Part shown: one piece after another, positions 1-32,128 of the stretch
Position numbering within the stretch: position 1 is the first letter of the stretch
How the letters are laid out: the number at the start of each line of letters is the position of its first letter
Source: an uncultured bacterium
Lineage (GTDB): Bacteria > Chloroflexota > Anaerolineae > J036 > Brachytrichaceae
Length of the DNA stretch: 32,128 nt
Assembly: GCA_903921365.1 (NCBI GenBank)
Contig: CAIXPS010000287.1
Location: 1 to 32,128, forward strand
Direction: 5' to 3'
Made by a program: the position numbers and the translations under genes
Notes under the pieces: model-generated
What the model saw: only the letters and a program-made list of their open reading frames with translations
Told to the model about the DNA's origin: nothing
The model's database searches: none

Positions 1-202
1 ACTACGCCTGGGACAACCGTGCACCTGGTGAAATGAGGGTTTGGATCAGGACGCTATAGGTGTGAAAAGCTGTAATTGTGCAACAATAAATTATCTACGC
101 TAAACCATTAGATTTTGATTTTATGTATCACTATGTGGTAACCTTGACTCATGAAACGTAAAGCTTGGAAGCTTAAGAATTATTCGGTGGAGATGAGCGG
201 TC

Positions 203-2089
203 ATGGCAATCGCTGAATTCTCGGTTGAACGCAACTGGCATTCGGATCGGCGCAGCCCACTTCGGTGGGTTTTTTCACACGTCATCCGGCATTGGCCGTT
301 CCTCATCGGCATCGTGATTGGCGCGCTGGGAAACGCGGGTGGGGCGTCATTGATGCCCATCTACATCGGTCAGGCGTTTAACGCCATCAACAAAAGTGCG
401 CCTGATTTTTCGGTGCTTGCAACATCTGCATTTCTTATCGTCATCTCGCAGATATTCCGAGGAATTTTGCAGCTTGGGCGCAACTTTTCAGCAGAGATTA
501 TCGGTCAGCGCCTCGAACGGGATCTGCGTGATGAGCTCTACGCGAGTCTGATTGGCAAGAGCATGACGTTTCATGATCGCCAACAGGCCGGCGACGTGAT
601 GGCGCGCGCAACCAACGACGTGCGCGAAATCAACATGATGATGAACCCAGGCGTCAACATTGTTATGGGGTCTGCGGCATTCCTGATATTCCCATTGATC
701 TTCGCCCCACAGTTGCACCCGCAATTAATCATTGTCCCACTGGTCTATCTTTTCGCATACTTCGCCTCAGTATGGTGGTACATAAGGCGACTACTGCCTG
801 TCACGCGCGACGTGCGGCGCGCATTCGGCGTCATGAATACCACGCTGGCGGAGTCTATCGAGGGCGTGGAAACCGTGAAAGGCGCGGCGCAGGAAGAACG
901 GGAACTGGGCCGTTTCGACAAAACACTGCAAGGGTGGCGCGATGCCTCCGTCAAGCAAGGATATATTGAGTCAGTTTATATCCCGATGTTGCTTCTCGGA
1001 GTCACCATCGCGGCTGGCCTGTTGCATGCGGCCACGTTGTACACCGCTGGCGCTATCAACATCGGGTCAGTGATAGCCTATATGGGCTTGTTGATGATGT
1101 TCGGTTTCCCAACATTTTCAGCGCAATTCTCTTACTCACAGGTCTCCTCTGGTCTTGCCAGCGCGCGCCGCATGTTGGACCTCATCAACGCAGAAACCAA
1201 GCTTGATGACGGCGCGGGTCGCGTGAGTGGTTTCAACGGCCAGATGCTGGGGAAAGTCACTTTCGAGCATGTCACGTTCGGGTATGGCGATGGAAAACCG
1301 CAGTTAAACGACGTCAGTTTCGAGGTCAAGCCCGGACAAACCGTCGCCATCGTTGGGCAGACCGGATCTGGCAAGAGCAGCATCATCAAGCTGATCAACC
1401 GAATCTATGATGCCAACAGTGGCGCGGTGCGCGTCGACGACCTGGACGTTCGCGAATGGAACCTGGCCAACCTGCGCAAGCAGATATCGATTATCGAGCA
1501 GGATATCTTCCTGTTTTCGCGAACGATCGCTGAGAATATCGCGTTTGGCGCCCCCGGGGCCACGCAACCACAAATCGAAGAAGCAGCCCGAGCGGCGCAG
1601 GCACATGAGTTTATTCTGTCGTTCAAGGACAGTTACCAGACCGTTGTCGGTGAACGCGGTGTGACGCTTTCCGGAGGCCAACGCCAGAGAATTGCACTGG
1701 CGCGCGCCTTCCTGACAAACCCGCGCATATTAGTGCTGGATGACTCCACGAGTGCCATCGATAGCGCGACAGAGGATCTGATCCAACGCGCGATCTTCAG
1801 AGCAGCCGAGGGACGTACCACTTTTATCATCACACACCGGTTATCGCAAATCCGCTGGGCCGACGTCATCATCGTAATCCGAAGGGGCGCAATTACAGCC
1901 ATAGGCAAACATGAAGAACTTGTGAAGACTTCGCCGATTTATCGCGCCATCTTTGATCGGGGTGAGTCACCGACTGAGACTCAGGATGAACAGCCTGACT
2001 GCTTGGACGCCAAGCGCCCGTGGGATGGACATGAAAATACGGTTATTTCTGTGCCGGCTGAACAGCATAAAGTGAGTAGTCAATCATGA
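203..2089 (+). CDS. ABC exporter half-transporter, degenerate-site subunit
   Basis: A type IV ABC exporter half-transporter of 628 aa: an N-terminal six-helix membrane domain (about residues 30-330) followed by an ATPase domain. Visible motifs are Walker A GQTGSGKSS (near 385), Q-loop IIEQDIFLFS, signature LSGGQRQRIALARA (near 490), Walker B LVLDD and H-loop ITHRLS. The residue after the Walker B aspartate is Asp, not the catalytic Glu, so its own ATP site is expected to be weak. The gene overlaps the next one by 4 bases (ATGA), so the two probably form a heterodimer. The start fits a Shine-Dalgarno GGTGGAG at 186-192. The C-terminal tail after the ATPase domain contains a 27-base dispersed repeat unit at 2001-2027, read as CLDAKRPWD. 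Exported substrate unknown; multidrug or lipid export is the usual role. Confidence 0.93.
   Translation: MAIAEFSVERNWHSDRRSPLRWVFSHVIRHWPFLIGIVIGALGNAGGASLMPIYIGQAFNAINKSAPDFSVLATSAFLIVISQIFRGILQLGRNFSAEIIGQRLERDLRDELYASLIGKSMTFHDRQQAGDVMARATNDVREINMMMNPGVNIVMGSAAFLIFPLIFAPQLHPQLIIVPLVYLFAYFASVWWYIRRLLPVTRDVRRAFGVMNTTLAESIEGVETVKGAAQEERELGRFDKTLQGWRDASVKQGYIESVYIPMLLLGVTIAAGLLHAATLYTAGAINIGSVIAYMGLLMMFGFPTFSAQFSYSQVSSGLASARRMLDLINAETKLDDGAGRVSGFNGQMLGKVTFEHVTFGYGDGKPQLNDVSFEVKPGQTVAIVGQTGSGKSSIIKLINRIYDANSGAVRVDDLDVREWNLANLRKQISIIEQDIFLFSRTIAENIAFGAPGATQPQIEEAARAAQAHEFILSFKDSYQTVVGERGVTLSGGQRQRIALARAFLTNPRILVLDDSTSAIDSATEDLIQRAIFRAAEGRTTFIITHRLSQIRWADVIIVIRRGAITAIGKHEELVKTSPIYRAIFDRGESPTETQDEQPDCLDAKRPWDGHENTVISVPAEQHKVSSQS
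2001..2027 (+). repeat. In-frame palindromic dispersed repeat, 27-base unit, copy 1
   Basis: This 27-base unit begins GCTTGGACGCCAAGC and ends CGTGGGATG. It matches the units at 22980-23006 and, reverse-complemented, 23491-23517, with three mismatches. It lies in the variable C-terminal tail of the ABC protein and is read in a frame (CLDAKRPWD) different from the copies in the GH32-like and uxaE genes. It is preceded by GACT, the usual end of a neighbouring unit. It is the copy most distant from the others in the window. Confidence 0.75.
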
Positions 2090-3909
2090 TGATGGGTCTT
2101 ACGTCGGAGTCCTACGACAGACAATACTCCGATCGTCAACTTCTGGGTAGACTCAGTAGTTACTTCGGGGCGTACCGAAGGGCGCTGATCGTTGTTGGCG
2201 CGCTGGTGTTTGTGATCACAGTCCTGGGATTGCTTGATCCGATCATCATCTCGCGCTCGCTGGATGCGCTGCGACTGCAACCCTCAGAGCAAATCGCGCT
2301 GATTCTTTTTGCGTATGTTCTCACATCGCAGATCATCTCGTTTATCACCAACCTGGTGCGACGGCGGTATATGGCGCGGTTGATTGCCGATGTGATTACC
2401 AGAATGCGCCACGAAGCATTTAGCGCTTCAATCCAGCACGACCTGTCTTTTTTTGACGAGCACCAGTCTGGCAAGATCATCAGCCGCATCACCAACGATA
2501 CGCAGGAACTGGCGCAGGTCGTCCAACTAATCACCGACCTGATTTCTCAGTTCACGACCTTGATTGCGCTGGTGCTCGTCCTGATGAGCACGTCCTGGCA
2601 GTTAACGCTCGCGCTCCTTGCAATGGCGCCCATTGTGGCCGTTCTGGGAGCGGCATTCCGCAACCTGGCGCGCAAGGTGACTCGACGCGGTTTCCGGGCC
2701 ATTGCTGAAGTGAACTCTTCGATCCAGGAAGCAGTTGCCGGTATCCGGGTCGCGAAAAACTTCCGGCAAGAGGCGGCCATTTACGCGGGTTTCAAGGCTG
2801 TAAACAAGCAATCCTACACAGCAAACCTGCTGAGAGGCTTCGTCCTTGCAAACGTGTTTCCCATACTAAACGCGTTATCGGGCGTCGGGACAGCCGTGCT
2901 GGTCTATATGGGCGGTATGAGCGCAGGCACAGGAGCAATCAGCATCGGCGCCTGGTATCTGTTTATTCTCAGCGTGGACCGGTTCTGGTTTCCCATGACC
3001 AACATCGCGTCTTTTTACGCCCAGATTCAGAGTGGGCTGTCGGCGTGCGAACGAATATTCGCGCTGATCGACGCGCCGCACACTGTCAAGCAACTCTCTT
3101 CCAAACCTGCACAGCAACTAAAGGGCGAGATTCAATTCTCAAATGTCAACTTCCGTTACAACTCGCAGCAGCAAGTGCTGAGCGACTTCTCACTGCATAT
3201 CAAGCCGGGCGAGAGCGTTGCGTTCGTGGGGCACACCGGGGCGGGTAAGAGTAGTATCGTCAAGTTAATCACGCGCTTTTATGAGTTCCAGAGCGGCCAG
3301 ATAGCCATCGACAACGAGGATATTCGAAACTTTGATCTCACAAGCTATCGACGGCAACTGGGCATCGTCTCTCAGACGCCGTTCCTGTTTGCAGGGACTG
3401 TTGCGGACAACATCCGATATGCGCGCCAGGATCTGACGGACGCAGAAATACAGTCGATTGCCAACCGGATTGGAGATGGCGAGTGGCTGGACGCGCTCCC
3501 CGGCGGCTTGCAGACCGAAGTGGGTGAGCGAGGCGGGAAACTATCGATGGGGCAACGCCAATTGGTCGCACTGGTGCGTGTGCTGGCACAGGCGCCACCG
3601 ATCTTCATCCTCGATGAAGCGACCGCCAGCGTCGACCCCTTTACCGAGTCACAGATACAGACTGCCTTGAAACTTGTCCTCAAAACAAGCACTTCCATTC
3701 TAATAGCGCATCGTCTTTTTACGGTGCAGGCTGCCGACCGCATCATTGTGATCGATCACGGCCAGATCATCGAAAGCGGCAGCCATCACGCGCTTATGGG
3801 GCAGGGTGGTTACTACGCAACACTCTACGACACCTACTTCCGCCACCAGTCTCCTGACTACAAGGTCTCCGGGGTCGACTACACCTCCGGAAAGGTCAAG
3901 CTCGCCTAG
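2086..3909 (+). CDS. ABC exporter half-transporter, consensus-site subunit
   Basis: Second half-transporter of the pair, 607 aa, membrane domain then ATPase domain. Walker A is GHTGAGKSS (near 382), Q-loop IVSQTPFLF, Walker B FILDEATAS (near 508) with the catalytic Glu intact, and H-loop IAHRLF. The signature is LSMGQRQLVALVR (near 485), where Met replaces the first Gly of LSGGQ. Combined with the first subunit, one composite site is canonical (this Walker B plus LSGGQ) and one degenerate (LDD plus LSMGQ), the arrangement known from heterodimeric exporters such as TM287/288. The start overlaps the upstream stop at 2086-2089; three consecutive ATG codons are available. The dimer should sit in the cytoplasmic membrane. 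Confidence 0.93.
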   Translation: MMMGLTSESYDRQYSDRQLLGRLSSYFGAYRRALIVVGALVFVITVLGLLDPIIISRSLDALRLQPSEQIALILFAYVLTSQIISFITNLVRRRYMARLIADVITRMRHEAFSASIQHDLSFFDEHQSGKIISRITNDTQELAQVVQLITDLISQFTTLIALVLVLMSTSWQLTLALLAMAPIVAVLGAAFRNLARKVTRRGFRAIAEVNSSIQEAVAGIRVAKNFRQEAAIYAGFKAVNKQSYTANLLRGFVLANVFPILNALSGVGTAVLVYMGGMSAGTGAISIGAWYLFILSVDRFWFPMTNIASFYAQIQSGLSACERIFALIDAPHTVKQLSSKPAQQLKGEIQFSNVNFRYNSQQQVLSDFSLHIKPGESVAFVGHTGAGKSSIVKLITRFYEFQSGQIAIDNEDIRNFDLTSYRRQLGIVSQTPFLFAGTVADNIRYARQDLTDAEIQSIANRIGDGEWLDALPGGLQTEVGERGGKLSMGQRQLVALVRVLAQAPPIFILDEATASVDPFTESQIQTALKLVLKTSTSILIAHRLFTVQAADRIIVIDHGQIIESGSHHALMGQGGYYATLYDTYFRHQSPDYKVSGVDYTSGKVKLA

Positions 3910-3912
3910 AAC

Positions 3913-3992
3913 AAGTATGAAGTATGAATTATGAAGCATGAAGCATGAAGCATGAAGTGTGGTTTCATACTCCATACTTCATAGCTCATAAT
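3913..3992. repeat. Tandem ATGAAGC heptamer array folding into an inverted repeat
   Basis: The gap between the second ABC gene and the MFS gene is filled with tandem TATGAAG/ATGAAGC-type heptamers (about 3914-3957). Reverse-complement versions follow (TTCATACTCCATACTTCATA, about 3964-3983). The two halves can pair into an AT-rich hairpin just before the MFS ribosome-binding site. It contains no gene. It may be a simple expanding repeat, or it may affect readthrough from the ABC operon into the MFS gene; only the sequence structure is certain. Confidence 0.7.
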
Positions 3993-4017
3993 TTCTTAAT
4001 CGGAGGAGTTGTTTTTA

Positions 4018-5658
4018 ATGGTGCAACAGGCAAGCCGGCAGGGAATGCCAGCCGACAATTACAAGTGGAAAGTGCTCGCAACGGTCATGATCGGCACGGT
4101 GATGGTCATTCTGGACTCGACCGTGGTCAATGTCGCGTTTCGCACGCTCCAACGGGAGTTTGGCGGAAGTCTGTCTGACTCGCAGTGGGTGCTGAGTATT
4201 TATGTGCTGGCATTGGGAATCACCACGCCGATCTCAGGGTATCTGGGGGACCGTTTTGGCATTAAGCGCGTTTATCTGGCGGGTCTCGGCCTGTTTGCGG
4301 TCGGTTCGTTGCTGTGCGGTTTATCGCCATCATTGGGAGTGCTCATCCTGATGCGCGCGTTGCAGGGAATCGGCGGCGGAATGGCGCAGCCGCTTGGCCC
4401 GGCGATGATCTATCGCAACTTCCCGCCAAAAGAGCAGGGGTTTGCGCTTGGCATTTTCGGAATCGCGCTCGTAGTCGCGCCGGCACTTGGCCCTATTCTT
4501 GGCGGTTTGCTGGTGGATGCGGGTCTGTGGCGATTCATCTTCTTCATCAATATTCCGATAGGCATAGGCGCTGTGACGATGGGAATACGGTTCCTGCGCG
4601 AAAGTCGCTCCGATCATCGGCCTAAGCTCGATATTCCAGGCGTCCTCCTGTCCGCGATTGGCTTCGGTTCGATCCTGTATGCGGCGACGAATGCGGAGAC
4701 CTATGGCTGGACGGCGCCAGTCACACTGCTTACACTGGGCATCGGCGTTGTGGGCGTCATCGCGTTTGCGATTGTCGAATTATGGGTGGCAAAGGAGCCT
4801 CTGCTGGATCTGCGCCTGTTCAAGAATCCGGTGTTCCTGAATGCTCAGTTTATCGGCTATGTATCGGTGCTTGCCTTGTTCGGCGCTGAGTTCCTGCTGC
4901 CTCTCTACCTGCAGTTGTTGCGCGGTCGAACGGCATTGGAGACAGGCATTGTATTGCTCTCCCTGGCGGGCGCGTCAGCGATTACGACGCCGCTGGCCGG
5001 GCGGCTTTATGACAAAATCGGCCCGCGCGCCATTGTGTCAATTGGATTTGCGCTTCTGGTTGTGAATACGTGGCAACTGGCAAGCCTCCAGGCGGATACG
5101 CCGTTCATCACAATCGTCATCCTGCTGGCCTTACGAGGCCTGGCCTTTGGCCTGACGGTGCAATCGACGTTCGTCACCGCGCTTGGCACGGTTCCGCTTC
5201 CGCTGCTGCCGCGCGGGTCATCGCTAGTGAACTCAACGCGCTTTGTGGTTCAGGCAATTGCCGTGGCGCTTCTCGCCACAGTGCTGGCGGGTTGGCTTTC
5301 ACCCCAGGTACAGGCCTACCAGGATCAGGCGCAACAGGACACCTCCGCAGACTTGAGCAACGTCCGATTCGGGCTGTGTGAAACACCGGGAGTAACCGCG
5401 GAGAACAACTTCCCCCCAGGCGCCCTGGCGCAGATCAACACTTTGGCAGCAGATAAACAGGATGCCGCAAAGCAACAGATCCACACGGTTGTCACAGCCG
5501 CCTGCCAGGAATACATCAAGGGGTTCGAGTCCGCCTACACACTGACATTTGTGTTCGCGATCCTGTCATTGATCCTGAGCCTGTTTCTACCGGGTTGGCC
5601 GGGGAAGTGGTCCGGGCGCGGCGCATATCGCAGCAGCACACCTGCCGGAGGACATTAG
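4018..5658 (+). CDS. DHA2-family MFS drug efflux transporter (14 helices)
   Basis: An EmrB/QacA-type (DHA2) proton-driven exporter of 546 aa with 14 predicted membrane helices. Helix 1 carries LDSTVVNVA, the helix 2-3 loop has motif A-like GDRFGIKR, and helix 5 has a glycine/proline-rich motif (GPILGGLL). The last large loop (about residues 430-505) is long and hydrophilic and contains two Cys that could form a disulphide outside the cell. ATG 4018 is preferred over the upstream TTG at 4009 because GGAGGAG (4002-4008) sits at proper spacing from it. It follows two ABC exporter genes, so the block looks like an efflux cluster. Substrate not predictable. Confidence 0.92.
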   Translation: MVQQASRQGMPADNYKWKVLATVMIGTVMVILDSTVVNVAFRTLQREFGGSLSDSQWVLSIYVLALGITTPISGYLGDRFGIKRVYLAGLGLFAVGSLLCGLSPSLGVLILMRALQGIGGGMAQPLGPAMIYRNFPPKEQGFALGIFGIALVVAPALGPILGGLLVDAGLWRFIFFINIPIGIGAVTMGIRFLRESRSDHRPKLDIPGVLLSAIGFGSILYAATNAETYGWTAPVTLLTLGIGVVGVIAFAIVELWVAKEPLLDLRLFKNPVFLNAQFIGYVSVLALFGAEFLLPLYLQLLRGRTALETGIVLLSLAGASAITTPLAGRLYDKIGPRAIVSIGFALLVVNTWQLASLQADTPFITIVILLALRGLAFGLTVQSTFVTALGTVPLPLLPRGSSLVNSTRFVVQAIAVALLATVLAGWLSPQVQAYQDQAQQDTSADLSNVRFGLCETPGVTAENNFPPGALAQINTLAADKQDAAKQQIHTVVTAACQEYIKGFESAYTLTFVFAILSLILSLFLPGWPGKWSGRGAYRSSTPAGGH

Positions 5659-5680
5659 AGCACTTTTTGAAATGCTCTAA
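5655..5680. terminator. Shared hairpin at convergent gene ends
   Basis: An inverted repeat, TTAGAGCA (5655-5662) and TGCTCTAA (5673-5680), lies exactly over the stop codons of the plus-strand MFS gene (TAG 5656-5658) and the minus-strand dioxygenase gene (TAG at 5679-5677). The loop contains a T-run on one strand. It is placed to end both transcripts, though its GC content is low for a strong intrinsic terminator. Confidence 0.5.
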
Positions 5681-6579
5681 ACCGGTCGTCGCCAGTAATC
5701 ACGATGCAGGTAGCGATAAGTCGGCAACTCCTCACCTGGCGCAAGGTGCACAGTATCAAATGGCGCAGGCGGATTGTAAGTGAAAGGCTGCTCATTCTGA
5801 GGAACGTAGCTGGCCAGATGACGCCATTCGAGACATTTCAATAACAGTTTTTGCTTCAGTGGGATGTACAAGGGGACATGCGGGCCGATGCGTTCCTCGA
5901 TATGGGCGGCGCGAAACTCATAGTAGATCACGCGCCGCAGCTTGCCTGTCGATGCAGGCGACCCATGCAGCACGAGGATATCGTGAAAAATCAGGTCGCC
6001 GGGTTGCATGGGAACTGGGATCGCACCAGCGGTATGAAAGCCATCACGGTTCAACCTTTCGATCTCGATCTGCGCGCGTTCGGCGTCCCATTTGTGGCTG
6101 CCGGGGATAACCCATAGACAGGTATCCAGTGTGGCTTCATCCAGATAGAAGTCGACATTGAAAATGGGCTGGTCGCCAACGAACTCGACACCAGCATCGC
6201 GATGCCACGGGACAATGATGCCTTCACCCGGCGCTTTCAACACCATCGCATCCCAGGTGGGGAAAAAGTCCTGTCCCATCAGTTTCTCAACTGAACGCAA
6301 GACGAATGGGTTGGCCAGCAAAACCTTGCACTCGCGACGTTTATCGATGATGAATTCTACCCGTCTCAAAACTGGATTTCCACTCAGATGACCAATTCCA
6401 TACATGAAGTCCGGGTCATCTTGCGGCCTGGATGCAGCTTCTCGGATGAGGTCCGAAGTTGCAGCCTGCACCTGTTGAAGTTCTGGTTCCTCCAGCGCCC
6501 CCTTAATGACCAAAAAACCGTTCTCGTGATAAGACCGCACATCGTCATCGCTGATTACAAAAAACTGCGAATTCTTCAT
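5677..6579 (-). CDS. Phytanoyl-CoA dioxygenase (PhyH) family protein
   Basis: A predicted Fe(II)/2-oxoglutarate-dependent oxygenase of 300 aa. The iron-binding facial triad is visible: H126 and D128 in PWHRD, and the distal H205 in VLHGS, followed by a basic KLRR stretch suited to binding 2-oxoglutarate. WVIPGSH before the distal His is typical of the PhyH family. The Met at 6579 is preferred; a 10-residue upstream extension is possible but begins with a non-conserved Cys-containing segment. The substrate cannot be assigned, since bacterial PhyH proteins hydroxylate many small molecules. It lies just downstream of the eutBC fusion on the same strand, separated by a repeat element, so a shared transcript is possible but unproven. 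It needs oxygen, unlike the glycyl radical enzyme further along. Confidence 0.88.
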   Translation of the reverse strand: MKNSQFFVISDDDVRSYHENGFLVIKGALEEPELQQVQAATSDLIREAASRPQDDPDFMYGIGHLSGNPVLRRVEFIIDKRRECKVLLANPFVLRSVEKLMGQDFFPTWDAMVLKAPGEGIIVPWHRDAGVEFVGDQPIFNVDFYLDEATLDTCLWVIPGSHKWDAERAQIEIERLNRDGFHTAGAIPVPMQPGDLIFHDILVLHGSPASTGKLRRVIYYEFRAAHIEERIGPHVPLYIPLKQKLLLKCLEWRHLASYVPQNEQPFTYNPPAPFDTVHLAPGEELPTYRYLHRDYWRRPV

Positions 6580-6630
6580 ACATTTACAACCCCACGAGAA
6601 ATAATACACCAGGCGCAGTTCGCGTTTCGC

Positions 6631-6721
6631 GTGACGATATCGGCGGGGCGTGCAGACCTACGGCATTGCCATGTCGTTCTCGATAAACATGGTTTTGATG
6701 GGCAATGCGTCGCCCCTACAC
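6631..6721. repeat. Dispersed inverted-repeat element, half copy
   Basis: This 91-base segment starts GTGACGATATCGGCGGGGCG and ends GCGTCGCCCCTACAC. It matches the right half of the element at 12362-12601 (12495-12576), with the first 20 bases identical. Internally GGCATTGCC and GGGCAATGC can pair. Its end overlaps the last codons of the eutBC fusion: the stop codon TAG is part of the element's terminal TGTAGGGGCGA (read on the minus strand). It looks like a non-autonomous, MITE-like or REP-like repeat; no transposase is encoded. Confidence 0.7.
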
Positions 6722-8881
6722 TGAGGAGAGATTGTTCCCCGGTTCGTCCTTCAGCGCCACCCCTGACAATTGCAACGCGACTGCTCTCTGCATCATCCGC
6801 ACCAGGGTTTCCGCAGCCTGTGCGTCACTCAGCCCTTGTGTTCGGATGTTCGAAATGCAGTTGCGCGATTCGTCCGTGAGGCCTGGCCTGGGCAGATAGG
6901 TCATGTAGATGCCCATACTGTCCGGCGCACTCAATCCGGGCCGCTCGCCAATCAGTATCGCTATGACGGGCGCGCGCAGAATGCTGCCGATCTCGTCGCT
7001 GATCGCGACCCGGCCCTGCGACACAATCGTCACCGGCGCAATGCGCCAACCCGCCTGGCAAAGCGCGTCGCGCGCCAATAGCAGTATGGGCAGCGCATGC
7101 TGCTGCACTGCCGACGCCGAGAGCCCATCTGCGATCACAAAAGCCGCATCGAATTCCCGTACGTCGGCGCCGGCGCCTGCGGCCGTGAGCGTCGCGCGCG
7201 AAGCATCGCTCAACCTGCGACCCAGGTCGGGGCGGAGCAAATACTCCTGCCGGTTCGGGGACGCGCTATGCAGTATCAGCGTGTCGAAACCTTGCGCGCG
7301 CAGGTCTGCCTCGAGACGTGGCGCATCCAGCTCGGACAGCACTGCATCCCGCGCGGTTGCATGCGCTGCTTGAAAATCAAGCTGGTCCGTCGTTGGCAGG
7401 CTGTTGCCTACGCGACCCAGGCCAATGCGGGCAGTGGTGAACCGGCTGAGCCGGCGCCACCCTTCAGTGTTGATGAGGCCATTTTCGGGCAGTGTAGAAA
7501 CTGCCTGCGTTGAGGTTGAGATTGAGATGGAGGTTGAGGTTGAGGTTGATCCCGACCAGGAGATGGCGTCAATGCCCATCCGGGTCAGCCACGCCTCAAA
7601 CTCCGGCGCGGGTCGCAGCTCCAGAACGTTGCGCGCATAGAGCGCATCATGGAATGATGTGCTCTGGTAATTCAACATGATGTCGTCGGCTCCCGGCACG
7701 CCCATGACGTAGGCACAGCCCGCCGCAGCGAGTAACGTAAGCAGCGCGTCCATGTCGTCCTGGTCAGCCTCGGCGTGGTTGGTGTAGCAAACATCGCAGC
7801 CCATTGGCAGCCCCATCAGTTTGCCACAGAAGTGATCCTCTAATCCAGCCCGGATGATCTGCTTGCCGTTGTAGAGGTATTCCGGGCCGATAAAACCGAC
7901 GACAGTGTTCACCAGCAAGGGCTTGAAGTGACGGGCTACGGCATAGGCGCGCGCCTCGCATGTCTGCTGATCCAGACCGGCATGGGCGTTTGCTGAAAGC
8001 GCGCTGCCCTGACCGGTTTCAAAGTACATGACGTGATCACCCACCGTGCCGCGATGCAATGCGAGCGCTGCCTGCCGCGCTTCCTCCAGCAGCGACAGGG
8101 ATACACCGAAACTGGAATTGGTTTTCTGTGTGCCCCCAATCGACTGAAACACCAGATCCACCGGCGCACCGAGATGCATGGCCGCGAGAGTGGTTGTGAC
8201 GTGCGCCAGGACACATGTCTGGGTTGGGATGTCATACTGAGCGCGCAACGCGTCCATCATCTCCAGCAGGGTCACAACATTATCGAGGCGGTCGGTGGCG
8301 GGATTTATGCCGATGACCGCATCGCCGCTGCCATACAGTAGCCCATTCATGATGCTGGCTGCCACGCCGCGCGGGTCGTCTGTGGGGTGATTGGGTTGCA
8401 GCCGGGTGGACAACCGGCCTTCCAGCCCCAGCGTATTGCGGAAGCGCGTGACGACGCGGCACTTGCGCGCTACGGTGATCAGGTCCTGGAGTCGCATCAG
8501 CTTCGAGACGGCTGCAGCCATCTCTGGCGTCACGCCAGGCGCAAGTCGCGCCAGGGAAGTGGCATCGGCTTGCGGCGACAACAGCCAGTCCCGGAATCCA
8601 CCCACGGTGAGATGACTCACCAGAGCGTATGCGTAAGCGTCATGCGTGTCCATGATCAGCCGCGTCACATCGTCGGCTTCGTAGGGAATGACGGCTTCAT
8701 TCAGGAACGTTGACAGAGGCAGGTCGGCAAGCGCATACTGAGCCGCAGCGCGCTCATGGGCGCTTGATGCAGCTACGCCAGCAAGTCTGTCGCCGGAGCG
8801 ATCGGGCGTCGCGCGCGCCAGTAACGCGCGCAAATCCGGGAAGGTGTAACGGATACCGCCGAGAGTGTGGTTGAAAGTCAT
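6716..8881 (-). CDS. Ethanolamine ammonia-lyase, EutB-EutC fusion
   Basis: One 721-aa chain carries both subunits of adenosylcobalamin-dependent ethanolamine ammonia-lyase, which converts ethanolamine to acetaldehyde and ammonia. Residues 1-437 are EutB: R160 and Q162 (TRLQPNHP), N193 (GINPATD), E288 (FETGQG) and D363 (GCDVCYTNHA) match the known substrate-contact residues. Residues about 462-715 are EutC, ending with TYLPRPG, NCISNIR and LSGVALKD. The two are joined by a Ser/Thr linker (residues 443-458) encoded by a hexanucleotide repeat. ATG 8881 fits the normal EutB N-terminus; an ATG at 8917 would add 12 residues, and neither has a clear ribosome-binding site. No eutA reactivase, microcompartment or aldehyde dehydrogenase gene is nearby. 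The stop codon lies inside a dispersed repeat. Confidence 0.93.
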   Translation of the reverse strand: MTFNHTLGGIRYTFPDLRALLARATPDRSGDRLAGVAASSAHERAAAQYALADLPLSTFLNEAVIPYEADDVTRLIMDTHDAYAYALVSHLTVGGFRDWLLSPQADATSLARLAPGVTPEMAAAVSKLMRLQDLITVARKCRVVTRFRNTLGLEGRLSTRLQPNHPTDDPRGVAASIMNGLLYGSGDAVIGINPATDRLDNVVTLLEMMDALRAQYDIPTQTCVLAHVTTTLAAMHLGAPVDLVFQSIGGTQKTNSSFGVSLSLLEEARQAALALHRGTVGDHVMYFETGQGSALSANAHAGLDQQTCEARAYAVARHFKPLLVNTVVGFIGPEYLYNGKQIIRAGLEDHFCGKLMGLPMGCDVCYTNHAEADQDDMDALLTLLAAAGCAYVMGVPGADDIMLNYQSTSFHDALYARNVLELRPAPEFEAWLTRMGIDAISWSGSTSTSTSISISTSTQAVSTLPENGLINTEGWRRLSRFTTARIGLGRVGNSLPTTDQLDFQAAHATARDAVLSELDAPRLEADLRAQGFDTLILHSASPNRQEYLLRPDLGRRLSDASRATLTAAGAGADVREFDAAFVIADGLSASAVQQHALPILLLARDALCQAGWRIAPVTIVSQGRVAISDEIGSILRAPVIAILIGERPGLSAPDSMGIYMTYLPRPGLTDESRNCISNIRTQGLSDAQAAETLVRMMQRAVALQLSGVALKDEPGNNLSSV
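7509..7550 (-). repeat. Hexanucleotide repeat coding the EutB-EutC linker
   Basis: Seven consecutive GTTGAG-like hexamers (plus strand; two are ATTGAG and ATGGAG variants) encode an alternating Ser-Thr/Ser-Ile stretch on the minus strand. The hexamer length keeps the frame whatever the copy number, so linker length could vary by slippage without breaking the protein. Confidence 0.85.
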
Positions 8882-8968
8882 CGTGCTCGTGAAGTCGTTT
8901 TTTAATCCTCGCGTCATCTTGAGGATCGATACTGTACTCTAAGGATATGCATGAGTTTTCATCTTTCG

Positions 8969-8983
8969 CTTGATTTAATCAAG
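8969..8983. promoter_or_regulatory. Perfect 15-bp palindrome between divergent genes
   Basis: CTTGATTTAATCAAG (7-base arms around one central base) lies in the AT-rich region between the eutBC start (8881, minus) and the B-repeat protein start (9125, plus), followed at once by TATATAT. The symmetry and position suit a repressor or activator site acting on one or both genes. No regulator is encoded nearby, so its identity is unknown. Confidence 0.45.
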
Positions 8984-9029
8984 TATATATCCGCCAATAT
9001 TAACCATTGCCTATCCATTTGAGCGAAAG

Positions 9030-9110
9030 ATGATGTGTCAGCATCATCCAATGCCTCGATCGGGCTAAAGCTATCGCTGGAACACCGACCGCAAAGACAT
9101 CAGATGATGC
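9030..9110 (+). other. Structured-looking 5' leader of the B-repeat protein
   Basis: The leader contains a hairpin, GATGATG and CATCATC (9030-9048). A second arm, GATGATGC (9103-9110), can pair with GCATCATC (9041-9048) instead, so two mutually exclusive folds are possible just upstream of the start at 9125. It could be a translation-control element or a chance repeat. No known riboswitch consensus was recognised with confidence. Confidence 0.3.
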
Positions 9111-9124
9111 ATAGAGGTCAACCT

Positions 9125-12100
9125 ATGGGTAAGAGTCACGTCCGCGCCGCCCTCACACGACGGCTTGCAGTTCCACTGGCTGTCATACTGGCTGTGCCGA
9201 TGCTATCGTCGCAAGCCATAGCATTCGCTGGCAGCCCATCCGCAAATAGTGCGCAAAGTGATGTCAGCCAGACATCCAGTGCGTCGGCGGTTAGCGTTTC
9301 TAATTGTGCCGCCATTATCACTGTGACCAGCATAGCTGATAGCGGCGTTGGAACACTGCGACAAGCGTTGAACGACGTTTGCGCCAGTGGGACCGTCAGC
9401 TTCGATCCAGCGCTGACCACCAACGGTTTGACGACGATCACCTTGAGCAGCGGCCCGTTAGCCGTTGCGCAGAATGTGACCCTCGCCGGGCCGGGCCAGT
9501 TCCTGTTAGCCGTGAGCGGCAACAACCGCTTCACAGTGTTTTCCATTCATAACGGTGTAACAGCGTCGATTTCCGGAATGACAATTCGCGATGGGAATGC
9601 CTACACTGGCAACGGTGGAGGAATCCTTAACGCCGGCGCACTGACGGTGTCCAGTAGTTCGATTTTTGGCAACGCCGCAACGTTTGGCGGCGGTGTATTC
9701 AATACGACTGGCAGCAGCTTGACACTGCTGAATGATACTGTCGCCCTGAATATCGCGAGCGCGGCCGGCGGAGGCATATATAGCTCCGGAAACCCGACGA
9801 CGATCCTCAATAGCACTGTCAGCAACAACACCGGCGCTGATATTGGCGGCATTGCAAACAAGTTTGGGCAGCTAATTGTGTCAAACAGCACCGTTGCCAA
9901 TAATGTCGGCAGCACGACCGGCGGCATTGTCACAAACCAGGGTCTGTTTACAGCGACTCAAACCACAATCACAAATAACAGCGGTGGCGCGGTGTATCAG
10001 TATGGCGGCGCCGCCTATTACTACAACACGATTATCGCTGGCAACACTCCAGGCACTGACTGTATCGTTGCCGGTGGTGGCATGATCGGCGCAATTGACA
10101 GGACCCTGATCCAGGATGGTTCGTGTAACGCGCCACTTTCCGGAGATCCGAAACTCGGGATACTGCAAAATAATGGCGGAAGCACATGGACGAATGCCTT
10201 GCTGCCAGGTTCTCCAGCTATTGATACGGCAAACGCCGCATACTGCACAGCGACCGACGAACGCGGGATCAGTCGACCCCAGGGCCCGGCATGTGACATT
10301 GGCGCATTTGAGGTCGCGAACTACTTTACCATCACGCCGTCGGCTGGCGCTAATGGTGGACTATGGCCCAACACACCGCAGTATGTTCAAAGCGGTGGGA
10401 GCGTTGTGTTTGGGATCACGCCAAATTCCGGCTATTACATTTCCAATGTCACGGTGGATGGTAATTCAGTAGGATCGGTGAGTCAGTACACGTTCAATAA
10501 CGTTACTGGCAATCACACGATTAATGCGCAATTTTCTAACAGCACCTTTACCATTTCGCCGGCAGCGTATGCAAATGGCAGTATCTGGCCAAACACAAAC
10601 CAAACCGTCAACTATGGCGGCAGCACAGGATTTTCGATCACGCCAAATGCGGGTTACTTTATATCGAACGTCTACATTGATGGCGCCCCGGTGGGCGGCG
10701 TCAGTCAATACACATTCAACAATGTGACCGGCAATCACACAATCGTGGCGGTGTTCTCCTCAATCGCCACCTTTACACTGAGCCCCTCTGCCGGCGCGAA
10801 CGGCGCCATTTCGCCGAACACAAATCAAACCGTCAACTACGGCGGCAACCAGACGTTTTCGATCACGCCAAACACGGGTTACTACATCTCCGATGTGCGC
10901 GTAGACGGTAATTCAGTGGGTGCAGTCAGTTCATACACGTTCTCAAATGTGACATCGAATCACACGATCATAGCATCGTTTGCGCTCAGCCCCAGCACTT
11001 ATGTTCTAACGCCGTACACGGGTGCGTATGGCAGCATCACGCCGAACACGCCGCAGACTGTTAACGCAGGCGGCAGCCAGGCATTCACCATTTCGCCATA
11101 CACGGGGTTCCACATTGCCGATGTCGGCGTGGACGGCGTCTCGGTGGGCGCGGTGAGCACATACTCGTTTACCAATGTGACGGCAAGTCATACGATTACT
11201 GCGTCCTTCGCGGTTAATCTCAATTCCTATATCCTGACGCCTTCGTCCGGGCCAAATGGCAGCATCACGCCGAACACACCGCAAGGGGTCGTCAGTGGCG
11301 GAAGTCTGCGATTCAACATCACACCGGATACGGGCTATACGATTTCTGATGTTGGCGTTGACGGCGCCTCAGTTGGCGCGGTGAGCACATACTCGTTTAC
11401 CAATGTGACGGCAAATCACGCAATCACAGCGTCATTCGCAATCAGTGTCGTCAATTATGTATTGACGCCGATTGCCAGCGCCAATGGCAGCTTTGACCTG
11501 GGCACGCCGCAGAAGGTCAAGGCCGGCGCCACCAAAGTATTTACAATTAAGCCAAATACAGGCTACACCATTCAGGATGTGCGTGTTGACGGCGTTTCGG
11601 TGGGTGCGGTAAATGCCTACACGTTTGCCAAAGTCAACGCCAACCACGTCATAACGGCGGCCTTCGCAAGCGCCATCGCCATTACGGTTGTCGTGACACC
11701 GACAATCGCACCGCATATCATTATCACCAAAACAGTTGCAAAGGAAATCGTCGGCACACCTGTCCCGATGCCGACAATCGCACCGCATATCATTACACCT
11801 GTCCCGATGCCGACTGTGGCGCCGCCAAGCATCGTCACGCCAACGGTAGCACCAGTTGCAACGGTAGCACCAGTTGCAACGGTTGTACCAGTTGTAACGG
11901 TTGCAACGGATACCCCTTTGGATATTGCAGGTAAAGTCAGCACCTATACGTTTGTCGTGACGCCGCTGGCCGGACCAAACGGCAGCATCTCGCCGAACAA
12001 GTCACAGACGGTTAACAAAGGTGCGAGCCAGGAGTTTACGATCAAGCCAGACGCGGGCTACACCATCCAGGATGTGCTTGTGGACGGCGTCTCAGTGGGT

Positions 12101-12253
12101 GCAGTAAAGACCTACACATTCGAAAATGTCACCGCGAACCACACCATTGCCGTGACGTTTATCATCAACAAGAGCCAGCCGAAGCCAGCGCCGGCGCCAG
12201 TTGATAAGTCGTTGCCTATTGATTTTACAGGGGTCGTCACAAAGACACGCTGA
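9125..12253 (+). CDS. Secreted beta-helix protein with seven B-repeat domains
   Basis: A large exported protein of 1042 aa. Residues 1-35 form a signal peptide (basic start, hydrophobic core, Ala-rich cleavage region). Residues about 60-390 match the right-handed beta-helix proteins found on many bacterial surfaces: an opening SGVGTLRQAL motif, many Asn/Gly/Ser-rich rungs, and a closing PAIDTA...DIGAFE segment. From about residue 400 come six tandem repeats of about 75 aa, each with xLTPxxGxxGSITPNT, xTGYxIxDVxVDGxSVG and NVTxNHTIxAxF, as in divergent InlB B-repeats. A Pro/Thr/Val linker follows, then a seventh repeat (about 940-1015). There is no sortase signal or C-terminal helix. ATG 9125 is chosen because AGAGGT precedes it and the signal peptide starts there. 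Probably an adhesin or glycan-binding surface protein. Confidence 0.85.
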   Translation: MGKSHVRAALTRRLAVPLAVILAVPMLSSQAIAFAGSPSANSAQSDVSQTSSASAVSVSNCAAIITVTSIADSGVGTLRQALNDVCASGTVSFDPALTTNGLTTITLSSGPLAVAQNVTLAGPGQFLLAVSGNNRFTVFSIHNGVTASISGMTIRDGNAYTGNGGGILNAGALTVSSSSIFGNAATFGGGVFNTTGSSLTLLNDTVALNIASAAGGGIYSSGNPTTILNSTVSNNTGADIGGIANKFGQLIVSNSTVANNVGSTTGGIVTNQGLFTATQTTITNNSGGAVYQYGGAAYYYNTIIAGNTPGTDCIVAGGGMIGAIDRTLIQDGSCNAPLSGDPKLGILQNNGGSTWTNALLPGSPAIDTANAAYCTATDERGISRPQGPACDIGAFEVANYFTITPSAGANGGLWPNTPQYVQSGGSVVFGITPNSGYYISNVTVDGNSVGSVSQYTFNNVTGNHTINAQFSNSTFTISPAAYANGSIWPNTNQTVNYGGSTGFSITPNAGYFISNVYIDGAPVGGVSQYTFNNVTGNHTIVAVFSSIATFTLSPSAGANGAISPNTNQTVNYGGNQTFSITPNTGYYISDVRVDGNSVGAVSSYTFSNVTSNHTIIASFALSPSTYVLTPYTGAYGSITPNTPQTVNAGGSQAFTISPYTGFHIADVGVDGVSVGAVSTYSFTNVTASHTITASFAVNLNSYILTPSSGPNGSITPNTPQGVVSGGSLRFNITPDTGYTISDVGVDGASVGAVSTYSFTNVTANHAITASFAISVVNYVLTPIASANGSFDLGTPQKVKAGATKVFTIKPNTGYTIQDVRVDGVSVGAVNAYTFAKVNANHVITAAFASAIAITVVVTPTIAPHIIITKTVAKEIVGTPVPMPTIAPHIITPVPMPTVAPPSIVTPTVAPVATVAPVATVVPVVTVATDTPLDIAGKVSTYTFVVTPLAGPNGSISPNKSQTVNKGASQEFTIKPDAGYTIQDVLVDGVSVGAVKTYTFENVTANHTIAVTFIINKSQPKPAPAPVDKSLPIDFTGVVTKTR
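11843..11905 (+). repeat. 18-base tandem repeat coding a VAPVAT linker
   Basis: About three and a half copies of ACGGTAGCACCAGTTGCA lie in the linker between the sixth and seventh B-repeats, encoding VAPVAT-type units. Just upstream, a segment of about 30 bases around CCGACAATCGCACCGCATAT is duplicated (near 11699 and 11770). The linker therefore grew by local duplication; the units are multiples of three and keep the frame. Confidence 0.8.
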
Positions 12254-12275
12254 TGCGTCAGCACTGAGTGCTTAA

Positions 12276-12312
12276 CAGTCGCCGGGAAACCCTGTGGGAT
12301 TCCCGGCGACTG
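12276..12312 (+). terminator. Strong hairpin after the B-repeat gene
   Basis: CAGTCGCCGGGAA (12276-12288) pairs perfectly with TTCCCGGCGACTG (12300-12312) across an 11-base loop, 23 bases after the stop codon. The 13-pair GC-rich stem is well placed to end transcription, but no T-run follows, so it may instead protect the mRNA end or act as a bidirectional barrier before the convergent fucosidase gene. Confidence 0.65.
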
Positions 12313-12361
12313 CGGCACATCCTCGTCCACACACTGCAACGGAGGGCCGCGCGCGTGAGGA

Positions 12362-12601
12362 GGGAAATGTCGTATCCTGCCGTGCGGCATTGTAGGGGCG
12401 ACAGCATTGCCCAACGAACCGTCGCTTACACGAAATGTCATGGCAATGCTTCGCCCTGGACGACGGTGTACACAAACCCATCGCCTCCGTAACCGTGACG
12501 ATATCGGCGGGGCGAAGCATTGCCATGTCGTTCTTAGTAAACATGGCCTCTTGTGGCAATGCTATCGCCCCTACACAGAGCAGAGCCGGATACGATTTCC
12601 C
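12362..12601. mobile_element. MITE-like nested inverted-repeat element, about 240 bp
   Basis: This non-coding stretch holds three nested inverted repeats. Outer arms are 12362-12377 and 12588-12601 (GGGAAAT...GTATCC type). Middle arms are 12391-12411 and 12555-12575, beginning TGTAGGGGCGA and matching in 20 of 21 bases. Inner arms are 12437-12456 and 12510-12529, matching in 19 of 20 bases. The right half recurs at 6631-6721. It encodes no protein and fills most of the gap between the B-repeat protein and the fucosidase. A non-autonomous transposable repeat is the simplest reading; no target-site duplication was identified with certainty. Confidence 0.7.
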
Positions 12602-12646
12602 TAATCTCCGTGGCATTACGGCCCCGCCTGCACAAATTGTCAAACA

Positions 12647-13894
12647 CTACAGCGGCCAGTTGTCACCCTCGATCAATACATGCCCAAGACCCAAACGCTG
12701 ATCTGGCACTCCATCGACCTCTATAGCGATCACCGTTGCGAGTTTATCTGGCGCCTCTGCTGGTAATCCCTTCAATATTAGCCTATCCTCAACTTGCGTA
12801 CACTTCACCTTAGCGCCATTAAGCAATCGCGCGCTAAGCACCTTATTCTGTATCCCACCAATGCCAAGCTGTGTGCCAGGCCAGCGATTGACGTGATAGT
12901 AGACGGTGTTGTCCTTGCGCGTGAACGCGCCTGTGATCATCCACTCCTGGTGCATAGGGTCAGTGGCATCGTAGACAGCGGCGCCGTTCTGGTCGAGCCA
13001 CTTGCCGACTTTGAGCAACTCGCGTTTGCAAATCGGCGGGACATCACCTTCTGGCGTCGGGCCGATATTGAGCAACAAATTGCCGCTGCCAGCAGCAACC
13101 GTTCGGAGCATCGATACCACTTGCCACGCGGTTTTATAGTTCGTGTCAATCGGCGTATAGCCCCAGCTATCGTTAAACGTCATGCACGATTCCCATGCAC
13201 GCCCGTCTTTTTCTGGTGTGATGTGACCCTCTGGCGTTCCAAAGTCCTCTGGAAGCTGTGAACGGTCGTTAATAATGATTCCGGGCTGCAGTTCGCGCAC
13301 CATGGCGTTCAAGCGCGCGGATTCCCATTCAATGGCATTGAGGGGCCAAGAGACATCGTACCACATTATGTTAATCGGGCCATAAATTGTACATAATTCG
13401 CGTACTTGGCCGTGGATATAGTCAATGAATCGCTTGCGCGCATTTTCATCAGTTTTACACGCCGCGCCATCAGGGTGGTGCCAGTCCATCATCGAGTAGT
13501 AGAATCCGACCTTAAGGCCTTCAGCACGCGCAGCCTCAACATATTCCGCGACAAGGTCGCGCTTCGGGCCGAGTTTCACTGCTGTGTAGTCAGTGAGCTT
13601 GGAGTCGAACAGGCAGAATCCTTCATGGTGTTTTGTGGTCATCACCATGTAGCGCATGCCGGCCTTCTTCGCCAGCTTTGCCCATTCGCGGGCTGCGTTT
13701 GGCTTTGGTTTCCAAGACTTAGCCAGCTTTTCATATTCCGCAATTGGGATGCGCTCGCGGTTCATCACCCATTCGTGCCTACCCAGTTGCGAGTAAAGCC
13801 CCCAATGAATGAACATGCCGAACCTGGCTGCGCGGAACCATTCGAGACGATTTGCTCTGTCCTGTTGTTCTGGTGTTAATTGTGAATCACTCAT
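12647..13894 (-). CDS. GH29 alpha-L-fucosidase
   Basis: A retaining alpha-L-fucosidase-like glycosidase of 415 aa that would release terminal fucose from glycans. Family features are FGMFIHWGLYS near residue 25, TTKHHEGFCLFDS (86-98), and IMWYD (176-180), where D180 is the expected nucleophile. NLLLNIGPTPEGDVP follows in the second half. There is no signal peptide, so it should act in the cytoplasm on imported oligosaccharides. At 415 aa it is short for the family, consistent with loss of most of the C-terminal beta-sandwich. The start is supported by AAAGGA upstream. It lies downstream of the glycyl radical operon on the same strand but is separated from it by about 500 bases with a terminator, so it is probably transcribed separately. 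Confidence 0.92.
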   Translation of the reverse strand: MSDSQLTPEQQDRANRLEWFRAARFGMFIHWGLYSQLGRHEWVMNRERIPIAEYEKLAKSWKPKPNAAREWAKLAKKAGMRYMVMTTKHHEGFCLFDSKLTDYTAVKLGPKRDLVAEYVEAARAEGLKVGFYYSMMDWHHPDGAACKTDENARKRFIDYIHGQVRELCTIYGPINIMWYDVSWPLNAIEWESARLNAMVRELQPGIIINDRSQLPEDFGTPEGHITPEKDGRAWESCMTFNDSWGYTPIDTNYKTAWQVVSMLRTVAAGSGNLLLNIGPTPEGDVPPICKRELLKVGKWLDQNGAAVYDATDPMHQEWMITGAFTRKDNTVYYHVNRWPGTQLGIGGIQNKVLSARLLNGAKVKCTQVEDRLILKGLPAEAPDKLATVIAIEVDGVPDQRLGLGHVLIEGDNWPL

Positions 13895-13965
13895 TGGTAT
13901 AGTCCTTTACTGCGTGATCATGTAACTATATTGCACATCTAGAAAAAGACAAAGCAGACGGATGC

Positions 13966-14348
13966 TGTTACCGTCTGGTTTATTTGAGTAATTCGAGGTC
14001 GGACTGATCGAAGGCAGCAAATCTACTGAATACTTCCATTTAAAGTGGATTGCAAGACCTACTTTGCAGTCAAACAGTATGGCTGGCAACATGGTGTTAC
14101 AGTCTGGATAATTTGAGTAACCTGGCTAGATTGATTGAAAGTGGCGAACTCTCTGCGTGGCACCAATTATCTCAGCCAGTGTAACTTTTTTTGTACTCAA
14201 AGAGTGTGGCCAGTAACAGGGTGTCCAGGTTACGCTGAGGGTGGACAACGAGACAAAGGTATCGGACGTGTCAATCAGCGTCAATGGGCTACGGGTGACG
14301 CTTGACCGCCCAAGGGTATTGACGACACAGGCGGAGATGATAACGTAA
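13966..14348 (+). pseudogene. Gene remnants with a diverged direct duplication
   Basis: This gene-free interval contains coding-like debris on the plus strand. About 60 bases starting TGTTACCGTCTGG (13966) recur, diverged, at 14095 (TGTTACAGTCTGG), an offset of 129 bases. Open segments can be read in pieces: one through LIEGSKSTEYFHLKW (near 14005-14050), one through LSNLARLIESGELSAWH (near 14110-14160), and one ending at the TAA at 14346-14348 that includes VQVTLRVDNETKVSDVSISV, a beta-sandwich-like pattern. Stops and frame changes separate them. A strong terminator follows 22 bases later, as expected at the end of a once-functional gene. The family was not recognised. Confidence 0.35.
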
Positions 14349-14369
14349 AGCGGCGATGTGAGGGGGAGT

Positions 14370-14403
14370 AAAAACCCGCCAGACACATATCTGGCGGGTT
14401 TTT
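14370..14403. terminator. Strong bidirectional intrinsic terminator
   Basis: AAAAACCCGCCAGA (14370-14383) pairs perfectly with TCTGGCGGGTTTTT (14390-14403) across a 6-base loop. The GC-rich core is flanked by A and T runs, so it works on both strands. On the minus strand it ends the glycyl radical enzyme operon, whose stop is at 14420; on the plus strand it follows the degenerate region. Confidence 0.9.
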
Positions 14404-14419
14404 GTTGCACTAGCTGCTA

Positions 14420-16684
14420 TCACTCGGTCAGTATTCGGTCCACCACCAGTTGCCGGAAGTCCGGCGAAAGGCTGGCAAAGTAAGCGCTGAATCCCGTGAC
14501 GCGCACAACCAGATCCGGGTACTTGCTGGGATCTTTGTGCGCTTCCAGAACCTGTTCGGCGTCCATGATGTTCAGATTGATCTGTGTGCCGCCCAGGTTG
14601 AAGTGAGCGCGGATCAGGTCTGCAACATGCTCGACGCCGCCCTCATCTTTCGTGATGCCGGGGTCGAGTTCCATCTGCATGGGCGCGGTGTTGCCGTAGC
14701 CAGACTGAACACGGGCAATGGCTACCGCCATGGCTGTTGGCGCGCCATCTTTGCGGTACCCAGGGTCGGGATTGGCGCCATGTGAGATCGGTTCGCCCGC
14801 CCGGCGGCCATTGGGGGTCGCACCGAGTTCTTTGCCCATGGGAATGGTGTTTGCCCACGAGAACAGCCCCGGAATCATGTTGAAACCGGCGGGGGTTGGC
14901 TTCTCCTTCACCAGAAGGGTGAACACCGCGCTGAGCTTCTCAGCCCAGGAATCGGCGGGAGAGGCGCCGCTGCCATAGCGCGGTATGCCTTTCATCATCA
15001 GGCGCGCCCGCTCGCCCTCTGGGCCTGCCCAGTTGGATGCCATGTGGCCTGCAATCTGCTGCCACGTCAGCCGGTGCTCTTTGTCGATGCGCTGTTCAAG
15101 CGCGGCGAACGAATCCGCCACGGTCGCCAACGCTGAACCGTCGACGCACAGGTTATAGAACTCGACGCCGCCGTGGGATGCATCCAGCCCTTTTTCGATG
15201 GGGCCGTAACACAGCAGATCGAGGAACAACTCGGGGAACACCTGGTGAAAGTTCTCCATGTGGTAGTCGAGTCCTTTCGCGATGGCAGCCACCGCCAGGC
15301 GAAGATGGCTCTCATACAGGCGATATAAAGCAGCCGCGCTCGGCGCAATTTGAGTGTCGCCCATCATCTCGTGGAAAGCAACTTCAAATACTTTGCCAAA
15401 ATTGATCTTGACGCAGTCGTTGAGCGTGTACTCACGACCAGGGATTGCAGACCAGTGACAGCCTGAGTATGCGCGCAGACGGGCGATCTCAACAGGGTAT
15501 CCATTCTTCATGAACCCTTCAGTTGTCCGGTCGATGCCGAGGAACTTGGGGGTGCCGCACTTGTCCTCAAACATGATCTCGACGCCGCGGCGCAGCAGTT
15601 CAGGGTCGCTGTTGTCGCCGACGCAGATGCCGATATTGGCCGGTATCTTCAAGCCATGCGCGGCTTCAAGGATGAGATACGAGAGATGCGTCGTTGTGTC
15701 AGCGCCGGAAGCGTTGGGACCGCCGAGTTGGATATAGTCCGTGTTTCGCACCAGGAAGCAGGCAGAATGGAAGATTGCTTCGTCATCGTCGAGAATGCCC
15801 AGCGCCATGTCGCGATCGTAATAGGGCTGCAACAGGACATCCATCCGCCCCAATGCCCCGTTCCCGTTGAACATGCGGGCAGCCATCTGGTACCAGTTCA
15901 TCCACTGGCAGGCCTCACGGAATGTGGAGGGCGGCTCAGTGACCAGGCGATGGTTGATGTCAGCCAATGCCTCAAGGTTCTCGCGCAACTGAGGATTTCG
16001 CTCCGCCTGGCACATTGCCTGCGCCTGATCAGCAGTGCGCATGATCCAGTTTTGCATGCCGAGCACAATGGCCTCAAGACCCGCGTAAAAGTCCATTTTC
16101 TGGCCGAGCAGTTTGGCGTCTGTCTCATTTGTCTGATGCCACTCGCGATACGCGTGAATCTTGCGCAAGAGACCGCCCCAACCCAGCTTGAACCCGATCT
16201 CCAGGTCGTGGCAGAAGTGCTGCGACGCCCCGATGCCGCTGCCCAGACCATACTTTTTCTGATCCTCATGCAGGAATGAGAAATCCAGGTCGGGATTCCA
16301 GCTTGGCTTGCGGTACGACATGAAGTTGGCCATATACCCGCCCGCAAGCGAGCTGATGGGATCGATGTAGATCGGGTGCATTTCCAGCAAGGCGCGATAA
16401 TTTTCCCCGACCGCCTTCGGCCCGAAGAAACCGCCGCTGGGGTGATTGCTTGCCACATTAAAGCCGGCAATCAGGGCGTCCGTAATCGGCATCCCCGAAC
16501 CGCTTATTGTTTGAACGATCTCGCGACGATCGGCGGGTGGCAAGATCAAGCCCCAGTCGTCATGGTTCATGGAACCGATGATGTCCTGCTTCTCTTTTGT
16601 AATGCGCATCTTGGTTGCCCGTAGCGCTTCGATTCTCTGCTGATAGCTTAGTTCCTGAAACTCCGTAACGGAAATGCCGGTCAT
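14420..16684 (-). CDS. Glycyl radical enzyme of unassigned function
   Basis: A 754-aa member of the pyruvate formate-lyase/diol dehydratase superfamily. The radical glycine is G731 in RVTGFSAYF near the C-terminus, and the active-site cysteine is C409 in SGCHWSA. Other family marks are STFREACQ (253-260), GRMDVLLQPYYDRD (279-292) and PNGRRAGEP (624-632). In pyruvate formate-lyase the cysteine is paired (Cys-Cys), and in diol and choline-type lyases it is followed by Val-Glu (GCVE). Here it is followed by His-Trp, so neither activity should be assumed. The start is supported by AGGAGC. It is co-transcribed with its activase 11 bases upstream and lies among sugar-oxidising genes, so a carbohydrate-derived substrate is possible. 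Oxygen-sensitive once activated. Confidence 0.9.
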   Translation of the reverse strand: MTGISVTEFQELSYQQRIEALRATKMRITKEKQDIIGSMNHDDWGLILPPADRREIVQTISGSGMPITDALIAGFNVASNHPSGGFFGPKAVGENYRALLEMHPIYIDPISSLAGGYMANFMSYRKPSWNPDLDFSFLHEDQKKYGLGSGIGASQHFCHDLEIGFKLGWGGLLRKIHAYREWHQTNETDAKLLGQKMDFYAGLEAIVLGMQNWIMRTADQAQAMCQAERNPQLRENLEALADINHRLVTEPPSTFREACQWMNWYQMAARMFNGNGALGRMDVLLQPYYDRDMALGILDDDEAIFHSACFLVRNTDYIQLGGPNASGADTTTHLSYLILEAAHGLKIPANIGICVGDNSDPELLRRGVEIMFEDKCGTPKFLGIDRTTEGFMKNGYPVEIARLRAYSGCHWSAIPGREYTLNDCVKINFGKVFEVAFHEMMGDTQIAPSAAALYRLYESHLRLAVAAIAKGLDYHMENFHQVFPELFLDLLCYGPIEKGLDASHGGVEFYNLCVDGSALATVADSFAALEQRIDKEHRLTWQQIAGHMASNWAGPEGERARLMMKGIPRYGSGASPADSWAEKLSAVFTLLVKEKPTPAGFNMIPGLFSWANTIPMGKELGATPNGRRAGEPISHGANPDPGYRKDGAPTAMAVAIARVQSGYGNTAPMQMELDPGITKDEGGVEHVADLIRAHFNLGGTQINLNIMDAEQVLEAHKDPSKYPDLVVRVTGFSAYFASLSPDFRQLVVDRILTE

Positions 16685-16695
16685 GTGTGCTCCTT

Positions 16696-17628
16696 TTAGC
16701 GTGAACGCGTTTCGACTGCAAACGAGCGGGCAGCCTCCGTAAGCGCCTGCATATGTTCTCTGGTGGGGGTAATCAAGTCGCGCGCGCGATAGTCCATATC
16801 GAGGCTGCGGTACTTGTCGCCGGCGAGGCGATGGAATGGCAGCAGTTCGAGCGAAATCGTGTGCTCGCCGTCGCCGCCGGCCTGGTTGCGCACCTCAATC
16901 AATTCGCGCACGAACGCAGCGATTGCGGCGACTTCCTCAACCGTGTCATTGACGGTGGGGATCACGGGGATTCGGAAGATGATCGGTTGCTCCATGGCCG
17001 CGAATTTGCGAGCTGCCGCCAGGATGCGTTCGTTTGGCGCGCCAGTAGCCCAACGATGCTTGGCCGAGTCCATGTGCTTGATGTCCATCATGATCAGATC
17101 CGTCACGGGCATCATGCGGGCTTCGTCTTCCCAGCGGACATTGCCGCATGTCTCAATCGCCGTGTGCAGCCCCTCGGCTTTACAGCGGCTGAGCAACTCG
17201 TATGTGAAGTCGGGTTGCAGCACCGGTTCGCCGCCAGACAGGGTCACGCCACCGTTGGACGTTTCATAAAAAGCGCGATCCTGAAGTACTTCACTGACGA
17301 CGTCATCGACGCTCATGTACTTGCCCGTAAGCACGCGAGCCCCGGCGTAACAGGTGTCGACGCATTCGCCGCAGACGACGCACTTCTCACGGTCATAAAC
17401 GCGCACACCGTCCACCTTGATGGCTGCGCCGTGCTGACAGGCCTTGATACATTCATCGCACCCAATACAGCGATCGGGAAAGAACTGGATATCGGGCTTT
17501 GGCCGCATCCCCTCCGGGTTATGACACCAGAAGCAGCGCAACGAACAGCCCTTTAGGAACACTGTCGTGCGAATGCCAGGGCCATCGTGGATCGAAAAGC
17601 GCTGTATGCTGAAAACCACACCTTCCAT
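16696..17628 (-). CDS. Glycyl radical enzyme activase (radical SAM)
   Basis: The activating enzyme for the adjacent glycyl radical enzyme, 310 aa. The radical SAM motif is CSLRCFWC (Cys28, 32, 35), which binds the 4Fe-4S cluster that cleaves S-adenosylmethionine. Two ferredoxin-like four-cysteine motifs follow (CIGCDECIKAC and CVVCGECVDTC), as in activases of the dehydratase and decarboxylase type rather than the short PFL activase. SGGEP and KHMDSAKH are further family marks. It would abstract hydrogen from G731 of the partner. GGAGAA lies 9 bases before the ATG, and the partner gene begins 11 bases after its stop, so they form an operon. Confidence 0.94.
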   Translation of the reverse strand: MEGVVFSIQRFSIHDGPGIRTTVFLKGCSLRCFWCHNPEGMRPKPDIQFFPDRCIGCDECIKACQHGAAIKVDGVRVYDREKCVVCGECVDTCYAGARVLTGKYMSVDDVVSEVLQDRAFYETSNGGVTLSGGEPVLQPDFTYELLSRCKAEGLHTAIETCGNVRWEDEARMMPVTDLIMMDIKHMDSAKHRWATGAPNERILAAARKFAAMEQPIIFRIPVIPTVNDTVEEVAAIAAFVRELIEVRNQAGGDGEHTISLELLPFHRLAGDKYRSLDMDYRARDLITPTREHMQALTEAARSFAVETRSR

Positions 17629-17658
17629 TTAGTTCTTCTCCATGTTTCACAGTACAGA

Positions 17659-17730
17659 AACAGGGGACAGGGGATAGGGATCAGGGGTCAGTCTGAACTG
17701 AACCCTGTCCCCCTCCTATTCCCTTTCTCC
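17659..17730. repeat. GGGGACA-rich stem-loop repeat
   Basis: AACAGGGGACAGGGGATAGGG-like repeats are followed by a complementary C-rich arm (about 17703-17726). The inner stem is AGGGGTCAGT (17683-17692) with ACTGAACCCT (17697-17706), 9 of 10 matching. It lies upstream of the activase start at 17628. It has no coding content and resembles expanding intergenic simple repeats. Confidence 0.6.
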
Positions 17731-17742
17731 TTGATTGTAAGT

Positions 17743-17790
17743 GTGCCAGGCGTAAGTACAAGTTACACCTGGCACGTACCAAGGTGGTAC
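17743..17790. repeat. Two adjacent palindromes between Gfo/Idh and activase genes
   Basis: GTGCCAGGCGTAAGT (17743-17757) pairs with AGTTACACCTGGCAC (17761-17775) with two mismatches. It is followed directly by GTACCAAGGTGGTAC (17776-17790), another palindrome. It lies between the oxidoreductase stop (17814) and the activase start (17628) and could act as a terminator, processing site or operator. Too little is visible to choose. Confidence 0.55.
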
Positions 17791-17813
17791 ATTTGTCATG
17801 ACTAAGCGGCGCT

Positions 17814-18998
17814 TTAGAAATTCACCTCTTGAAAGGTATGTGTGCGCGCGCTTTCCTTCGCCTTCAGGCACATCAACACGCTCAGGAGACCAGCCTGCAG
17901 GGGCGCAACCGATACACCGCTGCCAGGGTTGCGGATGATGTCGAGATAGCTTTGAACGAGCACCAGGTCGCCGCCGCCATGTGACATGGCTTTGCTGTCG
18001 ATTTTGTGAGTTTCCACACGCGGCGTGTGGTGCATAAAGACCTTCAGCTCGTCGGTATACCAGTCGAATTGCACAGTGCCCTTGTAGCCGATCAGTGTGG
18101 CGCCACGAGTTGCGGCTCCTTTGCGCGCGTAGAAATTCTGCGAGTATGAGACGTGCATGCCGCTCTCGTACTGGATAAGTGCACTACCGGAATCCTCGTT
18201 GCCCGTGTCCACACCGAAGGAACACAGATAAGTCGGAAAGGGCAGTTCGTCGATGCGGCTGGTCTCCGCGCTATGCAGAAACAGGTTTCGAGGACTTTCC
18301 GGGCATGTCTCCTGCTCTGGGCACTCCAAACAAGCGAGCCCGGCTGGATGAGTCCCTTTGAAAACCTGTTTAGAGGTTATGGCCGATATCCAGGTGGGCT
18401 GGGTTCCAAGCAGGTAGTTGATGTAATCGAAATCGTGCGTAGCCTTCTGCAAAAACAGTCCGCCGGTCTCAGCCTCATCGCGATACCAGTTGTGATAGTA
18501 AACACCGCCATACGGCACATTGTTGTAGGCTTGCACGTGCTCTACTGTGCCGATCTGCCCGGAATCGATGATCTCCCTGGCGAGTTGCACGAGCGGCGTG
18601 ACCCTGAGCGGGAAAGACACGACAACTTTGCTACTGCTATTTTCTCCCGCAGTCTTCAGCGCGATTAAATCGGCCATGTTGGTCGCCACTGGTTTCTCAA
18701 GAAACAATGGTAAGTTGTGCGCCAGGACTTTGCAGCCCATCTGTGAGTGCAACGAACAGCGCGTCCCAACCAGCACGCCGTCCAGGGGCTCTGTTTCCAG
18801 CATCTGGTCAGCATCGGTATAAAAATGCACCTGGTCATGGTCCTCGCCCTGAGAGCCCTGCGCGCGCATCTGTGCCTTGATCGCATCATTTCTAACATCG
18901 GTAATCGCAACGAGACGCGTATCCGCTTTCAGGCTGGCAATCATCTTCAGAATGCCCTGTATGCGCCCGCCATAACCGATCACACCTAGCTTAATCAT
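17814..18998 (-). CDS. Gfo/Idh/MocA-family oxidoreductase
   Basis: A NAD(P)-dependent sugar or cyclitol oxidoreductase of 394 aa. The N-terminal Rossmann domain has GVIGYGGRIQG (5-15) and the family EKP motif at 101-103 (FLEKPVATN); a C-terminal alpha/beta domain follows. A Cys-rich insertion, CLECPEQETCPES, sits in the middle of the catalytic domain and could bind metal. A cofactor-stabilised 3-keto sugar intermediate is common in the family. The gene starts 19 bases after the mutarotase-like gene with GGAGG before the ATG, so it is the third gene of the minus-strand operon. Substrate unknown. Confidence 0.9.
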   Translation of the reverse strand: MIKLGVIGYGGRIQGILKMIASLKADTRLVAITDVRNDAIKAQMRAQGSQGEDHDQVHFYTDADQMLETEPLDGVLVGTRCSLHSQMGCKVLAHNLPLFLEKPVATNMADLIALKTAGENSSSKVVVSFPLRVTPLVQLAREIIDSGQIGTVEHVQAYNNVPYGGVYYHNWYRDEAETGGLFLQKATHDFDYINYLLGTQPTWISAITSKQVFKGTHPAGLACLECPEQETCPESPRNLFLHSAETSRIDELPFPTYLCSFGVDTGNEDSGSALIQYESGMHVSYSQNFYARKGAATRGATLIGYKGTVQFDWYTDELKVFMHHTPRVETHKIDSKAMSHGGGDLVLVQSYLDIIRNPGSGVSVAPLQAGLLSVLMCLKAKESARTHTFQEVNF

Positions 18999-19017
18999 TC
19001 AATCCTCCATTCACTAA

Positions 19018-19866
19018 TTAGAGATCGTATGTAACCGTCCAGGCAGTTTCATCACCCGGCGCAACGTCAGTCTGGAGATAAGGTTCGAACGAGAATGTGT
19101 TTTTATTCCCCCAGATCGGGAAGTATGACGGCGAGTAACTGAACGAAGCCGCAATCAACCCCAGTTTGGGATGTTTTTGTAATACGGTTAGGGGTTGTCC
19201 ATTCTGGAAATCGAGTTCCTGGAAGTAACCGCGGCCCCATGGGAGATTCTTCTGTTTGATGAAGCCATTGGGCAATAGCTCGTAACCAGGGTTGTCAGGC
19301 AGGTTGACATGCAAGGCGGCGTTGCATTTGCAGGCCTCGCCGGTTTCATAATGAGGAAAGAAGGGGTGGGGGAACCAGTTGATCGGCACGACATCCTGGC
19401 CTGTGTTCTTCAGCCTCGTCTCAGAGATCAGGCTGCGGCCACAGAGTCGCACAATGCGTGTAAGACCGAATGCCCAGCCCAGGAAGGACTGCTGCGTCTC
19501 AAACATAAGGGCGTCTGTGGTTTCTGTGACTTGCCACTGACAGAAGTCAATCACCCCCGCCGGCGCTCCGTGTCCTGGCAGCTTCCCCTCTGCTTTGCTT
19601 ACCCGGCCAATTCCAATTCCGAGTTCCGCTGGATTTGCTGTATCGACAATATCTGCCAGGTGCGTGCGGAAAGAGTCCGGGATGCCCTGGCCGTCAAACC
19701 AGTTAAAGCTGAACGGATAAGTCGGGCCGGACAAAAGATCGCCACAACGCTGGTCTGTGATTTGAAAGATATAACCGCCGGTGCAGTACCGCGCGCCAAA
19801 ACGCGCCTGGTCCGCGACGGGATCGAGGATGGCAACCAACAAGTGTGCATTACTTAGTGACAACAT
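19018..19866 (-). CDS. Galactose mutarotase-like (aldose epimerase fold) protein
   Basis: A 282-aa protein whose strand-rich pattern fits the galactose mutarotase-like superfamily: a conserved Trp-Phe-Pro-His region (INWFPHPFFPHY) and a C-terminal NTFSFEPYLQTDVAPG segment similar to the end of aldose 1-epimerases. It is probably an anomer epimerase or a non-catalytic sugar-binding relative. Its start codon overlaps the stop of the upstream ThuA-Gfo/Idh gene by one base (TAATG), showing translational coupling. No signal peptide, so cytoplasmic. Subfamily assignment is uncertain. Confidence 0.72.
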   Translation of the reverse strand: MLSLSNAHLLVAILDPVADQARFGARYCTGGYIFQITDQRCGDLLSGPTYPFSFNWFDGQGIPDSFRTHLADIVDTANPAELGIGIGRVSKAEGKLPGHGAPAGVIDFCQWQVTETTDALMFETQQSFLGWAFGLTRIVRLCGRSLISETRLKNTGQDVVPINWFPHPFFPHYETGEACKCNAALHVNLPDNPGYELLPNGFIKQKNLPWGRGYFQELDFQNGQPLTVLQKHPKLGLIAASFSYSPSYFPIWGNKNTFSFEPYLQTDVAPGDETAWTVTYDL

Positions 19867-21518
19867 TATTCACATCCTGCGGCAACTGAAACGCTATGCC
19901 CAAGCGCCGAACTGCGTTGCGCGGCATCGATGACGCCGATCACACGGCGCGCCTGTTCGGGTTTGACGATCAGCTCTTCACCCATCAGCAGGTGATCAGC
20001 CACATTTCGGTAGTACTGTACGCTGCCATAGCTGGGCAGCAGGACCTTGACCTTGCTTTCCTGGCGGATGCCGTTCGCGACGGTGACAAGCTCGATCTCG
20101 TCTTTCCAGTCTGCGCGAATCGCGCCTTTCGTGCCGAGGATAAGCCACTTGGGCCGGCTGATCGCCGCGATGCTTGATGTCCAGTAGTCCGCAGTGACGC
20201 CGTTCTCAAACCGAATCCACGCCTCGCCATGATCTTCATTGCTGACCGCGTTCCAAACCCGTTTCTGAAAGTCGCCAGTGACCTGCGTGATGCGTGACGG
20301 CGTCAGGTTGAGAATCCAATCGATGAAGTGGGCGCCCCAGTCGTACATCACGCCTCCGCTGATCGCCTTATCCGAGCGCCACCAGAAACCGGGATGACCG
20401 TAGCTGCCGCCGCCGGCTTCGATGTGGAAGATGTCGCCGATCAGACCGCGCGCAAGGATGTCATGGATGGTCAGGTAGTCGCCATCCCAGCGACGATTGT
20501 GGAACAGGCTCAGCATAAGGTGTTTATTTCGCGCCGTTTCGATCATGCTGTTGGCTTCTTCGATCGTGATACAGAACGGCTTCTCGATCACCACATTCTT
20601 TCCCGCGTTCAGGCACTGCAATGCCGTCGGCGCGTGCAAATTGTGGGGCAATATGTCGACGATGAGATCGAGGTCGGGCATCGCCAGCATGTCATCCAGC
20701 TTCGTGAAATATCCCTGGAGATTCGGCATCTCCTGTCTGGCCGATTCAACACGCGCCGGGCTTGCGTCGCACATGGCTACTGTTGACATTCCGGGCGTGT
20801 CGTTGATCCAGCCACCATGACCCTTGCCCATATTGAACGCGGGGCCGTATCCCAGCAATCCACAGCGAATCGTCCGATCGGGAAGTTGGGCGCCCGTTGA
20901 CCAGGCAATAGCCCGCACCAGCAGTTTGTGAAACTCGGGGTGCCGCCACGCCTCTTTTGTATGGCCATTTGCCAGATACACAACCTTCCCGGCGCCATAG
21001 TCGCGCGCGTAGACCATCGGTATCTGCTTGCCTTGCCAGGTGGTATGCGCGAGAACCGCGCACTTCGACGGGTCAAAGTTCTGGAGCTGGTACATCTCGT
21101 CGTAGACGGAGAACTCAGGCACGCGCACCGTCAGATAGTGGCTCTTGTCTGCAACAACCACCTTGAACTCATGATGTTCGGGGTGCGTCAGGAACTCGCC
21201 ATTGAGCATATCGACAAATGCGCGACTGCCTCGGAAGCTGTCCGCTGCGGCATGGATGCCTACAAACCCGCCGCCGTTGCGCACGAAGCTGAGTAAGCCA
21301 TTTTCACGTTCGGGCGTCAAATCATCGTGGAAACCCGTGGTGTAGAGAACCACCGCGGCATAAGCGTCATTCGTTAGACGCGTAAATGCGTCGAGGTCGG
21401 TTGTCATTTCCAGTTCGAACCGTCCGCCTTCGGCTTTCAGCAAACCATCGATGACTTTACCGCCGGCAGCTGTGGGGTGAAACTCCGGGCCGCCGTAAAC
21501 ATAGAGAACCTTCTTCAT
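19866..21518 (-). CDS. ThuA domain fused to Gfo/Idh oxidoreductase
   Basis: A two-domain protein of 550 aa. Residues 1-207 are a ThuA-like, class I glutaminase-fold domain (VLYVYGGPEFHP; GGGFVGIHAAADSFRG; PEHHEFKV; VYLANGHTKEAW). Residues about 217-550 are a Gfo/Idh/MocA oxidoreductase with CGLLGYGPAFNMG and the EKP motif (VVIEKPFC). ThuA and Gfo/Idh genes are often neighbours in sugar clusters, and ThuA-type proteins have been linked to 3-keto-disaccharide metabolism, so the fusion suggests sequential steps on one oxidised sugar. ATG 21518 is chosen because AGGAAGGA abuts the alternative ATG at 21530 too closely. First gene of the minus-strand operon, divergent from the GH32 operon. Confidence 0.9.
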   Translation of the reverse strand: MKKVLYVYGGPEFHPTAAGGKVIDGLLKAEGGRFELEMTTDLDAFTRLTNDAYAAVVLYTTGFHDDLTPERENGLLSFVRNGGGFVGIHAAADSFRGSRAFVDMLNGEFLTHPEHHEFKVVVADKSHYLTVRVPEFSVYDEMYQLQNFDPSKCAVLAHTTWQGKQIPMVYARDYGAGKVVYLANGHTKEAWRHPEFHKLLVRAIAWSTGAQLPDRTIRCGLLGYGPAFNMGKGHGGWINDTPGMSTVAMCDASPARVESARQEMPNLQGYFTKLDDMLAMPDLDLIVDILPHNLHAPTALQCLNAGKNVVIEKPFCITIEEANSMIETARNKHLMLSLFHNRRWDGDYLTIHDILARGLIGDIFHIEAGGGSYGHPGFWWRSDKAISGGVMYDWGAHFIDWILNLTPSRITQVTGDFQKRVWNAVSNEDHGEAWIRFENGVTADYWTSSIAAISRPKWLILGTKGAIRADWKDEIELVTVANGIRQESKVKVLLPSYGSVQYYRNVADHLLMGEELIVKPEQARRVIGVIDAAQRSSALGHSVSVAAGCE

Positions 21519-21546
21519 CTTTAGCACCATTCCTTCCTAAAGGACT

Positions 21547-21573
21547 CCAGGCGACTCCAAACAGTGCGCCTGG
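21547..21573. promoter_or_regulatory. Inverted repeat in the divergent promoter region
   Basis: CCAGGCG (21547-21553) and CGCCTGG (21567-21573) form a 7-pair stem, extended by ACT/AGT with one bulge. It lies in the 135-base gap between the two divergent sugar operons (starts at 21518 minus and 21654 plus). It is a plausible operator controlling both, or a hairpin in the minus-strand leader. No regulator gene is in the window. Confidence 0.45.
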
Positions 21574-21653
21574 TTATGAGTTAAATGTACACGGATTGGT
21601 TACAAGGTCAAGCGGGCGAAGTTGGGTTATAGTGGCGCTATCGGAGATGACAT

Positions 21654-23207
21654 ATGGCAGAAATTTTCTACAAGCCAACTGGCGCCTGGGCAGCCGACTT
21701 TATCCCGTTTTACAAAGACGGCAGATTTCGTTTGTTCTACCTGCAGGACTGGCGAAACATTCCTGAACATGGTGAAGGCACGCCGTGGTATCAGATCAGC
21801 ACGGATGATCTGGTTCACTTTGAAGAGCATGGTGAAATGCTTGCGCGCGGGACTAAAGACGAACAGGATCTATATGTGTTCACCGGATCGGTTATCGAGG
21901 AGTTGGGGCAGTCCCAAGGGCGCTTGGCGTCAAAGCAATCCCATGGGGACTCAAAGCAGTCCCATAGGGATTCCAAGCAATACCACATCTTCTATACCGG
22001 CCACAACCCCTACTTTCGGGCTCAAGGCAAACCCGAACAGGGCGTCATGCACGCTGTCAGCGACGATTTGCTGACCTGGCGCAAGATACCAGAGGATACT
22101 TTCTACGCGCCGCAGGCGCTTGGCGTCCAAGCAGTCGCGTATGAAATGCACGATTGGCGCGATCCGTTTGTATTCTGGAACCCGGACGCAGGGGAATACT
22201 GGATGCTGCTGGCGGCGCGCTCGAAGTCTGGCCCATCCAGGCGCAGAGGATGCACCGCCTTATGCGCTTCGCGCGATCTGAAACACTGGGAAGTAAGGGA
22301 CCCCCTGTATGCGCCCGGGCTGTATTACACGCACGAGTGCCCGGACTTATTCAAAATGGGGGAGTGGTGGTATCTCGTATTCTCTGAATTCAGTGAGCGT
22401 CTCGTGACCCGCTACCGAATGGCGCGCAGTCTGTCAGGGCCATGGCTGACGCCGCCGGATGATCAGTTCGACGGTCGCGCCTTCTATGCTGCCAAGACCA
22501 CGTCAGACGGATCAAGGCGCTATCTGTTCGGCTGGAACCCAACACGTGAGGGAAACAAGGACTACGGATCGTGGCACTGGGGCGGCAACCTCGTCGTTCA
22601 TGAGATCAACCAACGCCCGGATGGAACGCTCTCGGTGTGCGTTCCTGAGGCGGTGGATCGCGCATTTGGCATACCTACACCTGCAACGCTCCAGCCTGGG
22701 CTTGGAACCTGCACGGCCACTTCGAATGGAATTCGCTTGGATGGGACTGGAACCTTCGCTTGCGCGGTCGGCTCTGTCATGCCAGAGCAATGCAGGATCG
22801 ACGCCGAGATCGTAGTATCGGACGCAGCCCGATTCGCAGGCATCATGCTGCGGGTCAGTGACGACCTTGAGAAGGCATACTACATCCGCATCGAGCCGTC
22901 ACGCAACCGGCTCGTATTTGATATGTGGCCGCGACCCGGCGATGTCCCATTCATGCCTGAACTCGAACGACCGCTGGTTGCTTTGACGCCAAGCGCCCGT
23001 GGGACTGCTTTGAGTCCCGATCAAGCTGTCCTACCCGGACACCATGCTTACAAGTTGCAGGTTTACGTTGAAGGCACTGTGTGCGTGGTATATGTTAATG
23101 GCGAAGTCGCGATGAGCACGCGGCTCTACAACCTCCCGCAGGGTAAATGGGGCGTGTTTGTCGAAGACGGCGTTGCTGAGTTTCACCATGTGCAACACAC
23201 AATGTGA
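21654..23207 (+). CDS. GH32-like glycoside hydrolase with in-frame repeat insertions
   Basis: A 517-aa five-bladed beta-propeller glycosidase with a C-terminal beta-sandwich. The three GH32-type acidic motifs are visible: D15 in WAADFIPFY (nucleophile position), the DWRDPFVFW motif (about 167-175) and HECPDLF (about 225-231, acid/base Glu). Family members act on beta-fructosides and related sugars, but this branch is divergent. No signal peptide, so cytoplasmic. Two dispersed repeats are inserted in frame: residues 87-109, splitting what reads as VIEELGQ|YHIFYTGHN, and about 443-458 in a loop of the beta-sandwich. A possible decayed third lies at 22115-22136. GGAG lies 8 bases before ATG 21654. 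First gene of a four-gene overlapping operon. Confidence 0.85.
   Translation: MAEIFYKPTGAWAADFIPFYKDGRFRLFYLQDWRNIPEHGEGTPWYQISTDDLVHFEEHGEMLARGTKDEQDLYVFTGSVIEELGQSQGRLASKQSHGDSKQSHRDSKQYHIFYTGHNPYFRAQGKPEQGVMHAVSDDLLTWRKIPEDTFYAPQALGVQAVAYEMHDWRDPFVFWNPDAGEYWMLLAARSKSGPSRRRGCTALCASRDLKHWEVRDPLYAPGLYYTHECPDLFKMGEWWYLVFSEFSERLVTRYRMARSLSGPWLTPPDDQFDGRAFYAAKTTSDGSRRYLFGWNPTREGNKDYGSWHWGGNLVVHEINQRPDGTLSVCVPEAVDRAFGIPTPATLQPGLGTCTATSNGIRLDGTGTFACAVGSVMPEQCRIDAEIVVSDAARFAGIMLRVSDDLEKAYYIRIEPSRNRLVFDMWPRPGDVPFMPELERPLVALTPSARGTALSPDQAVLPGHHAYKLQVYVEGTVCVVYVNGEVAMSTRLYNLPQGKWGVFVEDGVAEFHHVQHTM
21912..21980 (-). repeat. In-frame palindromic dispersed repeat, 27+21+21 array, copy 2
   Basis: Exactly 69 bases (23 codons) made of one 27-base unit and two 21-base units head to tail, on the strand opposite to the gene. 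In the gene it is read as SQGRLASKQ, SHGDSKQ and SHRDSKQ. Removing it leaves VIEELGQYHIFYTGHNP, an uninterrupted beta-strand junction of the propeller, so the boundaries are unusually clear. Confidence 0.9.
22115..22136 (-). repeat. Possible decayed dispersed repeat unit, copy 3
   Basis: GGCGCTTGGCGTCCAAGC followed by AGTC matches the core of the 27-base unit with one substitution, in the same orientation as copy 2. It is read as ALGVQAV, just before the conserved HDWRDPF motif. The match is short and could be native sequence, so this call is tentative. Confidence 0.4.
22980..23027 (+). repeat. In-frame palindromic dispersed repeat, 27+21 array, copy 4
   Basis: A full 27-base unit (22980-23006, starting GCTTTGACGCCAAGC, ending CGTGGGACT) is followed by a 21-base unit whose second half has decayed (23007-23027). 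It has the opposite orientation to copy 2 in the same gene and is read in a different peptide register as ALTPSARGT and ALSPDQA. It lies between PELERPLV and VLPGHHAYKL, a surface loop of the C-terminal beta-sandwich. Confidence 0.88.
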
Positions 23208-24240
23208 CCAGCTTGTGCTGGCAGTGGATGGAGGCCAAACCCATTCAATGGCCGTGATTGCCCGCGCGGATGGCGTCGTGCTGGGCGCCGGTAAAGGCGG
23301 GCCCGCCAACCACTTTCTGGAGGAAGGTGGGCCGCAGCGATTCACATCCTCTATGCGGTCGTGCATCGAGGGCGCTTTTAACAGTGCTGGTTTGCAGCTC
23401 GGCCCTGTCTGTGCTTCTCACTATTGCCTGACTGGCGTGCATGAACAGATGGAACAGATACTGCAGGCGATTGCGCCAACGCCACCTCAGTCCCACGGGC
23501 GCTTGGCGTCAAAGCAGTCCCACGGGGACTCAAAGCAGTCAATTCAACCCGATCGGCTTGCGTCGTTATGGGGCGCCACACAGAAGCGACCGGCAGTGTT
23601 AATCCTGTCAGGAACAGGCTCGATTGCTTATGGCATCGCGACGACCGCCGCCAACAGCAAAGAGGCAGTTTCCGGAGGGTGGGGCTACGCTATGGGCGAC
23701 GAAGGCAGCGCTTCGTGGATCACCCCGCAAGCACTGTCGGCAGCCACTCGCGCAATAGATGGTTGTGGAGCAGCGACGATGCTCAGCAGCCAGATCCCCG
23801 CTTACTTTGGCGTTGAGACGCTTCACCAGCTTCATCCGTTGATTTATACGCACCAGATTGATCGCGTCAAGCTGGCTGAGATTGCCAGCGTTGTGAGTCG
23901 CTGCGCAGAGTTGGGTGATGCTGTGGCGATTGGAATACTGGCCGACGCTGCGCGCCACCTGGGCAACGCGGTAATCGCGGTGATCAGAGCACTCGGCCTG
24001 GAGGACAAACGCGTAATCGTAACCAGCGCCGGCGGCGTCTTCAAAGCCGGCGCGCTTCTTGTTGAGCCGATGATGCAAACTGTTCACGGTGTAAACTCGC
24101 TCGCGGAGTATGTTGCGCCACGGTATCCCCCAATCATCGGAGCGCTCCTCCTGGCGATACAATCCTGTGGAATGACGTTGACCGATTCAATCTACACAAA
24201 TATCGAGGCTACATCATCACTATGGACAAAGATCAAGTGA
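23188..24240 (+). CDS. BadF/BadG-type sugar kinase (NAGK-like)
   Basis: An ASKHA-fold kinase of 350 aa related to N-acetylglucosamine kinase. Motifs are LAVDGGQTHS (11-20, phosphate 1), LILSGTGSIAYG (138-149, phosphate 2), GGWGYAMGDEGS (163-174) and the adenosine motif VTSAGGVFKAG. It would phosphorylate an amino sugar such as GlcNAc or ManNAc, fitting the NanE gene that follows and overlaps it by 19 bases. ATG 23188 overlaps the GH32 gene by 20 bases; the ribosome-binding site is weak and translational coupling is likely. A 48-base dispersed repeat is inserted at residues 102-117, just before the strand leading to LASLWGA, where related kinases carry an active-site Asp, so its effect on activity deserves attention. 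Confidence 0.88.
   Translation: MCNTQCDQLVLAVDGGQTHSMAVIARADGVVLGAGKGGPANHFLEEGGPQRFTSSMRSCIEGAFNSAGLQLGPVCASHYCLTGVHEQMEQILQAIAPTPPQSHGRLASKQSHGDSKQSIQPDRLASLWGATQKRPAVLILSGTGSIAYGIATTAANSKEAVSGGWGYAMGDEGSASWITPQALSAATRAIDGCGAATMLSSQIPAYFGVETLHQLHPLIYTHQIDRVKLAEIASVVSRCAELGDAVAIGILADAARHLGNAVIAVIRALGLEDKRVIVTSAGGVFKAGALLVEPMMQTVHGVNSLAEYVAPRYPPIIGALLLAIQSCGMTLTDSIYTNIEATSSLWTKIK
23491..23538 (-). repeat. In-frame palindromic dispersed repeat, 27+21 array, copy 5
   Basis: Exactly 48 bases (16 codons): one 27-base and one 21-base unit on the strand opposite to the gene, read as SHGRLASKQSHGDSKQ. It is nearly identical to the first 48 bases of copy 2 in the neighbouring gene, with the same orientation and peptide register. 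It is the least decayed array in the window. Confidence 0.92.
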
Positions 24241-24935
24241 TACATAAGCTGAAAGGCGGCCTGATCGTTTCGTGTCAGGCTGGCCCGGAAAGCGCACTCC
24301 ATGGCCCGTTGTTTATGGGCGTCATGGCGCGTGAGGCCGAACGGGGTGGGGCGCGCGGGTTGCGCGTCGACGGCCCTGCGGATGTCGCTGCCGCGCGCCA
24401 GACGACACAACTGCCGATCATCGGCATCAACAAACGCAAGTATCCAGGCATTGAGTCGTATATCACTGTAACGTTCGAACTGGCGGAAGAAGTGATCGCT
24501 GCTGGCGCCGACTTGATCGCGATGGACGGCACTGGGCGCCCCTTGCCCGGCGGCGTCACGTTACAACAGTTGATCGGTCGCATCCATCAGGAGCTTGGCG
24601 TCCCAGTTATGGCTGATGTGTCGACGCTGGTGGAAGGCCTGGCCGCGGAGCAGGCAGGCGCAGACATCGTTGCAACCACCATGTCGGGATATACGGCGCA
24701 TAGCCGGCGGGCGATTCCATATACGCCCGATTTCGAGTTGATACGTGAGCTTGTTGCAAATGTCCATGTGCTGGTTATCGTTGAGGGTCGCGTGACGACC
24801 CCCGATCAGCTTGCGGAATGTTTTGCGCTCGGCGCACACGCAGTATGCATTGGCGGCGCGATAACAAATCCAACGAGTATCACAGAGCGATTTGTAAAGG
24901 CGATCCACGTCAGTCCCAAGGACAATCACGCATGA
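24222..24935 (+). CDS. nanE: N-acetylmannosamine-6-phosphate 2-epimerase
   Basis: A 237-aa TIM-barrel enzyme that converts ManNAc-6-phosphate to GlcNAc-6-phosphate in sialic acid and ManNAc breakdown. The catalytic Lys is K71 in IIGINKRKY and the catalytic Glu is E188 in IVEGRV. Other family marks are GLIVSCQA near the start, ADLIAMDGT, MADVST and CIGGAIT near the end. The length is normal. Its start lies 19 bases inside the kinase gene and its stop overlaps the next start (ATGA), so it is translated as part of the operon. With the kinase it gives a ManNAc to GlcNAc-6-P route; no sialic acid lyase (NanA) or GlcNAc-6-P deacetylase is in the window. Confidence 0.93.
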   Translation: MDKDQVIHKLKGGLIVSCQAGPESALHGPLFMGVMAREAERGGARGLRVDGPADVAAARQTTQLPIIGINKRKYPGIESYITVTFELAEEVIAAGADLIAMDGTGRPLPGGVTLQQLIGRIHQELGVPVMADVSTLVEGLAAEQAGADIVATTMSGYTAHSRRAIPYTPDFELIRELVANVHVLVIVEGRVTTPDQLAECFALGAHAVCIGGAITNPTSITERFVKAIHVSPKDNHA

Positions 24936-25996
24936 ACCACAAAGAGCGCATTGTTGCGGCAATTCGTCATGAGAAGGTTGATCGAATCCCAACCGATATC
25001 TGGGCAACCGGCGAGGTATGGGCGACGTTGCGCGCCTATTTCGGCGTCAGCGACAACATTGCTGTGTATGACCGGCTCGATATTGACGGCATCATCGGTA
25101 TCGCGCCGCCGTACATCGGGCCACCGTTAAAAGACGATGGCGATATTCACGAGAATGAATGGGGGATGGGCTATAGGGCGCAGCGCTATGGCATGGGCTC
25201 CTATGATGAACAGGTGCGCCATCCGCTGGCAGAAGCTGAAACGATTGAGGATATTGAGGCGTATGCGTGGCCTTCGCCCGACTGGTACGACTATTCGGCG
25301 TTGCCGGCGCTGGCGGCGCGCTATCCTGATCGCGCGATTGAATGCGGCTATACGGCTGTGTTTTATTATCACAATCTGTTGCGAGGACTCGAACAATCTC
25401 TGGTTGACCCGTTGTTGCAGCCCGAGTTTACCCACAGGATTATCCAGCACCTCTCGGACTTTTTCCATGAGTACCACCGGCGTTGTTTCGAGGCTACCAG
25501 GGGCTTAATCGTCACGACGCAGGTTACCGACGACTGGGGATCGCAGTATGGGCTGTTGACGAGTAAAGCCGTGTTTGAGCGGTTCTACAAACAAGCCACA
25601 CAACGGGCCATCGATCTCGCCAAGAGTTATGGGATCAGCGTGTTCCATCACGACGATGGCGATATGCGCCCCTTATTGCCGACCCTGGTCGCTATGGGCA
25701 TCGATATCTTGAATCCGGTGCAATGGCGCTGCGGCAATTGGAACCTGGCGCAACTCAAAGCCGAATACGGCGGCACGCCTGGCGTCTGCTTTCACAGCGC
25801 CGTTGACAATCAGGAAGTGCTGCCATTTGGAACGCCGGATCAAGTGCGCGAGCAAGTCAAAATGTTGATCGAGACACTCGCCAGCGACCAGACCGGCTTG
25901 ATCATCGGCCCATGCCACAATCTCCAGCCGGTCACGCCAATAGAGAATATCATCGCGTTGTACGAAGCGGCGCGGGACTACGGAACGTTCGTGTAA
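24932..25996 (+). CDS. Uroporphyrinogen decarboxylase-like (URO-D family) protein
   Basis: A 354-aa protein with the URO-D/methyltransferase fold. It begins NHKERIVAAIRHEKVDRIPTD, a typical opening for the family, and has FHHDDGDMRPLLP in the middle and IIGPCHNLQPVTPIENI near the end. This branch is not heme-synthesis HemE: it lacks the usual HemE N-terminal motifs and sits in a sugar operon. Relatives occur in many carbohydrate clusters without known function; some others are corrinoid-dependent methyltransferases. The start at 24932 overlaps the nanE stop by 4 bases. The gene ends only 2 bases from the convergent SDR gene. Confidence 0.85.
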   Translation: MNHKERIVAAIRHEKVDRIPTDIWATGEVWATLRAYFGVSDNIAVYDRLDIDGIIGIAPPYIGPPLKDDGDIHENEWGMGYRAQRYGMGSYDEQVRHPLAEAETIEDIEAYAWPSPDWYDYSALPALAARYPDRAIECGYTAVFYYHNLLRGLEQSLVDPLLQPEFTHRIIQHLSDFFHEYHRRCFEATRGLIVTTQVTDDWGSQYGLLTSKAVFERFYKQATQRAIDLAKSYGISVFHHDDGDMRPLLPTLVAMGIDILNPVQWRCGNWNLAQLKAEYGGTPGVCFHSAVDNQEVLPFGTPDQVREQVKMLIETLASDQTGLIIGPCHNLQPVTPIENIIALYEAARDYGTFV

Positions 25997-25998
25997 TC

Positions 25999-26844
25999 CT
26001 AAACGCCCGCGAACGCGCTGAAACCGCCATCAACAGGGACGACAATGCCGGTGACAAATCTGGATGCATCCGACGCAAGCCAGATCAGCGTGCCGATCAG
26101 ATCCGATGGGTCGCCGAAGCGATTCATCGGCGTGTGATCGATGATCGAACGACCGCGCGCGGTTAACTCACCCGTCGCAACATCGACCAGCATGGCGCGG
26201 TTTTGTTCAGCCAGGAAAAAACCCGGGGCAATCGCGTTGACCCTGATCGCTGGCGAATACTCTTTTGCCATGTGCACTGCCAGCCAGCGCGTAAAGTTGT
26301 CAACTGCGGATTTCGCGGCGGAATAACCGATTACGCGCGTCAACGGCCGGACTGCGGACATTGACGAGATGTTGATGATGACGCCGGTTTTCTGCGCTGC
26401 CATAGATCGTCCGATCACTTGTGAGGGGATGATGGAACCTGTCAGGTTGAGGTCAAACACCGCGCGCAGCGCCTCTGGATCCAAGTCAAAGAAGCTTTGT
26501 TTTGGGTTAGTGATGGCGCCGGGTCTATTGCCGCCGGCCGCGTTCACCAGGATATCGATTTGACCCCAGCGCGCCAATACGGCTGCTGCAGCACGTTCCA
26601 CTTCATCTGTGTGCGTCACGTCTGCGCCCAATCCCATCGCAACATCATCTGATGAAACTGTCTGTGAACCCTTCAGGATGCCTTGGGCAGCCAGGATGCC
26701 TTGGGCAGCTTTCCGGGCTTTGTCCGGATCGCGTCCGACGATACACACGCGCGCGCCGGCGTCGACCAATCCCTGAGCCATCCCTGTGCCGAGCGTCCCA
26801 CTGCCGCCTGTGATCAGCGCCACTTTCCCGTTCAATTGAAACAT
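25999..26844 (-). CDS. SDR oxidoreductase, probable fructuronate reductase
   Basis: A short-chain dehydrogenase of 281 aa. It has the cofactor motif TGGSGTLG (12-19), NAAG (101-104), and the catalytic Ser (161)-Tyr (174)-Lys (178) set in ISSMSA and YSAAK, ending VPVDGGFSAFAGV. It lies just downstream of uxaE on the same strand, and SDR-type D-mannonate oxidoreductases (fructuronate reductases) are known beside uxaE in bacteria such as Thermotoga, so reduction of fructuronate to mannonate is the best guess. The Met at 26844 is preferred because GGAG (26854-26857) lies 9 bases before it. An exact 18-base tandem duplication adds a second AAQGIL at residues 52-57. Confidence 0.85.
   Translation of the reverse strand: MFQLNGKVALITGGSGTLGTGMAQGLVDAGARVCIVGRDPDKARKAAQGILAAQGILKGSQTVSSDDVAMGLGADVTHTDEVERAAAAVLARWGQIDILVNAAGGNRPGAITNPKQSFFDLDPEALRAVFDLNLTGSIIPSQVIGRSMAAQKTGVIINISSMSAVRPLTRVIGYSAAKSAVDNFTRWLAVHMAKEYSPAIRVNAIAPGFFLAEQNRAMLVDVATGELTARGRSIIDHTPMNRFGDPSDLIGTLIWLASDASRFVTGIVVPVDGGFSAFAGV
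26674..26709 (-). repeat. Perfect 18-base tandem duplication inside the SDR gene
   Basis: CAGGATGCCTTGGGCAGC occurs twice in a row (26674-26691 and 26692-26709) with no mismatch. It encodes AAQGIL twice in the helix after the NAD-binding motif. Perfect identity implies a recent slippage event. The frame is kept. Confidence 0.9.
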
Positions 26845-26863
26845 TGCTTTGTGCTCCATATTG

Positions 26864-28447
26864 TCAATTACAGAAACTTTCGAGATGATGCATAAAGTGC
26901 CGCTGCAAATCTGCGTAGTGCATTTCCTCGTTTTGCCTCAGGACCGTTTTGATGTCGGCGCCATATCTTGAAAGAATCGATCCGAAGCAAACGTGCAGCA
27001 TCTGGCGCGCGTCAAACTGATCAAGCACCGTTTGCGGATCGCTAACGCCGCTTAGCTGGTTATCCGGCGCTTTCGCGGGGTCTGCTGAGACATGATAGGA
27101 AGCGCGGTCTTCGGGGTAACGCTCATAGGCTAATGCGTATATGTCTTTGAAGAGAGTGCTATTGGCGCGAGCCACAGTCCGCAGTGCTTCAAGATAACTC
27201 GTCCCTGCGGTTTTAAGATGCACATACATCTCGTGCCCAGCATGCTGCGCCACCAGCGGGTATATGCTGAACTTATCGGAACCAGAATGGATGCTTAGCT
27301 TATACGGCCCCCATTCCCGGGCGATTTGCGCATGTCCCGAACAGTCCCTGTCAAATGCTTCTAGATCGCCGATATAGTCGACGCCTTTCTCGAAGCGCCC
27401 GACAAAGCGGGGAGCGAGGCTGACCCATTCAACGGAGAGACGGCGAAGTTCCCCAGCGATCATAGTGTGCTCGGCGTGGGTTGTCGGCTGCTCTGTTTCA
27501 TCTACCGACACTTCAACCTCAAACTGTTGGGCAAGCCTCCCGTTCATCTGCGACTTGAGATAGCGATACAGGGTCGCCACATGCGCGATAGCGCGACCAT
27601 ATTTGACAAAGGCCCGCTGCACGATTGCGGGTTCGAATCGCGGCGTGTAACGAGCCAACGTCTCAGAAGAGGTGGTTTCCAGATCGCCCCATGGCAGATC
27701 ATCAAACGCAGACGTGGAATAGGTGTTATTCACGTAAGCGCCTGGGTCGAACGTATAGAACGTAAAGCCAGCCGCGACGCATCGGTCAATGTCTTCGGTG
27801 GTTTTCAAGTGGTCGGCGTCTGCGCCAAAACCCGCTTGCCAGCCCTCCTCGAACGCGCCCCACATGGCGTCATCCATGACATCGGTCGGCGTGCGGTTTG
27901 TCCGCGCCATTTCTCGGATCGACTGTTGCGCCAAGATAGGAGCAATCCCACTGCTCGGATGCCAAGCGCCCGTGGGGCTGAGACGGACGGCGCGTAGATG
28001 GCCGGGGGTGGCGAGGCCAAGCCGGTCGCCACATCCGACGGTTGTGCGCGTGCCGAATGTGACTGGAGTCAGCCAGTCGAATTGTTCGCGCAGGAACGCG
28101 GCTGTACTGCTGGAAACGGGCAGCAGCGTGAGCTGCAGGTCTTGCCCGTCATACGATACCGACCGTGACTCGCTGTTGTCAGGCACATCAGTAACTGGTT
28201 CTGTCCCGATTATCGCCAGTTTTTTCTGCAAGCCTTCACGAATCAGGGAGTACACGCCGCCCTGGCCTAACGTGATTGACCGCGGGTACACATACGCGCC
28301 AGTAATGGCGCCTAATTCAGCCGCGATGCCTGAGGCAACTGACTCTTCAAGCGGTTCCGCCGTCCCACGAGCGCTTGGCATCAAAGCAGTAGGCTGACTG
28401 CCCGAACCGTTGGCTTTGGTATGGTCTGCGAACTCTATTAATCTCAT
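26864..28447 (-). CDS. uxaE: Tagaturonate/fructuronate epimerase
   Basis: A 527-aa protein of the UxaE family, which interconverts D-tagaturonate and D-fructuronate in hexuronate breakdown. Recognisable stretches are VGCGDRLGLATPGHL, IAPILAQQSIREM, FTFYTFDPGAYVN, KLSIHSGSDKFSIYP and HLKTAGTSYLEALR. Many conserved His and Asp residues suit its metal dependence. Two dispersed repeats lie inside: near residues 21-29 (ALMPSARGT) and near 157-165 (SPTGAWHPS, between GHLRAVR and IAPILAQQ, adjacent to conserved sequence). The gene ends 19 bases before the SDR start, so the two form an operon. Upstream AAGGG supports the start. Downstream enzymes UxuA, KdgK and KdgA are not in the window. Confidence 0.92.
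   Translation of the reverse strand: MRLIEFADHTKANGSGSQPTALMPSARGTAEPLEESVASGIAAELGAITGAYVYPRSITLGQGGVYSLIREGLQKKLAIIGTEPVTDVPDNSESRSVSYDGQDLQLTLLPVSSSTAAFLREQFDWLTPVTFGTRTTVGCGDRLGLATPGHLRAVRLSPTGAWHPSSGIAPILAQQSIREMARTNRTPTDVMDDAMWGAFEEGWQAGFGADADHLKTTEDIDRCVAAGFTFYTFDPGAYVNNTYSTSAFDDLPWGDLETTSSETLARYTPRFEPAIVQRAFVKYGRAIAHVATLYRYLKSQMNGRLAQQFEVEVSVDETEQPTTHAEHTMIAGELRRLSVEWVSLAPRFVGRFEKGVDYIGDLEAFDRDCSGHAQIAREWGPYKLSIHSGSDKFSIYPLVAQHAGHEMYVHLKTAGTSYLEALRTVARANSTLFKDIYALAYERYPEDRASYHVSADPAKAPDNQLSGVSDPQTVLDQFDARQMLHVCFGSILSRYGADIKTVLRQNEEMHYADLQRHFMHHLESFCN
27953..27979 (+). repeat. In-frame palindromic dispersed repeat, 27-base unit, copy 6
   Basis: GCTCGGATGCCAAGC followed by GCCCGTGGGGCT matches the 27-base unit with a few substitutions. 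In uxaE it is read on the minus strand as SPTGAWHPS, a register different from copies 2 and 5, which have the same orientation relative to their genes. It separates GHLRAVR from IAPILAQQSIRE, two conserved UxaE segments. Confidence 0.8.
28361..28387 (-). repeat. In-frame palindromic dispersed repeat, 27-base unit, copy 7
   Basis: On the minus strand it starts GCTTTGATGCCAAGC and ends CGTGGGACG, matching the 27-base unit with three substitutions. It is read as ALMPSARGT near the uxaE N-terminus, in the same register as copy 4 in the GH32-like gene. Copies 6 and 7 in one gene have opposite orientations. Confidence 0.88.
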
Positions 28448-28531
28448 TTATTCTTGTCCCTTATGAATGAGACAAGTTTAGGCCAAAACCAGAAAATGGT
28501 ATTAATCACCAACAACACGGCATCAACCAGG

Positions 28532-29749
28532 TTATTCGAGAGTATTCATCTGAATCACACCGCGCCTGCCATTCACCCGCCAATCAGGATCCTGTTGTGT
28601 CAGGCGCTCAGCGGCGCCTTCTGGCAGACCAACGATGATCTCAGCTTTAAGTGTGCGCAAGGCAACGAACGGCGCAGGGAAGTAATCGGTCGCTTTAGCA
28701 AATGAAGTTGCCGGCAGCCAGCAGGCGTCGCTCAGCAAGCGCCGGTAATTGGCATCCCCCTTGAGAATCACGAGATTGGCTCTGCCTAAACTCGCCCGCA
28801 GATCAGGTGGCATCTGCGCGTAAAAAAGGCATGTGGTGAAGAACCAGTGTGAGGTCAAGACAAGCCTGCCCGCATCTATGTAATGTTCCAATCGCATTCC
28901 CAAACTGTGAAGCGGCTCAGGGCTCTTCTGCATGACAGCAATAGTTGAGCGCATATCGCTCACCATCGCATCCGACACGAAAAATGGCTGTTCTTTCAGG
29001 ACCATCTCAACTCGCTCTACAAGCCCACAGCTCAATAACTCGTCGACCAGCGCCAGATCCATGAGTAACTCGGTGCCTGCGTTGTCCGTGATCACTGTGA
29101 CCTGGCGACACGCTGGCGAGAGAAGCTTATCAAGCACTATTGCGCTGTCGTCTACCAGCAGGTTGGCCGATGGCTCGGCGTCCCACATAACACCCGCAGT
29201 GCCAAGCGTGTTGGCGACGTTGTAACTCAGGTCCGTGCGATTACCCCACAGGCTATTATGTAGTAACGCCGTTATACGCGCCGGTTGTTCCTGGGGTAGG
29301 GCGGTGAGTTTTATCGCCAGAGTGTGCGGCGCAGCGTCAGGCGCAAGTTCAGACATCTTTTGTGGCGTATACGGGTCGATCAGATATCGTTCGCCAGGCT
29401 GGAAGTAATGACAGGCTTCCAGAACCCGCCGGTAGAAATAAGACTCGGCCCAGTACCACGGCGCTTCCAACCAGGATTTCCCAATCCACGGCTCCGAAGC
29501 CGTGTTCCAGAACATTTGATCTATTGCCTGTTCGGTGATTGGGTTTATATGCCCGGACATGATCTCATTGCGCAGTGAGCGCATCGCTGAAAGAACCTCA
29601 CTCGGAAACCGGTTTAGTTCCACGATCTCGTCAAGAATGCGGGGAACGCGCACTTTGAAGGTGTTATGGGCGAAAGAACCAGGTTCGGAGGTCATCAGTG
29701 GCCCTGGGTGTTTGAGCGAACTGATCGTAGTTGCGGGTATATGAAACAT
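28532..29749 (-). CDS. ARMT1/DUF89-family damage-control phosphatase-like protein
   Basis: A 405-aa protein of the DUF89/ARMT1 family, metal-dependent enzymes that remove phosphate from damaged or excess phosphometabolites such as fructose phosphates. Two signatures stand out: VTVITDNAGTELLMDLAL (217-234), with the metal-binding Asp-Asn, and VILKGDANYRRLL (327-339), followed by PFVALRTLKAE. The Met at 29749 gives the usual N-terminus; a longer frame upstream runs through palindromic promoter DNA and is unlikely to be translated. It is the first gene before uxaE and the SDR on the same strand, 84 bases from uxaE, so it may clear sugar phosphates in this pathway. Catalytic function is inferred from family only. 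Confidence 0.85.
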   Translation of the reverse strand: MFHIPATTISSLKHPGPLMTSEPGSFAHNTFKVRVPRILDEIVELNRFPSEVLSAMRSLRNEIMSGHINPITEQAIDQMFWNTASEPWIGKSWLEAPWYWAESYFYRRVLEACHYFQPGERYLIDPYTPQKMSELAPDAAPHTLAIKLTALPQEQPARITALLHNSLWGNRTDLSYNVANTLGTAGVMWDAEPSANLLVDDSAIVLDKLLSPACRQVTVITDNAGTELLMDLALVDELLSCGLVERVEMVLKEQPFFVSDAMVSDMRSTIAVMQKSPEPLHSLGMRLEHYIDAGRLVLTSHWFFTTCLFYAQMPPDLRASLGRANLVILKGDANYRRLLSDACWLPATSFAKATDYFPAPFVALRTLKAEIIVGLPEGAAERLTQQDPDWRVNGRRGVIQMNTLE

Positions 29750-29795
29750 GAGTGTTGGGGTTTCCTTTTTGTAGATATGTGCACAAGGATAACAG

Positions 29796-29830
29796 TTGCG
29801 CAGTGAAAGTGTGCGCTCCACACTGCGCAA
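29796..29830. promoter_or_regulatory. Inverted repeat upstream of the ARMT1-like gene
   Basis: TTGCGCAGTG (29796-29805) and CACTGCGCAA (29821-29830) are perfect 10-base arms with a 15-base spacer. They lie in the gap between divergent genes (29749 minus, 29910 plus). It may be a two-half-site operator or an RNA hairpin in the ARMT1 leader. Confidence 0.5.
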
Positions 29831-29838
29831 TGAAGGTT

Positions 29839-29873
29839 ATAACGAACGATAATCATACATTATCGTTCGTTAT
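29839..29873. promoter_or_regulatory. 14-base-arm perfect palindrome, probable operator
   Basis: ATAACGAACGATAA (29839-29852) and TTATCGTTCGTTAT (29860-29873) are perfect 14-base arms with a 7-base spacer, in the divergent promoter region. CGAACG-containing palindromes resemble operators of DeoR-type sugar regulators such as GlpR, but this is only a resemblance. It is placed to control the hexuronate operon, the pentapeptide-MFS pair, or both. Its length and perfection make chance unlikely. Confidence 0.6.
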
Positions 29874-29909
29874 ATACGTGATTTATTCTGAAGTATCATT
29901 TCTCATCGA

Positions 29910-30503
29910 ATGAAACACATGACTTCGTTTCGGCATCCAGGGTTAGGCTTATGGAGTGACACCAAGGCTTGGTTATCGCTTCTGATCATACCGGCAGGAC
30001 TGGCTATCGGCATCTTTTTATTTAGCCGGGCAAATCGTAAATCGCAACGTGAAACCGCCAGCCAACGAGAGAAGATATATCGGGATATAGCATCGGATAG
30101 AGCGCAGGAAGCCTTGTTGCAATCCTACCTTGATCGGATGACGGATCTGCTTCTAGAGAACCATCTACGTGATTCTGGCAAGGATTCCGAAGTGCTGGCC
30201 GTCGCTAAAGCCTGGACAGTCACTGTACTGCGAAGATTAGACCAGACGCGCACAACAAGCCTGCTGACGTTCCTGACGGAATCTAAGCTGATAAGCACAC
30301 AGGATACGATACGGTTGCTGAAGGGCACTGACCTGAGTGGGGCCGACCTGCGCAGCGCCGATCTACGTGGGGCAGACTTGCGTGAGACGGACCTGAGCAT
30401 GGCCAGGTATGATGCCAACACCCGATGGCCTGAAGGTTTCACACCACCGTCTGAAGCGGTCAGGATCGAGAACAGCGAAGGGGAAAATTCAATCACCATA
30501 TGA
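29910..30503 (+). CDS. Membrane-anchored pentapeptide-repeat protein
   Basis: A 197-aa protein with one membrane helix near the N-terminus (about residues 20-38, AWLSLLIIPAGLAIGIFLF). A charged, probably helical stretch (about 40-85) and a helical domain follow, then a short pentapeptide array (about 140-165) of A(D/N)Lxx units: GADLRSADLRGADLR. The close YDANTRWPEGFTPP is common in such proteins. Five or six repeats are too few for a DNA-mimic quadrilateral helix like Qnr, so an adaptor or sensor role is more likely; function unknown. It overlaps the next MFS gene by 4 bases (ATGA), so the two are coupled. Confidence 0.75.
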   Translation: MKHMTSFRHPGLGLWSDTKAWLSLLIIPAGLAIGIFLFSRANRKSQRETASQREKIYRDIASDRAQEALLQSYLDRMTDLLLENHLRDSGKDSEVLAVAKAWTVTVLRRLDQTRTTSLLTFLTESKLISTQDTIRLLKGTDLSGADLRSADLRGADLRETDLSMARYDANTRWPEGFTPPSEAVRIENSEGENSITI

Positions 30504-31769
30504 AGGCGACGAATGCCACATCTCTCTCGCTGCAATTACGCCTGGCTAAGTTAGGCGCGGGGTTCAACGCATTGCGGTATCGTAACTACCGGCTGTACTG
30601 GGTCGGCCAGTTGATTTCAATCATCGGCACCTGGATGCAGTCCACTGCCCAGGCGTGGCTGGTTTTTCAAATGACTGGTTCCGCATTTTCGCTGGGGCTT
30701 GTTACGACATTACAGTTTCTGCCGGTAATGCTCTTCTCACTCATCGGCGGTGTCATTGTCGACCGCCTGCCCAAGCGCCGGCTGATGATGATCACCCAGT
30801 CTCTCCTGCTCATCCAGGCAGCCATTTTCGGCGGACTGGTTGCATCCGGGGCAATACAGATCTGGCATATTTATCTCCTGGCCGCTTTGCAGGGGATGGT
30901 GAATGTTGTCGATAATCCCGCGCGCCAGGCATTCCCGATCGAACTCGTCGCGCGGGAAGACACCGGGAATGCTGTCGCCCTGAATTCGATGCTTTTTAAC
31001 GGCGCCCGCATTATCGGCCCCGCGATTGCGGGTATTGTCATCGCCACTGCCGGCGTGGCCCCGGCGCTGTTTCTGAATGCCGTCAGCTTCATCGCTGTCA
31101 TTTTTGCATTGGCTATGATGAATCCCAAAGGCTTCTATGTGCGCCCGGTACGCCAAAAACAAGCTGCTCTCAGCGACCTGGTTGAAGGTCTCTCCTATGC
31201 GCGCCGAAGCACCGTAGTGCTCACCATACTCATCGTCATTGGAGTTATCGGCACATTCGGATACAACTTCAGCACAGTGCTGCCGTTGATAGGTGGTTTT
31301 GTTCTGCATACTTGGCGCAGCCGGCTTCGGCGCATTATCGACTGCGTTGGGAATTGGTTCTTTCGCAGGGGCATTGTTTGTCGCTTATGCCCGGAACATA
31401 TCCATCAGGCGCCTTTTCATTGGTTCAACCGCCTTCAGTCTGCTGCTAGGAGCATTATCACTCTCCAATGCATTCATACTGTCGGAAGGGATACTAATCG
31501 TCCTGGGATTTGCTGGTATTCTGTTCACTACCACCGCCAACACGCTACTGCAAACCAGTGTGCCTGATGAATTGCGCGGCAGGATAATGAGCCTTTATGT
31601 TCTTCTATTCATCGGCAGCACACCCATAGGCGCTTTTTTAACCGGCACTCTCGCGACTGCCATCGGTGTGCAGGCAGCATTGGCAATCGAAGCTGGCGTG
31701 TGCATCATTGGCCTGGCAATAGCCTTGGTCTACTATCGGACACACATTGCGCGCACCCAACCTTCCTGA
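30500..31769 (+). pseudogene. MFS transporter (EntS-like), frameshifted
   Basis: A major facilitator of the MFS_3/EntS type, about 423 aa if repaired. The N-terminal half runs from MKATNATS through RNYRLYWVGQLISIIGTWMQ, motif A-like GGVIVDRLPKRR, and on to NFSTVLPLIGGFVLH. At about 31308-31313 the frame shifts by one base: the frame above continues as TWRSRLRR to a stop at 31567, while the natural continuation (GAAGFGALSTALGIGSFAGA) lies in another frame to 31769. One extra base in CATACTTGG explains it. The second half is otherwise intact (helices 8-12), so the break is recent or a sequencing error. Programmed frameshifting is less likely because no slippery heptamer is present. Confidence 0.85.
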
Positions 31770-31829
31770 TAGTCAAACCCCATTAGGATTGATAATGAAG
31801 CGAACGATACTGCTTGGAGTACCTTTGGT

Positions 31830-32128
31830 ATGGCGGCAAAAACTGCTTTGAGTCCCCATGGGATTGCTTTGAATCCCAGTGGGGCTGCTTTGAGTCCCCA
31901 TGGGGCGGATTTAGTGACTGAACGCGCTACGCGGGCGCGCCGGTATGTGGAGGCATCCAAATCGGAGAACACGCGCCGCTCGTACGAGTCGCACATGAAC
32001 GATTTCAAGGCGTTTTGCGCTGAACGCGGCTACGCTGCGCTCCCTGCCCTTCCCGCTGCTGTCGTGGACTACCTTACCTTCCTGGCAGATATCGGCGCGA
32101 AGTTTTCAACCATTCAGGTAAAGGCGTC
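31830..32128 (+). CDS. Probable tyrosine recombinase, N-terminal part (cut by window edge)
   Basis: An open frame running off the window (99 codons visible). After the repeat-encoded N-terminus it reads RYVEASKSENTRRSYESHMN, then FKAFCAERGYAALPALPAAVVDYLTFLA. This is the pattern of the SAM-like core-binding domain of phage-type integrases: a helix with N-T-R-R-Y, then FxxFC and a helix with VVxYLxxLA. The catalytic domain would lie beyond the window. The only ATG that fits is 31830, with GGAG at 31816-31819; there is no other start after the in-frame stop at 31770. Residues 5-26 are entirely encoded by three 21-base dispersed repeat units. Confidence 0.78.
   Translation, partial: MAAKTALSPHGIALNPSGAALSPHGADLVTERATRARRYVEASKSENTRRSYESHMNDFKAFCAERGYAALPALPAAVVDYLTFLADIGAKFSTIQVKA
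31845..31907 (+). repeat. In-frame palindromic dispersed repeat, three 21-base units, copy 8
   Basis: Three consecutive 21-base units (31845-31865, 31866-31886, 31887-31907), each starting GCTTTGA and containing CCC...TGGG, form the N-terminal peptide TALSPHGIALNPSGAALSPHGA-type segment of the recombinase. A more decayed unit, GCTTGGAGTACC, lies just upstream at 31812-31832 and includes the ribosome-binding site and the start codon. AGTCCCCATGGGG in the third unit is nearly a perfect palindrome. Confidence 0.88.

Follow-up and report, generated by a model that had tools for sequence, protein, structure and literature searches.

Fused eutB and eutC genes in an uncultured Chloroflexota bacterium predicted to encode a single-chain ethanolamine ammonia-lyase

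We analyzed a 32,128-nt stretch of DNA (contig CAIXPS010000287.1 of assembly GCA_903921365.1; hereafter, the window) from an uncultured bacterium of the family Brachytrichaceae (Chloroflexota, Anaerolineae), in which one minus-strand reading frame matches both subunits of ethanolamine ammonia-lyase. The features of the locus are as follows:

6716-8881, minus strand: fused eutB-eutC open reading frame of 721 aa, a single uninterrupted frame across both domains, with a start matching that of a relative (L107)
7571-8848, minus strand: EutB domain (PF06751; Pfam)
6749-7465, minus strand: EutC domain (PF05985; Pfam)
7466-7567, minus strand: 34-residue linker, lacking the C-terminal tail typical of EutB as well as the start codon and head of EutC, with low pLDDT in the structural model
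7509-7549, minus strand: ~7 imperfect hexamers encoding Ser-Thr/Ser-Ile pairs (GTTGAG on the plus strand, mostly TCAACC on the coding strand)
5677-6609, minus strand: PhyH-type dioxygenase gene, on the same strand and 106 bases downstream of the fused gene

The frame as listed spans 6716-8917 on the minus strand, and the ATG at 8881 was preferred as the start because it aligned with the start of the relative's protein (MSYAHTLGG). Both domains are complete, with EutB occupying residues 24-449 (PF06751, 721 bits) and EutC residues 485-723 (PF05985, 292.8 bits; both in P0001 numbering), and the chain passed the NCBIfam models for EutB (NF011649; 706.7 vs. a cut-off of 554) and EutC (NF003971; 303.6 vs. 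a cut-off of 230). Two separate chains are the usual form of EutBC, and that form is absent from the window, where there is one open frame. Separate chains do not define the activity, however, and the one-frame form is a variant inside the ethanolamine ammonia-lyase family, not outside it. An earlier, sequence-only reading of this DNA had placed EutB and EutC in one chain; the single frame, the two complete domains and a second fused copy in the genus establish that this is a true fusion.

That second copy came from a survey of five genomes of the genus, two of which carried the gene, fused in both; since the other three had no match, the gene is dispensable. The relative's gene (L107, on contig 217 of G004) encodes a 708-residue fused chain with ~81% identity to that of the window over the chain, and its linker, AAPQPESATAPPAQTPAETGLISV, is hexamer-free. 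When compared with separate genes, both copies were missing the EutB tail (~20-25 residues) as well as the EutC initiator and head. These observations bear on whether two genes were joined artificially, by an assembly or base-calling error that lost a stop or frameshift within the linker. The assembly comprises 603 contigs, of which the window is one; repeats are error-prone, and most relatives have two genes. However, the second genome carries the same fusion via a different, non-repetitive linker, and since the EutB tail and the EutC start and head are missing from both copies, a single base error would not suffice. We consider such an error extremely unlikely; a missed stop or frameshift, which the sequence-only reading had named as its own refutation, is likewise made unlikely by the independent fused copy.

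Comparison of the two fused genes by the Nei-Gojobori method gave dN/dS values of 0.048 for EutB and 0.151 for EutC, which are rough because dS (1.7 and 1.1, respectively) is near saturation, and a linker value of 0.45 that carries little weight given its few alignable codons. Both halves of the fused gene are under purifying selection. The substrate ligands of E. coli EutB, which we take to be R160, Q162, N193, E287, F329 and D362, are identical at all six positions in the window (R172, Q174, N205, E300, F342 and D375), so that the assertion that the main EutB substrate residues are kept held for all six. E. coli position 257 is Glu and becomes Ser in the window, but this change is uninformative since Ala occupies the position in the Listeria chain (2qez). 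The gene stands by itself among neighbors that include no eut-locus transporter or dehydrogenase, and its EutC is less conserved than its EutB, as might be expected if fusion marked a decaying gene that had lost ethanolamine activity or one recruited to a new substrate. Against this, both halves are under strong purifying selection and the substrate residues are identical, and we regard it as quite unlikely.

AlphaFold2 modeled the fused chain with a mean pLDDT of 86.7 and a pTM of 0.66. Most EutB and EutC blocks scored >90, while linker blocks scored 35-60, and values <50 occurred at residues 445-470 (the linker), 398-407 and 485-491. Since pTM was only 0.66, the model does not establish how the EutB and EutC parts are arranged. 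In Foldseek searches, the EutB part matched 3abo_A with a TM-score of 0.92 of the target at 51% identity, and the EutC part matched 3abo_D and other EutC chains at 0.75 of the target. We estimate that a linker of 24-34 residues, fully extended, would reach ~80-115 Angstrom. An adenosyltransferase gene is present in the window's genome. Translation might also begin internally and yield free EutC, at an in-frame ATG at position 7579 (the end of the EutB domain) that lies just before the linker and is common to the window and its relative. This codon lies within a conserved EutB stretch, however, and no well-placed ribosome-binding site was seen by eye; hence, a separate EutC product seems very improbable.

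From the last matched EutB residue to the first EutC residue, the linker reads AISWSGSTSTSTSISISTSTQAVSTLPENGLINT. Tandem Repeats Finder (TRF) reported the hexamer array at 7509-7549 (41 bases of the linker) with a period of 6, 6.8 copies, 88% matches and a score of 61, the codons being mostly TCA ACC. The sequence-only reading had counted seven hexamers, able to expand or contract without a frameshift, and this count agrees with the TRF result, allowing for imperfect copies. Arrays scoring at least 61 numbered six in the real window vs. one in all 30 dinucleotide shuffles combined, so the hexamer array is not a product of chance; nevertheless, arrays of this score are common in the window's DNA and that of the linker is not unique there. 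Other short tandem arrays in the window lie at 11841-11909 and 3913-3958; one has an 18-base unit and is located within the large choice-of-anchor Q gene, and the other is made up of heptamers and follows an ABC transporter gene. Across the genome, the doubled hexamer was found at three sites, two inside the linker and one elsewhere, a count equal to that of the reversed-pattern control, which rules out the hexamer as a genome-wide repeat.

Alignment with L107 placed a ten-residue gap in the relative, equivalent to five hexamers, opposite the hexamers of the window. Since the sister linker is shorter by these ten residues and hexamer-free, the array was probably gained or lost since the two lineages split; the gap would fit repeats gained on the window's side or lost on the relative's. 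This one relative is the extent of the comparison of linker repeat number that the sequence-only reading had proposed. That reading had also described the linker as prone to slippage that changes its length, which is possible but unproven and only suggested, as hexamers occur in one genome alone. A bolder version would make the linker a tunable tether, in which gain and loss of hexamers by replication slippage would make its length differ from strain to strain and tune assembly or activity. The ~seven in-frame hexamers and the ten-residue difference accord with such tuning. Against it, the copies are imperfect (88%), which would damp slippage; the sister has no hexamers; the comparison involves one relative and not a series of strains; and the doubled hexamer recurs at a single other genome site, no more than the reversed control. 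We consider a tunable tether unlikely, and quite improbable the broader proposal that the genus has a self-sufficient, single-chain, reactivase-free enzyme whose linker length is set by in-frame hexamer slippage, tuning assembly between strains.

Fused and separate forms were sought among relatives, as had been suggested beforehand, and the EutB-EutC fusion is rare, being present in two of the best 80 other loci and in the two genomes of the genus. The 80 loci were the best of at least 590 confirmed relatives and are thus a ranked rather than a random sample. The two fused loci come from a Burkholderiales MAG (L036) and the MAG of an unclassified bacterium (L037), and each is a single MAG contig that could be erroneous; among the other 78, EutC was in its own frame in 77 and one (L051) had no EutC in the stretch examined. 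Since many long tblastn matches among these loci cross in-frame stops, a match over both domains is not proof of fusion. Within the phylum, EutB was matched in 20 of 400 genomes, in 19 of them above the cut-off, and a frame of fusion length was found only in the window (740 vs. 458-497). At the level of the order, EutB was present in three of 28 genomes, two with the fused gene and the third (G009) with EutC as a separate frame. EutC matches occurred in 39 of the 396 genomes of the class (38 over the cut-off); among the 43 matches listed, 42 of them over the cut-off, a long frame was seen only in the two from the window's genus. Of the 38 genomes of the class with EutC, two therefore had the fusion, and both belong to this genus. 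Apart from these two, the highest-scoring EutC of the class (G669) proved to be encoded by two separate genes, as did the top plasmid record, the sole single-piece row among the 20 listed of 150 plasmid matches. No report of a natural EutB-EutC fusion was found in the literature; most subscription papers lay beyond the search, making this weak evidence of absence.

To place the fused genes, a tree was built from 80 of 101 eligible rows, 20 having been dropped by hand as likely near-duplicates and one because it had no EutC. The window grouped with L107 (support 100), L036 fell next to a row from Dactylopiibacterium (99), and L037 lay elsewhere on a long branch, so that the best tree requires three changes for fusion. 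Constraining all four fused rows together (p-AU 0.068), or the window, L107 and L036 (p-AU 0.135), was not rejected. Hence, the tree favors three origins of fusion, although a single origin is not statistically rejected. The window pair lies in a mixed set of 16 rows (98) containing same-phylum, Gemmatimonadota, Actinomycetota and alphaproteobacterial rows, with a Chloroflexi MAG (L077) nested among those of the same phylum, and the large, 74-row lineage that contains the window also takes in three Acinetobacter rows (L031, L039 and L041). G009, of the window's own family, belongs to the other EutB lineage and grouped with same-class rows. Its eutB frame (L108, 3247-5628, plus strand) stays open for ~360 codons upstream of the EutB domain, where there is no Pfam match; this extension is probably no more than open frame, the gene likely starting at 4324.

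The fused gene's surroundings differ between the two genomes. In the window, the downstream PhyH-type dioxygenase gene, which may be co-transcribed with it, weakly matches a methylphosphonate hydroxylase model, far below the cut-off, and a divergent gene upstream encodes a 1042-residue choice-of-anchor Q protein. The L107 copy sits between a GGDEF/PAS/GAF protein gene and convergent genes, and among its ten scanned neighbors we recognized neither an eut gene nor a PhyH-type gene, nor any equivalent of the genes that flank the fusion in the window. A cobalamin riboswitch was sought and rejected, since no Rfam family reached its gathering score in the window and the match upstream of the gene was at chance level, and a promoter-like site near the gene start was dismissed since it was on the wrong strand and such sites were no more numerous than by chance. 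Elsewhere in the window, a glycyl radical enzyme and its activase (14420-17628, minus strand) lie within a sugar/uronate gene neighborhood, the enzyme scoring far below every NCBIfam equivalog cut-off listed. A dispersed ~21-base repeat (GGGACTCAAAGCA[A/G]TCCCAT) has five occurrences with ≤3 mismatches, none being expected by chance, at 21925-21965 (plus), 22999-23018 (minus) and 31858-31898 (minus) in the window. Two tandem copies are inside a glycosyl hydrolase 32 frame, to which, by our reading of the translation, they add SKQSHGD-like residues; this suggests small repeats invading genes in the window's genome. Exact search found no copy in the 146 other loci examined.

The window's genome (96.86% complete) was also searched for the partners of classical ethanolamine utilization. 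It has no BMC shell protein (PF00936), no EutH and no member of the ethanolamine permease family. EutA, for which a genome-wide check had been advised, was not found: the two weak profile matches are FtsA- and MreB-like genes, judging from their sequences and the adjacent FtsQ/MreC-like genes. In E. coli, ethanolamine ammonia-lyase belongs to an eut operon with the EutA reactivase and a microcompartment. The claim that the fused gene stands alone is accurate as to reactivase, shell and eut transporter genes, and the reported lack of an aldehyde dehydrogenase gene nearby was borne out within the window, but such solitude is ordinary for the lineage. In A. baumannii, EutBC is reported to sustain growth on ethanolamine in the absence of a metabolosome, EutA and EutE (PMC9426561). 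Since that enzyme works without them, and Acinetobacter rows belong to the same lineage, the lack of a reactivase or shell is not peculiar to the fusion.

The fused chain most resembles the two-gene EutBC of Pseudomonas, Acinetobacter and relatives with short eut loci, in protein lineage, domain order and gene order; these differ in having separate chains from mostly adjacent genes, with no fusion in 78 of the 80 best loci. It shares the fold of both parts and the six substrate residues with the E. coli enzyme (3abo), which has two chains and a more distant sequence (51% identity in EutB). L036 and L037 likewise have one frame across EutB and EutC, but both keep EutB tail-like sequence, their joins are unrelated, and an amino-acid permease gene adjoins L036. 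IcmF, from another B12 enzyme family, joins a mutase to its own G-protein chaperone and not two subunits of an eliminase. It is nonetheless comparable as a natural single-chain B12 radical enzyme system.

Taken together, we favor, at a probability of roughly 0.8, a genuine single-chain, adenosylcobalamin-dependent ethanolamine ammonia-lyase encoded by fused eutB and eutC genes. The adenosyltransferase gene and the reported EutA-independent function of a related enzyme add to the case for it, while the modest pTM, the lack of an ethanolamine transporter family and the gene's absence from three of five genomes of the genus weigh against it. In an ancestor of the genus, two adjacent, reactivase-independent genes of the Pseudomonas/Acinetobacter type would have become one, with an in-frame, unstructured linker taking the place of the tail of EutB, the sequence between the genes and the start of EutC. 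We infer that the fused chain would form an assembly resembling the known complex, each unit pairing one EutB with one EutC and the cofactor lying between the two, and that it would convert ethanolamine to acetaldehyde and ammonia as a source of nitrogen or carbon, with no microcompartment involved. Its linker would serve as a passive tether, and the hexamers in the window's species would reflect expansion of an in-frame repeat within a tolerant spacer. The gene is thus a genuine and rare fusion of the two subunits of a known enzyme, probably active and with a tolerant linker. As such, it is a modest variation on a familiar enzyme, whose known chemistry is left unchanged. The absence of the EutB tail and EutC head suggests that both are dispensable. 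A single-chain form of a large, two-subunit B12 enzyme would fix the subunit ratio at 1:1 and provide a simple construct for biochemistry, and it would lend itself to a clean test of whether fusion of subunits accompanies reactivase loss.

Follow-up and report, generated by a model that had tools for sequence, protein, structure and literature searches.

The locus and its recombinase gene

The window, a complete contig (C287) of 32,128 bp from a 6.88-Mb draft genome, ends inside an open reading frame that begins at ATG 31830 and continues past the contig end. A short repeat array lies at the 5' end of this frame, and over the ~70 aa that follow the array the product shares 84% and 74% identity with orthologs from two genomes of the same genus, G009 and G007, respectively. 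The full-length G009 ortholog matches PF00589 (7.5e-19) and PF02899 (1.1e-5), and an N-terminal SAM-like domain and a catalytic domain with R..H-x-x-R..H..Y were found in the full-length orthologs of both genomes, the window copy being truncated by the contig end. By orthology, the product is a predicted tyrosine recombinase, which confirms the identity that had been called probable from the window alone. The remainder of the gene, with the catalytic domain to which the contig was to be extended, is absent from all other contigs of its own genome and is unassembled. The G009 recombinase scored well under the curated cut-offs for XerC, XerD, XerA, and integron integrase (22.9 against a cut-off of 265 for the NCBIfam integron-integrase model), and we therefore name the protein only tyrosine recombinase. 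That the recombinase came from a phage or a plasmid was considered and dropped; there was no phage match, none in viral contigs, and one distant plasmid match.

In both sister genomes the recombinase gene lies divergently beside an ARMT1-like gene, followed in G009 by a uxaE-like gene (Table 1). The conserved neighborhood in G009 and G007 indicates that the recombinase is a resident gene that did not come in recently with the repeat. The window keeps the order of the three genes, but pentapeptide-repeat and MFS genes (29910-31769) separate the ARMT1-like gene from the recombinase, which are direct neighbors in G009 and G007. The MFS transporter is spread over two frames (30500-31567 and 31293-31769) and looks frameshifted near 31310 or mis-assembled.

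Table 1. Coordinates of genes and element copies in the window
Feature	Position	Strand	Basis or remark
uxaE-like gene (tagaturonate epimerase family)	26864..28447	-	order identical in G009
ARMT1-like gene	28532..29830	-	adjoins recombinase, divergent, in G009 and G007
Tyrosine recombinase (predicted), N-terminal part only	31830..32128	+	orthologs in G009 and G007; contig end cuts gene
Diverged element copy over start codon	31809..31833	+	covariance model, 33 bits, E 0.0037; was in training set
Element copy 1 of in-frame array	31842..31866	+	TRF, consensus, covariance model
Element copy 2; stem ATT/AAT, covarying with ACT/AGT	31863..31887	+	consensus, covariation
Element copy 3	31884..31908	+	consensus, covariance model
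Element array in frame in GH32 gene; net +69 bp versus G009 and G007	21925..21985	-	ortholog comparison, TRF
Second element cluster in same GH32 gene; net +51 bp	22977..23018	+	ortholog comparison
Element pair in frame in BadF-type ATPase/kinase gene; net +48 bp	23504..23542	-	ortholog comparison

A 63-bp insertion near the start of the gene

TRF placed a tandem array with a 21-bp period and 3.0 copies at 31843-31906 (score 93), and the three 21-base units that had been predicted at the recombinase start were thus recovered, spanning 31842-31908. In the ortholog alignment, G009 reads MPTKSAITTERATR where the window reads MAAKTA[21 aa]..VTERATR. The N-terminus of the G009 protein is MPTKSA-I-TTERATRARR, and that of the window protein is MAAKTA-LSPHGIALNPSGAALSPHGADL-VTERATRARR. 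The insert relative to G009 is therefore 21 residues, or 63 bp, which is exactly 3 x 21, and is located near codon 7. In the proposed check of related genomes for the repeat at the 5' ends of recombinase genes, G009 and G007 were found to carry the recombinase in the same place without the array.

Because G009 retains MPTKSA, matching MAAKTA, ahead of the insert and is shorter by exactly 63 bp, ATG 31830 is taken as the ancestral start. Were translation to begin instead at the downstream GTG 31914, the array would be an intergenic REP-like array upstream of the coding sequence and the N-terminal peptide an annotation artefact. Distant homologs do align only from about residue 29, GGGGCGGA immediately precedes GTG 31914, and N-terminal intragenic REPs may be misannotations (PMC3733652). 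Orthology nevertheless favors ATG 31830, and we regard the GTG start as improbable.

The original prediction also proposed that a decayed unit lies upstream, and such a unit was found at 31809-31833. It contains the ATG (31830-31832) and a GGAG (31816-31819) 10 nt upstream of it. The unit is one of the 53 training sequences of the covariance model, and its score is consequently not independent; judged without the model, it has 3 mismatches to the consensus and a fully paired second stem. In the sister genomes, a GGAG of their own precedes the recombinase ATG by four or five bases. The sequence fits the proposal that the diverged unit may now supply the ribosome-binding site and the start context.

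Sequence and pairing of the element

The consensus derived from 53 copies is AYTGCTYTGARTCCCNNTGGGANNG, with 25 columns. Each unit adds 21 bp, of an element conserved over ~25 bp, and contains two short adjacent stems, AYT-GCTYTG-ART and TCCC-NNN-GGGA. The core GCTTTGARTCCC (≤2 mismatches) occurs 14 times in the window against 5.2 expected, and none of 100 shuffles reached 14.

Across the alignment, 95% of the cells in the two stems are paired. Column pair 2-11 switches from C-G (28 sequences) to T-A (20 sequences), with 2 sequences having T-G. When the second sub-family (ATGGCTTTGCATCCC...) was added, pair 3-10 switched from T-A to G-C in 19 sequences. Double-change cells numbered 39 versus 15 in shuffles, none of 500 shuffles being as high and all slid controls being far lower; the sub-families were picked by pattern filters, and these covariation counts partly reflect few evolutionary events. 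One copy in a further genome, G010, shows a fourth stem combination, ACG/CGT. These results indicate that the repeat is a covarying hairpin DNA element.

Single-stranded DNA folding was much more favorable than that of shuffles for a multi-copy array on contig C543 (z -7.4) and only moderately so for the window array (z -1.95). Other arrangements were observed as well. Contig C5 (22 kb) holds more than 10 copies, and overlapping inverted copies on it (L057 14100-14160 and L058 590-640) form a near-perfect palindrome of ~48 bp. On contigs C33 (24091-24154) and C124 (224-287) (G000), 21-bp tandem arrays are built from sub-family two (ATGGCYTTGCATCCCCTGCGG), and their second stem is shifted.

In-frame insertions in unrelated genes

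Insertions in host genes were identified by comparing the copies codon by codon with sister orthologs, and all compared sisters were without the insert. In addition to the GH32 and BadF-type genes of the window, both named from Pfam matches, an FGGY kinase gene carries a net insert of exactly 21 bp relative to G009 and G007, the L072 gene carries 21 bp relative to G007, G009, and G010, and a DUF255-type gene carries 42 bp (the FGGY and DUF255 names come from reading of the sequences). Net inserts across the hosts were 21, 42, 48, 51, 63, and 69 bp, all multiples of three. That the recombinase could simply be another host, one of the two options originally proposed, is thus supported by in-frame inserts in at least five other unrelated genes whose sister orthologs do not have them. 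The location of most copies in long open reading frames was dropped as evidence for gene targeting. Positions drawn at random from these contigs lie in open frames of ≥200 aa in 96% of cases, and insertion in genes is for this reason established by the ortholog comparisons only. A variant unit that carries GACGCCAAGCGCCC(T/G)TGGGACTG occurs beside normal units at 21925-21938, 22977-23000, and 23504-23517 and on contig C141 near 25430, and is a possible further sub-family.

The recombinase, GH32, BadF-type, and L006 genes all carry the repeat in frame with a period of 21 bp, or seven codons, as would be seen if selection acted on it at the protein level, as a tandem peptide repeat such as a linker or signal. 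However, copies in open frames are found in either orientation and use each of the five frames without a stop, with none in the TGA frame, a pattern that is partly built in because open frames were used for the classification. They consequently encode unrelated peptides, and the conserved features are the stems and their base pairing. The use of both strands and five frames shows a DNA element and no peptide motif, and selection for a peptide repeat is extremely unlikely. The insert in the recombinase protein is probably near-neutral.

Distribution of the repeat and the recombinase

The covariance model matched 60 sites in the own genome, 5 in G010, and 1 in G009, with no match in 25 other genomes of the family. 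Sub-family two, represented in G010 by a variant with compensatory stem changes, was found 38 times in G010, 26 times in the own genome, and twice in G009, with none in G007, G008, or the controls. A strict-motif scan of 395 further genomes of the class gave essentially no matches, and a search across 84,980 species returned only four single exact matches, near the estimated random expectation of about 7. Restriction to one species, as judged from the strict motif alone, was overturned by the G010 and G009 copies detected with the covariance model and the second sub-family. The element was not found in viral contigs. Within the own genome the copies are clustered, and a strict scan of 160 kb sampled from 20 other contigs found none. 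Two unrelated repeats were also encountered, a 47-bp tandem repeat with GACCCATGTGTCGGCCTGACGTTGCGTGGGTAAATGACGTA at L123 (contig C4, 9965-10172) and a GAGATTGGAGATTAGAGATT-type repeat present in many copies on G009 contigs (L100-L119).

The recombinase is distributed differently. It is present in G007 and G009, a C-terminal fragment occurs in G008, and it was not detected in G010, a genome of only 75% completeness. In G007 (92% complete) the recombinase occurs without any repeat of the two sub-families searched, and in G009 it occurs with only about two repeats.

These data bear on the other option of the original prediction, in which the recombinase acts on the repeats. The tyrosine recombinase would then recognize the hairpin and move, invert, or excise it, and the 5' copies would be attachment or autoregulatory sites. 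The evidence for such a role is positional, with four units at the 5' end and one of them over the start codon. Integron-type tyrosine recombinases are also able to act on folded single-stranded sites, but the integron-integrase score of the G009 protein is far under the cut-off. Furthermore, the gene occupies the same position in G009 and G007 but has no array there, G007 has the recombinase without the repeat, and arrays of the same element occur in genes unrelated to recombination. Repeats abundant in a genome lacking the recombinase had been named beforehand as an observation that would argue against the link, and G010 holds ~38 repeats with no recombinase detected in its 75% complete genome. 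On the ortholog, synteny, and distribution evidence, action of the recombinase on the repeat was rejected, and we consider it very unlikely. Because the recombinase and the repeat do not travel together and many unrelated genes are hosts, the best reading is that the recombinase serves the repeat as a host and does not mobilize it, which removes the suspected link between the two.

Proposed origin and spread of the copies

The account that we consider highly probable is that the repeat is a small dispersed hairpin DNA element, three copies of which are inserted in a resident, ordinary tyrosine recombinase gene that serves as a host and not as a mobilizer. Insertion of a 21-bp unit lengthens a gene by seven codons with the frame intact, and copies can therefore reside in genes. 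In the recombinase gene, three copies are inserted near codon 7, and a further copy lies over the start codon and the putative ribosome-binding site. The tandem units may have arisen by local duplication of one inserted unit, through slippage or unequal recombination.

Dispersal would proceed via a single-stranded hairpin. By analogy with what has been proposed for REPs, a HUH (Y1) type transposase acting in trans is a plausible though tentative agent, and replication-linked template switching is only slightly less probable. Three Y1 transposase genes are present in the genome. Regions of about 1.5 kb around the three Y1_Tnp loci contain no copies of the element, and the loci were accordingly discarded as REPtron sources; a REP/RAYT-like route is therefore possible but unsupported by position. 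A more far-reaching proposal is that the 21-bp hairpin is truly mobile and ranks among the smallest such units known; its length and scarcity of stop codons would permit colonization of coding regions, compensatory stem changes would give rise to species-specific sub-families, and the mover would lie outside the known RAYT/REP and MITE systems. We regard this as unlikely, if conceivable.

Comparison with known systems

The literature search retrieved no paper on this repeat and none on short in-frame hairpins in Chloroflexi/Anaerolineae. Among the families compared, mitochondrial byp (translational bypass) hairpins are short hairpins within coding genes. In contrast to these, the inserts here are of frame-preserving length, and no open-frame copy uses the stop frame, as expected if the inserts are translated. 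In comparison with MITEs, which are defined by terminal inverted repeats and a target-site duplication, a hairpin is present here, and divergence of the flanks obscures the exact insertion boundaries and any duplications.

REPs are hairpins of ~20-40 bp that occur in a few to thousands of copies per genome, are often species-specific, and are in some cases intragenic (PMC3733652). Like the RAYT-associated GTAG/CGTC REPs and REPINs, the element described here is a short multicopy hairpin within the 20-40 bp range (25 columns, 60 model matches, and covarying stems). However, its 53-copy consensus contains neither GTAG nor CGTC, and none of the three Y1 loci is flanked by copies within about 1.5 kb. 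The element is not assigned to the REPs because both tags are absent. PARCEL elements are likewise palindromic coding repeats in tandem arrays, but what they encode is a fixed amphipathic repeat of 25 residues, in ORFs that are often membrane-associated (PMC2996958), whereas the repeat here spans seven codons, is read in five frames, and resides in ordinary enzymes.

In insertion behavior the element resembles intragenic REPs and the Rickettsia RPEs (including RPE-4 and RPE-6), the latter being palindromic selfish repeats that lie in frame within unrelated protein genes and are tolerated by the host protein (PMC2229807, PMC3733652). As with RPEs, in-frame insertion in conserved genes together with absence in relatives was found here, for the recombinase, GH32, BadF-type, FGGY, DUF255-type, and L072 genes. 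The RPEs described in PMC2229807 are 105-146 bp long, whereas the element here is 21 bp and often in tandem, and the short RPE-4/6 elements carry a CGTC tag (PMC3733652) that is missing here. Rickettsia and its relatives provide the best-known examples of in-frame selfish palindromes, and the present element is a much shorter, covarying, frame-preserving hairpin in a different bacterium. With many enzyme genes entered and clean empty sites in the sister genomes, the spread of protein-coding hairpins becomes directly testable.
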